A stretch of DNA of 64,000 nucleotides. Origin: Centipeda infelix ATCC 43532. GTDB taxonomy: Bacteria > Bacillota > Negativicutes > Selenomonadales > Selenomonadaceae. Shown in pieces: positions 1 through 64,000 of the stretch. The notes beneath the pieces are model-generated. The model was not told the origin of the DNA and did not search any database. It was given only the letters and a program-made list of their open reading frames with translations. The stretch's first letter is position 1; the number at the start of each line of letters is the position of its first letter. The stretch covers positions 1 to 64,000 of the forward strand of contig NZ_JH376797.1 in the NCBI RefSeq assembly GCF_000234095.1. The letters are read 5' to 3'. Both the position numbers and the translations under genes were made by a program.

Positions 1-501
<501 letters not shown>

Positions 502-581
502 ATTCTAAGGTAGTTTTACCCAATACATTTGCAAGGAAGTTTCTTCTGTGAAGTTTTGAGTGAGCAAGACTCATTCAAGCA

Positions 582-697
582 TGCGGTGATGATGCCTGAA
601 CGGTTCCACCTGTTCCCATTCCGAACACAGTAGTTAAGCGTTCAAAGGCCAATGGTACTTCGTTGGAGACGACGTGGGAGAGTAGGTAGTTGCCGCA
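582..697 (+). rRNA. rrf: 5S ribosomal RNA
   Basis: The ends pair (tgcggt at 582-587 with gccgca at 692-697), and the conserved internal ccattccgaacacag loop is present. It lies about 80 bases after the 23S end, in the usual 23S-5S order. Length is about 116 nt, normal for bacteria. Confidence 0.95.
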
Positions 698-702
698 AAG
701 GG

Positions 703-735
703 ACTCGTGAATCACGCGCGGTTCACGAGTTTCTT
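703..735 (+). terminator. Hairpin between 5S and tRNA-His
   Basis: A perfect 9-bp stem (actcgtgaa / ttcacgagt, loop about 10 nt) is followed by ttcttt. It looks like an intrinsic terminator, but two tRNAs follow within 20 bases with no obvious promoter. It may therefore be leaky or serve as an RNA-processing site. Confidence 0.5.
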
Positions 736-749
736 TATAAAATTTATAT

Positions 750-826
750 GGCGGCTTTGGTGAAGCGGTTAACACACTGGATTGTGGCTCCAGCATGCAT
801 GGGTTCGATCCCCATAAGTCGCCCCA
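750..826 (+). tRNA. tRNA-His (anticodon GTG)
   Basis: The cloverleaf folds with acceptor stem gcggctt/aagtcgc, a D stem gtg/cac, anticodon stem ctgga/tccag with loop ttgtggc, and a TpsiC arm gggttcgatcccc. An encoded CCA is present at 824-826. The extra G at 750 opposite C73 is the G-1 identity base of histidine tRNAs. Confidence 0.95.
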
Positions 827-827
827 T

Positions 828-903
<76 letters not shown>

Positions 904-913
904 CTTTGATTTT

Positions 914-942
914 AACCGTACCGTTTATGATGCGGTTTTTTT
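914..942 (+). terminator. Terminator of the rRNA-tRNA operon
   Basis: A 7-bp stem aaccgta/tgcggtt with a 10-nt loop is followed by seven T. It closes the rrn operon. Confidence 0.85.
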
Positions 943-962
943 GTGCTCTCATCTACTTTTTC

Positions 963-991
963 TTGTCAAAGATATGATAATAGTGTAGAAT
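963..991 (+). promoter_or_regulatory. Promoter of the 1044 gene
   Basis: -35 TTGTCA at 963-968, 17-bp spacer, -10 TAGAAT at 986-991. It lies 53 bp before the start codon. Confidence 0.7.
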
Positions 992-1043
992 GACAAAAAG
1001 CAAAATGTGTGTTTTGCTGTGAGTTGAAGGAGGAGATAAATCT

Positions 1044-1601
1044 ATGAAGAGATTCGTACAGATGGCACTTGTTCTGTGCCTGACACTTTTTGCTGTGCAG
1101 GCAGGGGCATCCCCTTACTCGGATAAGGTGACACTGCCAGAGGGGGCTGTCATCACGAATGTAAACCGCTTGGCGATTGGTGCTCCTCTCTATGTGCAGG
1201 TGGAGGATACGTCTCCCTCGCTTGAGATTCTGACACAGGTGGTTTCGGATGCCGGACGCATTACGCGTGCGAATGTTGTGAGCTATGATGCTATAGCAAA
1301 TGCGCTTCAGGCGGATAAGAGCATTGATCTCAAAGTCCTCCCGCGTCGTGAGGCGGCAAAGGTCTTTAAGGAAAACGTAGCGTCCTATGCGGATGCCTAT
1401 GTCATCCTGACGGTTGCAAACAACAGCCGTACGACGTTCTTCTTCGATGTCTATCGCTCCGGTTCGAACGAGCTGCTTTATACCTACGAGGTGCGTGCGA
1501 ACAAGTCGGATGGAGACACGGTGGCTGTTTTCACATCCCTCTCTGAGCAGTTCTACAAGAACTGGCAGCGTTCGGTGGAAGCGCAGAATAAGGGGAAATA
1601 A
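1044..1601 (+). CDS. Exported protein of unknown function (185 aa)
   Basis: The first 22 residues form a typical signal peptide: a basic MKR start, a hydrophobic core, and a likely signal-peptidase cut after the AGA/GAS stretch. The product is therefore predicted to be secreted or periplasmic. The rest is soluble alpha/beta in character, with no cysteines or catalytic motif that I recognise. The start is supported by a strong Shine-Dalgarno (aaggaggaga) 9 bases upstream. The gene is monocistronic, flanked by its own promoter and terminator. No function is proposed. Confidence 0.85.
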   Translation: MKRFVQMALVLCLTLFAVQAGASPYSDKVTLPEGAVITNVNRLAIGAPLYVQVEDTSPSLEILTQVVSDAGRITRANVVSYDAIANALQADKSIDLKVLPRREAAKVFKENVASYADAYVILTVANNSRTTFFFDVYRSGSNELLYTYEVRANKSDGDTVAVFTSLSEQFYKNWQRSVEAQNKGK

Positions 1602-1613
1602 TAGATACTGTCC

Positions 1614-1645
1614 AAGCTCCCATTCATTTGGGGGCTTTTCTTTTG
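1614..1645 (+). terminator. Terminator after the 1044 gene
   Basis: Stem aagctccc/gggggctt (one G-T pair) with loop attcattt, followed by a T-rich tail. Confidence 0.8.
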
Positions 1646-1675
1646 TGAAAATTATAGCAGCAGATCATAAATGTG

Positions 1676-1704
1676 TTGACAAACTCTCACAGCTATAATA
1701 AGAT
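1676..1704 (+). promoter_or_regulatory. Promoter of typA
   Basis: Consensus -35 TTGACA at 1676-1681, 17-bp spacer, -10 TAAGAT at 1699-1704. A TATAAT-like string inside the spacer is too close to this -35 to pair with it. Confidence 0.7.
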
Positions 1705-1752
1705 AGACAAGCTATCTTTTGTACGGAAATTTTGGGGAGGCACATTTTATAT

Positions 1753-3570
1753 ATGGCGACGAATGAAAAGCTGCGCAACATTGCAATTATCGCACACGTC
1801 GATCACGGTAAGACGACGCTGGTCGATGCAATGCTGCGTCAAAGTCACGTCTTTCGCTCGAACGAGCAGGTCAATGAGCGCGTGATGGACTCGGGAGATA
1901 TCGAACGTGAACGCGGAATCACGATCCTCTCGAAGAATACGGCGATTCTTTACGATGACATCAAGATCAACATTGTGGATACGCCGGGACACGCGGACTT
2001 TGGCGGTGAGGTGGAACGTGTTCTCAATATGGTGGACGGCGTTCTGCTGCTTGTCGATGCATTTGAAGGCCCGATGCCGCAGACAAAGTATGTGCTGCGT
2101 AAGGCACTTGAGCAGAAACTGAAGCCGATTGTGGTCATCAATAAGATTGATCGTCCTGACCAGCGCGTGAATGATGTCTACGACGAAGTGCTTGAACTGT
2201 TCATGGAACTGGACGCGGACGACGATCAGCTGGACTTCCCTGTGATCTATGCAACGGCACGCGACGGTATTGCAAAGTTCAAGATGGAGGATGAGAGCGA
2301 TAATCTGGAACCGTTGATGCAGACGATTGTGAAGGAGATTCCGGCACCGCAGGGCGATGCAGAAGGTCCTCTGCAGATGATGGTGACAACGCTTGAGGCG
2401 GATGATTATGTGGGACGCGTGGCGATTGGTCGGATCATCCGCGGTACCGTGCGCCCCAATCAGAATGTCGTTATCATCAGCGGCGATCATGAGACGAAGG
2501 CAAAGGTCGGCAAGGTCTATGTCTATCAGGGGCTCAAGCGTGTCGATGTGAATGAAGCGAGTATGGGCGAGATTGTCGCTCTGACGGGTCTTGGCGATGT
2601 CAGCATTGGCTATACGGTAGCGGATGCGGAGAATCCGGAGGCCCTGCCGACAATCAACATTGATGAACCGACCCTCTCGATGACGTTCGGTGTCAATACG
2701 AGTCCGTTTGCGGGACGCGAGGGGCAGTTTGTCACCTCGCGCCACATTCGCGATCGCCTCTTTAAGGAGGTCGAGACAAATGTTGCAATGCGCGTCGAAG
2801 AGACAGATTCGGCGGATGTGTTCAAGGTCTCGGGGCGCGGTGAACTGCACCTCTCCATTCTGATCGAGCAGATGCGCCGCGAGGGGTACGAGCTGCAGGT
2901 CGGCAAGCCCGAGGTTGTCTACAAAACGATCAACGGACAGAAATGCGAGCCGATGGAGAATCTGACGGTCGAGGTGCCGCAGGAATACATGGGCTCGGTT
3001 ATGGAGGCCCTTGGCACGCGCAAGGCGGAGCTGTCGAACATGACGGAGCTGTCGGGCTATATCCGCATGGAGTTCTTCATCCCTGCGCGTGGTCTAATCG
3101 GTTTCCGCTCGGAGCTGCTGACAAGTACAAAGGGCAATGGCATCATGAACCATATCTTCCACGGATATGTGCCATACAAGGGAGATATGAGCGGCCGTTC
3201 GCACGGTTCATTGGTGGCGTTTGAGCAGGGAGAGACGACGGGTTACGGTATTTTCTCACTGCAGGATCGTGGGACGATGTTCATTTCGCCGGGGCAGCAG
3301 GTCTATGAGGGCATGATTGTCGGCGAGAATGCGCGTGATATCGACATGGACATCAATCCATGCAAGAAGAAAAACGTTACGAATATGCGCACGTCCGCCT
3401 CGGATGAGGCGATTCGTCTCACACCGCCGCGCATCCTGAGTCTTGAACAGGCGCTTGAATACATCAACGACGATGAGCTGGTTGAGGTGACGCCGGAGAA
3501 CATTCGTCTGCGCAAGGCGATTTTGGATCGCACGGCACGAGGGCGAGCAGCAAAGAATGCACGCAAGTAA
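1753..3570 (+). CDS. typA: Ribosome-associated GTPase TypA/BipA
   Basis: A translational GTPase of the EF-G/LepA superfamily that binds the ribosome and supports 50S assembly and stress or low-temperature growth. G1 is AHVDHGKT (residues 14-21), followed by RERGIT (G2), DTPGHADF (G3) and NKID (G4, about 129-132). The EF-G-like beta-barrel and C-terminal BipA domains follow. The length of 605 aa matches the family. An in-frame TTG at 1732 exists, but it lies inside the Shine-Dalgarno (GGGGAGG, 1734-1740), so the ATG at 1753 is chosen. The TAA stop is followed after one base by a family-1 palindromic element; no separate terminator is visible. Confidence 0.97.
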
Positions 3571-3571
3571 A

Positions 3572-3733
3572 GGAAGCACTGATAAATTCAGTCGCGCCAT
3601 CTTGACGTATCTTTTTTGCCCGCACTGTGTCGACAAATCCTCCACATAGCCCTTGCTATGCGTCCGGTTTGTCTCCTTGTTCGGACGAAAAAATCTACGC
3701 CAATCTGTCGAACTTCATTTTATCAGCGATTCC
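3572..3733 (+). mobile_element. Family-1 palindromic MITE-like element, copy 1
   Basis: Begins GGAAGCACTGATAAA and ends TTTATCAGCGATTCC, so the ends form imperfect terminal inverted repeats. The whole 162 bp is close to one palindrome, with arms meeting at CATAGC/GCTATG near the centre. It contains no transposase. It starts one base after the typA stop codon and has AT-rich flanks. Orientation is called + for copies starting GGAAGCACTG. Confidence 0.85.
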
Positions 3734-3790
3734 TAAAATGATATAAAAGTCCTGGTGTATACGGGAAAAAATCATTTTTAGACAATAACC

Positions 3791-3819
3791 TTGCATTTCT
3801 GAAAGAAATGTGATAGTAT
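3791..3819 (+). promoter_or_regulatory. Promoter of sepF
   Basis: -35 TTGCAT at 3791-3796, 17-bp spacer, -10 TAGTAT at 3814-3819 preceded by TGA, giving an extended -10. Confidence 0.6.
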
Positions 3820-3891
3820 GTCTCCGTTAGTAGAATGCATAGTTGTCTCTCATTGCATTTGAATTCATATCTACGAGGAAGGAAGAGGTAA

Positions 3892-4434
3892 ATGAGTGCG
3901 AGTTCGTTGATATCACGTGTGAAGGATATGGCTTCGCACGTCGTGGACACTTTTTTCCCTTCCGATTCGTATGAGGATGAGGAAGATGTGATGGAGTCCA
4001 ATGCAGAACCCACTGCACAGATACATCAGGCGGAATATGCTATGGAGCAGCGTCGAGTTGTCAACGGCGGTACGGTCTCTTTTTCGGGAGCATCCTATGG
4101 AGCATCTACATCGACTCCACGAACACCGTCGACGGGGGATGGAGGCGGTACACCGCTGACCGTACATACAACAAAGGTCGCAGAGCTCAAAGTACGCATT
4201 CATCGTCCACGTCGTTATGATGATGTTGGGGCGGCGGTAAAGCAGCTCAAACAGGGGATAGCTGTGACGGTCAATTTTGACTGCCTGAACGGGCCCGAGC
4301 GTCGGCGTGTCTGTGACTTTTTGAATGGTGCGTGCTATGTCCTTCACGGAACAGCACGCGTGATATCGAGTACGATTATCCTCTATGCTCCGAAGGGCGT
4401 GGATGTGACTGAGATGGTTGCCAAGCCTCTTTAA
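3892..4434 (+). CDS. sepF: Cell division protein SepF
   Basis: SepF anchors and bundles FtsZ filaments at the division septum. An N-terminal amphipathic segment (about residues 1-20, likely membrane-binding) is followed by an acidic, Ser/Thr/Gly-rich linker. The conserved SepF core starts near residue 98: the RPRRYDD stretch, then VNFDCLNGPERRRVCDFLNGACY, then IILYAP. The length of 180 aa is normal. The start has a good RBS (gaggaaggaagagg). In many Firmicutes sepF sits in the ylm/div cluster; here it is alone with its own promoter and terminator. Confidence 0.9.
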   Translation: MSASSLISRVKDMASHVVDTFFPSDSYEDEEDVMESNAEPTAQIHQAEYAMEQRRVVNGGTVSFSGASYGASTSTPRTPSTGDGGGTPLTVHTTKVAELKVRIHRPRRYDDVGAAVKQLKQGIAVTVNFDCLNGPERRRVCDFLNGACYVLHGTARVISSTIILYAPKGVDVTEMVAKPL

Positions 4435-4459
4435 TTTGTTTTATATGAATTTTATAGGG

Positions 4460-4488
4460 ATGGGGAGCTGTGTGCTCTCCATTTTTTT
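4460..4488 (+). terminator. Terminator of sepF
   Basis: Stem tggggagc/gctctcca (one G-T pair), short tgtgt-type loop, seven T. Confidence 0.85.
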
Positions 4489-4510
4489 GTAAAAAAATAC
4501 CACTAGGGCG

Positions 4511-4539
4511 TTGTCACGCTGTGTTTCTTATGCTATAAT
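4511..4539 (+). promoter_or_regulatory. Promoter of the rpsB-tsf operon
   Basis: -35 TTGTCA at 4511-4516, 17-bp spacer, perfect -10 TATAAT at 4534-4539 with TGC before it. It is the only good promoter before rpsB, about 270 bp upstream. A palindromic element lies between. Confidence 0.8.
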
Positions 4540-4554
4540 GTTCCGCAGTGTTTA

Positions 4555-4714
4555 GGAAGCACTGATAAATTCAACACCGTCATCTTGGCACGTTTTTTCG
4601 CCCTACCTGTGTCGAAAAATCCTCCACATAGCCCTTGTTATGTGTCCGGTTTGTCTTCTTGGCAGGACAAAAAATTAGCGCTCATCTGACGAACTTCATT
4701 TTATCAGCGATTCC
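4555..4714 (+). mobile_element. Family-1 palindromic element, copy 2, in the rpsB leader
   Basis: A full-length copy (160 bp) with the same ends and central CATAGC/TTATG palindrome, slightly diverged inside. It starts about 15 bp after the -10 box of the rpsB promoter. It should therefore be transcribed as part of the 5' leader and could form a long hairpin there. Confidence 0.85.
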
Positions 4715-4812
4715 TTAAAAATCACGCGTTTCCGATAGTTGCTCTGTGCCGCGCCAGTCGCGGTGGTGCAGCGGATGAGGGGCGCGGAAGGAACAACAGG
4801 AGGTATACTCAC

Positions 4813-5523
4813 ATGGCAGTAATTTCTATGAAGCAGCTTCTGGAGGCAGGTGTCCACTTCGGACATCAGACCCGCCGCTGGAATCCGAAGATGGCGCGTT
4901 ACATCTTCACGGAGCGCAACGGGATCTACATTATTGATCTGCAGAAAACGGTGCGTAAGGTGGATGAGGCATACAACTTCCTCCGCAGCGTTGCGCAGGA
5001 AGGCAAGTCCGTTCTTTTCATTGGCACGAAGAAGCAGGCGCAGGAGGCAATCCGCGAGGAGGCTCTGCGTGCAAATATGTTCTATGTCAACGAGCGTTGG
5101 CTCGGCGGCATGATGACGAACTTCCAGACGATCCAGCGTCGTATCCACCGCCTCAAGACGCTTGAGGAGATGGAGGAGAACGGTACGTTCGAGCTGCTGA
5201 CGAAGAAGGAAGTACAGGGCCTTCGTCATGAAAAGGAGAAGCTCGAGCGCTATCTGGGCGGCATCAAGGATATGAATCGTCTGCCGGGTGCGCTCTTCGT
5301 TGTCGATCCGCGCAAGGAGCGCATTGCGGTTGCTGAGGCACGCAAGCTGAACATTCCCATCGTTGCCATCGTCGACACAAACTGCGACCCGGACGAGATT
5401 GACTACGTGATTCCGGGCAATGATGATGCGATCCGTGCGGTGAAGCTTCTCACGGGCTGCATGGCAGATGCTGTGCTTGAGGGCAATCAGGGCGGTGCAC
5501 CGGAGACGGCTGCGGCTGAGTAA
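4813..5523 (+). CDS. rpsB: 30S ribosomal protein S2
   Basis: The N-terminus carries the S2 signature ([14 protein letters not shown] at residues 14-27). The FIGTKKQA and [12 protein letters not shown] stretches and the [13 protein letters not shown] region follow. The length of 236 aa is typical. S2 binds late in 30S assembly with S1. The RBS is aggaggta. The gene precedes tsf as in most bacteria, separated by a strong hairpin (5535-5568). The leader from the promoter at 4511 is long and contains an inserted palindromic element. Confidence 0.98.
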
Positions 5524-5534
5524 AGAATGAAACG

Positions 5535-5568
5535 AGGGGTAAGGGAGTTTATCCCTTACCCCTTTTTT
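5535..5568 (+). terminator. Hairpin with T run between rpsB and tsf
   Basis: A perfect 12-bp stem AGGGGTAAGGGA/TCCCTTACCCCT, a 5-nt loop, and six T. It has all marks of an intrinsic terminator. I see no clear promoter between it and tsf, so it probably gives partial termination and lowers tsf relative to rpsB. Confidence 0.85.
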
Positions 5569-5592
5569 GTGAATGTATTGGGAGGACCTACA

Positions 5593-6459
5593 ATGGCAAT
5601 TAGTGCTGCAATGGTAAAGGAGCTGCGTGAGCGTACGGGCGCAGGGATGATGGACTGCAAGAAGGCGCTTGCCGAGACCGACGGCGATATGCAGAAGGCG
5701 ATTGACTATCTGCGTGAGAAGGGCATTGCAAAGGCGGAGAAGAAGGCCGGACGCATCGCGGCAGAGGGGGCTGTGACGGCATACCTTACGGCGGATGCGA
5801 AGGTTGGCGCGATCGTCGAGATCAACTGTGAGACGGACTTTGCGGCGGGCAACGAGCAGTTCCGTGAGCTGAGCGCGAAGGTCGCAAAGCATATCGCAGA
5901 GACGAACCCCGCGGATCTCGACGCACTGAATGCGAGCCAGCTCGACGGCAAGGATGTCGCCGCCCTCATCACCGAGGCAACGGCGACGATTGGCGAGAAG
6001 ATCTCGCTGCGCCGTTTTGCACGCTATGAGAGTGCGGGCCGCGTCGCGACGTACATCCACATGGGCGGAAAGATTGGCGTTCTCGTGGAGCTTTCGGGTG
6101 GCGACGAGCAGCTCGGCAAGGATATCGCAATGCAGATTGCAGCGGCATCGCCGCTCGCGATTGACCGTTCCGGGGTAACGGCAGACCACATTGAGCATGA
6201 GAAGGAAGTGCTCCGCAAGCAGGCGCTTGAAGAGGGCAAGCCGGAGAAGATCATTGAAAAGATGGTCGAGGGGCGCATCAACAAGTTCTATGAGGAAGTC
6301 TGTCTGCTTGAGCAGAAGTTTGTAAAGGATCCCGAACAGAAGGTTTCGGCGGTGCTCGGCAGTGTGGAGGTCAAGGCATTCACGCGCTTCCAGCTCGGTG
6401 AGGGCATTGAGAAGAAGCAGGAAGATTTTGCTGCGGAGGTTGCTGCACAAATGCAGTAA
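5593..6459 (+). CDS. tsf: Elongation factor Ts
   Basis: The guanine-nucleotide exchange factor of EF-Tu. The N-terminal UBA-like domain includes [13 protein letters not shown] (about residues 14-26). The ETDFA stretch and two core subdomains follow. The length of 288 aa fits. The frame stays open upstream to 5527 through the intercistronic terminator, but the ATG at 5593 has the RBS (ttgggaggac) and matches the family start [13 protein letters not shown]. Confidence 0.98.
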
Positions 6460-6472
6460 GATCATGAAGTGA

Positions 6473-6521
6473 AGGGGCTGTTGTGCAAAACGCATTTTGC
6501 GTCGCACAGCGCCCCTTTTTT
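6473..6521 (+). terminator. Terminator of tsf
   Basis: A long imperfect stem from aggggctgttgtgc to gcacagcgcccct with an inner aaaacgcatttt-type loop, then six T. Its ggctgttgtgcaaa arm resembles the terminators at 27368, 36514 and 59387. Confidence 0.85.
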
Positions 6522-6542
6522 GCAGACATCCAGGGGAAAATA

Positions 6543-6551
6543 TGCTATAAT
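6543..6551 (+). promoter_or_regulatory. Extended -10 promoter of pyrH
   Basis: TGC TATAAT (TATAAT at 6546-6551) gives an extended -10. No good -35 is seen at 17 bp; the nearest is TTGCAG with a 20-bp gap. It lies 30 bp before the pyrH start. Confidence 0.6.
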
Positions 6552-6580
6552 GGCGCAAAGAACAGACAGGAGGAGTCATC

Positions 6581-7306
6581 GTGGAAGCGAAATATCGCCG
6601 TGTCGTCTTGAAACTTAGTGGAGAGGCTCTGGCAGGAGATCAGGGCTTTGGAATCAACCCTGCCGTTGTCGAGGAGATTGCTGCACAGATTAAAAGGGTG
6701 CGTGATCATGGCATCGATGTTGCCATTGTGGTCGGCGGCGGAAATATCTGGCGCGGGCTTGCGGGCAGTGCAAAGGGCATGGATCGCACAACGGCGGACT
6801 ACATGGGCATGATGGCGACGGTGATGAATGCACTCGCGCTGCAGGATGCACTCGAAAAGCAGGATGTCGACACGCGTGTCCAGAGCGCGATTGAGATGCG
6901 CCAGGTGGCAGAACCGTACATCCGTCGTCGCGCGATTCGTCACATGGAGAAGGGGCGTGTGGTGATCTTCGGCGCGGGGACAGGCAATCCGTATTTCTCG
7001 ACCGATACGACGGCGGCGCTGCGTGCGGCTGAGATTGAGGCAGATGTGATTCTCATGGCGAAGAAGGGGACGGACGGAATCTATGACTCCGACCCGAATA
7101 AGAACCCGAATGCAAAGCGTTTTGAAACGCTTGCCTACATCGATATCCTCAAGAGAGGGCTTGCGGTCATGGATGCGACAGCAACGAGCCTGTGTATGGA
7201 GAATAAGATTCCCATTGTGGTGTTTAATATTGATGAGTACGCAAATATTGCACGTGCCTCATTCGGAGAGGCGATTGGAACGACCGTAGGAGGCGAAGCC
7301 GTATGA
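6581..7306 (+). CDS. pyrH: Uridylate kinase
   Basis: Phosphorylates UMP to UDP, a required step in pyrimidine nucleotide synthesis. It is a member of the amino-acid-kinase fold. KLSGEAL (residues 11-17) binds phosphate, and GGGNIWRG and the [12 protein letters not shown] region are typical of bacterial UMP kinases. The length is 241 aa. The start is GTG with AGGAGG 7 bases upstream. The stop overlaps the frr start (ATGA). Confidence 0.97.
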
Positions 7307-7860
7307 TAAAGGATATTCTCGCGAAGCATGAGGCAAGTATGAACAAGGCGATCGAGGCACTTCGCCGGGAGTTTTCGTCTCTGCGTGCGGGGCGGGCAAC
7401 CCCGAATCTTCTCGATAAGGTGATGGTTCCCTATTACGGAACGCCGACATCGGTCAATCAGCTTGCGAAGGTGACGGTGCCCGAGCCTCATATGATTGTC
7501 ATTACGCCGTGGGAGAAGTCTATCCTGCACGAGATTGAGATTGCAATCTCGAAATCCGATCTCGGACTTTCGCCGAATTCGGACGGTACGGTGATCCGCC
7601 TTGCGATTCCGCAGCCGACGCAGGAGCGCCGTAAGGAGCTCATCAAGACGGTCGGGAAGAAGACGGAGGAGGCGAAGGTTGCCCTGCGTAACATCCGCCG
7701 CGATGCAAACGAGGCGATCAAGAAGCTCGAAAAGGACAAGGAGATTAACGAGGACGAGTCCAAGCGTGGGCAGGACTCTGTGCAGAAGCTCGTGGACAAG
7801 TTCGTCAAGCAGATGGAAGAGATGCGTGCGGCGAAGGAAAAAGAGGTCATGGAGATCTGA
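7303..7860 (+). CDS. frr: Ribosome recycling factor
   Basis: Splits post-termination ribosomes together with EF-G. The 185-aa sequence runs through the family pattern: the [14 protein letters not shown] stretch, the domain-II strand region, and a long charged C-terminal helix ([20 protein letters not shown]). It overlaps pyrH by 4 bases, so the two are translationally coupled. Confidence 0.97.
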
Positions 7861-8093
7861 TGGCCGACCTCCGTTTGGCGCGTCCATGGGACGCGGTCCG
7901 ATCGGTATGCGTGACAGCCGGCATATTGTATCAGATGAAAGAGACACGATCCCCACGCAATTTTTTTGCGGTGGATGAGACGGCACATTATGTCGTTCGT
8001 GTGCAAGAGCGCGACGGCAACTGTGTCTTTACACGAACCTTTGCACCAGCGCGAAGTCCCTCAGTCGCTGCGTATGAGAAAGACTTTTGCTGA
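7860..8093 (+). CDS. Small protein of unknown function (77 aa)
   Basis: The ATG overlaps the frr stop by one base (TGATG), and the frame ends 60 bp before uppS. It fills an otherwise unusual 293-bp gap in this tight operon. The sequence has no signal peptide, membrane segment or motif that I recognise; it has several Arg residues and a C-terminal Cys. It is a plausible coupled gene, but chance cannot be excluded without homologues. Confidence 0.45.
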   Translation: MADLRLARPWDAVRSVCVTAGILYQMKETRSPRNFFAVDETAHYVVRVQERDGNCVFTRTFAPARSPSVAAYEKDFC

Positions 8094-8153
8094 ACGGATC
8101 AGACTTTCGGCAATCGTCGGAGGAGGCAGAGTGCGAGCAAGTTAGAAGGGATC

Positions 8154-8969
8154 ATGATGTGGAGAAAGATATTTGGCGGTGGAACGAAAAATTCTGTCGC
8201 CACGGGGGAATCTGTTTCGCCCGGTCTCACGGTTGAACGTGCAAGTATGCCGCGCCATATCGCGATTGTTATGGATGGAAACGGGCGTTGGGCAAAGGCA
8301 CAGGGGAAATCGCGCTCGGCGGGACATGAGGAGGGGGCTCGCACGCTCAAGCGGATCGTGCGTGCTGCTTCGGATATGGGGATTGAGGTGCTCACGGTCT
8401 ACGCGTTCTCCACGGAGAACTGGAAGCGTCCACAGCGCGAAGTCGATTTCCTCCTGCGGCTCTTTGACTCCTTCTTGGAGAAGGAGCTTGCGGAGATGCA
8501 CGCAGAGAAGGTGCGCCTACACTTCATCGGCCGACGCGACCGCTTTTCCGAGCGCTTTCAGCGTCGGATGGCGGATGCCGAGGCACTTATGGCAGGGAAT
8601 ACGGGCATTCACTTCAATCTGGCGGCGAACTATGGCAGCCAGGACGAGATCGTGCGTGCCGTACGATCCATCGCCGAACGCACGGCAGCAGGAGAGCTTG
8701 CTCCGGAGGAGATTGATGAGGTCCTTTTTTCCAATGCGCTTGATACGGCGGGCGATCCGCCTGTCGACCTCTTCATCCGTACGAGCGGAGATCTTCGTCT
8801 GAGCAATTTTCTCCTCTGGCAGTCGGCGTATGCGGAGCTTTACTTTACGGATACACATTGGCCGGATTTCACGCCGGAGGAACTGGCGCGTGCCATTGCG
8901 GATTTTGCGGGGCGCAGCCGCCGCTTCGGCGGACTGGACGCCGAGGAGCAAATGGGAGGCAGGCTTTGA
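8154..8969 (+). CDS. uppS: Undecaprenyl diphosphate synthase (cis-prenyltransferase)
   Basis: Makes the C55 lipid carrier for peptidoglycan and O-chain synthesis from FPP and IPP. The catalytic signature MDGNGRWAKAQG is at residues 40-51 (Asp41 is the predicted diphosphate-binding residue). The C-terminal RTSGDLRLSNFLLWQSAYAEL stretch is also family-typical. At 271 aa it has about 15 more N-terminal residues than most homologues, so a later start is possible. It overlaps the cdsA start. Confidence 0.96.
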   Translation: MMWRKIFGGGTKNSVATGESVSPGLTVERASMPRHIAIVMDGNGRWAKAQGKSRSAGHEEGARTLKRIVRAASDMGIEVLTVYAFSTENWKRPQREVDFLLRLFDSFLEKELAEMHAEKVRLHFIGRRDRFSERFQRRMADAEALMAGNTGIHFNLAANYGSQDEIVRAVRSIAERTAAGELAPEEIDEVLFSNALDTAGDPPVDLFIRTSGDLRLSNFLLWQSAYAELYFTDTHWPDFTPEELARAIADFAGRSRRFGGLDAEEQMGGRL

Positions 8970-9787
8970 TTACACGCATTATATCGGGAGTTATCGGTAT
9001 TGCCCTCGCTGCTTATGTGATTCAGGCGGGAGGGCGTACGTTTGCGATTAGCGCGGCGGTGCTCGCCGTACTCGCATGGTTTGAGTATGTGCGTGCTTTT
9101 TCACGCCGCGGCGGAAATCCCACACTCTTTACGGGGGTACTCGGTATCGGCGGTATACTGTACGGTGCATACCTCGGGCAGCTCGATATCATCCTGCTTG
9201 CGGTGATGGCTTCTACCGTGCTTGCGCTCATTACGTCGGTACTGCTGCGCGGTGACGTATCCGTTCCGGATATAGGTATCTCCGTGGCGGGCATCGCTTA
9301 TATCGGGCTTCCGTTTGCACATCTCATCATGTTGCGCGATCTCTCGGGGATGCGTTTCGTAACGCCAATCGAAACGTTCGATCTTGGAACGGCGATGATC
9401 TGGATCATGTTCATCGGAACGTGGGCGAGCGACAGTTTTGCCTACTTCGCGGGACGTGCGTTCGGCTCGCACAAACTAGCACCTGCGATCAGCCCGAACA
9501 AGACGATTGAAGGTTTTTTCGGCGGTCTTATCGGAACGATTGCAGCAATGGTGGGACTGGGGTATCTCCTCCATATGCCGCTCACGTATATGGCGGGGCT
9601 GGGTGCTGCGATTGCCGTGCTCGGTATGTTTGGCGATCTAGTGGAGTCGCTGATGAAACGGCATACGGGCATCAAGGACTCGGGCGCGATCATTCCCGGA
9701 CACGGTGGCATATGGGATCGCTTTGACAGTATTCTCTTTACGGCACCGCTCGTCTACTACTATACCATGTACGTTGTCCTGCGCTGA
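8966..9787 (+). CDS. cdsA: Phosphatidate cytidylyltransferase
   Basis: Makes CDP-diacylglycerol from phosphatidate and CTP at the inner membrane, feeding all phospholipid synthesis. About eight hydrophobic segments are visible. The C-terminal CdsA signature is clear: SLMKRHTGIKDSGAIIPGHGG followed by DRFDS. The chosen start is the TTG at 8966, which overlaps the uppS stop and has GGGAGG upstream. It gives the normal N-terminus (LITRIISGVIG) and 273 aa. The open frame extends upstream into uppS, but that part is not CdsA-like. Confidence 0.94.
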   Translation: MITRIISGVIGIALAAYVIQAGGRTFAISAAVLAVLAWFEYVRAFSRRGGNPTLFTGVLGIGGILYGAYLGQLDIILLAVMASTVLALITSVLLRGDVSVPDIGISVAGIAYIGLPFAHLIMLRDLSGMRFVTPIETFDLGTAMIWIMFIGTWASDSFAYFAGRAFGSHKLAPAISPNKTIEGFFGGLIGTIAAMVGLGYLLHMPLTYMAGLGAAIAVLGMFGDLVESLMKRHTGIKDSGAIIPGHGGIWDRFDSILFTAPLVYYYTMYVVLR

Positions 9788-9814
9788 TGCGCCGGTCATC
9801 ATAAAGGAGCTTGG

Positions 9815-10855
9815 ATGTTAGAGAAAATTCTTGCGACGGTCTTTGTCTTCGGACTTCTTGTCTTTGTGCACGAGCTTGGTCATTTCATCACGGCAAAGCT
9901 GACGGGTATGCGCGTGGATGAGTTCGCCATTGGATTTGGCCCGCGTCTTGTGCGGTTTCGCTATGGCGAAACTGTTTACTCGATCCGTATCGTGCCGCTT
10001 GGTGGATTCAACGATATCGCGGGCATGGCGGCGGACGACAACGACGCAGGGGAGCGCGGCTACTGCCGCAAACCAATCTTGTCGCGCATGATTGTCATCC
10101 TTGCAGGATCGGCGATGAACTTCATTCTGCCGGTGGTGCTCTTCTTCGGCATCTTCTTCTTTGCAGGGGTGCAGACACCGAACCCAGCACCTGTGCTTGG
10201 CACGGTGCTCGCGGATAATCCTGCAGCGAAGGCAGGACTGATGGCGAATGACCGCATCGTTGCAATCGACGGCAAACCGATTGAGACGTGGCAGGAGATG
10301 GTGGACGCGATTCGCATGAATCACGGGGCAGTGCCCCTGACCATGCAGGTGGATCGCCAGGGGCAGGAGCTGACGGTCAGTGTGACCCCGCATTACGACG
10401 CATCGCATGACCGTGGTGTCATTGGCATCGTGAATGCGTATGAGACAGCCTACCCCGGGTTCTTCCAGTCCGTCTCAATGGCCTTTGAGCGTACGACGAT
10501 GATTATTGTCATGATGCTCGATGCGCTTTACCGTATCGTTCTTGAACTGTCCGGCTCGGAGCTTGCCGGTCCCATTGGCGTGGCGCAGATGGCGGGCGAA
10601 GTCGCGGAGATGGGAATTGTGCCGCTGCTGAATTTTGCGGCACTGCTCAGTCTGAACCTTGCAATCATCAACCTACTGCCCGTACCGGCACTCGACGGTG
10701 GGCACTTCTTAACGCTCTGTGTCGAGGCGGTGCGCGGAAAGCCGCTCAGCCCAAAGGTCATGCACTACATTCAGAATGCGGGCGTGGGGCTTATCGTCGT
10801 GCTCATGCTGCTCGCGATGAAGAATGACGTGATGCGTATCTTTGCAGGAGGCTGA
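9815..10855 (+). CDS. rseP: Site-2 intramembrane zinc protease RseP/RasP
   Basis: Cleaves membrane anchors (anti-sigma factors, signal-peptide remnants) inside the bilayer. HELGH (residues 19-23) provides two zinc ligands in the first membrane segment. A PDZ domain spans about residues 120-190 (GLMANDRIVAIDGKPI). The third ligand region NLLPVPALDGGHF is near residue 289. The 346-aa single-PDZ form is Gram-positive-like. In most relatives dxr lies between cdsA and rseP; here the two genes are 27 bp apart. Confidence 0.95.
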   Translation: MLEKILATVFVFGLLVFVHELGHFITAKLTGMRVDEFAIGFGPRLVRFRYGETVYSIRIVPLGGFNDIAGMAADDNDAGERGYCRKPILSRMIVILAGSAMNFILPVVLFFGIFFFAGVQTPNPAPVLGTVLADNPAAKAGLMANDRIVAIDGKPIETWQEMVDAIRMNHGAVPLTMQVDRQGQELTVSVTPHYDASHDRGVIGIVNAYETAYPGFFQSVSMAFERTTMIIVMMLDALYRIVLELSGSELAGPIGVAQMAGEVAEMGIVPLLNFAALLSLNLAIINLLPVPALDGGHFLTLCVEAVRGKPLSPKVMHYIQNAGVGLIVVLMLLAMKNDVMRIFAGG

Positions 10856-10862
10856 CCCTCTC

Positions 10863-11942
10863 ATGGCAAATTATGAGCGCCGCAGAACGCGGCAAATCCA
10901 TATCGGAAATATCCCCATCGGAGGCGATGCGCCGATCTCTGTACAGTCCATGTGCAATACAAAGACGACGGATACGGAGTCGACCGTTCAGCAAATCCGT
11001 GAGCTTGCAGCGGCAGGCTGCGATATTGTGCGCGTCGCCGTACCCGACATGGCAGCGGCGAAGAATCTCGGCAATATTGTGCAGCAGGTCAAGACACCGC
11101 TCGTCGCCGACATCCACTTTGACTACAAGCTCGCGCTTGAGGCGATGGAGCAGGGGGTTGCGGCATTGCGCATCAATCCCGGCAACATCGGTGGGACGGA
11201 GCGCGTGAAGAAGGTGGTTGCGGCGGCACGCGCGGGGGGTATCCCCATCCGCATCGGGGTCAATGCCGGCTCGCTTGACCACAAGCTGCTCATGAAGTAT
11301 GGCGGCGTTACGGCGGAGGCTCTTGTAGAGTCTGCGATGGAGCATGTGCGTGTGCTCGAGGAGTTGGACTTCTATGACATGAAGATTTCGCTCAAGGCGC
11401 ACGATGTGCCGCTGACACTCGCGGCGTACCGCCTCATGAGCGAGCGTGTCGACTACCCGCTGCATCTCGGCATTACGGAGGCGGGTACGGCGGGGACAGG
11501 AATCATCAAGTCCGCGGTCGGTGTCGGTGCGCTGCTCGCGGAGGGCATCGGCGACACCATCCGAATCTCGCTCACGGGCGATCCCGTGGTCGAGGTGCGT
11601 ACGGCGAATGAAATCTTGAAGGCACTCGGGCTTAAGGAGTACGGTCCGACGCTCGTTGCGTGTCCGACCTGTGGGCGCACGAGCATCAACCTCGTGGAGA
11701 TCGCCGAGAAGGTCGAAGAGCGTCTGCGCGGGATGGAGGACCCCATCGAGGTCGCAGTGATGGGCTGTGTTGTGAATGGCCCCGGCGAGGCGCGCGGTGC
11801 GGATGTCGGCATCGCGGGCGGGAACGGCGAGGGGCTGATCTTCCGCAAGGGCGAGGTCATCCGCAAGGTGAAGGAAGAAGAATTGCTGTCCGAACTGTTT
11901 CGGGAAATTGATGCAATATTGGAGGAACGCAAATCGTCATGA
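10863..11942 (+). CDS. ispG: 4-hydroxy-3-methylbut-2-enyl diphosphate synthase (flavodoxin-type partner), IspG
   Basis: The penultimate step of the MEP isoprenoid pathway; a 4Fe-4S enzyme converting MEcPP to HMBPP. The TIM-barrel part carries VQSMCNTKTTD. Iron-sulphur cysteines are visible in LVACPTCGRT (about residue 265) and VMGCVVNGPGEA. The start at 10863 follows an RBS (gcaggagg) that overlaps the end of rseP. A TTG seven codons upstream is disfavoured. The length of 359 aa matches the short bacterial form. It overlaps proS (ATGA). Confidence 0.96.
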   Translation: MANYERRRTRQIHIGNIPIGGDAPISVQSMCNTKTTDTESTVQQIRELAAAGCDIVRVAVPDMAAAKNLGNIVQQVKTPLVADIHFDYKLALEAMEQGVAALRINPGNIGGTERVKKVVAAARAGGIPIRIGVNAGSLDHKLLMKYGGVTAEALVESAMEHVRVLEELDFYDMKISLKAHDVPLTLAAYRLMSERVDYPLHLGITEAGTAGTGIIKSAVGVGALLAEGIGDTIRISLTGDPVVEVRTANEILKALGLKEYGPTLVACPTCGRTSINLVEIAEKVEERLRGMEDPIEVAVMGCVVNGPGEARGADVGIAGGNGEGLIFRKGEVIRKVKEEELLSELFREIDAILEERKSS

Positions 11943-13651
11943 GAGCTACGAATCTGTATGCCCCTACGCTCAGAAATACACCTGCCGAGGCGGAGATAGC
12001 AAGCCATCAGCTCATGTATCGAGCAGGGCTAATCCGCAAATCGGCGGGCGGCATGTATAGCTATCTGCCGCTCGCATGGCGTACGATCCGCAAGATTGAG
12101 CAGATCATCCGCACAGAGATGGACGCAGCGGGCGGACAGGAGATCATGATGCCGATTCTCCAGCCGTCCGAACTCTGGGAAGAGAGCGGACGTTGGGGTG
12201 CATACGGTGCGGAGATGATCCGCGTCAAGGATCGCCATGACCGGGAGTTCTGCATGGGGCCGACGCATGAGGAGATGATTACAGCACTCGTGCGTGATGA
12301 GCTGCGTTCGTACAAGCAGCTGCCCGTCCTGCTCTACCAGATTCAGGACAAGTTCCGCGACGAACGTCGGCCGCGCTTTGGCGTTATGCGCAGCCGCGAG
12401 TTTATTATGAAAGACCTTTATTCTTTCGATAAGGATGTCGCGGGGATGAACGAGTCCTACCGCAAGATGTCGGTTGCGTATACAAATATCTTCACGCGCT
12501 GCGGACTGGACTTCCGCGCCGTGGAGGCGGACAGCGGCGCGATCGGCGGCGGGCATTCCGAGGAGTTCACCGTGCTCGCGCCCGAGGGCGAATCGCGCAT
12601 TGCGTGCTGCGATGCGTGCAGTTACGCGGCGAGCGATGAGAAGGCGGCACTGCGTCCGATTGCCGCACTCGATGAGGCGGAACTGCCGCTTGAGAAGGTG
12701 GCGACCCCTCATACGAGCACGATTGCGCTGCTTGCAGAATACCTCAAGATTCCCGTGGAAAAGACGATTAAGGCGGTCGCCTATCAGACGGAGGACGATA
12801 CCCTCATTCTCGCATTCCTGCGCGGTGACCACGAGGTGAACGAGATCAAGCTCGCGAACGCCGTTCCGGGCGCACGTGAGCTGCGCATGGCGGATGAGGA
12901 AGCGATCCGTGCGGTTGGCGGCTGTCCCGGCTTTATGAGCCCTATCGGCATTGCAGAGGGCACGCATATCGTCGTCGACGAGACGGCGATGTGGATGCAC
13001 AATGCCGTTTCGGGGGCAAACGAGGTGGATTTTCACTATATGAATGTGAATCCGAAGCGCGATTTTGGGGATGTGACGGTGGCGGATATTCGCCTTGTCG
13101 AAGAGGGGGATGCGTGTCCTGTCTGCGAACAGGGACATCTCCACATCGGGCGCGGCATCGAGGCGGGGCAGATCTTTGCCCTTGGGACGAAGTACAGTGA
13201 AGCGATGGGCGCGACCTTCCTTGACGAGGCGGGCAAGGCACAGCCCATGCAGATGGGATGCTACGGTATCGGCGTGGGGCGTACGATGGCGGCGGCGATC
13301 GAGCAGAACCATGATGAGCATGGCATCATCTGGCCGCGTGCGATTGCGCCGTATGAGGTCGTTGTCGTCGCAGTCAATGCCAAGGTGGAGGAGCAGCTCG
13401 CGTACGCCGAGGAGATCTACGAGGAACTCCGTGCGGCGGGGGTCGATGTACTGCTGGATGATCGGCGTGAGCGTGCGGGCGTGAAGTTCAACGACTGCGA
13501 TCTGATCGGCTATCCCGTACGCATCGCCATCGGGCCGAAGACCATCGAGAACGGCAGCATCGAGGTAAAGGTACGCCGAACGGGCGAGCTCGTGAACTTT
13601 GCACGCGATACCTACTTGAAGGGCGTGCAGGATATGCTTGCAACGCTTTGA
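11939..13651 (+). CDS. proS: Prolyl-tRNA synthetase
   Basis: A class II synthetase charging tRNA-Pro. Motif 2 (FRDERRPRFGVMRSREFIMKD) and motif 3 near GVGRTMAAAIEQ are present. Between them lies the YbaK-like editing insertion (about residues 230-390, around DTLILAFLRGDHEVNEIKL) that clears Ala-tRNA-Pro. The 570-aa length is the bacterial-type (ProS type 1) layout. It is the last gene of the long operon before the terminator at 13662. Confidence 0.97.
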   Translation: MRATNLYAPTLRNTPAEAEIASHQLMYRAGLIRKSAGGMYSYLPLAWRTIRKIEQIIRTEMDAAGGQEIMMPILQPSELWEESGRWGAYGAEMIRVKDRHDREFCMGPTHEEMITALVRDELRSYKQLPVLLYQIQDKFRDERRPRFGVMRSREFIMKDLYSFDKDVAGMNESYRKMSVAYTNIFTRCGLDFRAVEADSGAIGGGHSEEFTVLAPEGESRIACCDACSYAASDEKAALRPIAALDEAELPLEKVATPHTSTIALLAEYLKIPVEKTIKAVAYQTEDDTLILAFLRGDHEVNEIKLANAVPGARELRMADEEAIRAVGGCPGFMSPIGIAEGTHIVVDETAMWMHNAVSGANEVDFHYMNVNPKRDFGDVTVADIRLVEEGDACPVCEQGHLHIGRGIEAGQIFALGTKYSEAMGATFLDEAGKAQPMQMGCYGIGVGRTMAAAIEQNHDEHGIIWPRAIAPYEVVVVAVNAKVEEQLAYAEEIYEELRAAGVDVLLDDRRERAGVKFNDCDLIGYPVRIAIGPKTIENGSIEVKVRRTGELVNFARDTYLKGVQDMLATL

Positions 13652-13661
13652 ACGATTTTAG

Positions 13662-13688
13662 GGCGGCGTTTTCATGCGTCGCCTTTTC
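13662..13688 (+). terminator. Terminator of the pyrH-proS operon
   Basis: Stem ggcggcg/cgtcgcc (one G-T pair) with loop ttttcatg and a short T run. Confidence 0.7.
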
Positions 13689-13698
13689 TGCACGCATA

Positions 13699-13727
13699 TT
13701 GAAAAGAACGCCCTTTATTGCTATAAT
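13699..13727 (+). promoter_or_regulatory. Promoter of hsp20
   Basis: -35 TTGAAA at 13699-13704, 17-bp spacer, -10 TATAAT at 13722-13727 with TGC before it. A housekeeping-type promoter; no clear CIRCE inverted repeat is seen around it. Confidence 0.75.
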
Positions 13728-13765
13728 GAAAACGTAGATAATCGTCAATGTTGGAGGTGGTCGCT

Positions 13766-14212
13766 ATGTTTCGTCCATTGCCGTTCAATTTGAGAGAGAA
13801 TGCCGAGAAGGGGCAGGAGATCCTTGGGAAGGCTCTTGAGACCGTGATGGAGCATTCGTTTAACCCGCTCGACAAGGTGGGGGGGATGCTCTTTCCGTTC
13901 CGCGTCGATGTGATTGACTGCGAGAACGCATATGAGCTGTTTGCGGAACTGCCCGGCTTTACGAAGGAGGCAATCGAGGTCTCCTACAACGAGGACGGGA
14001 GACTCAGGATCAAGGCGGAGCGCATTGTGCCGGAAGAGTCCGAGACGAAGTATCTCTGCCACGAGCGCAAGGCGGGCACGTTCGAGCGTTCCTTCCTCAT
14101 CGACGATGTGGATGAGGCGGAGGTGTCCGTATCCTATGAGGCGGGGATTCTGCATGTCATCCTGCCGAAACTTGAGGTGAAGAAATCCTGCCGGGTCTTT
14201 ACGATCCAATAA
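13766..14212 (+). CDS. Small heat-shock protein, Hsp20 family
   Basis: An alpha-crystallin-type holdase that binds unfolding proteins as an oligomer. The alpha-crystallin domain spans about residues 48-146 (FRVDVIDCENAYELFAELPGF, then GTFERSFLIDD and GILHVILPK). The variable N-terminus is short. The start at 13766 is chosen because GGAGGTGG lies 6-8 bases upstream; an in-frame ATG at 13748 precedes that RBS. The next gene, cheR, follows 39 bp later with no terminator, so they may be cotranscribed. Confidence 0.92.
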   Translation: MFRPLPFNLRENAEKGQEILGKALETVMEHSFNPLDKVGGMLFPFRVDVIDCENAYELFAELPGFTKEAIEVSYNEDGRLRIKAERIVPEESETKYLCHERKAGTFERSFLIDDVDEAEVSVSYEAGILHVILPKLEVKKSCRVFTIQ

Positions 14213-14251
14213 GTATTAAAGATGTAGGGATATGTGAGCGGAGGGGAATAT

Positions 14252-15040
14252 ATGTCGGAAGATCGCGACTGGGAGCAGTTCAAGCAGAAGTTAAAGGCAA
14301 AGACGGAGATTGATCTCGATCTCTACAAAGAACCGCAGATGAAGCGGCGCATCAACAATCTGATTACACGCGCGGGATACAAGGGCTGTGTCGAGTATTT
14401 CGACCATGTCTGTGAGAATAAGGACGATTTTGCGGCGTTTATCGAGTATTTGACGATCAACGTGTCAGAGTTCTTCCGCACGCCGGAGAAGTTCAGCAAG
14501 CTCGAGACGGATGTCATTCCCGATCTCATGACACGTTCGCCGAAGCTCAATATCTGGAGCGCAGGCTGCTCCATCGGTGCAGAGCCGTATTCGCTCGCAA
14601 TCATCATGAAGGAGATGACGCCGACAACACGCCATCGCATCCTTGCATCTGATCTCGATATTGAGATTCTCGCAAAGGCCAAGCGCGGTGTCTATACGGC
14701 GGATGAGATAAAGAGTATGTCACCGGATCGCCGCCGCAAGTATTTCGATGAGGACAACGGTCATTTCGCCGTGAAGCAGGAAATCAAGAATATGATCGAG
14801 TTCAAGCGGCACAACCTGCTGCGGGATAAGTTCGAGACGGGCTTCGATTTGATCCTCTGCCGCAACGTCGTCATCTACTTCACGGATGAGGCAAAGGATC
14901 AGCTCTATCGCCATTTCTTCGAGGCACTCAAGCCCGGTGGGATTCTCTTTGTCGGGGCGACGGAGTCGATTCTGAACTTCCGCAAGATGGGCTATACGAG
15001 CTTTCAGCCGTTCTTCTACCAGCGGCCGCTTGAGTCATGA
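14252..15040 (+). CDS. cheR: CheR-type protein-glutamate O-methyltransferase
   Basis: Methylates glutamates on chemoreceptors using SAM, for adaptation. An N-terminal helical CheR domain (to about residue 75) is followed by the SAM-binding domain with NIWSAGCSIGAEPYSLA. The FDLILCRNVVIYF and GGILFVGATESI stretches are family-typical. The 262-aa length is that of a plain CheR without TPR repeats. Its RBS is gcggaggg before ATG 14252. It stands apart from other che genes, but a receptor is encoded at 57581. Confidence 0.93.
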   Translation: MSEDRDWEQFKQKLKAKTEIDLDLYKEPQMKRRINNLITRAGYKGCVEYFDHVCENKDDFAAFIEYLTINVSEFFRTPEKFSKLETDVIPDLMTRSPKLNIWSAGCSIGAEPYSLAIIMKEMTPTTRHRILASDLDIEILAKAKRGVYTADEIKSMSPDRRRKYFDEDNGHFAVKQEIKNMIEFKRHNLLRDKFETGFDLILCRNVVIYFTDEAKDQLYRHFFEALKPGGILFVGATESILNFRKMGYTSFQPFFYQRPLES

Positions 15041-15951
15041 CGGCGGCTGTGCTTACGGAAGAACAGCGGCTCGCGTTGCTTCTGCGCCAGATCAAATGGG
15101 CAGAGGAGAAGACGGTGTTTTACCGTGATACCTTTGCACACGCGGGGATTCGTGCCGCGTCCGTCACATCGTTTGCGGACATGGCGCGTCTGCCGTTTTT
15201 GGAGTGTGCAGCAAAAGAGGGGGCGGATGCCCCTTTTTTCATGCTCACACTGCCACATTCGGGGCTTCTCCGTATCAGTGGCTTGCATGATGGTATGGGA
15301 GCGGGACAGATCCACTGCTACACGCAGGGGGATGTCGCACGGCAGGTTCAGACCGCGACAGATATGCTTGTCGTGTGCGGGGTAAACCGTGCGAGTACGG
15401 TGCTCCTTGCGGGTGATTTCACGGATAGCCGCACACTCGATCTCCAATATGCCCTTGACACGATCGGTGCAGCAGTTCTGCCGTGCACAGCCGGGACTGC
15501 CGCTGATCTGCTGTGTGCAGTGGTGCCAGATACCGTCATCGCATGGGAGCACGAGCTGCCCGCGATTGCGGAGGCAATGGGCGACCTGAGTCTGAACCGC
15601 CTGATTACAATCGGAACACATCTTGCACCGCAGGAATTTGCGCGGGAGATGGCGGAGTGTATGGGCGCACGGCACGGACATATCTTCACACGTGCGCAGA
15701 TAGGGGCGCTGATCGGCGGTTCTTGTCCTGCGGGTGAGGGCATCCATCTTGAGGAGCGGCTGTTTTTTGCCGAGGTTGTGGATGGTGTGGGGCAGTGTTC
15801 GCATGCGGATGGGGCGCGGGGGGAGCTTGTCCTCTCTACCCTTACCGCAGAGGCAATGCCTGTTTTGCGCTATCGGACGGGACTTTTGGTGCGTTTTGTA
15901 CGCGAACAATGCAGATGTGGGGATGCGCGTCTGCGCATCATAGAGGAGTGA
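15037..15951 (+). CDS. PaaK-like adenylate-forming-fold protein with degenerate ATP loop
   Basis: The sequence follows phenylacetate-CoA ligase (PaaK) from its N-terminus (WAEEKTVFYRDTFAHAG, ARLPFLECAAKE) to the RYRT hinge region (GELVLSTLTAEAMPVLRYRTG, then CRCGD). Where active PaaK proteins have an SGTTGKPT phosphate loop, this one reads ISGLHDGMGAGQ (about residue 83). The small C-terminal domain is absent, so it has 304 aa against about 430. ATP use is therefore doubtful; a pseudoenzyme or altered substrate is likely. It overlaps cheR by 4 bases and precedes pyrF by 4, so it is inside the operon. Confidence 0.75.
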   Translation: MTAAVLTEEQRLALLLRQIKWAEEKTVFYRDTFAHAGIRAASVTSFADMARLPFLECAAKEGADAPFFMLTLPHSGLLRISGLHDGMGAGQIHCYTQGDVARQVQTATDMLVVCGVNRASTVLLAGDFTDSRTLDLQYALDTIGAAVLPCTAGTAADLLCAVVPDTVIAWEHELPAIAEAMGDLSLNRLITIGTHLAPQEFAREMAECMGARHGHIFTRAQIGALIGGSCPAGEGIHLEERLFFAEVVDGVGQCSHADGARGELVLSTLTAEAMPVLRYRTGLLVRFVREQCRCGDARLRIIEE

Positions 15952-15955
15952 AAAC

Positions 15956-16669
15956 ATGGCAGATGATCGGTTGATTGCGGCACTGGATGTACCGACGCGT
16001 GCAGCAGCGGAGCAGCTTGTCACACGTCTTGGTGACAGTGTCAGCTGCTACAAGGTGGGCATGGAGCTCTTCTATGCACTTGGCGGAGATATTGTTACAT
16101 GGCTGAAGGGGCGAGAGAAAAAGGTGTTTCTTGACCTGAAGCTGCACGATATTCCGAATACGGTCGCGAACGGACTGTGTTCGCTGCTGCGGCTTCGTCC
16201 CGACATCCTGAATGTCCATACTGCCGGCGGGCTGCGGATGATGACAGTTGCGCGTGAGGTACTGCACGCGGCGGCAGACAGGGAGGGGATATCCTGCCCG
16301 AAACTGATCGGCGTGACCGTGCTCACGAGTATGGATGCAGAGGACTGGGGCGGGCTCGGACATACGGGCACGATTGCAGACGCGGTACTGCGCCGCGCAC
16401 AGCTTGCACAGAGGGCGGGGCTGGACGGTGTGGTCGCATCACCTGCCGAGACGGAGGCGATTCGCCGCACCTGCGGCGATGATTTCCTGATTGTAACGCC
16501 CGGCATCCGACCCGCAGGTGTTGCGCATGACGATCAGCGGCGCGTGATGACACCGGCAGGGGCAATCCGTGCGGGTGCGTCGCAGATTGTGGTCGGACGT
16601 GCGATCTATGCAGCAGAGAATCCACGCGCAGCTGCGGAGGAGATTTTGAAGGAGATGGAATCTGTATGA
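15956..16669 (+). CDS. pyrF: Orotidine 5'-phosphate decarboxylase
   Basis: Decarboxylates OMP to UMP, the last step of de novo pyrimidine synthesis. The TIM-barrel signature DLKLHDIPNTV (about residues 59-69) carries the catalytic Asp-Lys-Asp set. The C-terminal phosphate-binding VTPGIRPAG and VVGRAIYAA are present. The 237-aa length is the short PyrF type. It overlaps pyrE by 4 bases. Confidence 0.97.
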   Translation: MADDRLIAALDVPTRAAAEQLVTRLGDSVSCYKVGMELFYALGGDIVTWLKGREKKVFLDLKLHDIPNTVANGLCSLLRLRPDILNVHTAGGLRMMTVAREVLHAAADREGISCPKLIGVTVLTSMDAEDWGGLGHTGTIADAVLRRAQLAQRAGLDGVVASPAETEAIRRTCGDDFLIVTPGIRPAGVAHDDQRRVMTPAGAIRAGASQIVVGRAIYAAENPRAAAEEILKEMESV

Positions 16670-17244
16670 TGACGCAGGAAGAAGTACGTGCCCTGCTTGT
16701 GCAGACGGGCGCGATCATGGACGGACATTTCTTGCTGACCTCGGGGCTGCACAGCCCACACTACGTTGAGAAATTCAATGTGCTTCAGCATCCGGAATAC
16801 ACAGCGCAGCTCTGCGCGGCGATGGCGGAGAAGTTCAAGGACGCAAATATTGAAACGGTGGTCGGTCCCGTGACGGGCGGTATTCTGCTCGCGCATGAAA
16901 CGGGAAAGTCCCTCGAGACGCGCGCAATCTTCACGGAGCGCGTGGACGGCAAGATGACGTTCCGACGCGGCTTCTCTCTGCGCGAGGGCGAGCGCGTACT
17001 CATCGTTGAGGACATTGTGACGACGGGCGGCTCGATCAAAGAGGTCATTGATGTGGTGAAGGCAGCAGGTGCTGTTCCCGTTGCCGTTTCCATGCTCGTT
17101 GACCGCAGCGGCGGCAAGGCGAACTTCGGCGATGTGCCCGCGACTGCGCTTCTCACGATGGAGGTCGAGACCTACGCACCTGAGAACTGCCCGCTCTGCG
17201 CGAAGGGGATTCCCATGACAAAGCGTGGTCGAACGGGTAAGTAA
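16666..17244 (+). CDS. pyrE: Orotate phosphoribosyltransferase
   Basis: Joins orotate to PRPP to make OMP, which PyrF then uses. The PRPP loop VLIVEDIVTTGGS is at about residues 109-121. The flexible loop ERVDGKMTFRRGF is present. The 192-aa length and the C-terminal CPLCAKGIPMTKRG tail resemble the long clostridial-type PyrE. Its neighbour prs at 33177 supplies PRPP. Confidence 0.97.
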   Translation: MMTQEEVRALLVQTGAIMDGHFLLTSGLHSPHYVEKFNVLQHPEYTAQLCAAMAEKFKDANIETVVGPVTGGILLAHETGKSLETRAIFTERVDGKMTFRRGFSLREGERVLIVEDIVTTGGSIKEVIDVVKAAGAVPVAVSMLVDRSGGKANFGDVPATALLTMEVETYAPENCPLCAKGIPMTKRGRTGK

Positions 17245-17249
17245 GGAAA

Positions 17250-17945
17250 ATGGCTGAGGAGTTTACAGAGAAGATCGACGCAGCGCTTGCAGCCTGGACG
17301 GTGCTCGATGATCTGCCCGCCGAACTCAATGGGTTCGTCCTCTCGAAGCAGCGGCAGGAGAGCGAGGGGCAGTACGATTTCTTTCGCTACGATCAGACGC
17401 AGGAACATCGCGCTGTTGTCGGCTTTTACGATGCCGCAACCACTTCGTACAAGCTGCGCGTCGAGATCGGTGTCGTACGCTTTGCCCTGCCATCCTTTGT
17501 TTACGGAGATTTGGAAGCGTTCGGTATGGAACTTCGCCGTTCGCTCCCAAACGTGATGACGGAGCTTCATGCAGATACGCTTCAGATGCAAGAGTTGCTG
17601 CCTGTGCGCGAGAGTATTGAGACGTGGGCGTACGGTGCGGAGCTTCCCGAAGAGATCGAGGGGTATACGCTCTTTGTCCGTCCGTCCGCACCGGCACAGC
17701 TTACGAACGGCTCCTTCCTCATCATTGACTATGTGAATTTTGCACGAGGGAATGATGTCGGGATCTATTACAACTGCTATCGGAATGAGTTCTTTGGTGA
17801 GTATCATGTAGGCGGGATGCCATATGTCAGCTACTCGTTTGATGCAGCGAATCTTGAGGAGTTGGAACAGCGGCTGAAACTGCAGCTTGTGCGATATCTG
17901 CGTACGGCGACGGAGCAGTGGGAAAAGGAACAGAATGGAAAGTGA
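17250..17945 (+). CDS. Protein of unknown function (231 aa) in the pyrFE operon
   Basis: A soluble, acidic protein rich in Glu, Tyr and Phe, without signal peptide, membrane helix or cysteine motif. I do not recognise a family. It looks like two similar halves, each with a strand-rich stretch followed by a Glu-rich helix, but this is only an impression. It starts 5 bases after pyrE and overlaps the next gene by about 11 bases, so it is firmly embedded in the operon. Confidence 0.8.
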   Translation: MAEEFTEKIDAALAAWTVLDDLPAELNGFVLSKQRQESEGQYDFFRYDQTQEHRAVVGFYDAATTSYKLRVEIGVVRFALPSFVYGDLEAFGMELRRSLPNVMTELHADTLQMQELLPVRESIETWAYGAELPEEIEGYTLFVRPSAPAQLTNGSFLIIDYVNFARGNDVGIYYNCYRNEFFGEYHVGGMPYVSYSFDAANLEELEQRLKLQLVRYLRTATEQWEKEQNGK

Positions 17946-19185
17946 GGAAAATGTGCAGAGGGACGAGTTAGGCGCGCTGCGCACACAGATCATCGAGCGT
18001 GCGCGGGGCGTGTTTGCGCATATGGACGAGGTTGCGGAGTTCAATACGCAGAAGGTATTGGATGCCATGCGGGAATGCCGCGTCTCGGATGCGCATTTCG
18101 GGGTGAGTGCGGGCTATGCGTACAGCGATCTTGGGCGCGAAAAGCTTGACGAACTCTACGCCCGCGTCTTTGGTGCGGAGCGGGCACTTGTACGGACGCA
18201 GTTCGTCTCGGGGACACACGCACTCGCAACGGTGCTGTTCGGCATTCTGCGCCCGAACGATCAACTCGTCTCCATCACGGGGGCTCCCTATGATACGATG
18301 CAGACCGTCATCGGCTGGGCGCATGAGAGCAGTGGCTCTTTGAAGGAGTTTGGCGTTGACTACGACGAGCTGCCCATGCAGGACGGTCGCGTGGACATGG
18401 ACGGCATTGAGCGCATTGTGACAGCACGGACGAAGGTTGCACTGGTGCAGCGTTCGCGCGGCTACAGCGAGCGCGAGCCACTCAGTATCGAGGATATCCG
18501 CGCGGTCAGCACACGGATCAAGGCAGTGAATCCCAACTGCATTATCTTCGTGGACAACTGCTACGGGGAGTTCGTCGATACGATTGAGCCGACGGAGCTC
18601 CCTACGGTCGATATTATGGCGGGCTCGCTCATCAAGAACCCCGGCGGCGGAATTGCGCCGACGGGCGGCTATATCGCGGGGCGCAGTGAACTTGTGGAGA
18701 TGGCATCCTATCGCCTGACCGCGCCGGGGATGGGGGACGAGCTTGGCGCAAGTCTCATCTCGAACCGTCTGCTCTTTCAGGGGCTCTTTCTCGCACCGCA
18801 CGTCGTTGCACAGGCACTCAAGGGAGCGGTTTTTGCCGCAGGGATCTTCGAGGGACTGGGCTGTCGCACGTTCCCTCGCTTTACGGACGCACGCAGCGAC
18901 ATCATACAGGCGATTGTGCTCGGGGATGCGGAACGGATGAAGGCATTTGCACGCGCGATTCAGGCGATGTCGCCTGTGGACGCATTCGCCGCGCCCGAGC
19001 CGTGGGATATGCCGGGCTATGCCGACCAGATCATCATGGCGGCTGGGACGTTCGTGCAGGGCGCGTCAATCGAGCTGAGCGCGGACGGCCCCATGCGTGA
19101 ACCGTACTGCATCTATCTGCAGGGCGGGCTGACGTTTGAGCACGCGGCACTTGGCGTGATGGCGGCGGCGGAAGCAATCCTGTGA
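17935..19185 (+). CDS. PLP-dependent Met-gamma-lyase-like protein (YnbB/aluminium-resistance family)
   Basis: A fold-type I PLP enzyme of the family often labelled aluminium resistance or methionine gamma-lyase-like. Visible are FVSGTHALATVLFG (cofactor phosphate region), IIFVDNCYGEF (Asp stacking on the pyridine ring) and MAGSLIKNPGGG (Schiff-base lysine). The length is 416 aa. The true substrate is not established for most members. The start ATG 17935 overlaps the previous gene; upstream in-frame codons to 17887 are in that gene. Confidence 0.85.
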   Translation: MESEENVQRDELGALRTQIIERARGVFAHMDEVAEFNTQKVLDAMRECRVSDAHFGVSAGYAYSDLGREKLDELYARVFGAERALVRTQFVSGTHALATVLFGILRPNDQLVSITGAPYDTMQTVIGWAHESSGSLKEFGVDYDELPMQDGRVDMDGIERIVTARTKVALVQRSRGYSEREPLSIEDIRAVSTRIKAVNPNCIIFVDNCYGEFVDTIEPTELPTVDIMAGSLIKNPGGGIAPTGGYIAGRSELVEMASYRLTAPGMGDELGASLISNRLLFQGLFLAPHVVAQALKGAVFAAGIFEGLGCRTFPRFTDARSDIIQAIVLGDAERMKAFARAIQAMSPVDAFAAPEPWDMPGYADQIIMAAGTFVQGASIELSADGPMREPYCIYLQGGLTFEHAALGVMAAAEAIL

Positions 19186-19207
19186 TTTCTGTTTCTGTAT
19201 GTGCGTG

Positions 19208-19364
19208 TGTGCTCCACGCAAACACCTCGTTACACAAGTGGTCGCACACTTATCTGCCTAAATACCTGCGGACTTCTTAAACGCGCTTCGCTTGGACGAA
19301 AGAAGTCCGCAGGGGGCAGAACGTGTGCTTTTCCCCTTGTTTCACTAGGGTTTGCTTTGGCACA
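19208..19364 (+). repeat. Family-2 palindromic element, copy A
   Basis: 157 bp, starting TGTGCTCCACGCAAAC and ending GTTTGCTTTGGCACA. The two halves are near reverse complements through most of the length. The centre holds a perfect 13-bp arm pair CTGCGGACTTCTT/AAGAAGTCCGCAG (about 19266-19312). No credible coding frame lies inside. A related copy is at 63344-63615 and a relic at 39470. Confidence 0.8.
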
Positions 19365-19396
19365 CATCGCTGCGCATCCCAAGTTACATCCATATC

Positions 19397-19442
19397 CAAA
19401 ATCTCTCATCATAGGATTGCTTCCTATTGATGGGGGATTTTT
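19397..19442 (+). terminator. Terminator-like hairpin before the ABC operon
   Basis: Imperfect stem from aaaatctctcatcataggat to atcc-type partner tcctattgatgggggatttt, ending in a T run. It probably ends transcription from the pyr/lyase operon, since the palindromic element at 19208 lies in between. Confidence 0.55.
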
Positions 19443-19466
19443 AGTTTATAAGTAAGTTCAGTTTTT

Positions 19467-19519
19467 CGGATATTTTTGCAGATTTACGGATATTCTTTTG
19501 CTATTTCTTTTTGTATACT
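19467..19519 (+). promoter_or_regulatory. Promoter region of the ABC operon with a CGGATATT direct repeat
   Basis: CGGATATT occurs at 19467 and again at 19487, a 20-bp (two-turn) period. It is followed by a -10-like TATACT at 19514-19519 and no good -35. This layout (direct half-sites ahead of a weak promoter) suits activation by an AraC-type regulator such as the one at 25430. This is inference. Confidence 0.45.
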
Positions 19520-19586
19520 ATAAATAATCAGACGAATAAAGAACGAAAGGATTCGATGCTGCTAAAAACAATTTGGAGGGGATTCG

Positions 19587-20705
19587 ATGAGTGTAGCGAT
19601 TAACATTGAGAACGCTGTGAAGAAGTATGGCGATCTCACAATCATTCCGGGGATTACAGAGCACATTCGCAACGGTGAGTTCTTCACCCTGCTCGGACCA
19701 TCCGGCTGCGGAAAGACGACGCTCCTGCGGATGATCGCAGGGTTCAACAGCATTGAGGGCGGGGATATCCTCTTCAATGAGCAGAGGATCAACGATATTC
19801 CCGCGCACAAACGGAACATCGGCATGGTTTTCCAGAGCTACGCGATCTTCCCGCATCTGACGGTGCGGCAGAATGTGGAGTACGGACTGAAGCTGCGCGA
19901 TGTGCCGAAGGCGGAGATGAAGGAGAAGGTCGACCGCATTCTTGATGTCGTTCAGATTGCGGACTATCAGGATCGCCTTCCCGAACGTCTTTCGGGCGGA
20001 CAGCAGCAGCGTGTGGCACTCGCGCGTGCCATCGTCATCCATCCGAGTGTGCTGCTCATGGACGAACCGCTCTCGAACCTCGACGCGAAGCTGCGCATCG
20101 AGATGCGCTCCGCGATTCGTGAGGTACAGAAAAAGGTCGGCATTACGACGGTCTATGTCACGCACGATCAGGAGGAGGCACTCTCCATCTCCGACCGTAT
20201 CGCCGTCATGAGCAAGGGCGAGATCCAGCAGACGGCACAGCCGCAGACGATTTATGAGCGTCCGTGGAACATCTTCGTCTCGACCTTTATCGGACACTCC
20301 AACCTGTTCTATGGGCGTGTGCAAAAGCCGGGCGATCGGGTGTGCGTCACCTTCCGCAACGGCTATGAGATGCCGATGGAGAATCTCGGTGCGGAGGCGA
20401 AGGACGGCATGGAGGTTGTGATCTCCGTACGTCCCGAGGAACTCTCGATCCAAGACGACGGGCTCCCGTGCAAGGTGAAAACAAAGGTATTTCTTGGAAA
20501 ATACATCAACTACAGTCTGGACTTCGACGGCGAAATGATCTTGCCGGATCAGGCATCGCTTGAGTTCTCACAGGATCTTGGGCATGCGACGCGGCAGCTC
20601 GAGGTCGGGGATACGGTGCACCTGCGTCCGAATGCGCTCAAGGTCAACGTATTCACTGCAGACGGCTCGCGCAATATCCTGAAGGATGTGGTGCGCTATG
20701 AGTAA
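19587..20705 (+). CDS. ABC transporter ATP-binding protein, Fbp/Afu/Pot type
   Basis: The ATPase of an importer with the permease (20698) and binding protein (22573). Walker A GPSGCGKTT is at about residues 35-43. The signature LSGGQQQRVALARA and Walker B VLLMDEPLSNLD follow. A C-terminal TOBE-like beta-barrel (about 240-372) is typical of the spermidine/ferric/AfuC group. The RBS is tggaggggat. It overlaps the permease by 8 bases. FbpC-type names imply iron, but the ligand is not shown by this subunit. Confidence 0.92.
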   Translation: MSVAINIENAVKKYGDLTIIPGITEHIRNGEFFTLLGPSGCGKTTLLRMIAGFNSIEGGDILFNEQRINDIPAHKRNIGMVFQSYAIFPHLTVRQNVEYGLKLRDVPKAEMKEKVDRILDVVQIADYQDRLPERLSGGQQQRVALARAIVIHPSVLLMDEPLSNLDAKLRIEMRSAIREVQKKVGITTVYVTHDQEEALSISDRIAVMSKGEIQQTAQPQTIYERPWNIFVSTFIGHSNLFYGRVQKPGDRVCVTFRNGYEMPMENLGAEAKDGMEVVISVRPEELSIQDDGLPCKVKTKVFLGKYINYSLDFDGEMILPDQASLEFSQDLGHATRQLEVGDTVHLRPNALKVNVFTADGSRNILKDVVRYE

Positions 20706-22353
20706 GCTGAATTTGCGCTGGGACTTCTGGACCGGCATCACGGTTCTGTCCATCGCCGTCTTCGGACTCTTTCTGATCTACCCGCTCTTCTCTCTGTTCT
20801 CTTCGGCGTTTCAGGATGCCATGACGGGGGAGTTCACACTCGAACATTTCAAGCATTTCTTTGAGCGGAAATACTACTATCAGTCGATGATCAACAGCTT
20901 TAGCGTGACGGCATGCGTGACCATCCTCGCGATCATCATCGGAACGGCACTCGCGTACTTTATGACGATCTACCGCGTGCGCTTCAAGAGCGCACTCGAG
21001 ATCTGCATCATCATCTCGCTTCTCTCGCCGCCGTTTATCGGCGCGTACTCGTGGATTCTGATCGGCGGGCGCAGCGGCATGCTGACGCAGTGGCTGCAGG
21101 AGACGTTTCAGTATGAGTTCCCGTCGATCTACGGTTTTACGGGGATTTTGCTCGTCCTGACGCTCAAGCTCTATCCGTTCATCTACCTCTACGCAGCGGG
21201 TGCGATGAAGAACATCGACTCAGCACTGATCGAGGCGGCGGAAAGTCTCGGATGCAGCGGCATCCGCAAGGTGGTGACGGTCATCGTACCACTCATCACA
21301 CCGACGATCCTCGCGGGTGCGCTCATGGTCTTTATGAACGCAATGGCGGACTTCGGTACACCGATGCTGATCGGCGAGGGGTTCAACGTCATGCCGGTCA
21401 TGATCTACTCGGAGTTCATCAACGAGGTCGGCGATCAGGCGAACTTCGCGGCGGCGATGGCGGCAATCATGGTCGTCATCACTTCGACGATCTTCCTGCT
21501 GCAAAAATACGTTGTGAGCCGCAAGTCCTTTACGATGAGCTCGCTGCGTCCCCTTGAGGTAAAGGAGATGAGGGGTGCGGGCAATGTCCTGATGCATGTT
21601 CTCATCTATCTGCTCGTCGCTGTTTCGATGATCCCGCAGCTCGTTGTCATTTACACCTCCTTCCTTGAGACACGGGGGGCAGTCTTTACGGGCGGCTATT
21701 CGCTCGACAGCTATACGACGATCTTCAGCAGCCTCGGTACGGCCATCTCGAATACCTATCTATACAGTACGGCGGCGATCCTCATCATTGTCTTCCTTGG
21801 CATGACGGTCGCGTATCTGACGACGCGGCGCAAGAGTATGCTCACGGACATCATCGACACGCTCACGATGTTCCCGTACATCATCCCCGGCTCTGTTCTG
21901 GGTATCACCCTGCTGCTTGCGTTCAACGAGGAGCCGATCCTCCTCTCGGGCACGGCACTCATCATCATCATCTCGCTCGTCATTCGGCGGTTGCCGTATA
22001 CGCTGCGCTCGAGCTCGGCGATTCTCTATCAGATCAGCCCGAGCATCGAGGAGGCGTCCATCAGCCTCGGGGCTTCGCCGCTCAAAACCTTCTTTAAGGT
22101 GACGGCTGTTATGATGCTGCCCGGTGTCATGAGTGGTGCGATCCTCTCGTGGATCACGGCGATCAACGAACTCAGTTCCTCAGTCATTCTGTTCACGGGC
22201 GCGACCAAGACGATGTCCGTTGCCATCTACACGGAGGTCATCCGCGCGAGCTACGGAACGGCAGCGGCACTCTCGACCATCCTCACGCTCACGACGATCG
22301 CTGCAATGGTGACATTCTTCAAGGTGTCGGGCAGCAAGGATGTGACACTGTAG
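20698..22353 (+). CDS. ABC transporter permease, fused two-domain FbpB/AfuB type
   Basis: A 551-aa permease made of two homologous six-helix halves. Each half carries the EAA loop that docks on the ATPase: EAAESLGCSGIRKVV (first) and EEASISLGASPLKTFF (second). Fused permeases are the rule in the FbpB/AfuB group. The start ATG 20698 lies in the end of the ATPase gene. A GTG four codons earlier is in frame but unneeded. A palindromic element starts 8 bp after the stop and separates it from the binding-protein gene. Confidence 0.92.
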   Translation: MSKLNLRWDFWTGITVLSIAVFGLFLIYPLFSLFSSAFQDAMTGEFTLEHFKHFFERKYYYQSMINSFSVTACVTILAIIIGTALAYFMTIYRVRFKSALEICIIISLLSPPFIGAYSWILIGGRSGMLTQWLQETFQYEFPSIYGFTGILLVLTLKLYPFIYLYAAGAMKNIDSALIEAAESLGCSGIRKVVTVIVPLITPTILAGALMVFMNAMADFGTPMLIGEGFNVMPVMIYSEFINEVGDQANFAAAMAAIMVVITSTIFLLQKYVVSRKSFTMSSLRPLEVKEMRGAGNVLMHVLIYLLVAVSMIPQLVVIYTSFLETRGAVFTGGYSLDSYTTIFSSLGTAISNTYLYSTAAILIIVFLGMTVAYLTTRRKSMLTDIIDTLTMFPYIIPGSVLGITLLLAFNEEPILLSGTALIIIISLVIRRLPYTLRSSSAILYQISPSIEEASISLGASPLKTFFKVTAVMMLPGVMSGAILSWITAINELSSSVILFTGATKTMSVAIYTEVIRASYGTAAALSTILTLTTIAAMVTFFKVSGSKDVTL

Positions 22354-22361
22354 GGTTTTCA

Positions 22362-22520
22362 GGAATCGCTGATAAAACAGTCTCTCAGATTGGCGTAGAT
22401 TTTTTCGTCCGAACAAGGCGGAAAACCGGACGCAGAGTGGTGCTCTGTGGAGGATTTTCTGCCGAAGTGCGGGCAAAAAAGATGCGTCAAGATGGTAGTG
22501 CTGAATTTATCAGTGCTTCC
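22362..22520 (-). mobile_element. Family-1 palindromic element, copy 3
   Basis: Inverted orientation: begins GGAATCGCTGATAAAA and ends TTTATCAGTGCTTCC. The centre pair is AGAG..CTCT in place of CATAGC/GCTATG. Compensating changes on both arms (gcagagtggtgctctg) keep the hairpin, which suggests the pairing rather than the bases is kept. Confidence 0.85.
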
Positions 22521-22572
22521 TTAGGCAAAAGCCTTTTTCATAGATGGTTTTCTGTCAAAAGGAGGTCTTTTC

Positions 22573-23610
22573 ATGAAGTTCAAGAAAATGTTTGCCGTTC
22601 TCGCAGCATCGCTGATGCTGGGCGGCGCGCTCACCGGCTGCGGCGGGGGCGGCGGAGAGAAGAAGGCGGCATCGGCAGATGACAACTCCCTCGTCATCTA
22701 CTGCCCGCATCCGCTGACGTTCATCAATCCCCTTGTCGAGGAGTTTGAAAGGCAGAGCGGCGTGAAGGTCGAGGTCATTGCGGCGGGCACGGGTGAGCTC
22801 CTTAAGCGCGTCGAGTCCGAGAAAGCGAATCCGCTCGGTGACATCTTCTGGGGCGGCTCGCTCAACACAATGAAGCCGAAGGCGAATCTCTTTGAGGACT
22901 ACACGTCGAAGAACGAGGATCACATCCAGGCTGCGTTTAAGAACACCGAGGGGCCGATGACGCGTTTCACGGATATCCCGAGCGTCATCATGGTCAATAC
23001 GAACCTCATCGGCGATGTGAAGGTCGAGGGCTACGAGGATCTGCTGAATCCCGCGCTCAAGGGCAAGATTGCATTTGCCGATCCGTCCAAGTCCTCCTCC
23101 TCCTATGAGCACCTCATCAACATGCTCTACGCAATGGGCAATGGCGACCCCGATAAGGGCTGGGACTATGTGGAAAAACTCTCGCGCAACCTCGACGGCA
23201 AGCTGCTCTCCGGCTCCTCTGCGGTCTACAAGGGCGTTGCGGACGGCGAGTATGCTGTGGGACTCACGTTTGAAGAGGGCGGCGCGAAGTACGTTGCGGA
23301 CGGCGCGCCGGTCAAGCTCGTCTACATGAAGGAAGGCGTTATCTCCAAGCCGGACGGCATCTACATCATCAAGAATGCAAAGCACATGGAGAACGCGAAG
23401 AAGTTCATTGACTTCATCACGAGCAAGGAAGCGCAGAGTATCATCACGGCGCAGCTCCACCGCCGTTCTGTGCGTGACGATGTCGATCCACCGGTCGGAC
23501 TTCTCCCGAAGGATCAGATCAAGATCATCGATGATGATGAACAGGTGGTCGAGAAGAACAAGAAGGCATGGCTCGATAAGTTCAAGGATATCTTTACGAG
23601 CGTGCAGTAA
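22573..23610 (+). CDS. ABC transporter substrate-binding lipoprotein (FbpA/AfuA-like)
   Basis: The signal peptide ends in the lipobox LTGC (Cys23), so the protein is predicted to be lipid-anchored. The mature part follows the ferric/AfuA/phosphonate binding-protein group: LVIYCPHPLTFINPLVEEFERQ, the GDIFWGG stretch, and GAPVKLVYMKEG. I see no adjacent Tyr-Tyr pair of the kind used by ferric-binding FbpA proteins. An organic phosphate ligand, as for AfuA, is therefore a real alternative. The RBS is aaaaggaggtc. Confidence 0.9.
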   Translation: MKFKKMFAVLAASLMLGGALTGCGGGGGEKKAASADDNSLVIYCPHPLTFINPLVEEFERQSGVKVEVIAAGTGELLKRVESEKANPLGDIFWGGSLNTMKPKANLFEDYTSKNEDHIQAAFKNTEGPMTRFTDIPSVIMVNTNLIGDVKVEGYEDLLNPALKGKIAFADPSKSSSSYEHLINMLYAMGNGDPDKGWDYVEKLSRNLDGKLLSGSSAVYKGVADGEYAVGLTFEEGGAKYVADGAPVKLVYMKEGVISKPDGIYIIKNAKHMENAKKFIDFITSKEAQSIITAQLHRRSVRDDVDPPVGLLPKDQIKIIDDDEQVVEKNKKAWLDKFKDIFTSVQ

Positions 23611-23629
23611 GAACAGCTGGGTAAGAGAC

Positions 23630-23662
23630 AATACCGGAGGGGGCATCCTTCCGGTATTTTGT
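23630..23662 (+). terminator. Terminator of the ABC operon
   Basis: Stem aataccgga/tccggtatt followed by ttgt; the loop is about 10 nt. Confidence 0.75.
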
Positions 23663-23676
23663 GTTTACAGAGATTC

Positions 23677-23685
23677 TGTTATAAT
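23677..23685 (+). promoter_or_regulatory. Extended -10 promoter of the two-component system
   Basis: TGT TATAAT (TATAAT 23680-23685) 37 bp before the kinase gene, with no convincing -35. Confidence 0.5.
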
Positions 23686-23721
23686 AGAAAATAATCGAAT
23701 TTCGCAGGAAGGAGGATAGAG

Positions 23722-25452
23722 ATGCGACGTTTTCAAGATGAGGTGCGCAGTGTTCTCCTTAAATATGCGCTTGTTCCTGGCTTTCTCATCGCGCTTATCT
23801 GCATCCTGCTCGCGGCAGTCTATTGGGAGCGGAACGTCGCGGCGCGTACGGCGGACGAGGCACACGTCGCGGGTGAGATCTTCACCGAGATGACGCATGA
23901 CTATGAAGATCGTGCGGCGGCGATTGCGATGAACGGGACGGAACTGCTCGCCGGGGACGCTGAGGAACGCCGTCTGTATTTTGAGCGGCTGTATGCGGAA
24001 CTGAATCTGCATGGCAGACTGCCACGGTTTTTTCTGCTGAATGCGGACAGGGGCGTTCTTTTCCAAACGCGGAGTGACTTCCCGTCCTATCTTGCACCGC
24101 CGACGGAGAATTGGGGCGTGCTCTCGCGCATGGACGGACAGATGGGCTGCGTGGAGGAATTCATCCCGCACAGTGACCGCGAATGGGATTATGTTGTCGG
24201 TCAGGCGATCCGTCCGGTCGCGGCACAATCTGTGGCAGCTGCGGGAACCGTGGAGGGCTATGCCGTCTTTGTCGTATCCATGCGCGAGCTCGAGAAACGG
24301 CTGCAAACGGGTGAAAAGATGCACTTTATCATTGTCAACCGCGAGGGGCGCGCACCCTTTTCCACGATGACCATTTTCCGCGACCCCGTCTTTTACAAAA
24401 TTGCCCCCGAACTTGTAAATGCGCATGGGCTCTGTGAGGTGGGAGGACAACAATTCTATGTGGCACAGGAGCAGGTGCTCGATGGGCGTTTTACGATCTA
24501 TGCAGCCCTGCCCGTCGGCAGCCGCATCGCCCAATTTGCGACGGGTACGGCGATTCTCCTCGCCGTGTTCCTCCTGATGGTGCCGTTCATCTTCTTCCGT
24601 GTGCGGCGGGAGACAGCGGAGAAAATGCGTGCAATGGATGAGATCGTCGATGCGTTCCGTGCCGTTCGGCATGGGAATCTGGATCGGGAACTCGCCATTT
24701 GCACGGGTAACGAGTTCGAGGAGATCGCGGGCGAATACAATCGTATGGTGCAGAGCCTTGTCCGTCTCATGCAGGAAAATGAAGAGAAGGCACGCGCAAG
24801 TGTCATTTCCGAGCTGCGTCAGCTCGAATCGCAGTTTAATCCGCATTTCCTCTTTAACACACTCGAAAATATTAAATTTATGACGAAGCTCGACCCTGAC
24901 GCTGCAACGCGCATGATCACCGCACTCTCGGCACTCCTCCGCTACAGCATCGACAATCGTGTGCAGCGTGTCCTGCTCGCTGAGGATATCCGTCATCTCG
25001 GCAACTACATCGAGATCCAACGGCAGCGTTTCGGCGCACGTCTCACATACCGGCAGGAGATCGCGGAAGCGGCGGGGAAGTGCCTCGTGCCGAAGCTGCT
25101 CCTGCAGCCTGTCGTGGAGAACGCCATTCATTACGGGGCAGATGCAGAGGGCGCGATTCATATCACCACGCGGATTATGATTGCAAACGGGAAGATGCAG
25201 ATTGTCATCGAGGATACGGGCGTTGGGATGGCGGAGGAAACGCTGGCATCGCTGCGGCGGATGATGCGGCGCGGAGAGAACCGCTCCGTGCATACCGGGC
25301 TCTACAATATCCATCGGCGCATTCAGCTGCTCTACGGCGTGGAATACGGGATGCAGATCGAGCGGCGAGCGGAGGGCGGCACGCGTGTCACGATGGTGCT
25401 GCCTGTGAACGTCGGAAAGGAGGAGGGCAATGCTACGTATTCTGATCGTTGA
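23722..25452 (+). CDS. Sensor histidine kinase, LytS/YesM type
   Basis: Membrane kinase of 576 aa. One membrane segment is near residues 13-33, followed by an extracytoplasmic sensor region. A second segment lies near 268-290 and a HAMP-like linker follows. The His_kinase block QFNPHFLFNTLENIKF has the phospho-acceptor His375. The ATPase domain shows LVEN-like (VVENAIHYGA) and EDTGVGM motifs. It overlaps the response-regulator gene by 23 bases. Its position after the importer suggests it senses the imported ligand (inference). Confidence 0.93.
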   Translation: MRRFQDEVRSVLLKYALVPGFLIALICILLAAVYWERNVAARTADEAHVAGEIFTEMTHDYEDRAAAIAMNGTELLAGDAEERRLYFERLYAELNLHGRLPRFFLLNADRGVLFQTRSDFPSYLAPPTENWGVLSRMDGQMGCVEEFIPHSDREWDYVVGQAIRPVAAQSVAAAGTVEGYAVFVVSMRELEKRLQTGEKMHFIIVNREGRAPFSTMTIFRDPVFYKIAPELVNAHGLCEVGGQQFYVAQEQVLDGRFTIYAALPVGSRIAQFATGTAILLAVFLLMVPFIFFRVRRETAEKMRAMDEIVDAFRAVRHGNLDRELAICTGNEFEEIAGEYNRMVQSLVRLMQENEEKARASVISELRQLESQFNPHFLFNTLENIKFMTKLDPDAATRMITALSALLRYSIDNRVQRVLLAEDIRHLGNYIEIQRQRFGARLTYRQEIAEAAGKCLVPKLLLQPVVENAIHYGADAEGAIHITTRIMIANGKMQIVIEDTGVGMAEETLASLRRMMRRGENRSVHTGLYNIHRRIQLLYGVEYGMQIERRAEGGTRVTMVLPVNVGKEEGNATYSDR

Positions 25453-26212
25453 GGACGAGGAGATCATTCGTCGGGGACTGATCTCCGTGATTGACTGGGC
25501 AGGGATGGGCTGTCGTGTCATCGGCGATGCGCCGGACGGTCTAGTGGGTCTCAAACTCCTGCGCACGGAGCGTCCCGATGTTGTGCTCACCGATATCCGT
25601 ATGCCGCGTATGGACGGTATCGCGATGGCGGAGCGTGCACGCGCGGAGGGAATCCTGCCGCAGCTTGTCTTTCTCACAAGCTATGCGGACTTCGACTATG
25701 CGAAGAAGGCGGTTCAGCTGCACGCGGCAGATTATCTGCTGAAACCTGTCGATGAGGTGGAGCTTGCTGCCCTTATGCGGCGGATTGCAGAAGATGGGGT
25801 GGTGCAGGAAGTGATGCCGCAAAATGTGGAGAGTATGGACTGGCAGCGGTACTTCTCGGACGGGTCACTCAACCCCTATGTGCGGCACGCGATAGAGCGT
25901 ATCCGCACCGACTACCGCGAGAAACTCAGCATCGAAGTACTCGCCGAGAAGGCGGGTGTAAGCGCGAGCTATCTCAGCCGCAAATTCAAGGAAGCGACGG
26001 GGCAGACCTTTCTTGAATGCTTGACGCGCACGCGTTTACAGAGTGCCGTGGCACAGCTTCGCTCGGGTAAGTACCGCGTCTACGAGGTTGCGGAGGAAAA
26101 CGGATTTGGTGACTACAAGAATTTCTGTACGGTGTTCAAAAAATATATGAAATGTTCGCCGCGTACGTTTTTGCAGGGGACAGGGGGGAGGTTGGCGCAG
26201 GAGGATGAATAG
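25430..26212 (+). CDS. Response regulator with AraC-type DNA-binding domain (YesN-like)
   Basis: The receiver domain (about 1-115) has the acidic pair E8/D9, phospho-acceptor Asp55 (in VVLTDIRMPRMDG), Thr/Ser (FLTSYAD) and Lys (LLKPVDE). The C-terminal AraC domain (about 155-250) has both helix-turn-helix units, including ASYLSRKFKEATGQTF and VAEENGFGDYKNFCTVFKKY. The length is 260 aa, shorter than B. subtilis YesN, which has a long middle part. It likely binds the direct repeat at 19467. Confidence 0.93.
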   Translation: MLRILIVEDEEIIRRGLISVIDWAGMGCRVIGDAPDGLVGLKLLRTERPDVVLTDIRMPRMDGIAMAERARAEGILPQLVFLTSYADFDYAKKAVQLHAADYLLKPVDEVELAALMRRIAEDGVVQEVMPQNVESMDWQRYFSDGSLNPYVRHAIERIRTDYREKLSIEVLAEKAGVSASYLSRKFKEATGQTFLECLTRTRLQSAVAQLRSGKYRVYEVAEENGFGDYKNFCTVFKKYMKCSPRTFLQGTGGRLAQEDE

Positions 26213-26216
26213 GAAT

Positions 26217-26252
26217 GCAAAATACCCGCAGCATTTTGCTGCGGGTATTTGC
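26217..26252. terminator. Two-way terminator between the regulator and the cupin gene
   Basis: A nearly perfect stem of about 15 bp (aatacccgcagca/tgctgcgggtatt) with a 3-nt loop and A/T tracts on both sides. It serves the convergent genes 25430 and 26282. Confidence 0.85.
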
Positions 26253-26281
26253 GTTCAGGGATAAATGTGCTGATATATATA

Positions 26282-26626
26282 TTACGCCGCAGGGAATGCG
26301 ACGACAAGCAGCATCTTGAACGGCGTTTCCTTTGCCGCATAGACGGAATGCGGATGAGTTGCAGGCATGACGATGCTCTCACCCGCCTTGAGCGTATAGG
26401 TTTCGTCATCGATCGTGATGATGCCCTCGCCCTCGAGTGCCGTGACAAGCGCGTCGCCCGTCGATGCGTGTGTGCTGATGCCCTCGCCCTTGGCGAACGC
26501 GAAGAGCGTGACACCGAGCCCCTTGTTCTGAACGAGCGTCTTGCTGACGACCTGTCCCTCTGCGTATGCGACCTGATCCTTGAGCAGGAGTGCTTGTTGA
26601 TGCTGGATATTGTTTAGGATTGCCAT
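26282..26626 (-). CDS. Small cupin-domain protein (114 aa)
   Basis: A single cupin barrel. Motif 1 is GEGISTHASTGDALVTALEGEG and motif 2 is GESIVMPATHPHSVYA. The His residues of both motifs could hold a metal. The start ATG at 26626 has the RBS aaggaggaa; the frame is open further upstream, but that part lies in the promoter region. Such small cupins often act on or sense small molecules; the role here is unknown. Confidence 0.88.
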   Translation of the reverse strand: MAILNNIQHQQALLLKDQVAYAEGQVVSKTLVQNKGLGVTLFAFAKGEGISTHASTGDALVTALEGEGIITIDDETYTLKAGESIVMPATHPHSVYAAKETPFKMLLVVAFPAA

Positions 26627-26655
26627 GATGTTTCCTCCTTGTGTGTTGTGAGAAT

Positions 26656-26678
26656 TTCTGTGCATATTATACACAGAA
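26656..26678 (-). promoter_or_regulatory. Cupin promoter: palindrome over the -10 box
   Basis: TTCTGTG at 26656-26662 and CACAGAA at 26672-26678 form a perfect 7-bp inverted repeat with a 9-bp spacer. On the minus strand the spacer contains TATAAT (26671-26666), 40 bp before the cupin start. An operator for a dimeric repressor over the -10 is the natural reading. Confidence 0.5.
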
Positions 26679-26707
26679 TATCCTCTAAAGAATGTGACCA
26701 AAGCCAC

Positions 26708-26733
26708 AAATCCGAGAGGAACACTCGGATTTT
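26708..26733. other. Short hairpin upstream of the cupin gene
   Basis: Perfect 9-bp inverted repeat AAATCCGAG/CTCGGATTT with a 7-nt loop. On the plus strand it ends in TTTT, but no plus-strand gene needs it. It may be an operator or block antisense reading. Confidence 0.4.
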
Positions 26734-26755
26734 GAAAAATCAAAAATTTTTCCAG

Positions 26756-26784
26756 TTGTCAAACGTGACCCTTTGTCCTATAAT
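26756..26784 (+). promoter_or_regulatory. Promoter before the 118-aa gene
   Basis: -35 TTGTCA at 26756-26761, 17-bp spacer, -10 TATAAT at 26779-26784. A palindromic element lies between it and the gene at 26993. Confidence 0.75.
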
Positions 26785-26802
26785 AACGAATAGATTGTTT
26801 TA

Positions 26803-26965
26803 GGGAAGCACTGATAAATTCAGCCGCGCCATCTTAGCGCATCTTTTTTGCCCGCACTGTGTCGACAAATCCTCCACATAGCTTTGGCTATGCGTCCGGT
26901 TTGTCTCCTTGTTCGGACGAAAAATCTACGCCAATCTGACGGACTTCATTTTATCAGCGATTCCC
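26803..26965 (+). mobile_element. Family-1 palindromic element, copy 4
   Basis: A full 163-bp copy, GGGAAGCACTG to GCGATTCCC, flanked by TA on both sides (ttta/tagt). This is the copy that best fits insertion at, and duplication of, a TA dinucleotide. It starts about 19 bp after a -10 box and so lies in a 5' leader. Confidence 0.88.
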
Positions 26966-26992
26966 TAGTCAGAGAATTGAGGAGGATGAAGG

Positions 26993-27349
26993 ATGGCGTT
27001 GGATCGCAGTGCTGTGATCGATGAGGTGCAGAAGCTGGTCGATGCGCCGTCGGTCTACGAAGGACTGAAGGCGAAAGCAGAGGTGTTTCTGGAGGCGGTG
27101 GACACGCCACAGGAAAAATCTGCGTTTCGGACACTCATTGATGAAATAAAGAGCGATGTACTGACGATCGATCAGCTCATCAGCTTCACGGAGTCAGCGG
27201 ACGGTGTCGCACTGTTCGGTGCGCAGAGAGCCGGAGAGTATAATGCTGCGGCAAAGCAGGCGAAGGAGCAGGGGGAAGATACCTGTATCTGCCCTGCGTG
27301 TCAGGCCGGCAAGGAGATCCTTGCGAATCAGGCGGCGATTGTCTCGTAG
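26993..27349 (+). CDS. Protein of unknown function (118 aa) with a C-terminal CxCxxC
   Basis: A small, mainly helical acidic protein. Near the C-terminus (about residues 98-104) it has CICPACQAG, a likely metal site. No signal peptide or membrane segment is visible. The start has a good RBS (gaggaggatga). It is monocistronic, with a promoter at 26756 and a terminator at 27368, and its leader holds a palindromic element. I do not recognise the family. Confidence 0.8.
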   Translation: MALDRSAVIDEVQKLVDAPSVYEGLKAKAEVFLEAVDTPQEKSAFRTLIDEIKSDVLTIDQLISFTESADGVALFGAQRAGEYNAAAKQAKEQGEDTCICPACQAGKEILANQAAIVS

Positions 27350-27367
27350 TCGTGGTGTATGGAAAGG

Positions 27368-27404
27368 AGCTGTTGCACGAATGCATTCGTGTAACGGCTT
27401 TTTT
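27368..27404 (+). terminator. Terminator before priA
   Basis: Stem agctgttgcacgaat/attcgtgtaacggct with two G-T pairs and the 16-bp palindrome cacgaatgcattcgtg at its centre, followed by TTTT. It contains an in-frame ATG for priA (27381), which is therefore not the likely start. Confidence 0.85.
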
Positions 27405-27422
27405 GGTGAAGAAAGTGAACAT

Positions 27423-29837
27423 ATGACCGTTGCGGATGTCTATATCAACATTCCGGTCAAGAGCATCCGACAGGAGTTCACCTATCTCCTGCCGGAGCGG
27501 CTTGCGCAGGTCGCGGCAGGGTGGCGTGTCTTCGTCCCGTTCGGCAGCGTGCGCAAGGAGGGGTTCGTCACCTGTGTGCGCACCTATGATGCAGCGCGGG
27601 ATGGACAGCATGCGCTGAAGGAAATCATCGATGCGGTGGATGAGGAGGCATGGTTTTCCCCCGAGCTTCTTGCCGCCGCACAGGAGCTGTCGGACTTTTA
27701 CCTTTGTTCGGTGGCGGAGATCATGCGTCTCTTTATGCCGGGCAAGAGCGGTCTCAGAATTTTTCCTGTCTATGCAGCGGCGGAGGATGGGGATGAGGGG
27801 CACCCCATCCTTGTGGATGCGCGCGTCCATGCCGTCTATCGACATCTGCGTGAGCACGGCAGTCAGCGCATGGCGCAGCTGCGGCGGGAATTTCCTGCGG
27901 GAGAGGTCGAGCTGTGTGTGGAAAAACTTCTGCGCTATGATCTCGTGCGCAAGGAGTATGAGGCGGATAAACGCGACAAGGCGCAGTATGAGAAGTTCTA
28001 TACTGCGGGGGAGATTACGGACGATCTGCTCGCGGGACTTACGCGAAAGCCGGCGCAGATGCGGACACTTGCCCTCTTTCGGGAGCAGGGCACATACACG
28101 CGTACCGAACTCGATGAAAAAGGAATCTCGCTCGCAACCATCAAGAACCTCGTTGCAGCCGGATATCTGACCGAGCACCTGCGGCGCAGGCTGCGCTCCA
28201 GCTATGGTACGGGGACGGCGGGGGCATATGCCGAGGAGCTGACGGAGGCGCAAACATCGTCAGTCACGCAGTTGCACGCGGGCATTGCGGAGGGCGCGTT
28301 TCGTGGCTATCTGCTCCACGGGGTGACGGGCAGCGGCAAGACGCGTGTCTACATCGAGACGGCGCGCGCCGTGCGTGCGGCGGCGCGTCAGGTGATCGTG
28401 CTTGTGCCGGAGATTGCCCTGACGGGGCAGCTTGTCACGGCGTTTCAGGAGGTGTTTGCAGACGATATTGTCGTCCTGCACAGTCAGCTCTCGCTTGCCG
28501 AGCGCAACGACGCGATCTTTCGCGTGCGGCGCGGAGATGCGGGCATCATCCTCGGTGCGCGTTCGGCACTCTTTACACCGGCAGCCGATGTCGGTGCAAT
28601 CATCCTCGACGAGGAGCAGGATATGTCCTACAAACAGGACGAGTCGCCGCGTTACCATGCGCGTGTGGTCGCAGAGATCCTCGCGCGGCGGCACGGGGCG
28701 ATCCTCGTGCTTGGCAGCGCGACCCCCTCGCTTGAATCCTACGCGCGGGCACGAGCGGGGGAGCTGACGCTCCTCTCGATGCCCGTGCGCATCGGCAGTC
28801 AGCCGCTGCCCGAGGTGCGTGCCGTCGATATGCGCGAGGAGCTGCGGCGCGGGCGGCGCACGATCATCTCGCCCGCCCTGCGCGAGCTCCTCACGGAGAC
28901 AATTGCGCGCGGCGAGCAGGCAATCATCATGCTGAACCGACGCGGCTACGCGACCTTTATCATGTGCCGCTCCTGCGGAGCCGTCATCACCTGTCAGGAG
29001 TGCTCACTGCCGCTCGTCTATCATGCGAACGGTGCGCTCGTTTGTCACCACTGCGATCTGCGTGCCCCCGTGCCCGATACCTGTCCGAAATGCGGCAGCC
29101 GTTACATCAAATACTTCGGCTCGGGCACGGAAAAGCTCGAGGAGGAGCTGGGGCAGATTCTTCCCACAGCACGGATTGTGCGCATGGATCGCGATACGAC
29201 GGGACGTAAGCTGGCGCATACGGAGATCCTGACGCAGTTTCGGCGGCGTGACTTCGATATCCTGCTCGGCACCCAGATGGTGGCAAAGGGACATGATTTG
29301 CCGGGCGTGCAGTCGGTCGGCATCATCAGTGCGGACGCGAGCCTCAACCTGCCGGATTTCCGTGCGGCGGAACGCTGCTTTATGCTCATCACACAGACGG
29401 CGGGACGCGCAGGGCGGCACGGCGCGCGCGGTGCGGTCATCGTACAGACCTACAACCCTGAGCACTATGCCGTGCGTGCTGCGCTGCGGCAGGACTACGA
29501 AGCGTTTGCGGCGCAGGAGCTTGTACTTCGCAGCGAGCTCTTCTATCCGCCGTACAGCCGTCTCGTGAAGCTGCTCTTTCGAGATCCGCAGCGTGCGCGT
29601 GCGTGGAATGCAGCAAACGAGTTCGTCGCTGCAGCGCAGACGGCGTTTACAGGAACGACAGGGGGCACGGTGATCGGGCCCTCGCCCGCACTGATCGAGC
29701 GGGAGCGCGGCGCGTATCGTTTTATCGTACTCATCAAGACAGACGCGCTTGCAGTCGTACAGAACTTCTTGCGTACACGCGGACTGCATCTGCGCGACGA
29801 TGTTGCGATTGACATCGATCCCATCGCAATTTTTTGA
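27423..29837 (+). CDS. priA: Primosomal replication-restart helicase PriA
   Basis: A 3'-5' superfamily 2 helicase that reloads the replisome at stalled forks. The N-terminal DNA-binding part starts VADVYINIPVKS. Walker A is GVTGSGKTRVY, the Walker B region is IILDEEQD, and eight zinc cysteines lie in MCRSCGAVITCQECS and LVCHHCDLRA to CPKCGS. The C-terminal helicase lobe follows. The 804-aa length is normal. The frame is open upstream to 27204 over the previous gene and its terminator. The ATG at 27423 gives the standard N-terminus. Confidence 0.96.
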   Translation: MTVADVYINIPVKSIRQEFTYLLPERLAQVAAGWRVFVPFGSVRKEGFVTCVRTYDAARDGQHALKEIIDAVDEEAWFSPELLAAAQELSDFYLCSVAEIMRLFMPGKSGLRIFPVYAAAEDGDEGHPILVDARVHAVYRHLREHGSQRMAQLRREFPAGEVELCVEKLLRYDLVRKEYEADKRDKAQYEKFYTAGEITDDLLAGLTRKPAQMRTLALFREQGTYTRTELDEKGISLATIKNLVAAGYLTEHLRRRLRSSYGTGTAGAYAEELTEAQTSSVTQLHAGIAEGAFRGYLLHGVTGSGKTRVYIETARAVRAAARQVIVLVPEIALTGQLVTAFQEVFADDIVVLHSQLSLAERNDAIFRVRRGDAGIILGARSALFTPAADVGAIILDEEQDMSYKQDESPRYHARVVAEILARRHGAILVLGSATPSLESYARARAGELTLLSMPVRIGSQPLPEVRAVDMREELRRGRRTIISPALRELLTETIARGEQAIIMLNRRGYATFIMCRSCGAVITCQECSLPLVYHANGALVCHHCDLRAPVPDTCPKCGSRYIKYFGSGTEKLEEELGQILPTARIVRMDRDTTGRKLAHTEILTQFRRRDFDILLGTQMVAKGHDLPGVQSVGIISADASLNLPDFRAAERCFMLITQTAGRAGRHGARGAVIVQTYNPEHYAVRAALRQDYEAFAAQELVLRSELFYPPYSRLVKLLFRDPQRARAWNAANEFVAAAQTAFTGTTGGTVIGPSPALIERERGAYRFIVLIKTDALAVVQNFLRTRGLHLRDDVAIDIDPIAIF

Positions 29838-29962
29838 AAAATAATAGAAAAACCTATTGAATATAATTGGAAATCCTGTTAATCTGGAAATAGAAGGAAA
29901 GACAGATGATATGCGAAGCGGCATGAATCTTTTTCCTTGGAGCAATGGAGGAATGACTTCCT

Positions 29963-30826
29963 ATGGTGACGACTCTCGGACGGGCGAAGATCAATCTGAC
30001 GCTCGACATTCTGGGACTTCGGGATGACGGGTATCACGAGATTGCGACGGTCATGCAGTCCCTCGCACTCGCAGATACGCTTACGTTCACGCGGCAGGAG
30101 GAGGGAATCACACTGACCGTGGATCTGCCGGGGCTTGAGGCAGATGAGCGCAATCTCGCCCACCGCGCCGCTGCACTTATTATGAAGGAGTGTGGTCTGC
30201 GTGGCGGTGTTCATATTGCCATTGCAAAGCGTATTCCCGTTGCCGCAGGGCTTGCGGGCGGGAGTGCGGATGCGGCAGCGACACTGCGCGGGATGAATGA
30301 ACTCTATGCACTTGGACTTTCCGATGATCGGCTCTGTGTACTTGGTGCGCAGCTTGGCTCGGACATCCCATTTGCCCTGATGGGCGGAACCGTACTTGCG
30401 ACGGGGCGCGGTGAGATCATGCAGGCACTTCCGGATTTTCCCGCGACTCACGTCGTGCTCGCAAAACCTCCCGTTGCTGTGTCGACACCGTGGGCGTACC
30501 GCAGTTACGATGCACACCCGCCCGGATTTCATCCGGACAATGCGGCATTTTTGGAGGCACTCGAACGCGGCGATCGCATGCGGTGCGCAGAGCTTGTCTG
30601 CAATGTGCTTGAGCCTGTGACCGAGGCGGCACATCCCGTGATCGCTGACTATCGCGCGCGGATGCGTGCACACGGTGCGCTTTGTGCAATGATGTCGGGC
30701 AGCGGGCCAACGGTGTTCGGACTCTTTGCGGATGAACATGCGGCTGTGGAGGCGGTAGAGACATTTCGCAGGGAAACGGATGCCGAAATATGTCTGACGC
30801 ATACGGCGGGCAGATACGGGGAGTAA
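29963..30826 (+). CDS. ispE: 4-diphosphocytidyl-2-C-methyl-D-erythritol kinase
   Basis: A MEP-pathway GHMP kinase. Motif 1 is LGRAKINLTLDILG near the N-terminus. The ATP-binding glycine/serine loop PVAAGLAGGSADAAATL is at about residues 92-108. The C-terminal MSGSGPTVFGLF is present. The length is 287 aa. It precedes a GntR regulator by 15 bp. Together with ispG it shows that this organism uses the MEP route. Confidence 0.96.
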   Translation: MVTTLGRAKINLTLDILGLRDDGYHEIATVMQSLALADTLTFTRQEEGITLTVDLPGLEADERNLAHRAAALIMKECGLRGGVHIAIAKRIPVAAGLAGGSADAAATLRGMNELYALGLSDDRLCVLGAQLGSDIPFALMGGTVLATGRGEIMQALPDFPATHVVLAKPPVAVSTPWAYRSYDAHPPGFHPDNAAFLEALERGDRMRCAELVCNVLEPVTEAAHPVIADYRARMRAHGALCAMMSGSGPTVFGLFADEHAAVEAVETFRRETDAEICLTHTAGRYGE

Positions 30827-30841
30827 CAGGAGAGCCATACT

Positions 30842-31579
30842 ATGCAAGGAAAACTATCACCGGTTGTTGTCAACAGCTACCAGCCGCTTCGCGAAATTGT
30901 CTGTGAGGTGCTGCGCGATGCCATTCGCGGCGGGATACTGAAGCCCGGCGAATGGCTCAAGGAGAACGATCTCGCGGACGAACTTCTCGTCAGTCGTACA
31001 CCTGTACGCGAGGCGATCCGAAAGTTGGAACAGGAGGGCTATGTCGTCACCGTTCCGCGGCGCGGTGCCTACGTCGCAAGTGTATCCATTCGTGACATCA
31101 ATGAGATCTTTGAGATTCGCGCGGCACTTGAGGCACTTGCCTGTGAACTCGCGGCGGAGCGGATCACCGATGAAGAGCAGGAGCGTTTGGAGCGCCTCCT
31201 CGTCGGCATCGGACGCGCCATCGAGGAGCATGATATGGAGCGCATCGTGCGCACGGATATCGAGTTTCACGAGCTTCTGTATCAGGCAGCGCGCAACGAG
31301 CGTCTACTCATCATTATCGGTAATCTGCGCGAGCAGCTCACGCGGTTCCGTACAATCTCGATGTCCTATCCGGGACGACTCAAGGCGACCCTCGAGGAAC
31401 ATCGTGCGATTGTGGATGCGATCGGCTCGGGCGACGCGCGCCATGCACGCAAGGTCGGCGCGCGACACATGGAAAATTCGGAGAAGACCCTGCTTTACGC
31501 CATTGAGGAGCAGGAAAAAAAGACAGGTACCACCTTGGTGAGACGCAAGGGGAAAAAGAGTCAGGAAGACGCCGAGTAG
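30842..31579 (+). CDS. GntR-family regulator (FCD/FadR-type)
   Basis: The N-terminal winged helix (about 14-78) contains ENDLADELLVSRTPVREAIRKLE and the wing VVTVPRRGAYVA. The FCD ligand domain follows (about 90-225) with the EIRAALEALACELAAERIT start and helix-borne D/H residues that usually bind a metal and an organic acid. A basic, Lys-rich tail ends the protein. The target is unknown. It lies between ispE and glmU with short gaps, so it is probably cotranscribed. Confidence 0.92.
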   Translation: MQGKLSPVVVNSYQPLREIVCEVLRDAIRGGILKPGEWLKENDLADELLVSRTPVREAIRKLEQEGYVVTVPRRGAYVASVSIRDINEIFEIRAALEALACELAAERITDEEQERLERLLVGIGRAIEEHDMERIVRTDIEFHELLYQAARNERLLIIIGNLREQLTRFRTISMSYPGRLKATLEEHRAIVDAIGSGDARHARKVGARHMENSEKTLLYAIEEQEKKTGTTLVRRKGKKSQEDAE

Positions 31580-31606
31580 GCGCTTCCGGAGAACGGGAGG
31601 GGCATA

Positions 31607-32971
31607 ATGTTGGATTTTATAACGGTCATACTGGCAGCAGGCAAGGGCACGCGCATGAAGTCAAAGCTACCCAAAGTCCTGCACCACGCGGCAGGGAAAT
31701 CTATGCTGCAGCACGTCATTGACGCGGCAGACGCGGCAGGTGCACGGCGCAACATTGTGGTCACGGGCTTTGGCGGCGATGTGGTGCGCGAGAGCATCGG
31801 TGACAGTGTGGAGTATGTGGAGCAGCGTGAGCAGCTCGGTACGGGACACGCCGTCCTGCAGACGAAGGAGCTGCTCGCGAAGGAGCATGGAACCATCATG
31901 GTGCTTTGTGGAGATACGCCGCTCCTGACAGCGGAGCTTTTGGCGCGCTTCCATGAGGAGCATGTGCAGACGGGCGCAAAGGCAACCGTGCTCACGGCGA
32001 TCATGCCGAACGCAAAGGGCTACGGGCGCGTTATCCGCCGCGAAAATGGCGAGGTGCTGAAGATTGTCGAGCACAAGGACGCGACGCCGGAGGAGCGTGA
32101 GATCCACGAGGTCAATGCGGGCATCTACTGTTTTGATGCACAGGCCCTCTTTGCCGCGCTCGCAAAGGTGACGAACGATAATGCGCAGGGCGAATACTAC
32201 CTGCCCGATGTGCTCAGTATCCTCCGTGACGCAGGGGAGAAAATTTGGGCGGTCACAGCAGACAACTATGAGAGCACGCTCGGCATCAACTCGCGCAGCC
32301 AGCTTGCCGTGGCGGAGCGGATTCTGCGCCGCCGCAAGGCCGAGGAACTGATGGCGGACGGCGTGACGATTATCGATCCGCATACGACGTTTATTGATGC
32401 CGAGGTGCGCGTCGGCATGGACACGGTCATCTATCCCTTTACCTTCCTCGAGGGGGTCACGGTCATCGGAGAGGACTGCGTCATTGGCCCAAATGTCCGC
32501 TTTCAGAATATGGTTGTCGGCGACAATGTCAAGGCACACTATGTTTACGCGCACGACGCCGAGGTCGAGAATGGCGCGGAGCTTGGGCAGTTCAACCACA
32601 TCCGCCCCGACAGCCACATCGGTGCGGGCGTGAAGATGGGCAATTTTGTCGAGGTGAAGAACTCCAACATCGGTGCGGGCTCGAAGCTGCCGCATCTCTC
32701 CTACATCGGGGACTGCGACCTCGGTGCGCACGTCAACATGGGCTGCGGTACGATTACGGTCAACTACGACGGCAAGCAGAAGTTCCGCACGGTCATCGAG
32801 GATAACGCCTTCGTCGGCTGCAACTCAAACCTCGTCGCACCCGTTACGGTGGGCGAGGGTGCGTATGTTGCTGCCGGGTCGACGATCACGCGCGACGTCC
32901 CGGCCGGCACGCTCTCCGTGGCACGTGCACGCCAGAAGGAGATCGAGGGCTGGACCGACAGACGAAAATGA
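31607..32971 (+). CDS. glmU: Bifunctional GlcNAc-1-P uridyltransferase / GlcN-1-P acetyltransferase
   Basis: Makes UDP-GlcNAc for peptidoglycan and lipid A. The N-terminal pyrophosphorylase has LAAGKGTRMKSKLPKVLH (about 7-24) and GTGHAVLQT. The C-terminal left-handed beta-helix with hexapeptide repeats (about 250-440) includes the acetyl-CoA region ISYIGDCDLGAHVNMG-type sequence. The length of 454 aa is standard. Its RBS is acgggaggggc. Confidence 0.97.
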   Translation: MLDFITVILAAGKGTRMKSKLPKVLHHAAGKSMLQHVIDAADAAGARRNIVVTGFGGDVVRESIGDSVEYVEQREQLGTGHAVLQTKELLAKEHGTIMVLCGDTPLLTAELLARFHEEHVQTGAKATVLTAIMPNAKGYGRVIRRENGEVLKIVEHKDATPEEREIHEVNAGIYCFDAQALFAALAKVTNDNAQGEYYLPDVLSILRDAGEKIWAVTADNYESTLGINSRSQLAVAERILRRRKAEELMADGVTIIDPHTTFIDAEVRVGMDTVIYPFTFLEGVTVIGEDCVIGPNVRFQNMVVGDNVKAHYVYAHDAEVENGAELGQFNHIRPDSHIGAGVKMGNFVEVKNSNIGAGSKLPHLSYIGDCDLGAHVNMGCGTITVNYDGKQKFRTVIEDNAFVGCNSNLVAPVTVGEGAYVAAGSTITRDVPAGTLSVARARQKEIEGWTDRRK

Positions 32972-33030
32972 GACTCGTACATGATCTACGCGTATGGTTC
33001 TGGACACTGCGAAAAAGGCGGAGGACGCTC

Positions 33031-33089
33031 TTCCCAAAATAAATCATGCGTGTTATACTATAAATAGTTCTTGTGTATTCTATTTATAG
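33031..33089 (+). promoter_or_regulatory. prs promoter with a 10-bp inverted repeat at the start site
   Basis: Extended -10 TGT TATACT (TATACT 33054-33059) with a weak -35 TTCCCA at 33031-33036 (17-bp spacer). CTATAAATAG (33058-33067) and CTATTTATAG (33080-33089) form a perfect inverted repeat with a 12-bp spacer across the expected transcript start. It could be an operator or a 5' hairpin. Confidence 0.5.
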
Positions 33090-33176
33090 GAAGTACTGAT
33101 GTAAAACTCGTCGAACCGGTAGAGTTTGATCGGTGCTTTTCATGTGACGCATCTGGTTTTTAGGAGGAACAGAGAG

Positions 33177-34130
33177 ATGAGTTTTCCGACCGACAACGTA
33201 TGCATCCTGACGGGGAATGCGAATCCCCAGTTGGCAAAGGATATCGCGGAGCGTATCGGCATACCGCTCTGCGAAGCATTCGTCGGGCACTTCAACAACG
33301 GTGAGATTCAAGTGATGATCGAGGAGAGTATCCGGGGAAAGGATATCTTCATTATCCAGTCGACCAGCTTTCCTGTGAATGACAACCTCATGGAGCTGCT
33401 GATTCTCACAGATGCGTGCAAGCGTGCGTCGGCACACAGCATTACGGCGGTTGTTCCGTACTATGCCTATGCACGTCAGGATCGTAAGACGCGTGGACGC
33501 GAGCCGATCTCGGCGAAACTCGTTGCGAACCTCATGACGACGGCGGGGGTATCCCGCGTTGTCACCGTTGACCTTCATGCGGGACAGATTCAGGGATTCT
33601 TCGATATTCCAGTGGATCATCTCGCTGCTGCCCCCGTACTCGCGAGCTACTTCCGTGAGCAGGAGATCGAGGACCTGGTCGTCGTTTCACCGGATCTTGG
33701 CGGTGTCACGCGCGCGCGTATCATGGCGGATTTCCTCCATGCGCCGATTGCGATCATCGAGAAGCGCCGCCCCTGCCCCGGGTGTGCGGAGGTCATGAAC
33801 CTCATTGGTGAAGTTGAGGGCAAGACCGCGCTTCTCATCGATGATATCGTCGATACGGCAGGGTCACTTTGCGAGGGGGCAAAGGCACTCCATGAGCGCG
33901 GGGCAAAGCATGTGCTTGCGGCGTGTTCGCACGCCATCTTGAGCGACCCCGCAGTCGAGCGGATCAATGCCTCCGTGATCGACCAGCTTGTCATTACCGA
34001 CTCCATTCCGGTTCCTCCTGAGAAACAGTCCGATAAACTCGTCACACTCTCTCTTGCACAGTCTCTCGCGGATGTTATTGTGCGTATCCAAAGCCATCGT
34101 TCGGTGAGTCTGCTCTTTAATCATCACTGA
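33177..34130 (+). CDS. prs: Ribose-phosphate pyrophosphokinase
   Basis: Makes PRPP from ribose 5-phosphate and ATP for nucleotide, His and Trp synthesis. The signatures [28 protein letters not shown] (ATP-binding flexible loop), [18 protein letters not shown] and the PRPP loop [13 protein letters not shown] are all present. The length is 317 aa. The start ATG 33177 has RBS aggaggaac; an in-frame upstream start at 33126 lacks one. glmU and prs are adjacent, as in many Firmicutes. Confidence 0.97.
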
Positions 34131-34199
34131 TTTTTCGTACACATGAGAAAGAGACGTTTAAGGTGCGTCTCTTTTTTCATATCATTTGTAGGAGTATTT

Positions 34200-35063
34200 A
34201 TGCACGTTATCATCATCGGTTCTGGTCCGGCAGGAGTCTCTGCCGCTCTCTATGCGCGGCGCGGTGGCGCAGATGTGACGGTTGTCACGAAGGGGGCAGG
34301 TGCACTCAGAGCTGCCGAGCTTGTCGAAAACTATTATGGGTTCGATGTACCCATCACAGGGGCAGAACTTGAACGACGCAGCATTGCGGGCGCAAAGAGG
34401 CTCGGTGTTGTGTTTGCGATGGATGAGGCGATGTCTGTTTTGCCGAGGGATGATGGGCAGGGCTTTCGCGTGGAAGGGGGACGCTCTGCGTACGAAGGAG
34501 ATACTGTTATCCTTGCGGCTGGTGCTTCACGCAGTATGCTTTCCGTACCGGGACTGCAGGAGTTCGAGGGACGCGGGGTTAGCTTCTGTGCAATCTGCGA
34601 TGCGTTCTTTTATCGTGGGAAGAATGTTGCTGTTATTGGTGCGGGCGACTATGCGCTGCATGAGGCGGAGATTCTTCTCCCTCATGCAGCGCGGCTGACG
34701 CTTTTGACGAATGGTGCTGCGCCGGATATTCGTGTTTCGGACGGGATTACAGTGGAGCAGCGTGTCATCTCTCGTATCGCGGGAACGCGACGTGTCGAGC
34801 GCATTGTCTTTGATGATGGCACGGAGATGACGGTGGATGGCATATTTTTGGCGAGTGGTACGGCAGGAAGCTTTGAACTTGCGCGAAAGCTCGGTGTACT
34901 GCAGCGTGACGGCAAGATCGTTGTGGACGCACAGATGGAGACGAATGTCCCAGGCATCTATGCGGCAGGGGACTGCACGGGTGGGCTGCTGCAGATTGCA
35001 AAGGCGGTCTATGAGGGGGCGGCGGCAGGGCTTGCCGCCGTGCGCCATCTGCGTCGGCAGTAA
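34200..35063 (+). CDS. Thioredoxin-reductase-like FAD/NAD(P) oxidoreductase
   Basis: A 287-aa flavoprotein. The FAD loop is VIIIGSGPAGVSAALYARRGG at the N-terminus, and the NAD(P) loop VAVIGAGDYALHEAE is in the middle. The redox pair FCAICDAF has Cys130 and Cys133, and the C-terminal FAD contact is GIYAAGDCTGG. TrxB usually reads CATCDG, so CAIC is a variant. It is shorter than TrxB (about 310 aa), so the partner may not be classical thioredoxin. A crp-type regulator follows after 33 bp. Confidence 0.88.
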   Translation: MHVIIIGSGPAGVSAALYARRGGADVTVVTKGAGALRAAELVENYYGFDVPITGAELERRSIAGAKRLGVVFAMDEAMSVLPRDDGQGFRVEGGRSAYEGDTVILAAGASRSMLSVPGLQEFEGRGVSFCAICDAFFYRGKNVAVIGAGDYALHEAEILLPHAARLTLLTNGAAPDIRVSDGITVEQRVISRIAGTRRVERIVFDDGTEMTVDGIFLASGTAGSFELARKLGVLQRDGKIVVDAQMETNVPGIYAAGDCTGGLLQIAKAVYEGAAAGLAAVRHLRRQ

Positions 35064-35096
35064 TACCCGTACAGAGGGAGAAAGGGGGGGACAGAG

Positions 35097-35789
35097 ATGT
35101 TGGAACATGCTTCGGAAAGCCGCCATTTTCGCGACTATATTGAGCAGTTTGACCTGTGGAAGGGTCTGACAGCGGCGCAGCGGGATGAGCTGATCGCGCA
35201 TACGCGGTACAGCTGCTATGCAAAGCGTGAATTTATCCACCGAGGAGCACTTGCACACTCGGGGACACTGCACGTGATCTCTGGATCCCTGCGCATCTAT
35301 CTCATCTCCGAGGAGGGGCGCGAATTCACGCTTTATATTTTGCGCGACGGGGATATTGGTCTTATGTCAAGCATATCGCACCTCAATTCTGTTCCGTGTG
35401 ATATTGCAATTGAGGCCGGAAAGAATACGGAGCTCTTCATCTCTGATACAATGGCGGTACGCAGTATTTTCGCGGAGAACATTGATGTGCGTGCCTGTGC
35501 CTACGAGTATACCATCGCACGTCTCTCGGAAATGCTGTGGAAGCTCCAGCAGATGATCTTCCTGTCGGCAGATCGTAGACTTGCGCGGTTTTTACTTGCT
35601 GAATCGGCGCGTACGGCAGGAGATGAGATCCGTCTGACACATGAGGAGACGGCACAGTATCTTGGTACGGCGCGAGAGGTGGTCAGCCGGCTCATCCGCG
35701 AGTTCAGTCAAGAAGGGCTTGTGGAGACCGCTCGCGGACGCATCCAAATTTTGAACCGTGCGGCACTCAAGGAGCGTGCAGGGGCATGA
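35097..35789 (+). CDS. Crp/Fnr-family transcriptional regulator
   Basis: The N-terminal cyclic-nucleotide-binding-like barrel (about 15-130) has no Fnr-type N-terminal cysteine cluster, so it is not an iron-sulphur oxygen sensor of the E. coli type. A dimer helix is followed by the Crp winged helix (about 150-225) with ETAQYLGTAREVVSRLIREF as recognition unit. The 230-aa length is normal. The effector is unknown. It lies between a redox flavoprotein and a membrane protein, so a redox or nitrosative role is possible. Confidence 0.9.
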   Translation: MLEHASESRHFRDYIEQFDLWKGLTAAQRDELIAHTRYSCYAKREFIHRGALAHSGTLHVISGSLRIYLISEEGREFTLYILRDGDIGLMSSISHLNSVPCDIAIEAGKNTELFISDTMAVRSIFAENIDVRACAYEYTIARLSEMLWKLQQMIFLSADRRLARFLLAESARTAGDEIRLTHEETAQYLGTAREVVSRLIREFSQEGLVETARGRIQILNRAALKERAGA

Positions 35790-35811
35790 GTGCTATTTCT
35801 CGGAGGAGTCT

Positions 35812-36513
35812 ATGTTGATCTATGTTCTGTTAGTGCTTGTCATCTTGCTGCTCATCATCCTGTTTCGCTATCTGCCGCACCGCATCTTTTTGATCTTCGT
35901 CATACTGCTCGCGGTGGTGGGCGGCATCCTCTTTTATATGCAGACGGCGGATCGTGCTCCGGAGCCGCTGACCATCGAGGAACGTGCGGTGATTGCCCAC
36001 GATCAGGAACTCTTCACGCCGTGGTGGGGGATGTATCAGAAGCAGATCGCAGAACTTGACCGCAACTGGACGCGCTACTATCAGGTTCTCGCAGATGCAA
36101 AGGCGGGTGAGACCACGCTTGCGATTACGCACATGCGCCTTATGGATCTGGAACGGGATATGCAGGAACTGCACACTCGTTTCGAGAAAAATGCACCGCC
36201 GACGGAGCTGTCAAACCGTGTCTATGATCCGATTGCTATCATTGTGAGCAAGACGGACGATTATATCGCTGCCGAGCAGAAGGCAATCACGTTGACGCGT
36301 GCCGCCGCAGATCCCACAGCGATGAAGGAGCAAAATCCAGCCGCACAGGCGCGTCTCTTGGAGCTCGTTATGCTGCGCGAATCTCCCGTTGCACTTTTTA
36401 TCGGTGACGAAGTTGGTGCCATTCGAGACTATTTCGCACCTGTCTCTGCCGTTCATGAGGGTGTGGGGACGGCAGAGGTACAGGAATCCGACTCCAAAAC
36501 AGAAGATAAATAG
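35812..36513 (+). CDS. Membrane-anchored protein of unknown function (233 aa)
   Basis: Two hydrophobic segments at the N-terminus (about residues 1-17 and 22-42) are followed by a roughly 190-residue soluble, helix-rich, acidic domain. The start ATG 35812 has RBS cggaggag and lies 23 bp after the regulator. A two-segment hairpin anchor would leave the C-terminal domain in the cytoplasm. I do not recognise the family. Confidence 0.8.
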   Translation: MLIYVLLVLVILLLIILFRYLPHRIFLIFVILLAVVGGILFYMQTADRAPEPLTIEERAVIAHDQELFTPWWGMYQKQIAELDRNWTRYYQVLADAKAGETTLAITHMRLMDLERDMQELHTRFEKNAPPTELSNRVYDPIAIIVSKTDDYIAAEQKAITLTRAAADPTAMKEQNPAAQARLLELVMLRESPVALFIGDEVGAIRDYFAPVSAVHEGVGTAEVQESDSKTEDK

Positions 36514-36557
36514 AGCCTGCTGTACGAACTTTTCGGATTCGTGCAGCAGGCTTTTTT
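36514..36557. terminator. Terminator between the 35812 gene and trpA
   Basis: Stem agcctgctgtacgaa/ttcgtgcagcaggct with six T on the plus strand. The same arm sequence recurs in the terminator at 59387. Confidence 0.88.
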
Positions 36558-36584
36558 ATGAGTGTGGGATAAGGCAGAAAACTG

Positions 36585-36621
36585 TAAGCCAATCGGATGG
36601 GCTGTTTTATCAGTGATTCTC
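36585..36621 (+). mobile_element. Fragment of a family-1 element at the trpA end
   Basis: gccaatcggatgggctgttttatcagtgattct matches the last third of the full element (gccaatctgacggacttcattttatcagcgattcc). The left part is missing. On the minus strand the trpA stop TAG directly joins the element end. Confidence 0.7.
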
Positions 36622-37406
36622 TACGCATCCAATGCTTTTCGCATATTGGCAATCAGCTGAATACCGCCGTCGATATCGCCGTCGATGATCTGTTTCACTA
36701 CGGCACTGCCGACGATGACACCGTCCGCCTGCTTGGCTGCACGCGCCGCCGCCTCGGGCGTGCCGATCCCGAAGCCGATCGCGAGCGGTACCTCCGTATA
36801 GCGGCGTGCTGCCTTGCAGACAGAGCCGATGATGGAGTAGTCGATCTCCTTGACCCCCGTGACACCGTAGTTCGAAATGCAGTAGATGAAGCCGCGTGCA
36901 TCCCTGCACGTCTCCGCCATGCGTTCCTCGGTTGTGCCCGGTGTAATGAACTCCGTGAGGGTAAAGTCATGCGCGGCGCATATCCGCCGCATATCCGCTG
37001 ACTCCTCGTGCGGTACGTCGGGGAAGATCACGCCGTCCATACCCGCCGCTTTGAAGTCCGTGACGAACTGCTCGAAGCCGTAGTGATGCACCATGTTGAT
37101 GTAGCCCATGCCAATGAGTGGAATCTCGGAGTGTTTCCGAATCTCTTTGACGACTTCGAGTGCCTTCTTTATCGTCATGCCATTCCGGAGGGCGATGACG
37201 CTCGCCTCCTGAATGACAGGACCATCTGCCATCGGGTCGGAGAAGGGAAGCCCAAGCTCGATCACATCTGCTCCCGCCGCCTCGGCGCGGCGCACGATGT
37301 CCACGGTCGCCTCTGCGCTCGGGCAGCCCGCCGTCACATAGATGTAAAGTCCTGTGCGACCTTCTGCGCGCAGTTTTGCGAGTTTTTCATCCAGACGCGT
37401 GCTCAT
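36621..37406 (-). CDS. trpA: Tryptophan synthase alpha subunit
   Basis: Cleaves indole-3-glycerol phosphate to indole, which passes to the beta subunit. YVTAGCPS (strand 1), [22 protein letters not shown] with the catalytic Asp, and the catalytic Glu region at LIGMGYIN are present. [11 protein letters not shown] closes the barrel. The length is 261 aa. It overlaps the upstream trpCB frame by 4 bases. The C-terminus ends exactly at a family-1 element fragment, whose junction with the TA forms the TAG stop. Confidence 0.97.
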
Positions 37407-39373
37407 GCGATATCCTCCCCCAGTTCCTTTGCGACCATCTGCACGTCCTTATCGCCGCGTCCCGAAAGACAGACGACAACGTTCTCGCCTGCCTTCGTCT
37501 CCGGCATGAGTTTTTCAAGATACGCAAGCGCGTGCGAACTCTCAAGCGCGGGGATGATGCCCTCGATACGCGAGAGCCGCTGAAATGCAGCCAGTGCCTC
37601 TTTATCCGTCACGGAAACGTAAGTAACAATTCCCTGATCCTTGAAATAGGAATGCTCCGGCCCGACGCCGGGGTAATCCAATCCCGCCGAGATGCTGTAC
37701 GCCTCCACAACCTGTCCGTCCTGATCCTGAAGGAGATAGCTGTATGCACCGTGGAGAATGCCGGGCGTGCCCGCGCCGCTGAGGGTCTTGGCGTTGTCAC
37801 CGTCCGCGTCGCCGCGCCCGCCGCCCTCGACACAGAACTTCTTGACCTCTGCATCGTTATGGAAATCGTAGAATGTCCCGATGGCGTTGCTGCCGCCGCC
37901 GATGCACGCGACGAGGTAGTCGGGCTTTGCGTCAAAACGCTCCTTTGCCTGTGCGCGGATCTCCTCACCGATGACCTTCTGGAAGTCGCGTACCATCTCG
38001 GGATACGGGTGCGGACCGACCGCCGAGCCGATGACATAGTAGGTGTCCGTGATGTTCGTCGCCCAGTAGCGGATCGCCTCACTCGTCGCATCTTTGAGCG
38101 TCCCCGTGCCGCTTGAAACGGGTATGACCGTCGCCCCGAGGAGGCGCATACGGAACACGTTGAGCCGCTGACGTTCGACGTCGACCGCGCCCATGAAGAT
38201 GTGGCACTCCATGCCGAAGAGTGCAGCGACCGTCGCCGTCGCGACACCGTGCTGCCCCGCCCCCGTCTCCGCGACGATGCGCTTCTTGCCCATACGCTGT
38301 GCGAGAAGTGCTTGTCCGAGTGCGTTGTTGATCTTGTGTGCGCCCGTGTGCAGGAGATCTTCGCGTTTCAGATAGATATTCGCCTTGCCGTAGTGCTTCG
38401 TCAGCCGCTCGGCAAAGTAGAGGTTCGTCGGACGCCCCGCATAGTCGCGCAGATAGCTGCGGAACTCTGTGAGGAAGGCATCATCCTCGCGGTATTTCAG
38501 ATACGCTGCCTCAAGTTCGTTCAGTGCGGGCATCGCAATTTCTGGCACATACTGCCCGCCATAGTCGCCAAATCTTCCCTTCTTACCCATATACCATTGC
38601 TCCTTTATATTTACCAATTCTCTTGCAAATACACCCACATCTGCCGCCCGCACAAGCCCCTCGCCCACGAGCACACCCTTGCAGCCCGCCGCATGGACGC
38701 GCAGAGCATCCGCACGTGTGAAAATGCCACTCTCGCTGATAATCGTGCGCTTCATATCTGCATACGGCAGGAGGTCGAGCGTCGTCTGAACGCTCGTCTC
38801 GAACGTCACAAGATTGCGGTTGTTGATGCCGATGAACTCCGCTGGTGTCTGCTGTGCAATCGCGAGATCGGCGCGGTCATGCACCTCTACGAGAGCATCC
38901 ATGCCGAGACTCCATGTGAGGTAGAGCAGCTCCTTCAGCTGCTCGGGTGTCAGGATGCGCACGATGAGGAGAACCGCATCCGCACCGAGTGCACGCGCCT
39001 CGTAGACCTGATATGGGTCGATGATGAAGTCCTTGCGCAGGAGCGGCGTATCCACACGCGCACGCACCGCCGCAAAGTCCTCATTGCTCCCAAGAAAATG
39101 CGGGTCGGTATGCACGGACAGCACCGCTGCCCCTGCTGCCGTATAGATGTCGGCAAGTTCTGTGACACTGTGCACGGTCGTCAGCCGCCCCTTTGCGGGC
39201 GACTGTAATTTGCACTCTGCTATGAGACCCCAGCCTCGCCATCGGAAGTGCTCCGCCATGCGGAACGTACCGCATGGGAGATTTTCTTTCAGTTCATCGA
39301 GCGGGCGGCGTTTCTTTGCATCCGCTACGATGGCGCGCTTCTTTTCGACAATTTCGGCTAATATATCGCGCAT
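37403..39373 (-). CDS. trpCB: Fused TrpC-TrpB: indole-3-glycerol phosphate synthase / tryptophan synthase beta
   Basis: One open frame of 656 codons. Residues 1-261 are Trp[29 protein letters not shown] and ISESGI. From residue 262 ([16 protein letters not shown] after Met262) comes a complete 395-residue TrpB. It has the PLP lysine in [12 protein letters not shown], the [10 protein letters not shown] phosphate loop and the EGGGRGD region. No stop codon separates them. The ATG at 38590 is preceded by its own AAAGGAG, so free TrpB could also be made. The start ATG 39373 has AAGGAGGTG. TrpA follows in the same operon. Confidence 0.93.
38588..38606 (-). promoter_or_regulatory. Internal ribosome binding site for TrpB
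   Basis: On the minus strand AAAGGAG (38606-38600) lies 9 bases before ATG 38590, the natural first codon of TrpB. It suggests either a recent fusion or production of both fused and free TrpB. Confidence 0.6.
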
Positions 39374-39441
39374 ACTGCACCTCCTTCGGGCCTCTATAAT
39401 ATTCTGCGTCATGCGACGTATTCCCCCATTCTAGTGGAGGA

Positions 39442-39495
39442 CATCGCATTTGTCAAATGCGATGATGGCAAGCTACTCCAAAGCAAACCCTAGTG
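39442..39495. repeat. Hairpin and family-2 relic between trpF and trpCB
   Basis: CATCGCATTT-GTC-AAATGCGATG (39442-39464) is a perfect 10-bp hairpin without a T run. Next to it, 39470-39495 reads as the reverse complement of the right end of the family-2 element (ccactagggtttgctttggag). The trpF stop TAG lies in this relic. Confidence 0.65.
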
Positions 39496-40101
39496 GAAGT
39501 TTCGTACCACTTCCATAAAGACTCTGATTTTTTCCTCGGACTTCCCTCCGTCCTTCTCAAGTCCGCCCGATACATCCACGCCGAACGGTTGAAAGATTGC
39601 AGCGACTTCTCCGACATTCTCCGCCGTGATACCGCCCGCAATCAGCACGGGCTTCGTCACGCGTGCGATCTCCCGTGCCGCCTCCTGCCAGTGGAATGTC
39701 GTTCCCGTACCGCCCGCTGCTCCCTGCACATAGCTGTCCACAAGGATCATCTCGGCAGGGTACGCGTTCGCCGCATCCGCATCGAAATCATTCCCGTAGC
39801 GATATGCCTTGATCACAGGATACTGCGATTCCTTCGCCATCTCCGCCGTCTCATGCCCGTGCAGCTGCACATAGTCCAGACCCACGAGGCCGGCAATCGC
39901 ATTCACATCCGACATCGGTGCATCCACAAAGACACCGACTTTCTTTACGTGACGCAGTGTGCGTGCAATCTCCCGTGCAGCCTCGGGTGCGATATAGCGC
40001 CGACTGCTTTCCGCAAAGATAAAGCCGATATAGTCCGCCCCTGCTTCCTCCGCTGCACAGGCCGCCGTGATCGTCCTCATTCCGCACATCTTCACACGCA
40101 T
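39490..40101 (-). CDS. trpF: Phosphoribosylanthranilate isomerase
   Basis: Isomerises PRA to CdRP, the substrate of TrpC. KMCGMRT has the catalytic Cys, GADYIGFIF follows, and the catalytic Asp region is at MILVDSYVQG. LIAGGITAENV and GVDVSGGLEKDGGKSEEKI form the phosphate site. The length is 203 aa. It is first in the visible trp cluster (trpF, trpCB, trpA); trpE, trpG and trpD are not in the window. The last His and the TAG stop fall within a repeat relic. Confidence 0.95.
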   Translation of the reverse strand: MRVKMCGMRTITAACAAEEAGADYIGFIFAESSRRYIAPEAAREIARTLRHVKKVGVFVDAPMSDVNAIAGLVGLDYVQLHGHETAEMAKESQYPVIKAYRYGNDFDADAANAYPAEMILVDSYVQGAAGGTGTTFHWQEAAREIARVTKPVLIAGGITAENVGEVAAIFQPFGVDVSGGLEKDGGKSEEKIRVFMEVVRNFH

Positions 40102-40128
40102 AGCATCGCCTCCCGTTCGTATTCCATC

Positions 40129-40157
40129 ATCTTAGGGACAGACCCGCCGTTTGTCAA
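40129..40157 (-). promoter_or_regulatory. Promoter of the trpF-trpCB-trpA cluster
   Basis: On the minus strand: TTGACA (40157-40152), 17-bp spacer, TAAGAT (40134-40129), 28 bp before trpF. No T-box or leader peptide is visible in so short a leader. Confidence 0.65.
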
Positions 40158-40171
40158 CTTCTAAAAAACTA

Positions 40172-40200
40172 TTGACAAAAGCCCCATTTTGGTGTATCTA
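40172..40200 (+). promoter_or_regulatory. Promoter of tRNA-Arg
   Basis: TTGACA at 40172-40177, 17-bp spacer, TATCTA at 40195-40200, 16 bp before the tRNA. Its -35 box lies 15 bp from the divergent trpF -35. Confidence 0.7.
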
Positions 40201-40216
40201 TTTGAAATAGTGTTGC

Positions 40217-40291
40217 GCGCTCGTAGTCCAGTGGATAGGACGTTAGCCTCCGGAGCTGAAAGCGTGGGTTCGACTCCCGCCGAGCGCACCA
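40217..40291 (+). tRNA. tRNA-Arg (anticodon CCG)
   Basis: Acceptor stem gcgctcg/cgagcgc, anticodon stem ttagc/gctga with loop ctccgga, TpsiC arm gggttcgactccc, encoded CCA at 40289-40291. Confidence 0.95.
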
Positions 40292-40302
40292 TTTGCAATT
40301 TT

Positions 40303-40332
40303 GTCCTGCGGATGTTCCGTAGGACTTTTTAT
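40303..40332 (+). terminator. Terminator of tRNA-Arg
   Basis: Stem gtcctgcgga/tccgtaggac (one G-T pair), loop tgt, five T. Confidence 0.85.
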
Positions 40333-40416
40333 TATGTGTATCGAAAAAGGATTTTGATTGACCGTGCAGAATATTTACTCTAAGAGAATTTAACTTTTTC
40401 GTTAGGAGATGAATGA

Positions 40417-43086
40417 ATGGCGCGAAAAGAGGTGCAGACAGCGGTGCGGCCGGTGCTCATGCGCAGCTTGCATTTGAAAAAGAATGCCTTTCGGCAGTTT
40501 TTTTATGAGAGCTCGCTTCGATTCGGACAGCAGATCGGAAGGGATATCGCGGAGCTCAAGGATGAGACAGCATCCATTGTCAATAAAAAGTATATGTTCT
40601 CGCTCGCGACGGAGAAGAGCGGAGCGCAGAGCTTTCTGAAGTGGATTGCAGACGAGTTCAATGCGGAGGATGTCTCCCATGAGCAGGAGGAGCGTCTGCG
40701 CCGCTTCGTGGCGGAGTATCCGAAGATCCGTTCCTACATCCGCATCGAGGAGGATCAGCTGCTCTTTGACCACAACCGCTTTGCCGAGGATGTGGTGGCG
40801 GGGCGGTTCAAAGAGACGATCTTCGGAATGACGTTTGATATCCAGAGTGTAATCGAGACGGCGATCAATACTGGGTCGGTTGCCCTTGATTTCTCCATTG
40901 AGCCGTTTAAGAAAGAGCTGCTCTACGTCGATTACGTACGCGCAAACATTCAGCCGTATGCAGAGCGTCTGCTGACGGATATGAGCCTCGGGCACTGGGA
41001 TCTCTATGAGGAACTGACGGAGGAGGGCCGTGAGGACAGCGTCTGCCTGCGTCTGCCATCGACGGATTTCCTCGTGGCACGACCGCCGCAGATGGATGTC
41101 ATCATGAACGGCACCTGTGCAATCGACTTCGGTACGCGCAGTACCGTTGTGGTCTGCCGCGACCGTGAGGCACGTCTCCTGCGCATTGGCAAGGGCGACT
41201 ACGAGAACGAGCCGACGCTGCAGGATTACGAGAATCCGACGGCGATCGAGCTGATTGACATCGAGAAGTTCAAGCAGCTCTACCGTGCGCGTGAGGGGCG
41301 GCCGCTGACAGAGTGGTCGCAGGTCACGGCGTCGCATCAGGCGGCGGACGCGATTTTCGAGCGGCAGTCCACGGAGGGCATTGCCGTGTACTACTCCGTG
41401 TTCAGCGAGCTCAAACGCTGGACGCGCGATACGGCGAACTCACCAATCCTGAAGGATCGGCGCGGCTACATCCAAGAGGTCAAGCCGTACGCGGAGACGC
41501 AGCCGCTCGATGCGGGCGGGTTCGACCCGATCGAGATCTATGCCTACTATCTCGGTCTCTACATCAACAATATGCACCGCAACATCTACTTGGACTATAT
41601 CCTGTCCTTCCCCGTGGGCTATGAGAAGAGCGTGCGGGAGCACATCCGTATGAGTTTCGAGCGGGGGCTTCGGAAGACACTGCCGAAAGCGCTGCTCGAT
41701 GATGCGGAGATGATGCGTCGCTTCCGCGTGTACGACGGTGCGAATGAACCCGCAGCGTATGCGATCAGTGCCCTTGAGGCTTACGGGCTCGAGCCGAAGC
41801 GCGTGGGTGAGGAGGTCGCCTACGGGGTCTTTGACTTCGGCGGCGGCACGACGGACTTTGACTTCGGCGTGGAATACGTACCCGAAAACGGGCGGCGCAA
41901 GTTCGTGATCGAACAGTTCGGCTTTGGCAGCGATATGTATCTTGGCGGCGAGAACATCCTCGAGCTCCTTGCCTACGAGGTGTTCAAGGACAACCTCGCG
42001 GAGATGCGTACGCATAAGATCACGTTTGCACTGCCGCCCGAGGGGGAGACGTTCGCAGGGGCGGAGGCTCTCGTGCGCGAGACACGCGATGCCGCATCTC
42101 ATCTGAACAACAAGATTCTCGCCGAGCGTCTGCGCCCCTTCTGGGAGCGTGGTGCAGGCTATGAGGAGTTTGCGGCGGGGGATAGCTTCGATACGAAGAT
42201 CACACTGTTCTCGTCGGAAAAGACGGGGAATGCGGGCAACCGTGCCGAGATTCGTCTGCACATCGATGTGCGTAAACTCGAGCGCACCCTTGAGGATCGC
42301 ATTCGACGCGGTGTCGAGAACTTCTTCCAGGCGATGGCGACCGCGTTCAAGGGACGTGATGTGCGTCAGATCCACATCTTCCTCGCGGGAAACTCGTGCA
42401 AGGCTCCGATGGTTCGCAAGCTCTTCGACGAGTATATTGCGCGTCAGATCAAGGCGCTGCATACCGTGCAGTCTGCCTCGGCGGAGAAGCCGGAGGCTGC
42501 AGGCGGGAAAAAGACGGATGCAGCGCCTAAGGGGGCACAGGCGCAGAGCAAGGATGCGCCGTTTCTCCTCTATCTGCCGCTCGGCATGGAGGATAGAGAG
42601 CAGGGCGCAAAGGTCCTGCATGATGGCTTTGATCGCCTGCGCACGGGCAAGACGGGCGTTGCATTCGGACTTCTCCGCTGCCGCAAGGGCGGGAAGGATG
42701 TCAAGATCATTAACAAGAATGTGGATGAGCATGACGAACTTCTCTTCCCGTATTTTCTCGGCAGCTTGAACGAGCGCGGCTGCTTCAAGGTGGACATCGA
42801 TGCGCGTGTCGACTACGGCGTGTGGACGTATTTCACCTATGCGGACGAGGATGAGTTTGAGCTCTACTATACGCAGGAGCCACGTGCGCTGAAAGGCGCT
42901 ATGAAGGCCGCTGAGGTGCGTATGGTGCGCTGCATGATCGATGCGGATGACGTGAACGACGACGATGCCGTCGGTGTCTACATCCGCAAGAAGTCCCCGA
43001 ATACGATTGAATACACTGTTGCCTCGGAGAAGAGCCTTGGGGCAAAGAGCTACAAGGGCACGATCTACACTGTGCGTTTGGGGTGA
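40417..43086 (+). CDS. Large divergent Hsp70/actin-fold ATPase (889 aa)
   Basis: An actin/Hsp70 nucleotide-binding core is visible: phosphate 1 CAIDFGTRSTVVV (Asp237), phosphate 2 YGVFDFGGGTTDF (Asp473, GGG 475-477), and adenosine motif IHIFLAGNSCKAP (about 652-662). Before it is a unique N-terminal region of about 230 residues, helix-rich and charged. After it comes an Ala/Lys/Glu linker (about 690-716) and a C-terminal strand-rich domain of about 170 residues. It lacks the DnaK peptide-binding domain and linker. No DnaJ or GrpE gene is near. Its only close neighbour is comFB, 26 bp downstream. Client and role are unknown. Confidence 0.85.
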   Translation: MARKEVQTAVRPVLMRSLHLKKNAFRQFFYESSLRFGQQIGRDIAELKDETASIVNKKYMFSLATEKSGAQSFLKWIADEFNAEDVSHEQEERLRRFVAEYPKIRSYIRIEEDQLLFDHNRFAEDVVAGRFKETIFGMTFDIQSVIETAINTGSVALDFSIEPFKKELLYVDYVRANIQPYAERLLTDMSLGHWDLYEELTEEGREDSVCLRLPSTDFLVARPPQMDVIMNGTCAIDFGTRSTVVVCRDREARLLRIGKGDYENEPTLQDYENPTAIELIDIEKFKQLYRAREGRPLTEWSQVTASHQAADAIFERQSTEGIAVYYSVFSELKRWTRDTANSPILKDRRGYIQEVKPYAETQPLDAGGFDPIEIYAYYLGLYINNMHRNIYLDYILSFPVGYEKSVREHIRMSFERGLRKTLPKALLDDAEMMRRFRVYDGANEPAAYAISALEAYGLEPKRVGEEVAYGVFDFGGGTTDFDFGVEYVPENGRRKFVIEQFGFGSDMYLGGENILELLAYEVFKDNLAEMRTHKITFALPPEGETFAGAEALVRETRDAASHLNNKILAERLRPFWERGAGYEEFAAGDSFDTKITLFSSEKTGNAGNRAEIRLHIDVRKLERTLEDRIRRGVENFFQAMATAFKGRDVRQIHIFLAGNSCKAPMVRKLFDEYIARQIKALHTVQSASAEKPEAAGGKKTDAAPKGAQAQSKDAPFLLYLPLGMEDREQGAKVLHDGFDRLRTGKTGVAFGLLRCRKGGKDVKIINKNVDEHDELLFPYFLGSLNERGCFKVDIDARVDYGVWTYFTYADEDEFELYYTQEPRALKGAMKAAEVRMVRCMIDADDVNDDDAVGVYIRKKSPNTIEYTVASEKSLGAKSYKGTIYTVRLG

Positions 43087-43112
43087 ATCGTACATCGGAA
43101 AGGAGCGCCGTG

Positions 43113-43406
43113 ATGCAACACTTACCGTTTAAGAACTACATGGAGGATGCTGTCGCGCATATGCTGAAACGCCTTGCGCCGCAGTATCCCGAGATCTGTA
43201 TGTGCGACCGCTGCCGCACGGATATGATGATGATTGCGCTGAACAATCTCCCGCCGCGCTACGTCTCCACGCACAAGGGGGACGTGCTTAAACGCGCCGA
43301 GGGCATGGAGCTCCAATACGAGGTGGAGGTCTTGACCGAGACCATGCGTGCAATGCAGATTGTTGGCGGACAGCCGCATCACGGACGCAACGAAGAGGGC
43401 ATCTGA
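43113..43406 (+). CDS. comFB: ComFB-family protein
   Basis: A 97-aa protein matching the ComFB family: NYMEDAVAHMLKRL, then CMCDRCRTDMMMIALNNLPPRYV with the zinc-type Cys set, then a second helix pair (YEVEVLTETMRAMQIV). ComFB was named in Bacillus competence; cyanobacterial homologues bind c-di-GMP (established elsewhere, not shown here). Start ATG 43113 follows GGAAAGGAG. It forms an operon with the Hsp70-like gene. Confidence 0.9.
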   Translation: MQHLPFKNYMEDAVAHMLKRLAPQYPEICMCDRCRTDMMMIALNNLPPRYVSTHKGDVLKRAEGMELQYEVEVLTETMRAMQIVGGQPHHGRNEEGI

Positions 43407-43421
43407 TTCATTGCGTATTTG

Positions 43422-43461
43422 AAACACCCGCAGATAAAATTTGTCAAGCGGGTGTTTTTTT
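43422..43461 (+). terminator. Terminator of the Hsp70-comFB operon
   Basis: Stem aaacacccgc/gcgggtgttt with a 16-nt loop and seven T. The loop and right arm overlap the cysE promoter. Confidence 0.8.
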
Positions 43462-43469
43462 GCTAAAAT
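43441..43469 (+). promoter_or_regulatory. Promoter of the cysE operon
   Basis: TTGTCA at 43441-43446 (inside the terminator loop), 17-bp spacer made of the terminator's right arm and T run, TAAAAT at 43464-43469 preceded by TGC. Confidence 0.65.
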
Positions 43470-43564
43470 AAAGGAGAAATCAAAGGCGATCTGCGCGTCG
43501 GCGTCTCTGAAGAGGCGCGGGCGCATTTCTTTTGTTGTCTGTGTGCGATGGAGAGGAAGCTATT

Positions 43565-44284
43565 ATGTTCGCGAGGCTAAGGCGTGATATCCGCGTTGTC
43601 TTTGAGCGCGATCCTGCGGCGCGGAGCACGATTGAGGTCTTGCTCTGTTACGGTGGTCTGCACGCGATCTGGCTGCACCGCATAGCGCATGCACTCTATG
43701 TGCGTGGTTGGGTGCTGATCCCGCGCCTAATCTCCAACTTCGGGCGATTTCTAACAGGCATCGAGATCCATCCCGGCGCAAAGATCGGCGAAGGACTCTT
43801 CATCGACCACGGCACGGGCATCGTCATTGGTGAGACGGCGGAGCTTGGGCGCAACGTCACGCTCTATCAGGGCGTGACGCTTGGCGGTACGGGGAAGGAG
43901 AAGGGCAAGCGTCATCCGACGCTCGGCAGTAATGTTGTTGTCGCCTCGGGGGCGAAGGTGCTCGGCTCGTTCACTGTAGGTGACCATGCGAAGATTGGCG
44001 CGGGCTCTGTTGTGCTGCGACCCGTGCCGGCCCATGCGACCGTGGTCGGCATCCCGGGGCGCATTGTCATGATGAACGGGCAGCGCGTTCGTACGGAGGC
44101 GGATTTTCTGCGGGCGCGGGAGCTCTCGCTCGAATGTGACGAGAGCGCAGAGGAGCTTGCACGCGAGCTGGACGTCGATCTCGATCACGATATGCTGCCC
44201 GATCCAGAGGCGGAGATGATCGAGCAGCTGCGGCAGGAGATCGACGTGCTGAAAGCCCGTCTCTCAGCGTTGGAACAAAAATAG
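43565..44284 (+). CDS. cysE: Serine O-acetyltransferase
   Basis: Makes O-acetylserine, the precursor of cysteine. An N-terminal helical part ([30 protein letters not shown]) precedes the left-handed beta-helix with hexapeptide repeats. [16 protein letters not shown] and [12 protein letters not shown] form the active-site region. A coiled-coil-like Glu-rich tail ends at 239 aa. Start ATG 43565 follows gagaggaag. It is next to cysS, so synthesis and use of cysteine are paired. Confidence 0.95.
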
Positions 44285-44293
44285 GGGGTTATC

Positions 44294-45721
44294 ATGCTTA
44301 CCGTTTACAATACAATGACGCGAAAAAAAGAAGAATTCCACCCGTTGCGGGAGGGGGAGGTCAGCATCTACTGCTGCGGTGTGACACCGTACAACGATCC
44401 ACACATCGGAAATGCACGCCCCTTTGTCACATGGGATGTCATTCGCCGCTATCTTGCACGCAAGGGCTACAAGGTACGCTACATCCAGAACTTCACAGAT
44501 GTGGACGATAAGATCATAAACGCCGCCAACCGCGAGGGCGTGACGTGGAAGGAGATCTCCGACCGCTACATCGCAGCGTACTTCAAGGCGATGGATGCGC
44601 TGAATGTGCGCCGGGCCGACGTGTTCCCACGCGTCTCCGAGACGATGGCGGACATACAGCGTATGATCGAGACGCTGATTGCACGCGGCTATGCGTACGT
44701 GACGGAGGCGGGGGATGTCTACTACCGCGTAGAGGCGTTCGATCACTATGGCTGCCTCAGCGGGCGCAGTCTCGACGATATGGAGGCGGGTGCACGCGTC
44801 GAGGTCAACGCAGCGAAGGAACACCCGATGGACTTCGCCCTCTGGAAGGCGGCAAAGCCCGGCGAACCCTCGTGGGAGAGTCCGTGGGGGAAGGGCCGTC
44901 CCGGCTGGCACATCGAGTGCTCGGCGATGTCCGTGAAATACCTCGGCGATGTCTTTGACTTCCACGGCGGCGGCAACGATCTCATCTTCCCGCACCACGA
45001 GAACGAGATTGCACAGGCAGAGCCGTGCATTGACGGCGACGAGAAGTTTGCGCGTTATTGGCTGCACAATGGATTTATCACGATCGACAACGAAAAGATG
45101 TCGAAGTCGAAGAACAATTTCTTTACGGTGAAGGATATCCTCAAGGAGTTCCCGGGGGAAGTCATCCGCTTCTTCATCCTACAGACACATTACCGCAGCC
45201 CACTTGACTTCAGCGACGAGCGGCTGCATGAGGCACAGACGGCACTCGACCGTCTGCGCAACGCGAATGCAGTCATTGCAGAGCTCTCGGAGCGTGCAGG
45301 CACGGCGGACACGGCGGCAGGGCTGGCTGCACAGGCAGAGACGTTCCTGCACGACTTCGATGCGGCAATGGACGACGACTTCAACACGGCACTCGCTATC
45401 AGTCAGATGTTTGGGCTTGCCAAGGAGATCAACCGCTACCATCAGGAGATCGAGCGCGGCGCTGCATTTGATGCGGCGAACTTTGGTCGGGCGGCGGATG
45501 CCTATCATGCGATGGCGGTGATCATCGGCATCTTTGAGCAGGAGGAAGCGACGGCGGACGATGGGCTCACGGATGCGCTGATGGAGCTCATCATCGGGAT
45601 TCGGCAGGAGGCGCGTGCGGCGAAGAACTGGGCGGTTGCGGACAAGATTCGCGATGGGCTCAAGGAGGCGGGCGTCGTGCTTGAGGATACGCCGACGGGC
45701 GTGCGCTGGAAAAGGGCTTGA
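44294..45721 (+). CDS. cysS: Cysteinyl-tRNA synthetase
   Basis: A class I synthetase. [13 protein letters not shown] is the HIGH motif (about residues 37-40), and KMSKSKNNF is the KMSKS motif (about 269). Zinc ligands are Cys29 (YCCGVTPYN) and the CSAMS and HHENE regions. The C-terminal DALR-type helical domain is present. The length is 475 aa. The gene starts 9 bp after cysE. Confidence 0.97.
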
Positions 45722-45727
45722 ACGCGC

Positions 45728-46225
45728 ATGAAGTTTGAACGGTTCCAACAGCTTGTACGCATGATGTTCCTGCCCGATGAGACGGGCAATATCCGCACAC
45801 GTTACGAGAATGTCGATGCGTCAAACGTACATCCGCTTGTTCTCGCATACGTAGGCGATGCCTACTTTCACCTCTATGTGCGGATGCGTCTGCTCTCCTA
45901 CGAGCAGACGCAGGTACAGGCACTTCATTCGTTCAGTGCACAGATTGTTTCGGCGGCGTGGCAGGCACGTGCCTATCGGGGCATTTCGCCCATGCTCACG
46001 GAGGAGGAGCAGACGATCTATCGGCGTGCACGCAACACGAAAAGTCATGCGCCGCGCAGTGCATCCGTTGCGGACTACCACGCGAGCACGGGCTTTGAGG
46101 CATTGCTCGGTAGTCTCTACATCCGTGAGGAGCACGAGCGTCTTGAGGAACTCACAGAGGCAGCATTTCAGATCATCGCAAAAGAGATGATGAGTATTCA
46201 GCAGGAGCAAATACATGGAAATTAA
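45728..46225 (+). CDS. mrnC: Mini-ribonuclease 3
   Basis: An RNase III catalytic domain without a double-stranded-RNA-binding domain, which trims 23S rRNA ends in Firmicutes. HPLVLAYVGDAYFHLYVR carries the RNase III signature with catalytic Asp. FEALLGSLYI carries the second acidic site. The 165-aa length is somewhat longer than B. subtilis MrnC. The order cysS-mrnC is conserved in Firmicutes. It overlaps thyX by 11 bases. Confidence 0.93.
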   Translation: MKFERFQQLVRMMFLPDETGNIRTRYENVDASNVHPLVLAYVGDAYFHLYVRMRLLSYEQTQVQALHSFSAQIVSAAWQARAYRGISPMLTEEEQTIYRRARNTKSHAPRSASVADYHASTGFEALLGSLYIREEHERLEELTEAAFQIIAKEMMSIQQEQIHGN

Positions 46226-46853
46226 ACTGATCTCAAAGACACCGAACTATCTAAAGACCTGCTGGACGGCAGCGCGGACGTGCTACAGTGCAGACTCTCC
46301 GATCGAACTCCTAACGGAGGAAAAGACGGACGAGGAGATGCTGCGTCTCTTGGAGCGCATTATGACGAGCAAGCACCTCTCGGTGGTCGAGCACTGCTCC
46401 ATGACGTTTGCTGTCAAGGATGTCTCGCGTACGCTGCTTGCACAGTACAGTCGTCATCGCATCGGTGTTTCCCTGAGTGTGCAGAGTCAGCGTTATGTTT
46501 CCGAGCAGTCCGGAAAGCAGGCGGACGGACTTTTTGGTCATGTCGTTCCGCAGACTGTTTCAGAGAACGAGGCAGCGTACACGCGCTATATGGCGTGTAT
46601 GCGTGAGATTCAGCAGGCGTATGACGATCTGCTTGCCATGGGGGTTGCAAAGCAGGATGTACGATTCGTCCTGCCGGGCGGTGCGTGTACGAATTTTGTC
46701 ACGACGCTTAACCTGCGTTCCTTTATGGATGTGTACGAGAAGCGTGTTCTGACCCCGGGTGCACAGTGGGAGATCAAGGAGATGATGCTCCGTATGCGCG
46801 ACCTCCTTGTCGCGACGGAGCCGTGGCTCGAACGTTTTATCCCGCGCGGGTGA
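46215..46853 (+). CDS. thyX: FAD-dependent thymidylate synthase ThyX
   Basis: Makes dTMP using FAD and methylene-THF. The nucleotide-binding motif reads RHRIGVSLSVQSQRYV (about residues 77-92). The classical signature RHRX7S has seven residues before the Ser, while here there are eight. The N-terminal TCYSADSP and LSVVEHCSMTFAV, and the C-terminal NLRSFMDVYEKR, fit the family. The 212-aa length is normal. In this operon it is adjacent to RNA genes, as in other Firmicutes. Confidence 0.95.
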   Translation: MEIKLISKTPNYLKTCWTAARTCYSADSPIELLTEEKTDEEMLRLLERIMTSKHLSVVEHCSMTFAVKDVSRTLLAQYSRHRIGVSLSVQSQRYVSEQSGKQADGLFGHVVPQTVSENEAAYTRYMACMREIQQAYDDLLAMGVAKQDVRFVLPGGACTNFVTTLNLRSFMDVYEKRVLTPGAQWEIKEMMLRMRDLLVATEPWLERFIPRG

Positions 46854-46867
46854 GGCAGGGGGACGAA

Positions 46868-47731
46868 ATGAAAGCGAAGGAACAACGCGCGGACAGGCGG
46901 ACAGAAAAACGCGGTGAAAAACACGCCGAGAAGCACGGCGAGAAAATTGCAGAGACGCGCACGGCGGAGCAGCCTACGCATATTCTTGCCGGCCGTCATG
47001 CGATTGTCGAGGCAATCAAGGCGGGGCGCGGTATCAACCGCATTCTGCTCGCGGACGGTCTGCATGGCGGAGCCGTGTATGAGCTGCGCGATCTTGCGCG
47101 TGCGCACGGCATTACTGTAGATACCGTTGGACGAGCAAAACTGGATGCCGTCGTTCCTGATGGGGTGCGCCATCAGGGAGCGATCGCCTATGTCGCGCCC
47201 GTCGCCTATGTCGCCGTCGAGGAGATCATTGCTGCGGCACGGGAGCGCGGCGAGGAGCCGCTGCTGCTCCTCCTCGACGGCATCGAGGATCCGCAGAACC
47301 TCGGTGCACTGCTGCGCACGGCGGATGCGGCTGGCGTGCACGGGATTCTCCTGCCGCGCCGACACAGCGTTCCCCTGACGGAGACGGTTGCACGCGTCTC
47401 GGCGGGGGCACTTGAGTACGTCCCCGTTGCCCGCATTGGCAACGTTGCGCAGACCATGCGTGCGCTCAAGGAACAGGGCTTTTGGATTGCGGGTGCGGAC
47501 ATGGCGGGGGAGGAGACCTATGACCGGGCGAACCTCACGGGAGCCCTCGTGCTCGTCATTGGCAGCGAGGGGCACGGCATGAGCCGGCTCACGCGCGACC
47601 TCTGCGACTTTACCGTGCGTCTGCCGATGCACGGCAAGATCAATTCGCTCAATGCCTCGGTCGCGGGGGCGATTCTCATGTATGAGGCACTGCGTCAGCG
47701 CACGGCGAAGGCTGCGGTGCAGCATGGCTAG
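46868..47731 (+). CDS. rlmB: 23S rRNA 2'-O-methyltransferase, TrmH/RlmB family
   Basis: A SPOUT methyltransferase that modifies a guanosine in 23S rRNA in characterised members. The substrate domain starts LAGRHAIVEAIKAGRGINRILLA. The knot motifs are LLLDGIEDPQNLGALLRTADA, LVIGSEGHGMSRLTRD and LPMHGKINSLNASVAGAI. A 35-residue N-terminal tail is rich in Lys, Arg and Glu. Start ATG 46868 follows gaggcaggggg. The length is 287 aa. It overlaps the NYN gene by 8 bases. Confidence 0.94.
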   Translation: MKAKEQRADRRTEKRGEKHAEKHGEKIAETRTAEQPTHILAGRHAIVEAIKAGRGINRILLADGLHGGAVYELRDLARAHGITVDTVGRAKLDAVVPDGVRHQGAIAYVAPVAYVAVEEIIAAARERGEEPLLLLLDGIEDPQNLGALLRTADAAGVHGILLPRRHSVPLTETVARVSAGALEYVPVARIGNVAQTMRALKEQGFWIAGADMAGEETYDRANLTGALVLVIGSEGHGMSRLTRDLCDFTVRLPMHGKINSLNASVAGAILMYEALRQRTAKAAVQHG

Positions 47732-48257
47732 ACAGCGTGCGTGCGCGTACTATCTCGTCGACGGCTACAACGTCATCAACGCATGGCCGGAACTCATGCG
47801 TCTGCGTGGCAATCTCGACGAGGCACGCGATGTCCTCGTGCATATCCTCACGGAGTACGGCGCGTTCGAGAACTACGAGATGACGGTGGTGTTCGATGCG
47901 TTCTTTACCGAGGACGAGGAGCACGAGCTGCAGATCACCGATCGTATGCGGGTTATCTACACGGGCGCGGGTGAGACGGCGGACAGCTGCATTGAGCGCC
48001 TTGCGTATATGGCGGTGCGTGTGGGACGCGAGGTGTATGTTGTCACTTCTGACGGTGCGGAGCAGAGCGTCATTCTTGGTGCGGGGGCGTACCGCATCAC
48101 CTCGCCTGAGCTGCGCCGTTCGGTGAAGAAGGCAAAAAAACAGATGAAAGCGGAGTACATGAATCCGCACATCCAGCCGCTCGCCCGCAGCGAACTGCAT
48201 GAGAGAATTGACCGCGACACGCTTGCGCGCCTTGAGGAACTGCGGCGCAGGAAATAG
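47724..48257 (+). CDS. yacP: NYN-domain ribonuclease, YacP/Rae1 family
   Basis: A PIN-like NYN fold: YYLVDGYNVINAWPEL (first Asp), VVFDAFFTEDEEHE, ADSCIERLAY and VTSDGAEQSVI give the four acidic sites. B. subtilis Rae1 cleaves mRNA in the ribosomal A site (known for the family). The length is 177 aa. The start ATG 47724 lies in the end of rlmB. It is last in the operon and has a strong terminator after it. Confidence 0.93.
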   Translation: MARQRACAYYLVDGYNVINAWPELMRLRGNLDEARDVLVHILTEYGAFENYEMTVVFDAFFTEDEEHELQITDRMRVIYTGAGETADSCIERLAYMAVRVGREVYVVTSDGAEQSVILGAGAYRITSPELRRSVKKAKKQMKAEYMNPHIQPLARSELHERIDRDTLARLEELRRRK

Positions 48258-48263
48258 GAAGCG

Positions 48264-48304
48264 AAAAGCCTCTTTGAGCCACAAATGGCTCAAAGAGGCT
48301 TTTC
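48264..48304. terminator. Two-way terminator between yacP and trkH
   Basis: A perfect 17-bp stem aaaagcctctttgagcc/ggctcaaagaggctttt with a 6-nt loop. It serves convergent genes. Confidence 0.92.
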
Positions 48305-48314
48305 GTGTGCCGAT

Positions 48315-49763
48315 TTACCACCGCTTTGTCTTGCGCCAGAACGAGGGGCGCAGGAGGATGAGCAGCGTGAATATTTCAAGTCTGCCAAGCAGCATGGAGA
48401 GACAGAGGACCGCCTTTACAAAGTCCGAGAGTGGTGCATAGGTGGAGGTTGCGCTCACAATGCCGAATGCGGGACCGATGTTGCCGAGCGTTGTGATGGC
48501 GACGGCGACCGCATCGAACGGGAGCAGACCGTCCATGGTGAGGAGGAATGCTGTTACAAAGATGATCGTGAGGTAGAGAAAGAAGAACGTCCCTGTACGC
48601 AGGAGCATCGCACTGTCCACATGCGCACCACTGAGCGAGATATCAACAACACGGTGCGGATTTAGCTTCTGGAGGATCACGGCGCGTGCATTGCGAACCA
48701 GGAGGATGATACGTGCAACCTTGATGCCGCTCGCAGTAGAGCCTGCGCAGCCGCCAATCATCATAAGAAGGAGCAACAGCAGCTTTGAGAACGTTGGCCA
48801 CGTCTCGAAGTCTGCCGAGACAAAGCCCGTCGTCGAGAGGGAGGTCACCTGGAATACGGCGACGCGTGCGGCAGAGCCGACGTTCAGCCCCATTTCTACA
48901 ATGAGGTTCAGTGCAACGAGCAGCATCGCGACGAGAATTATGCAAAGGTAGGTGCGGAACTCCGTGTTGCGGAGAATGACGAACGGTCCCTTGACCCATG
49001 CGCGGTAGTAGAGGGAGAAACTGCCGCCTGCGAGAAACATGAAGAGGGCAGTCCACAGCTCGAACGCAAGACTATGAAAGTGCATCGTGCTGTCATCGTA
49101 TGTCGAGAAGCCGCACGTCCCGATGGTTGACATCGCGTGCGTGATTGCAATGCTGAAATCTACGCCGCAGAGCATAAAGATGACCGTTGTAAACGCCGTA
49201 AATATAAGGTAGATTTTGAAGAGCGCCATGGTCATATCACGCAGCCGCGGCATGACGCGATCCATCGTCGGTCCCGCGCCCTCGGCGTTATACATATAGA
49301 TTGTACTTGCACCGGACTGCGGGAGGAGCGCGATGAAGATGACGATGATGCCAAGACCGCCGATCCATGCCGTCATCATCCGCCAGAACAGGATGCTGTA
49401 GGGGAGATTCCCGAGCGAGGAAAAGACGGTCGCTCCCGTCCCCGTGAAGCCCGAAATACTTTCAAAGAGCGCGTCGAGAAAGCCGAGGTAATTGCCGAGG
49501 AGATAGGGGAGCATTCCGAGAAATGTCCCTGTGAACCACCCGAACGCCGTAATGGCAATGCCTTCGCGTGCCGTTAGTTCCTCGGCTGGTTTTCCATAGC
49601 GGCGGAATCCGACCCCGAGGAATGCACTGACGAGGACCGACAGCATGAACGCCTCGCGGCTCGGCTCATCCCCATAGACGGCGAGTGCCAGTGGAATCGT
49701 AAGAGCTGCCGCCATTGCAAAGGAGAGGCGTGAGAGAATGTAGTTGACCGTATAGATATTCAT
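48315..49763 (-). CDS. trkH: TrkH-type potassium transporter subunit (canonical filter)
   Basis: An integral membrane K+ channel-like subunit with about ten helices. Four pore loops carry the selectivity glycines: SGFTGTGATVF, MSTIGTCGFST, TSLSTTGFVSAD and TTLGNIGPAFG. The length of 482 aa is normal. It is third in the operon trkA-trkH2-trkH1 (minus strand), 6 bp after the second trkH. TrkA (51209) is the expected gating ring. Confidence 0.95.
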   Translation of the reverse strand: MNIYTVNYILSRLSFAMAAALTIPLALAVYGDEPSREAFMLSVLVSAFLGVGFRRYGKPAEELTAREGIAITAFGWFTGTFLGMLPYLLGNYLGFLDALFESISGFTGTGATVFSSLGNLPYSILFWRMMTAWIGGLGIIVIFIALLPQSGASTIYMYNAEGAGPTMDRVMPRLRDMTMALFKIYLIFTAFTTVIFMLCGVDFSIAITHAMSTIGTCGFSTYDDSTMHFHSLAFELWTALFMFLAGGSFSLYYRAWVKGPFVILRNTEFRTYLCIILVAMLLVALNLIVEMGLNVGSAARVAVFQVTSLSTTGFVSADFETWPTFSKLLLLLLMMIGGCAGSTASGIKVARIILLVRNARAVILQKLNPHRVVDISLSGAHVDSAMLLRTGTFFFLYLTIIFVTAFLLTMDGLLPFDAVAVAITTLGNIGPAFGIVSATSTYAPLSDFVKAVLCLSMLLGRLEIFTLLILLRPSFWRKTKRW

Positions 49764-49769
49764 AGTGTT

Positions 49770-51209
49770 CTACCACTTATGCCCTGTATCCTCGAAGAGT
49801 GAGCCGAGGAAGAGGAAGAATGCAAAGAGTTCGATGCGCCCGAGGATCATCAGCAGACTGCATATGATCTTCGTCCATGCGGGCAGCATCGCAGCCGTAT
49901 CGAGATCCGTGAGCGAGGCGACACCGCCTGTTGTCGTGAGACACGAGACCGTCAGTGCAATCGTCTTGATGGGGCTGAGACCCGCGAGGGCGATGAGGAG
50001 GCTGCTGAGGGAGAAGACAGCGGCGGTGATGAATGCGAGTACGAGAATTCGCCCCGCAGAGTGCAGGGGAACGATTTCGCCGCCCTGTCGTACGGCGAAT
50101 ACCATGTGCGGATGGAGCGTACGCAGGAGTTCCGTCCGAGCGAGGGAGAAGAGCACAAGCACGCGCGATATGCGAAATCCGCCCGCCGCCGACCCCATGC
50201 AGCCGCCGATGATCGCAAGCAGGATGAGCAGCAGCTCAGAGCCGTTGTGAAACGGGATCTCCTCCTGCAACATGAGCCCGTTTGTCGAAAGAAAAGAGAT
50301 GGCGTAAAAAAAACCGTAACTGAGTGCGCCCGTGAGCGTTTGTGTGCCGTGCAGGATCGGAGGCACAGAGAGTAATGCACCCGCACCGAGAAAGAGTACG
50401 AAGAACGCACGCAGCTCCATGTGACGTGTGAGTGCCGTCTCTGCCCTGCGGTGCAGCATTTGCCGAAGCGTGAGGAGTGGAAGTGCGGAGAGCAGAGCGA
50501 CGAACCCTGCTCCGAACATGAGCAGCGGCTTGGGCGAAAGACCACCCGTCATTGGTCCCGCGCCCGAGGAGATTGTAAAGAGTGCGAGGATAAATGCGGG
50601 AAAGACCTCGTCGCCCGCCGCGAGATAGATCAGGACGGAAATGCCTGTGATTGCGATGTAGAGCATCGTCATTTCGCGCATGGGACGCGTCATGCGATTC
50701 CAGAGCGGGCTGAATAGGCGTTCCTGACGCACGCTGAAATCCATGCCGAAACATCCACCGACGACAGGCAGCACAGATACGAGAATGACGATAAAGAGCA
50801 GCCCCCCAAACCAGCTCATCAGCCCCCGCCAGAGGATGAGGGTGGGAGGGAGCGTATCCCCAAGTGCCGTCATGCCCGTCGTCGTAAGCGCGGAGATACA
50901 CTCGAAGAATGTGTCTACGGGCGAGAGATGCAGCCCTGCCAGATGGAACGGCAGCATACCGAGCACGGCAAGCAGAAACCAGACGGCGAGGAGGAAGAGC
51001 GCACCCTCCTGTACCGAGAGCTGGCGCATATGGCTGCGTCCCATATTGCCGAACACCATGCCGAGGATGGCGGTCAGCACGCCGAGGGCGAGAAATGACC
51101 CCGCAAGCGGATCCCCGAACGCGAAGCCGTAGCCGAACGGGATGAGATAGAGCGGCGCAAAGACGTACGCCGTGCGCCCCATGAGCACCCAGAACAAATC
51201 AAAACGCAT
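49770..51209 (-). CDS. Second TrkH-type potassium transporter subunit
   Basis: A diverged TrkH paralogue, 479 aa and about ten helices. Pore loops are SALTTTGMTALG, ISSGAGPMTGG, SFLSTNGLMLQEE and SCLTTTGGVASLTD. The second and third loops depart from the canonical TIGTCG and STTGF patterns. Ion selectivity or gating may therefore differ from its neighbour at 48315. The start overlaps the trkA stop (TGATG), so translation is coupled. Confidence 0.92.
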   Translation of the reverse strand: MRFDLFWVLMGRTAYVFAPLYLIPFGYGFAFGDPLAGSFLALGVLTAILGMVFGNMGRSHMRQLSVQEGALFLLAVWFLLAVLGMLPFHLAGLHLSPVDTFFECISALTTTGMTALGDTLPPTLILWRGLMSWFGGLLFIVILVSVLPVVGGCFGMDFSVRQERLFSPLWNRMTRPMREMTMLYIAITGISVLIYLAAGDEVFPAFILALFTISSGAGPMTGGLSPKPLLMFGAGFVALLSALPLLTLRQMLHRRAETALTRHMELRAFFVLFLGAGALLSVPPILHGTQTLTGALSYGFFYAISFLSTNGLMLQEEIPFHNGSELLLILLAIIGGCMGSAAGGFRISRVLVLFSLARTELLRTLHPHMVFAVRQGGEIVPLHSAGRILVLAFITAAVFSLSSLLIALAGLSPIKTIALTVSCLTTTGGVASLTDLDTAAMLPAWTKIICSLLMILGRIELFAFFLFLGSLFEDTGHKW

Positions 51210-52558
51210 CAGTCGTCTCCAAAATAGGCAAGCGCCTTCTTTGCGAAACTTTTGAGGACAAAGAGGATGACGCGGTCACCCGGCTGGAGCTCTGTCATGC
51301 CATTGGGGATCGCTGCTGCCTCCTCGCGCACGTAGGCGCAGACCAGACATTCGCGCGGGAGATTCGCATTCATCAGCTTCTTGCCGACAACGGGAGCACC
51401 GGCACTGACAATCACCTCGAGTGCTTCGGCACGTGCGCCCTCCAAGAGCGTCACACGCGTCACATCGCCGCCGCGCGCGTAGGCAAGCACCTCGCTCGCC
51501 GAGAGCAGACGCGCCGAGAGTGCGATGTTGACACCGACCTTCTCCATAAGGTCGATGTACTCATTGCGGTCGACGCGCACAACCGTCTTGATCTTGTTGT
51601 TGGAAAGATGGCGGGCGAGGAGCGCCAGCATCAGGTTCAGCTTGTCATCCTCCGTCAGGCAGACAATGACATCCGCCTCGGCGACACCCTCCTCTGTGAG
51701 AAGGTCGATATCCGTGCCATCCCCGCAGATTGCAAGACCCGTGGTCAGCTTCTCTGCGAGCAGTTCGCAGCGCTCACGATTTCGGTCGATTACCTTTACC
51801 TGTACGTCCTGTCGCTCCAGCAGGAGTGCGAGCGCACGCCCTGTCCGCCCCGCTCCGATGATGGCGGCGCGTTTCAGCTTGTGCGTATCGCTCGGAACGA
51901 GGCTTTGGCTGAACTCCTCAATGCGTTCGGGCAGCCCTATGAAGTAGGCATTGTCCCCGGGGAGGAACATATCGTCGCCATGTGGAATAATCATGCGATG
52001 GTCGCGGAAGATCAGCCCTGCAAGTACGCCGTGCGGCAGTGTCAGCTCCTTGAGCGGTTTGCGGGCGATGGCGGAGCGGCGGCGGATGCGCGTCTCAAAC
52101 AGGCGCACCTTGCCCTGCGCAAAGTCCTCCACGTTGAGTGCGGCGGGGGTCATGAGAATGCGAGAGATTTCGTTTGCCGTGATGAGCTCCGGGTTGAGCA
52201 TGAGATCAATATCAAAATTTTCTTTGAGATACTGTCCTGCCTGTACCGTAACATTCATATCGCGGATGCGTGCGATTGTGTGTGTGATGCCGTGCTTCTT
52301 CGCGAGTACGCAGGCGACAATGTTCACCTCGTCGCTCTCCGTCACGGCGATGAGGATATCCGCGCTCTTGATGTCGGGATCGTTCATCGTGAGCGGACTT
52401 GCGATGTTCGCTTCGATTGTCAGCACGTCGAGCGTTGTTTTTGCCGCTTCGAGCTGGCTCTCCTCGCCGTCTACCACCACGACATCCATGCCCTCCTCCG
52501 AAAGAAGTGCTGCGATGCTGTAGCCCAGCCGTCCCGCTCCCGCAATTACAATACGCAC
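51209..52558 (-). CDS. trkA: Trk potassium uptake regulatory protein TrkA
   Basis: A cytosolic ring protein with two RCK units in tandem. The first NAD-binding loop is IAGAGRLGYSIAALLSEEG at the N-terminus. The second is IIGAGRTGRALALLLERQ near residue 232. Each is followed by an RCK_C domain. The length is 449 aa. The chosen start is GTG at 52558, after GCAGGAGGGG. The frame is open eight codons further up, but there the RBS would be inside the gene. It lies first in the operon with two trkH genes. Confidence 0.94.
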   Translation of the reverse strand: MRIVIAGAGRLGYSIAALLSEEGMDVVVVDGEESQLEAAKTTLDVLTIEANIASPLTMNDPDIKSADILIAVTESDEVNIVACVLAKKHGITHTIARIRDMNVTVQAGQYLKENFDIDLMLNPELITANEISRILMTPAALNVEDFAQGKVRLFETRIRRRSAIARKPLKELTLPHGVLAGLIFRDHRMIIPHGDDMFLPGDNAYFIGLPERIEEFSQSLVPSDTHKLKRAAIIGAGRTGRALALLLERQDVQVKVIDRNRERCELLAEKLTTGLAICGDGTDIDLLTEEGVAEADVIVCLTEDDKLNLMLALLARHLSNNKIKTVVRVDRNEYIDLMEKVGVNIALSARLLSASEVLAYARGGDVTRVTLLEGARAEALEVIVSAGAPVVGKKLMNANLPRECLVCAYVREEAAAIPNGMTELQPGDRVILFVLKSFAKKALAYFGDD

Positions 52559-52628
52559 AATGAGCCCCTCCTGCGTTACCAATTAAAATACAAAAAGTAT
52601 ACCATAGATTTGTGGCAAGTAAAACTAG

Positions 52629-52773
52629 GGAAGCACTGATAAATTCAGCCACGTCATCTTGACGTATCTTTTTTGCCCGTACTGTGTCGACAAATCCTCT
52701 ACATAGCCCTTGCTATGCGTCCGGTTTGTCTCCTTGTTCGGACGAAAAAATCTACGCCAATCTGACGGACTTC
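52629..52773 (+). mobile_element. Family-1 palindromic element, copy 5, right end missing
   Basis: Starts GGGAAGCACTGATAAATTCA after a TA. It matches the family to about 52773 (gacggacttc), then diverges, so the right tip TTTATCAGCGATTCC is absent. It lies 70 bp upstream of trkA and close to the 3' end of the short YolD-like gene. Confidence 0.85.
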
Positions 52774-52821
52774 CTGGTTCTTGTTACAACAAGGAAACAA
52801 ATCTTGTGTCGGCCGCACAGA

Positions 52822-53031
52822 TCAGCGGTTTCTTCCAAATTGTTGCGGTGCATCCATATACCCATTTGCGGCTTCCTCCTCCATGCGTTTGGCAGCGCTG
52901 TGCAGCCTTGTGAGCGCGGAGAATGGAGCGAACTGTCCCGCACGGTCATGGAGGGACATGGGGGGATGTGTCTTTGAGGTGGGGCGCGGCAGATGGATGA
53001 TGTCTGCGTAGTCCTCGATTTTGCGCTGCAT
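52822..53031 (-). CDS. YolD-like protein (69 aa), partner of the Y-family polymerase
   Basis: The N-terminal half matches small proteins found beside Y-family polymerases in Clostridia: DIIHLPRPTSKTHPPMSLHDRAGQFAPFSALT. Those homologues usually continue to about 110-120 residues; this one stops after 69. Start ATG 53031 follows ggag, 16 bases after the polymerase stop. The truncated MITE copy lies 48 bp beyond its end, so the gene may have lost its 3' part. Confidence 0.75.
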   Translation of the reverse strand: MQRKIEDYADIIHLPRPTSKTHPPMSLHDRAGQFAPFSALTRLHSAAKRMEEEAANGYMDAPQQFGRNR

Positions 53032-53047
53032 TGCATGCTCCTCTCTG

Positions 53048-54571
53048 TTATGCCTTGTGTCCGCCGATCTGAGCATTGCGCTGGCGTGCTGTTGCTCCGT
53101 CGAAGAAATTCGCTCCGCGCAGGATGGCGTTCTTTCCGTATGCTTTCTTGATGGCGACAATTGCCTCCTGCAGTGCCTTTTCCTTTGCCCGAGTGGCTTC
53201 CTCCTCGGGGGAGAGGGCATTTTCAGTCGCCTCCTCGGGGGTGAACAGCGACATCTGCTCGACGGTGGAGGCACGCTGCTCCTCCGTCATCAAATGCTGC
53301 GCGGAGACGGTGATGCGCCGGATGAGAAGCGCGGGATTGACGATCTCGTCAAAAAGCTCTGTCAGTGCCTTCATGATCGTTTGTGTCGATGTGCCGCGCT
53401 CGATGAATGTCCTGCCGTGTGCCGGCCACGGAACTTTTCTCCCATAGCGGTCTGTTCGGATGCGTCCGTGATAGTGGTCGCGTATCTCGGGGCGGGTCAG
53501 ACATTCGATGTCATAGCCAATGGTGAGCTCGAGCCGGTCACTCGTGAGACGTTTTTCTGCGAGCTCGATTGAGATGATATCCGCCATCTCCCAGACAACG
53601 AGGCGTGCCTTCTGCGGCGTATATGGATGCTGCAGAACCTGTCCTCGGTGTATGCTGCGTGACTTCGGACGGTAGTTCTTGATGTCTTCTATACGTGTGG
53701 ATTCATAGCCCCATGCGTGGTCGATCAGCAGCTCCGCCTGTACGCCGAAGAGGCGGTAGAGGAGCTCCTCGTTGTGGCATGTATTCGCCCTGCCGAGTGA
53801 GCAGCGTGCGATATCACCCATCGTATAGAGCCCATTCTCTTCAAGCCGCCGCGCGTAGCCTTTGCCGACGCGCCAAAAGTCCGTGAGCGGACGATGTGCC
53901 CAGAGCAGTCTGCGATAGCTTATCTCGTCCAGCGTCGCGATGCGTACACCGTCGGCATCCGGCTTCATGTGTTTTGCTACGATGTCCATTGCGACCTTTG
54001 CGAGGTAGAGATTCGTCCCGATGCCCGCGGTTGCCGTAATGCCTGTCTCGTGCAGCACTTCGCGGATGAGCCGCATGGTGAAGTCATGTGCAGAGATCTT
54101 TCCTGTGTAGAGATAGCTTGTCACGTCGATGAACACCTCATCAACGGAGTATATGTGGATGTCCGCAGGGGCAATATGCCGCAGATAGACCCCATAGATG
54201 CGCGTACTGTAGTCCATGTAGAGTGCCATGCGCGGTGGGGCTATGTGATAGGCGATGCCGAGCTCAGGATGCGCTGCGAGTTCTGCCGCGTCCGTTGTTT
54301 CGCCTGTGAGCGTTCTCTGTGGGGCTCGGTATCTGCGGCGTGCGTTTGCCTGCTCGATGGCGCGGATGACCTCGAATAGGCGCGGTCGACCGCCGATTCC
54401 GTGCGCCTTGAGCGCGGGGGAGACGGCGAGGCAGATGGTCTTGTTCGTACGGCTCTCATCCGCGACGACAAGATGCGTCGTCAGCGGGTTCAGTCCGCGC
54501 TCTATGCACTCGACCGAAGCGTAGAATGCCTTGAGGTCGATTGCGATATAGGTACGTTCCTTCGGTTTCAT
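53048..54571 (-). CDS. Y-family DNA polymerase (UmuC/DinB type)
   Basis: A translesion polymerase. The first catalytic block is IAIDLKAFYASVECIERG with Asp, and the second is IYSVDEVFIDV with Asp-Glu. The thumb region TATAGIGTNLYLAKVAMDIVAKH and a C-terminal little-finger domain follow. At 507 aa it exceeds DinB (about 350-420); the extra is in the C-terminal half and a Glu-rich tail. Start ATG 54571 is preceded by AGGAGG. No clear LexA box is seen upstream. Confidence 0.93.
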   Translation of the reverse strand: MKPKERTYIAIDLKAFYASVECIERGLNPLTTHLVVADESRTNKTICLAVSPALKAHGIGGRPRLFEVIRAIEQANARRRYRAPQRTLTGETTDAAELAAHPELGIAYHIAPPRMALYMDYSTRIYGVYLRHIAPADIHIYSVDEVFIDVTSYLYTGKISAHDFTMRLIREVLHETGITATAGIGTNLYLAKVAMDIVAKHMKPDADGVRIATLDEISYRRLLWAHRPLTDFWRVGKGYARRLEENGLYTMGDIARCSLGRANTCHNEELLYRLFGVQAELLIDHAWGYESTRIEDIKNYRPKSRSIHRGQVLQHPYTPQKARLVVWEMADIISIELAEKRLTSDRLELTIGYDIECLTRPEIRDHYHGRIRTDRYGRKVPWPAHGRTFIERGTSTQTIMKALTELFDEIVNPALLIRRITVSAQHLMTEEQRASTVEQMSLFTPEEATENALSPEEEATRAKEKALQEAIVAIKKAYGKNAILRGANFFDGATARQRNAQIGGHKA

Positions 54572-54686
54572 CGTCATCCCTCCTAGCGTGCAGTATAGCA
54601 CGAATGTTTGTTGTTTGTAAATTGAAGAAGGAAAAAAAGGGGAGATGTCGAATCACACTAAGGAACAAGAAAAGGAGCGGAACGAT

Positions 54687-55694
54687 ATGAAGATCATTGT
54701 GACGGGCGGTGCCGGGTTTATCGGTGCAAATTTCATTTACCACGAGCTGCGTGAACATCCTGAAGATCGTATTGTCTGCTATGATGCGCTGACGTATGCG
54801 GGGAATCTGGCAACGCTGGACGCGGCGCGGAAGTATCCGCAGTTTTCGTTTGTGCGTGGGGACATCGCCGACCGTGCGGCGGTCTATGCGCTCTTTGAGC
54901 GAGAACAGCCGGACATCATTGTAAACTTTGCGGCGGAGTCCCATGTCGACCGCTCGATTGAAAGCCCCGAGATTTTCTTGCAGACGAATATCATTGGGAC
55001 GAGTGTACTGCTCGATGCCTGCCGCAAGTACGGAATCAAACGGTATCATCAGGTCTCGACGGACGAGGTATACGGTGATCTTCCGCTCGACCGCCCCGAC
55101 CTGCTCTTTACGGAGGAGACACCGCTCCATGCGTCCAGTCCATACTCCTCGTCCAAGGCATCTGCCGACCTCCTCGTGCAGGCGTATGCGCGTACCTACG
55201 GCGTGCCCGTTACCATCTCACGCTGCTCAAACAACTACGGTGCGTTCCAGTTCCCCGAGAAGCTCATCCCGCTCATGGTAATTCGTGCCATGCACGGGGA
55301 GAAACTGCCCGTCTACGGCGATGGACGAAATGTGCGCGACTGGCTGCATGTCGACGATCATTGCAGTGCCATCGACGCGATCCTGCGGCGCGGGACGGAG
55401 GGCGAGGTCTACAACGTCGGTGGACATAACGAGCGTTCGAACATTATGGTTGTACGTACGATTCTCGCTGCACTTGGCAAGGGGGAGGAGCAGATCAGCT
55501 ACGTCGAAGACCGCAAGGGGCATGACCGCCGCTATGCAATTGATCCGACGAAGATCGGGCGTGAGCTCGGCTGGCAGCCCGCGACGAAGTTCGATGATGG
55601 CATTCAGACGACGATTGCGTGGTATCAGGAGCATGAGGCGTGGTGGGCGGACATCCTGAATGGTGCATATGAGAAGCGCAACGCGCAGGCATGA
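54687..55694 (+). CDS. rfbB: dTDP-glucose 4,6-dehydratase
   Basis: An extended short-chain dehydrogenase that converts dTDP-glucose to the 4-keto-6-deoxy sugar for rhamnose and O-chains. The NAD loop is TGGAGFIGANF (residues 6-16). The family features VNFAAESHVDRSIE, QVSTDEVYGDL and catalytic YSSSKASADL follow. The length is 335 aa. Start ATG 54687 follows aaaaggag. It stands alone here: rfbA, rfbC and rfbD are not in the window. Confidence 0.94.
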   Translation: MKIIVTGGAGFIGANFIYHELREHPEDRIVCYDALTYAGNLATLDAARKYPQFSFVRGDIADRAAVYALFEREQPDIIVNFAAESHVDRSIESPEIFLQTNIIGTSVLLDACRKYGIKRYHQVSTDEVYGDLPLDRPDLLFTEETPLHASSPYSSSKASADLLVQAYARTYGVPVTISRCSNNYGAFQFPEKLIPLMVIRAMHGEKLPVYGDGRNVRDWLHVDDHCSAIDAILRRGTEGEVYNVGGHNERSNIMVVRTILAALGKGEEQISYVEDRKGHDRRYAIDPTKIGRELGWQPATKFDDGIQTTIAWYQEHEAWWADILNGAYEKRNAQA

Positions 55695-55717
55695 CTGCGT
55701 GCCTGTGAAATTCAGCC

Positions 55718-55746
55718 TTGACAACGCACATGCTTTTCGCTATACT
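55718..55746 (+). promoter_or_regulatory. Promoter of tRNA-Ala
   Basis: TTGACA at 55718-55723, 17-bp spacer, TATACT at 55741-55746. It is near consensus and 23 bp before the tRNA. Confidence 0.85.
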
Positions 55747-55769
55747 ACCCTTTGTCAGCGCGTACGCGC

Positions 55770-55845
<76 letters not shown>

Positions 55846-55857
55846 TATTGAGAATGA

Positions 55858-55894
55858 ACGGATGTGAGAGCAGGATCTCACATCCGTTTTTTGT
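55858..55894 (+). terminator. Terminator of tRNA-Ala
   Basis: A perfect 12-bp stem acggatgtgaga/tctcacatccgt, loop gcagga, six T. Confidence 0.92.
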
Positions 55895-55976
55895 CGCGTG
55901 GAGCTGTGTCATTCAATAGCTGGAAAATGACAATAAAATAGACTTTTGATAGTAAATGTGTAAGGGAGGCGATGGT

Positions 55977-56726
55977 GTGCTGTGTTTTTCGGGCGTGTCT
56001 GTGGACTATGGAGCGGGTGAGGATGCCGTACACGCGCTTGCGAATACTTCGCTCTGTGTGGAGCGGGGAACGGTGCTCGCACTCATCGGCGCGTCGGGCT
56101 GCGGCAAGTCGACGCTGCTGCGCGTGGGGGCGGGGCTGATCCGTCCGACGGCGGGCACGGTGACGAGCGAGGGGGATCCTATCGATCCGCGTATGCTGCG
56201 CATCGGTTTTCTGCCGCAGAACTACGGTCTGCTCGCGTGGAAGACCGTTCACGAAAACATCCTGCTCGGCGTGCAGATCAAGGGGGAATGGAATACACAG
56301 CGGATGAACACATTCGATGAGATCGTTTCGGATCTTGGTTTGCGTGAACTGCTCGACCGCTATCCGCGTGAGCTCTCGGGTGGGCAGCAGCAGCGCGTGG
56401 GGCTTGCACGCGTCTTCCTGCTGGCACCCGATCTCCTGCTGATGGATGAGCCGTTCTCCGCGCTCGATGCGATCACGCGCGAGTCGATGCAGGAGGTGTT
56501 CCTCTCACTCTGGAAGAAATACGGCGTCACCACTATACTTGTGACGCACTATGTGGAGGAGGCACTGACACTTGCAGGGCGGATTGCTGTCATGACGGGC
56601 ACACCGGGGCGCGTCACCGAGATCATCGACAACCCGTTTGCGGGCGACCTTGCACATCGTTCCTCGCCGGAGTTCTTTGCGATGGGGCAGCGATTGCGTG
56701 CAAAGATTGCGGGGGGCGGTGTGTGA
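55977..56726 (+). CDS. ABC transporter ATP-binding protein, SsuB/TauB-like
   Basis: Walker A is GASGCGKST at about residues 36-44, signature LSGGQQQRVGLARV, Walker B LLLMDEPFSALD, followed by VTHYVEEALTLAGRI. This places it in the nitrate/sulfonate/taurine group. The length is 249 aa. No ATG fits: the GTG at 55977 lies 7 bases after GGGAGG, while an earlier GTG (55956) precedes that site. It overlaps the permease (ATGA). A binding protein is not nearby, so the substrate is open. Confidence 0.88.
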   Translation: MLCFSGVSVDYGAGEDAVHALANTSLCVERGTVLALIGASGCGKSTLLRVGAGLIRPTAGTVTSEGDPIDPRMLRIGFLPQNYGLLAWKTVHENILLGVQIKGEWNTQRMNTFDEIVSDLGLRELLDRYPRELSGGQQQRVGLARVFLLAPDLLLMDEPFSALDAITRESMQEVFLSLWKKYGVTTILVTHYVEEALTLAGRIAVMTGTPGRVTEIIDNPFAGDLAHRSSPEFFAMGQRLRAKIAGGGV

Positions 56727-57469
56727 TGAGCAGAATTTCATTTCGGATGTTCGCACTCGGCATCTGTCTCTGTCTCGCACTCTGGGCGGGTATGGCATAC
56801 CTCCTCCAGATGCCTGTGATTCCTTCGCCCGTGCAGGTGCTCCTTCGTCTCGCGGCGAAATTCCCCGATACGATCGCCGTTCATGCGGGCTACAGTCTTA
56901 TGCGCATCGTACTTGGTCTCTTTGCTGCCGTTGCCGTGGGCTATCCGATCGGTGTGCTGATGGGATACTTTCCGCGCGTGAACCGTCTGCTTGCTCCTCT
57001 CCTCTATCTGACCTATCCCGTGCCGAAGATTGCACTGCTGCCCGTGGTCATGCTGCTCTTCGGTGTGGGGGAGTGGAGCAAGCTGATCCTCGTGTTTCTC
57101 ATCATTGTCTTTCAGGTTGTCGTCGCCGTGCGTGATGCCGTGGCGGCAATTCCTTCAGAGACGTATGCGCCGCTGCGTGTCCTCGGCGCATCGTTCGTGC
57201 AGATCGTGCGGCACATCATCGTGCCCGCCTCGCTGCCGAAGTTTATCACAGCTGTCCGCGTGGCGATGGCGACGGCGATCTCCGTTCTCTTTTTCACGGA
57301 GACGTTCGGTACGCAGTATGGTATCGGCTACTACATCATGGACGCGTGGCTGCGCGTGAACTACCTCGATATGTACGCGGGCATCGTCGTTCTCAGCGCG
57401 ATGGGGCTGCTGCTCTTCGTCCTGCTCGACTGGACAGAGCGGCGGCTCTGCGCATGGAATCGAACATAA
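56723..57469 (+). CDS. ABC transporter permease, SsuC/TauC-like
   Basis: A 248-aa permease with about six helices. The conserved BPD block with the EAA-type loop is at SETYAPLRVLGASFVQIVRHIIVPASLPKF. The C-terminal ETFGTQYGIGYYI and LLDWTERRL are typical of this family. It pairs with the ATPase just upstream. A 31-bp mini version of the family-1 element begins directly after its TAA stop. Confidence 0.9.
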   Translation: MMSRISFRMFALGICLCLALWAGMAYLLQMPVIPSPVQVLLRLAAKFPDTIAVHAGYSLMRIVLGLFAAVAVGYPIGVLMGYFPRVNRLLAPLLYLTYPVPKIALLPVVMLLFGVGEWSKLILVFLIIVFQVVVAVRDAVAAIPSETYAPLRVLGASFVQIVRHIIVPASLPKFITAVRVAMATAISVLFFTETFGTQYGIGYYIMDAWLRVNYLDMYAGIVVLSAMGLLLFVLLDWTERRLCAWNRT

Positions 57470-57500
57470 GGGAAGCACTGATAATTTTATCAGCGATTCC
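57470..57500 (+). mobile_element. Mini family-1 element: tips only
   Basis: GGGAAGCACTGATAA joined directly to TTTTATCAGCGATTCC. It retains only the two terminal inverted repeats, with the whole 130-bp middle missing. It forms a hairpin of about 13 bp straight after the permease stop codon (TAA|GGG). Confidence 0.85.
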
Positions 57501-57527
57501 TTGCTTTTCTTTTTCCTACAAATGTCC

Positions 57528-57533
57528 TATAAT
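57528..57533 (+). promoter_or_regulatory. -10 box of the H-NOX receptor gene
   Basis: TATAAT at 57528-57533, 48 bp before the start. The -35 is poor (TTGCTT at 57501, 21-bp gap). Confidence 0.5.
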
Positions 57534-57580
57534 GTAAATTGGGATAGGTTATGTAAATGAGTTTGGGAGGGCTCTGTTGT

Positions 57581-59374
57581 ATGAAAGGTACTGTAGTCGC
57601 CACTTGGATTAGTACGTCGCGTGAGCTTTGGGGCAGCGCGTTGGTTGATAAGGTTATGCAGGAGATGGGGTGGGAGCCGGATCGGCTCTTTCTGCCTCTT
57701 GAGGACGTCGATGACGGCACGATCAAACGCCTGATGGATACGCTCAGCAAGGCGAATGGTCTGCCTGTTCGAGATATTTGGTATGAAATGGGACGTGATA
57801 ATATCAAGTCCTTTGCGCGTGTGTATCCGTCGTTTTTCGCGAATAAAAATCTATATACATTCTTGGCATCGACGTATGATATTCATGTAGAGATCGTGAA
57901 AAAGATTGCGGGCGCAAAACCGCCTCAGCTCATTATGACGCCGATTTCGGAATACGAGGCGGTATTTACCTATGACTCGAATCGGGGGCTTCTGGACTAT
58001 TTTCGCGGGCTGCTCAACGGTTCGGCAGAGTATTTCAAGGAAAAACTCGGGGTCGAGGTTCAGGAACAGACCGCCACGCATATGAAGCTGAAGCTCACCT
58101 TTGAAAAACCGATCTTCCGAGAGAAAAAATTTGGCATCAATAAGCTCGTCGCCTTTACCGGCTCGCTGTCGGGTGGCATTGGTCTGCTGACATTTGCAGG
58201 AACGCTGATTTTATCGGTGCTGCTGAGCCTTGGCGATGTTTCGTGGAAGACGTTCGTCATCCCTGCGTGCGGCGGGCTGTTTGCCGCGCTCGGCGCCAGT
58301 GTCCTCCTGCGTCCTCTCGGAGCAATTGAAAAAGAAATTGATCAGTTGGTCGAAAACAAATATTTCGACGCGCTGACGCTCCGCTCAGGCGACGTGTTCG
58401 AGCGGGTGAGTGACAAGCTGATCAAGTATCGCAAGCAGGCGCAGGCGAACTTTACGGGCTTCAAGGGGACAGGGGACGAGCTGCGGCGATATGGCATTGA
58501 CTTTGACGGGTTGGCAGAAAATATGGGCGGTGCCTCGGAGGATATCGCAGGCGTTATCAACGAGGTTGCCGACAGTGCCACGACAGGGGCGGAGAATACC
58601 ATATCCGTCGCAGCCTCCCTTAACAATAACATGACAGCACTGCAATCGGTCGTCGATGAGCAGGTCAAGAATAACGACGCGCTGAATTATGCCGTCAACA
58701 GCATTCACGAGGGCTTCAGCAAGGTGCGGGCGTCCAGTACGAACCTCAATCACAGCATGGAAAAATTCACTGAGGTGAAGGAAGAGGTCGAGTCCCTCAG
58801 AGAGGCGACGGAGAAGATCATGGCGATCACGGGGCTGGTGACGGATATCGCAGGGCAAACGAACCTGCTCGCCCTCAATGCAGCGATTGAAGCAGCGCGT
58901 GCAGGTGAGCAGGGGCGCGGGTTCAGCGTCGTTGCAGAGGAAGTTCGAAAGCTTGCAGAGCAGTCGCAGGGACACGCCGAGGTCATTACGAACGATGTCA
59001 TGGCGGTAACGCGTATCATCAACGAGGTCGTCCTTTCGGTCAACGAGGAATACGAGGTCTTGGAGCATGAGAGCAATCAGCTCGTCCGCGTTGTCGAGGG
59101 GAACAGTCAGTACATCGACAACATTCGCGGTGTGTCGGGAAGTATTTCGGGCATCATCGAGCAGCTCAAAACCGAGATGACGAATATGGAAGATGTTCTC
59201 GGCAAGGTCGAGCATATCGCCGCTATGGCGGAGCAAAACTCTGCCTCGACGGAGGAAGTAAACGCCGCTATGCACACGCATAATCTGAAGCTGCAGGATA
59301 TGATGGAAAAAATCAAGCAGTTCAAGGAAGTCACGACGGCGTTTTCGGCAGATATCAATCACTATAAGACCTGA
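57581..59374 (+). CDS. H-NOX haem sensor fused to a methyl-accepting chemotaxis receptor (Tar4-like)
   Basis: Residues 1-180 are an H-NOX (HNOB) domain that aligns without gaps in the key region to Thermoanaerobacter Tar4. It has the proximal haem ligand His102, the haem-propionate triad Tyr131-Ser133-Arg135, and Pro115. Trp9, Asn74 and Tyr140 form the distal pocket that binds oxygen in Tar4. Two membrane segments lie at about 200-222 and 233-252. A short HAMP-like stretch and the MCP signalling domain follow, with tip [27 protein letters not shown]. The length is 597 aa. Start ATG 57581 is preceded by GGGAGGG. Predicted gas (O2, NO) sensor for taxis with CheR (14252). Confidence 0.95.
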
Positions 59375-59386
59375 CCCTGTCCTATG

Positions 59387-59436
59387 AAAAAGGCTGCTGC
59401 ACAAAGACGGTTTTGTCCTTGTGCAGCAGCCTTTTT
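59387..59436 (+). terminator. Terminator of the H-NOX receptor gene
   Basis: Stem aaaaaggctgctgcacaa/ttgtgcagcagccttttt with an inner agacggttttgtcc loop. Its arm resembles that of the terminator at 36514. Confidence 0.9.
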
Positions 59437-59438
59437 AT

Positions 59439-59601
59439 GGAATCGCTGATAAAATGAAGTCCGTCAGATTGGCGTAGATTTTTTCGTCCGAACAAGGAGG
59501 CAAACCGGACGCATAGCAAGGGCTATGTGGAGGATTTGCCGACACAGTGCGGGCAAAAAAGATGCGTCAAGATGGCGGTGCTGAATTTATCAGTGCTTCC
59601 C
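59439..59601 (-). mobile_element. Family-1 palindromic element, copy 7
   Basis: Inverted full copy: GGAATCGCTGATAAAATG to CAGTGCTTCCC, then TA. The last base of the element serves as the G of the TAG stop of the minus-strand gene 59601-61229. Confidence 0.88.
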
Positions 59602-61229
59602 TAACGTATGAGTACAAATCCGCTTGCACTGTCCCAGACAACAGAGCCGTCCTCGGCTCGACTGACGGCAATATGGTCGAAATGGAGGAGGCAGCTGCCT
59701 GTCTCGTAGTTCTGTAGCTCCCTGCTGAGGCTGGTTTTTTCGTTTTGTTCCCCATATTGTACGAGTATGCGCGCATAGGGGTGCAGGTCGATGCGCTCCT
59801 CCGTGCCGTCTGTGCGCGGGACGACGAGGACACCCTCATGCGTAATATTGTTCGAATCAAATGGGAGCAGTGTGCGATAGCCTGCAATGGAGAGTTCTTC
59901 AAAGTCCTCTCCATAGAAGTAAAAGGACGTGCGCATCGCGTTGAACTTGGTGTCGAATACCTCTGCTGCGAGCGGGGAGGCATCCTGTTCGAGGTAGAAC
60001 GCAATATCGATGATCTCGTCCACAACCGCGGGCGGAGTGTCGTCACGCTTTATGATCTGTCCGTCCTGCAGTAGGTTGTGTTCTGTGAGCAGCTGATTGA
60101 GCCGTGCCTCCTGACTGCGGAGCGGTACGTCGACGACGTTGAGCGGGGTGAGACTGAAGATGAGCGCGAGGATGGCTGCGCAGAGGTATACTTGCTGGGG
60201 CTTTCGTCGAAGGAAGGCGACGGCAAGCGCATAGATGCCGCAGAACGTACAGATCATGGAGGTGTAGCGCAGCGTTGTCAGCCCGTACGCCTCATAGCGG
60301 AGCCAGACGCCGTAGAGCTGGACGGCGAGGATGGGGAGGAAGAGGAGCAGCCCCCATTTCAGAAAGCGGGAAAAGAGGGGAAGCCGTGTTTGTGCGGCGA
60401 GCGTGCCGAAGAAAAAGGCAAAGCCGAGGAGAGCGAACGAAGCGTACCAATTCATCGTGCCGACGGGCATCTCGCCCGCCCCGATGATCTTGCCGACGTA
60501 GAGGTAGAGGATGAGGAGCAGGAGGAGATAGACGGGGAAGAAGAGATAGAGGAGCAGCTTCTGCGTGGTGGTGGGGAACTCATAGCGTGCGCCCGCACTT
60601 GGCAGTGCACCGAGGAATGCGGCAAGCCCCCAGCCGCCGTATGCAATCAGACCGGAGAAGAGATAGGTCGTCTCGGGAAGCCATCCGTCCGCATCGGTGA
60701 CAATCAGTGCCCAGAATGCGGCGACGCAGAGGATGAGTCCGAGAAAGAGCAGGATGCTCGTTGCGATGGAAAAGGCGGTGGCAAAGAGGAGGGCGGGCAG
60801 CCCCGGGGCTTTGTTTGCTCGTTCGAGGAGAAAGAGTGCGAGGAAGGCGAGTGCGAGATAGATGCCCTGCGTCCCAACGATCAGCTGGCGGCTCGGATTT
60901 TCCACGCCATACCACGCATAGGCAAGAAGGAGGAACAGGACGGCAGACGATGCCGCGCGCAGCAGCAAGGATTTTTTTGCGGGGAATACATCCGTGAAGA
61001 GGCGGCAGGTGACTGCCGTCATCCATGCACCGAAGACGGCAGGGACGAGGCGTATGAGATGCTCGAAGTAGTCGCTGTGCCAACCCTCCGCATACAAATC
61101 GGGGCGCAGCAGGATAATACCTGTACTGACGAGGAAAAGGACTGTCTGCCAAAAGACGGCGACGGGAAAACGACGGATGAGTTCATGTGCCCTCCCCTTC
61201 AGCTGCAAGATGCGTATGGTGATATTCAT
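59601..61229 (-). CDS. Membrane protein, DUF4153-like (542 aa)
   Basis: About ten to twelve hydrophobic segments cover residues 20-370. A soluble C-terminal domain of about 170 residues follows, starting near the DVPLRSQEARLNQLL stretch. This layout resembles DUF4153 proteins (family call is tentative). The start ATG 61229 is chosen because agagagg is 9 bases upstream; ATGs at 61238 and 61235 are too close to it. The TAG stop is formed with the tip of a family-1 element. Function unknown. Confidence 0.78.
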   Translation of the reverse strand: MNITIRILQLKGRAHELIRRFPVAVFWQTVLFLVSTGIILLRPDLYAEGWHSDYFEHLIRLVPAVFGAWMTAVTCRLFTDVFPAKKSLLLRAASSAVLFLLLAYAWYGVENPSRQLIVGTQGIYLALAFLALFLLERANKAPGLPALLFATAFSIATSILLFLGLILCVAAFWALIVTDADGWLPETTYLFSGLIAYGGWGLAAFLGALPSAGARYEFPTTTQKLLLYLFFPVYLLLLLILYLYVGKIIGAGEMPVGTMNWYASFALLGFAFFFGTLAAQTRLPLFSRFLKWGLLLFLPILAVQLYGVWLRYEAYGLTTLRYTSMICTFCGIYALAVAFLRRKPQQVYLCAAILALIFSLTPLNVVDVPLRSQEARLNQLLTEHNLLQDGQIIKRDDTPPAVVDEIIDIAFYLEQDASPLAAEVFDTKFNAMRTSFYFYGEDFEELSIAGYRTLLPFDSNNITHEGVLVVPRTDGTEERIDLHPYARILVQYGEQNEKTSLSRELQNYETGSCLLHFDHIAVSRAEDGSVVWDSASGFVLIR

Positions 61230-61334
61230 AGCCATCATCCTCTCTGTGCATTGATATTCCTTATATTTTATGTGTATATGGAATCACCGTCAATGCGTAC
61301 CACATTAAGGAAATGAATACTTCTTCTCAATATC

Positions 61335-61364
61335 TTTACAACGACCTCCGAAAAATGGTAAGAT
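61335..61364 (+). promoter_or_regulatory. Promoter of the glutamine synthetase gene
   Basis: TTTACA at 61335-61340, 18-bp spacer, TAAGAT at 61359-61364. No GlnR-type inverted repeat is obvious around it. Confidence 0.5.
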
Positions 61365-61419
61365 GAGCGCGTGAGTTTATGCCGCATGGCATTCTTTTGG
61401 AAAAGGGTGGTACGCAAAG

Positions 61420-63309
61420 ATGAACGAGCTCCTCTATAAGATTCCCGCCAACACGCCGCGCGAAGAGGTCATCCGCCAGCTCAAGGCGCATCCCGAGGTG
61501 CGCTTCGTCTCGCTTGTCGGCATCGACATGGCGGGCAACGATACGGACGAGAAGATTCCCGTGCGGATTTTCATTGAGGACATTGAGAAATTCTACAATG
61601 GAACTGCCGTGCAGACGGACGGTTCCTCTGTCGTCCTGCCGAAGATTGCGACGATCAACAATGCAAAGGTGGATCTGCCGATTGATCCCGCAGTCAACTG
61701 GTTTGTGGACTACGACCCCGAGGGGGCGGACGAGGAGACAGGGCTGCCCATCGGGACGCTGCGGATTCCCTCGTTTATCATTCACGAGGAAAAGCGTGTC
61801 GATTCACGTGCGGTACTCGTGGATACGCTCGCCTATGTGAAAGCGGAACTCCTCGATTTCTTCCATCGGAATCCTGAGATTTCTGCTGCGCCTTCTCTGA
61901 ACGGTGCGGATATCGTGGACATCGCGTTCACGTCGGCGACGGAGCTCGAGTTCTGGGTCAAAACACCGCTCGATGACAACGCATCCATCGAGGAGATGTC
62001 TGCCTCGCAGGTGATGAACGAGCAGTACTGGGAGCGCACGCACGGTGCTGTGCGTACGGCACTTGAGGACTGCATTATCCAGCTCGACAAATACGGCTTT
62101 CACATGGAGATGGGGCACAAGGAGGTCGGTGGACTCAAGGCGCAGATCAACGAGAGCGGGCGCATGACGCACGTCTGCGAGCAGATCGAGATTGACTGGC
62201 AGTATGATAGTGCCGTGCAGGCGGCGGATAACGAACTCTTCGTCCGTACCTTTGTCCGCGAGATCTTCCGACTCTACGGGCTTGAGGTCAACTTCAAGGC
62301 GAAGCCGCTCATCGGGCTTGCGGGCAATGGTGAGCACACGCATCTGAGTCTCGCGGCAATCACGAAGGACGGCAAGCGTCACAGCCTCTTTGCCGCAGAC
62401 GACCAGAATGCACACTATATGAATGCGGTCGGCTACGGCGCACTCATGGGGCTGCTCAAGAATTATGAGGCGATCAATCCGTTTGTCTCCGCGACAAACG
62501 ACGCATTCAACCGTCTGAAGCCGGGCTTCGAGGCGCCGGTCTGCGTCGTCACCTCATTCGGTGCGTCACCTGCAATCCCGTCGCGCAACCGTACGGTGCT
62601 TGTCAGCCTCATCCGCGACCTCAAAAATCCGCTTGCAACGCGGTTCGAGCTGCGCGCGACCAATCCCTACTCGAACACCTACCTCGTCATCGCCGCTTCG
62701 TACCTCGCGATTCTCGACGGTATCAAGTATTCGGCGGGACGCACGGCGGATGAGCTGCTCGCGGAGCTGTCGAAGCAGCCGGGGGAATCGGCAGGCTATC
62801 TTGAGAAAGACCGTGCCTATCGGAGCGAGGAGGACGTGTTCGAGCACTATACGGCGGACGAGCGCGACGCGCGCTTCGGCAAGCCGCCCGCGACGGTCTG
62901 GGAGAATATGCTCGGCTTTGATCTCTATCCCGATAAGGTGGCGGTGCTCACACAGGCGAATACACTCCGCCCGCAGATCATCGACTCGTTCCGTACGGGT
63001 GCGCTCCTGCGCTGGAAGATCGAGCTCATCAGCCGCATCATTCCCGAGAACCGCAACATCGTCCGCCGTATGACGGAGATCAAGAGCGACTTCGTGACGG
63101 ATCAGGATGCTTATATGTGGAACAAGATCCACGATCTGCGCATCTACCTTGCAAAGGACACGATCGACGACAAGGCTCTCTTTACGCTGCTCATCAAGGC
63201 GCTCAATGAGGGCGACTATCCGACGGCATCCGCACTGCAGCTTGAGATGTATGCGAAGATGGAGGAGCTTAAGGAGCTCTACGACGCATATAAAAAGAAT
63301 ATGATCTAA
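61420..63309 (+). CDS. glnA: Glutamine synthetase, long form (629 aa)
   Basis: Makes glutamine from glutamate, ammonia and ATP. The N-terminal beta-grasp part includes VRFVSLVGIDMAGND. The catalytic part has the metal-binding ATELEFWV, the ammonia/glutamate loop GLAGNGEHTHLSL, and the ATP-site SRNRTVLVSL with the RFELRATN region. At 629 aa it is much longer than GSI (about 440-470). The extra lies in the C-terminal roughly 150 residues (helical, ending KMEELKELYDAYKKN) and an insert. The sequence suggests the long clostridial/Negativicutes branch. No glnB or ammonium transporter gene is next to it. Confidence 0.92.
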   Translation: MNELLYKIPANTPREEVIRQLKAHPEVRFVSLVGIDMAGNDTDEKIPVRIFIEDIEKFYNGTAVQTDGSSVVLPKIATINNAKVDLPIDPAVNWFVDYDPEGADEETGLPIGTLRIPSFIIHEEKRVDSRAVLVDTLAYVKAELLDFFHRNPEISAAPSLNGADIVDIAFTSATELEFWVKTPLDDNASIEEMSASQVMNEQYWERTHGAVRTALEDCIIQLDKYGFHMEMGHKEVGGLKAQINESGRMTHVCEQIEIDWQYDSAVQAADNELFVRTFVREIFRLYGLEVNFKAKPLIGLAGNGEHTHLSLAAITKDGKRHSLFAADDQNAHYMNAVGYGALMGLLKNYEAINPFVSATNDAFNRLKPGFEAPVCVVTSFGASPAIPSRNRTVLVSLIRDLKNPLATRFELRATNPYSNTYLVIAASYLAILDGIKYSAGRTADELLAELSKQPGESAGYLEKDRAYRSEEDVFEHYTADERDARFGKPPATVWENMLGFDLYPDKVAVLTQANTLRPQIIDSFRTGALLRWKIELISRIIPENRNIVRRMTEIKSDFVTDQDAYMWNKIHDLRIYLAKDTIDDKALFTLLIKALNEGDYPTASALQLEMYAKMEELKELYDAYKKNMI

Positions 63310-63343
63310 ATGTTGAATCTGTGTCAAAACTTACGGGCGTACG

Positions 63344-63615
63344 TGCTCCACGCAAACACTTAGTTGTGCAAGCGTTCGTGCGCTTGTACGCTCAAATACC
63401 GTCGGACTTCTTAAACGCGCTTCGCTTGAACGAAAGAAATCCGACGGGGCGTACCGCGCAAGCGGTCAACGTCATCCAATCGCACTTCGCTATCGCTCGT
63501 GTTCTTGGGACGTTTTCCCATACGACCTGTTTCCCAATCAGCTTCGTCCTACGAACTTGCTTCTTGGACAGGTCAGTATTTTCTCGCTTGCTCCACTAGG
63601 GTTTGCTTAGGAGCA
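63344..63615 (+). repeat. Family-2 palindromic element, copy B (longer)
   Basis: Starts TGCTCCACGCAAACAC and ends GTTTGCTTAGGAGCA. It is 272 bp and carries the same CGGACTTCTT/AAGAAATCCG centre as copy A. It has about 115 bp more than A in the right half, itself rich in short inverted repeats. A 92-codon frame crosses it, but in a palindrome this is not evidence of a gene. Confidence 0.75.
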
Positions 63616-63664
63616 TCGTAGCGCGTATTCTTTCATAATAGTTATCACAGAATCAGGCAGTTGT

Positions 63665-63694
63665 GGCTTCGTCGAATTTTCGTCGAAGCCTTTT
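63665..63694 (+). terminator. Terminator downstream of glnA and copy B
   Basis: Stem ggcttcgtcga/tcgtcgaagcc (roughly 9-10 bp) followed by TTTT. Confidence 0.7.
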
Positions 63695-63703
63695 CTGAAA
63701 AAT

Positions 63704-63757
63704 AAAAGTCAAAAAATCAAAGAAAGTATTTGACTTTTTGACTTTAACTGATATAAT
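63704..63757 (+). promoter_or_regulatory. clpB promoter with GTCAAA-type heptads
   Basis: -35 TTGACT at 63730-63735, 16-bp spacer, -10 TATAAT at 63752-63757. AGTCAAA occurs on the plus strand at about 63707, and twice on the minus strand within 63729-63745. These resemble CtsR half-sites (RGTCAAA), although the spacing does not match the standard tandem site. Confidence 0.5.
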
Positions 63758-63795
63758 GGGTTCATAAAGACAAATATTCGATGGAGGGACATATT

Positions 63796-64000
63796 ATGGA
63801 ACAGGATAAATACACAGCGCGAACGCTCGCGGCACTGCAGTCGGCACAGCAGATTGCGGCGATGCGCTACCATCAGGAAATCACGTCGGTACACGTACTG
63901 CTCGCACTTGCTAAGGAGCCGGAGGGGTTGCTTGCAACGATCTTCGATGTCTGCGGTGTTGATCTGCCGCTGCTCAAGGCACGGCTCGAAAAGGAGCTTG
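63796..64000 (+). CDS. clpB: ClpB disaggregase, N-terminal part (cut by window end)
   Basis: The first 68 codons match the ClpB/ClpA N-domain: KYTARTLAALQSAQQIAAMRYHQEITSVHVLLALAKEPEG. The full protein of about 860 aa would be an AAA+ disaggregase working with DnaK. Start ATG 63796 has RBS atggagggac. The heat-shock-like operator just upstream agrees with this call. Confidence 0.9.
   Translation, partial: MEQDKYTARTLAALQSAQQIAAMRYHQEITSVHVLLALAKEPEGLLATIFDVCGVDLPLLKARLEKEL

Follow-up and report, generated by a model that had tools for sequence, protein, structure and literature searches.

The window analysed here is a stretch of 64,000 nucleotides from Centipeda infelix ATCC 43532, whose genome assembly comprises 2.41 Mb in 29 contigs. 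It contains an intact frame for a methyl-accepting chemotaxis receptor with an N-terminal H-NOX domain (Table 1). Pfam places HNOB (PF07700) at residues 2-159 (145.1 bits against a cut-off of 25.5) and MCPsignal at residues 383-547 (107.3 bits against a cut-off of 34.6), so the signalling domain that an earlier note had described behind the H-NOX domain is indeed there. Hydropathy shows hydrophobic stretches at about residues 189-227 and 223-249, and a full-length model of low confidence (pLDDT 67.3, pTM 0.38) has helices at 196-215 and 223-242. Since two hydrophobic stretches separate HNOB from MCPsignal, the H-NOX sensor is probably cytoplasmic, and a short membrane hairpin would join it to the cytoplasmic MCP hairpin.

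An alternative in-frame ATG lies at 57557, 24 bases upstream of the assigned one. We consider it the less likely start, because the GGAGGG motif just 5' of 57581 and the first residue of the solved homologue agree on the downstream ATG; the H-NOX of Thermoanaerobacter tengcongensis Tar4 (Tt H-NOX) begins with the same MKGT. The candidate TATAAT is found exactly at the same site in two other carrier loci (L142 and L147) and with one difference in a third (L145); a promoter scanner gave no plus-strand promoter-like site at this position. The hairpin behind the stop codon is likewise absent from the scanner's list, whose own count is at chance level.

Table 1. Features at the receptor locus and related genes of C. 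infelix (window positions unless a locus or contig is named)
Feature	Position	Strand	Basis
H-NOX methyl-accepting chemotaxis receptor, 597 aa, frame intact	57581..59374	+	ORF list, phmmer, Pfam
H-NOX domain, residues 1-183, with His102, Tyr131/Ser133/Arg135 and the triad Trp9/Asn74/Tyr140	57581..58129	+	alignment, Pfam, model
Two-helix membrane hairpin, about residues 196-242	58166..58306	+	hydropathy; full-length model, low confidence
MCP signalling domain, hairpin tip with Q at residue 426	58727..59221	+	Pfam
GGAGGG, ribosome-binding-site-like, 9 bases 5' of ATG 57581	57566..57571	+	by eye
Possible -10 box TATAAT	57528..57533	+	by eye, weak
Hairpin 3' of the receptor stop, 22-nt arms, 95% complementary, T run at end: probable terminator	59387..59436	+	
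Copies of the ~160-bp repeat	3571-3733, 4554-4714, 22362-22521, 26803-26964, 59439-59601		
31-base form of the repeat, both ends joined	57470-57500		
Lone repeat end	52628		up to 1 mismatch
DUF4153 membrane protein	59601-61238	-	
CheR gene	14234-15040		
Cytochrome bd subunit I	C3:57947-59266		
AhbA/AhbB and NirJ1/NirJ2 pair	L139 6174-8533 and L159 6982-8004 (C. infelix C2 and C4)		

The predicted haem pocket and its distribution

Residues 1-183 of the receptor match Tt H-NOX (1u4h, 1u55 and mutants) with an E-value of 1.6e-48 in phmmer, ungapped to about residue 160 and with 42.6% identity over 183 columns, a likeness that, as judged from sequence, is far beyond chance. In the translation W9, D45, N74, H102, P115, Y131, S133, R135 and Y140 carry Tt numbering, and the proximal histidine and the YxSxR motif (H102, Y131, S133, R135) are present. 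The agreement with Tar4 that the earlier note had seen at His102, Tyr131/Ser133/Arg135, Trp9, Asn74 and Tyr140 therefore holds at each of these residues, both in the translation and in the ungapped alignment. Six of the 21 positions that we tabulated are unlike Tt, with V5, Y82, S97, T98, I101 and L138 standing for I, F, M, M, V and Y; position 5 is among those altered in solved Tt mutants (I5F, from the title of the structure).

A haem-free model of the domain, built on an alignment of 50 rows that all came from the window or the fetched loci, reached a pLDDT of 92.8 and a pTM of 0.88. Its closest structure is Tt H-NOX 4it2_A (Z 26.9, 1.4 A over 180 residues), a value at which the domain has the H-NOX fold, and the oxygen complex of Tt (1u55_B) follows with Z 26.8. 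Tt entries as a group lie at Z 23.8-26.9, while Nostoc, Shewanella and human sGC H-NOX reach at most 22.0 (Nostoc 22.0, human sGC about 20); Foldseek also places Tt entries at the top. The comparison of a predicted structure with Tar4 that the earlier note had proposed, here made at the level of the fold with a haem-free model, gave Tt H-NOX as the best match at a Z of about 27.

We searched for PF07700 in the genomes of the family (matches in 17 of 189), of the class (59 of 380, including the 17 of the family) and in a draw from the phylum (40 of 398, two of them counted before), which gave 97 distinct genomes with a match. Five loci from named records were added, two of which (L002 and L003) encode the same proteins as G030 and G033. 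After deduplication, 87 proteins of at least 590 aa remained: 59 from the class, the window included, 26 from the rest of the phylum and two from Caloramator. Trp9, Asn74 and Tyr140 are present in all 87 intact H-NOX-MCP proteins, which are related by descent, so that 87 is not a count of independent events; two of these proteins have an identical H-NOX domain. The MCP domain of the window's receptor is matched by all 87, with a worst E-value of 1.1e-19. Eight short H-NOX ORFs (<260 aa) have none of the triad residues as far as they align, and none has an MCP match in frame; His102 is kept in all eight and YxSxR in seven. One of the eight, L062, is interrupted by a stop codon and has a gap where position 9 should align. 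Kept outside these counts were three split-frame loci (L006, L103 and L105), in which the triad residues are seen once the aligned pieces are combined; locus L104, which gave no match; and genome G563, whose match fell short of the cut-off and yielded no locus.

Among the genomes sampled from the phylum, then, an O2-type H-NOX pocket and fusion to an MCP go together, a rule already stated in a 2022 review (PMC8738867). The earlier note had held that most H-NOX domains lack the distal tyrosine; given the triad in all of the MCP fusions, this is true of other H-NOX proteins and not of the MCP-fused class. By sequence, the pocket of the C. infelix receptor is not special and its gene is ordinary, adding a member to a receptor class already known. 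Val at position 5, Tyr at 82 and Ser at 97 occur in 72, 67 and 65 of the 87 proteins, respectively, and Leu at 138 in seven. Position 98 is Met in 71 and Thr in five, and all five with Thr belong to the genus of C. infelix.

An accessory gene in the genus

The receptor is present in five of 14 genomes of the genus (G000, G025, G030, G033 and G034), at two sites. The C. infelix H-NOX domain shares 97% identity with its counterpart in Centipeda periodontii and 96% with the one in Selenomonas sp. oral taxon 892. All 14 genomes have the upstream permease, which is followed by the receptor in G000, G025, G030 and G034. In G033 a DUF4153 gene comes after the permease with no receptor between them, and the receptor lies on another contig (L160 4812-6629; the permease site is L144), beside genes that we take from their translations to be GMP-synthase-like and sugar-kinase-like; G033 and Selenomonas sp. 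oral taxon 892 encode identical receptor proteins. Within about 320 bases of the permease, the non-carriers have either DUF4153 (G029, G031, G035 and G036) or a glutamine-synthetase-like gene (G024, G026, G027, G028 and G032). Judged from these arrangements, the receptor gene is accessory and relocatable in the genus. A DUF4153 membrane protein adjoins the receptor in the window and is found in this neighbourhood in several carriers and non-carriers.

Patchiness of this kind could in principle follow from loss of chemotaxis, an explanation that we rejected, as all 14 genomes of the genus, C. infelix among them, have the CheA marker domain (PF02895). A recent gain from outside the class was not supported by a quickly built tree of 88 domains, one of them Tt, which puts the outside-class rows together on one side of a single branch (SH-aLRT 92); the tree requires two changes for the family rows and three for the other class rows, and is weak, with 30 of 84 inner branches below 80 and several rows on long branches. 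Identity to the other carriers is 88-91% for the permease, close to the 93-96% of the whole receptor protein. Nor do we favour a functional link, as an operon, to the SsuBC/TauC-like ABC genes upstream: a repeat lies in the intervening gap of about 110 bases, a separate hairpin follows the receptor's stop, and the nine non-carriers have the ABC genes but no receptor.

The repeat in that gap belongs to an element of about 160 bp with the inverted ends GGAATCGCTGATAA / TTATCAGTGCTTCCC, of which the window holds five copies. From its sequence it is probably a MITE family of the C. infelix genome. The receptor is flanked by the 31-base joined form on one side and the last ~160-bp copy on the other, a similar element lies downstream of the receptor in G025 (L069 2415-2577), and one inexact end is found in G030 (L002 7873). 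Capture of the gene by its flanking repeats was considered and set aside, given four more copies elsewhere in the window and no copy, at up to 1 mismatch, in the permease-receptor gap of L142, L145 and L147. For the same reasons the element appears to be a general repeat, though it may have played a part in moving the receptor gene.

Haem supply, ligand and response

A haem receptor needs haem, and we found no match to ferrochelatase (PF00762) at E 0.001 in the C. infelix genome. Weak matches occur in 12 of the 189 family genomes, and one genome passes the cut-off, only with frame neighbours added; the same model matched 8 of 14 control genomes. C. infelix does have, side by side, AhbA (150 bits, cut-off 140) and AhbB (188.7 bits, cut-off 125) of siroheme decarboxylase, and adjacent radical SAM genes that score as NirJ1 (687, cut-off 650) and NirJ2 (595.8, cut-off 500). 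This last pair stays below the cut-offs for AhbC (512.6 of 650) and AhbD (352.2 of 500). Because AhbA/AhbB and NirJ1/NirJ2 were found, a siroheme-based haem route, assigned except for its last two steps, is likely in C. infelix; ahb-nirJ1/nirJ2 genes have been proposed for archaeal haem synthesis in a passage of PMC3004389. Perhaps NirJ1/NirJ2 take the place of AhbC/AhbD in this genome, which has both cytochrome bd and H-NOX. Plain AhbD was discarded as a marker: its model matches 188 of the 189 family genomes, none over the cut-off, and all 14 controls, one over the cut-off. Since the controls also match, an AhbD match by itself is no proof of haem synthesis.

A haem-free receptor for another signal, such as redox or membrane state, would fit the missing ferrochelatase (one family genome of 189 over the cut-off), and a Tt-like fold by itself is no proof of haem loading. 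We nevertheless regard it as highly improbable: the haem-contact motifs are kept in an open frame of 597 aa, the AhbA/AhbB and NirJ1/NirJ2 genes offer a plausible haem route, and the cytochrome bd of the same genome also requires haem.

The whole is explained best, and with good probability, by a Tar4/Tt-type haem gas receptor that binds O2 and steers swimming. By analogy with its relatives, the receptor is likely to bind haem and O2, because it belongs to a well-described class with the triad, the Tar4-type O2-binding H-NOX-MCP proteins of obligate anaerobes. The N-terminal domain in the cytoplasm would bind haem b through His102, and Tyr131/Ser133/Arg135 would hold its propionates. O2 would bind the ferrous haem and accept a hydrogen bond from Tyr140, braced by Trp9 and Asn74; the Tyr140/Trp9/Asn74 triad is described in the consulted part of a molecular-dynamics paper (PMC7356049). 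Distortion of haem and domain by the ligand would be relayed by the membrane hairpin to that of the MCP domain, which would set CheA activity and, with CheR-type adaptation, direct swimming along O2 gradients. The C. infelix genome has 15 stretches that match MCPsignal; two of these share a frame, and one contains a stop.

The O2 binding put forward in the earlier note is thus the standing view of the class, and it carries the caveat that applies to Tt itself, whose role as an O2 sensor is called not yet demonstrated in the pertinent passage of PMC9814294. According to the same passage, Ct (Tt) H-NOX binds NO, CO and O2, and NO binding is therefore to be expected of the C. infelix receptor as well. 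The protein could then bind O2 in vitro and yet, in the anaerobic habitat, have NO produced by host cells or by the reduction of nitrite as the natural ligand by which the cell steers. We think this unlikely, as a pure NO sensor would have no need of the triad that is found in all 87 MCP fusions and in none of the eight short H-NOX ORFs.

If O2 is the ligand, the direction of the response has to be considered. The earlier note read the receptor as serving an anaerobe that flees oxygen, or senses NO in the mouth or gut. Of that reading, the Tar4-type receptor with its O2-type triad stands, and the genome has CheA and CheR genes for it to work with; flight does not follow from the sequence, and cytochrome bd would fit attraction too. 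Subunit I of cytochrome bd is present in C. infelix and in all 26 genomes tested, comprising the 14 of the genus and 12 other H-NOX-bearing genomes of the family. The receptor may therefore be an attractant receptor for traces of O2, leading the cell towards low O2 that its cytochrome bd uses, an option that we hold only tentatively: cytochrome bd may serve O2 removal alone, and it also occurs in the nine genus genomes without the receptor.

Identity of the pocket does not fix affinity, because, in the part of PMC7356049 concerned, the H-NOX of Clostridium botulinum and that of Cs (Tt) agree in the residues nearest the ligand and differ about 1000-fold in KD for O2 (5.3e-5 M versus 4.4e-8 M). 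It is conceivable, if rather doubtful, that the genus branch is an accessory attractant sensor for O2 with altered tuning, in which changes near the pocket (Y82, S97 and T98) would shift affinity to the micromolar range, so that only strains with the relocatable gene would steer to the zone of low O2 in which cytochrome bd operates. In the open-licence literature of PubMed Central we found no paper on the C. infelix receptor. Carriers and non-carriers in this genus, which probably dwells in the mouth, could help to test Tar4-type receptors as O2 sensors.

Comparison with known systems

The closest known system is Tar4 of T. tengcongensis / Caldanaerobacter subterraneus (1u4h, 1u55), which shares with the receptor the N-terminal H-NOX, the residue numbers, the MCP fusion and the fold; unlike Tar4's host, C. 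infelix is presumably no thermophile, to judge from its named relatives. The H-NOX-MCP proteins of Caloramator (L004 and L005) have 50% domain identity to the receptor, the same triad and an equal frame length, but differ in A5, M98, V101 and F138 and are 40-41% identical over the whole protein. The H-NOX of C. botulinum, compared from the part of the literature cited above (PMC7356049), has its ligand-closest residues as in Cs/Tt and binds O2 much more weakly. H-NOX proteins of stand-alone length, namely the eight short ORFs and those of Nostoc and Shewanella in the PDB, have H-NOX homology in common with the receptor; the eight short ORFs, however, lack both Trp9/Asn74/Tyr140 and the MCP domain, whereas the C. 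infelix receptor has both.
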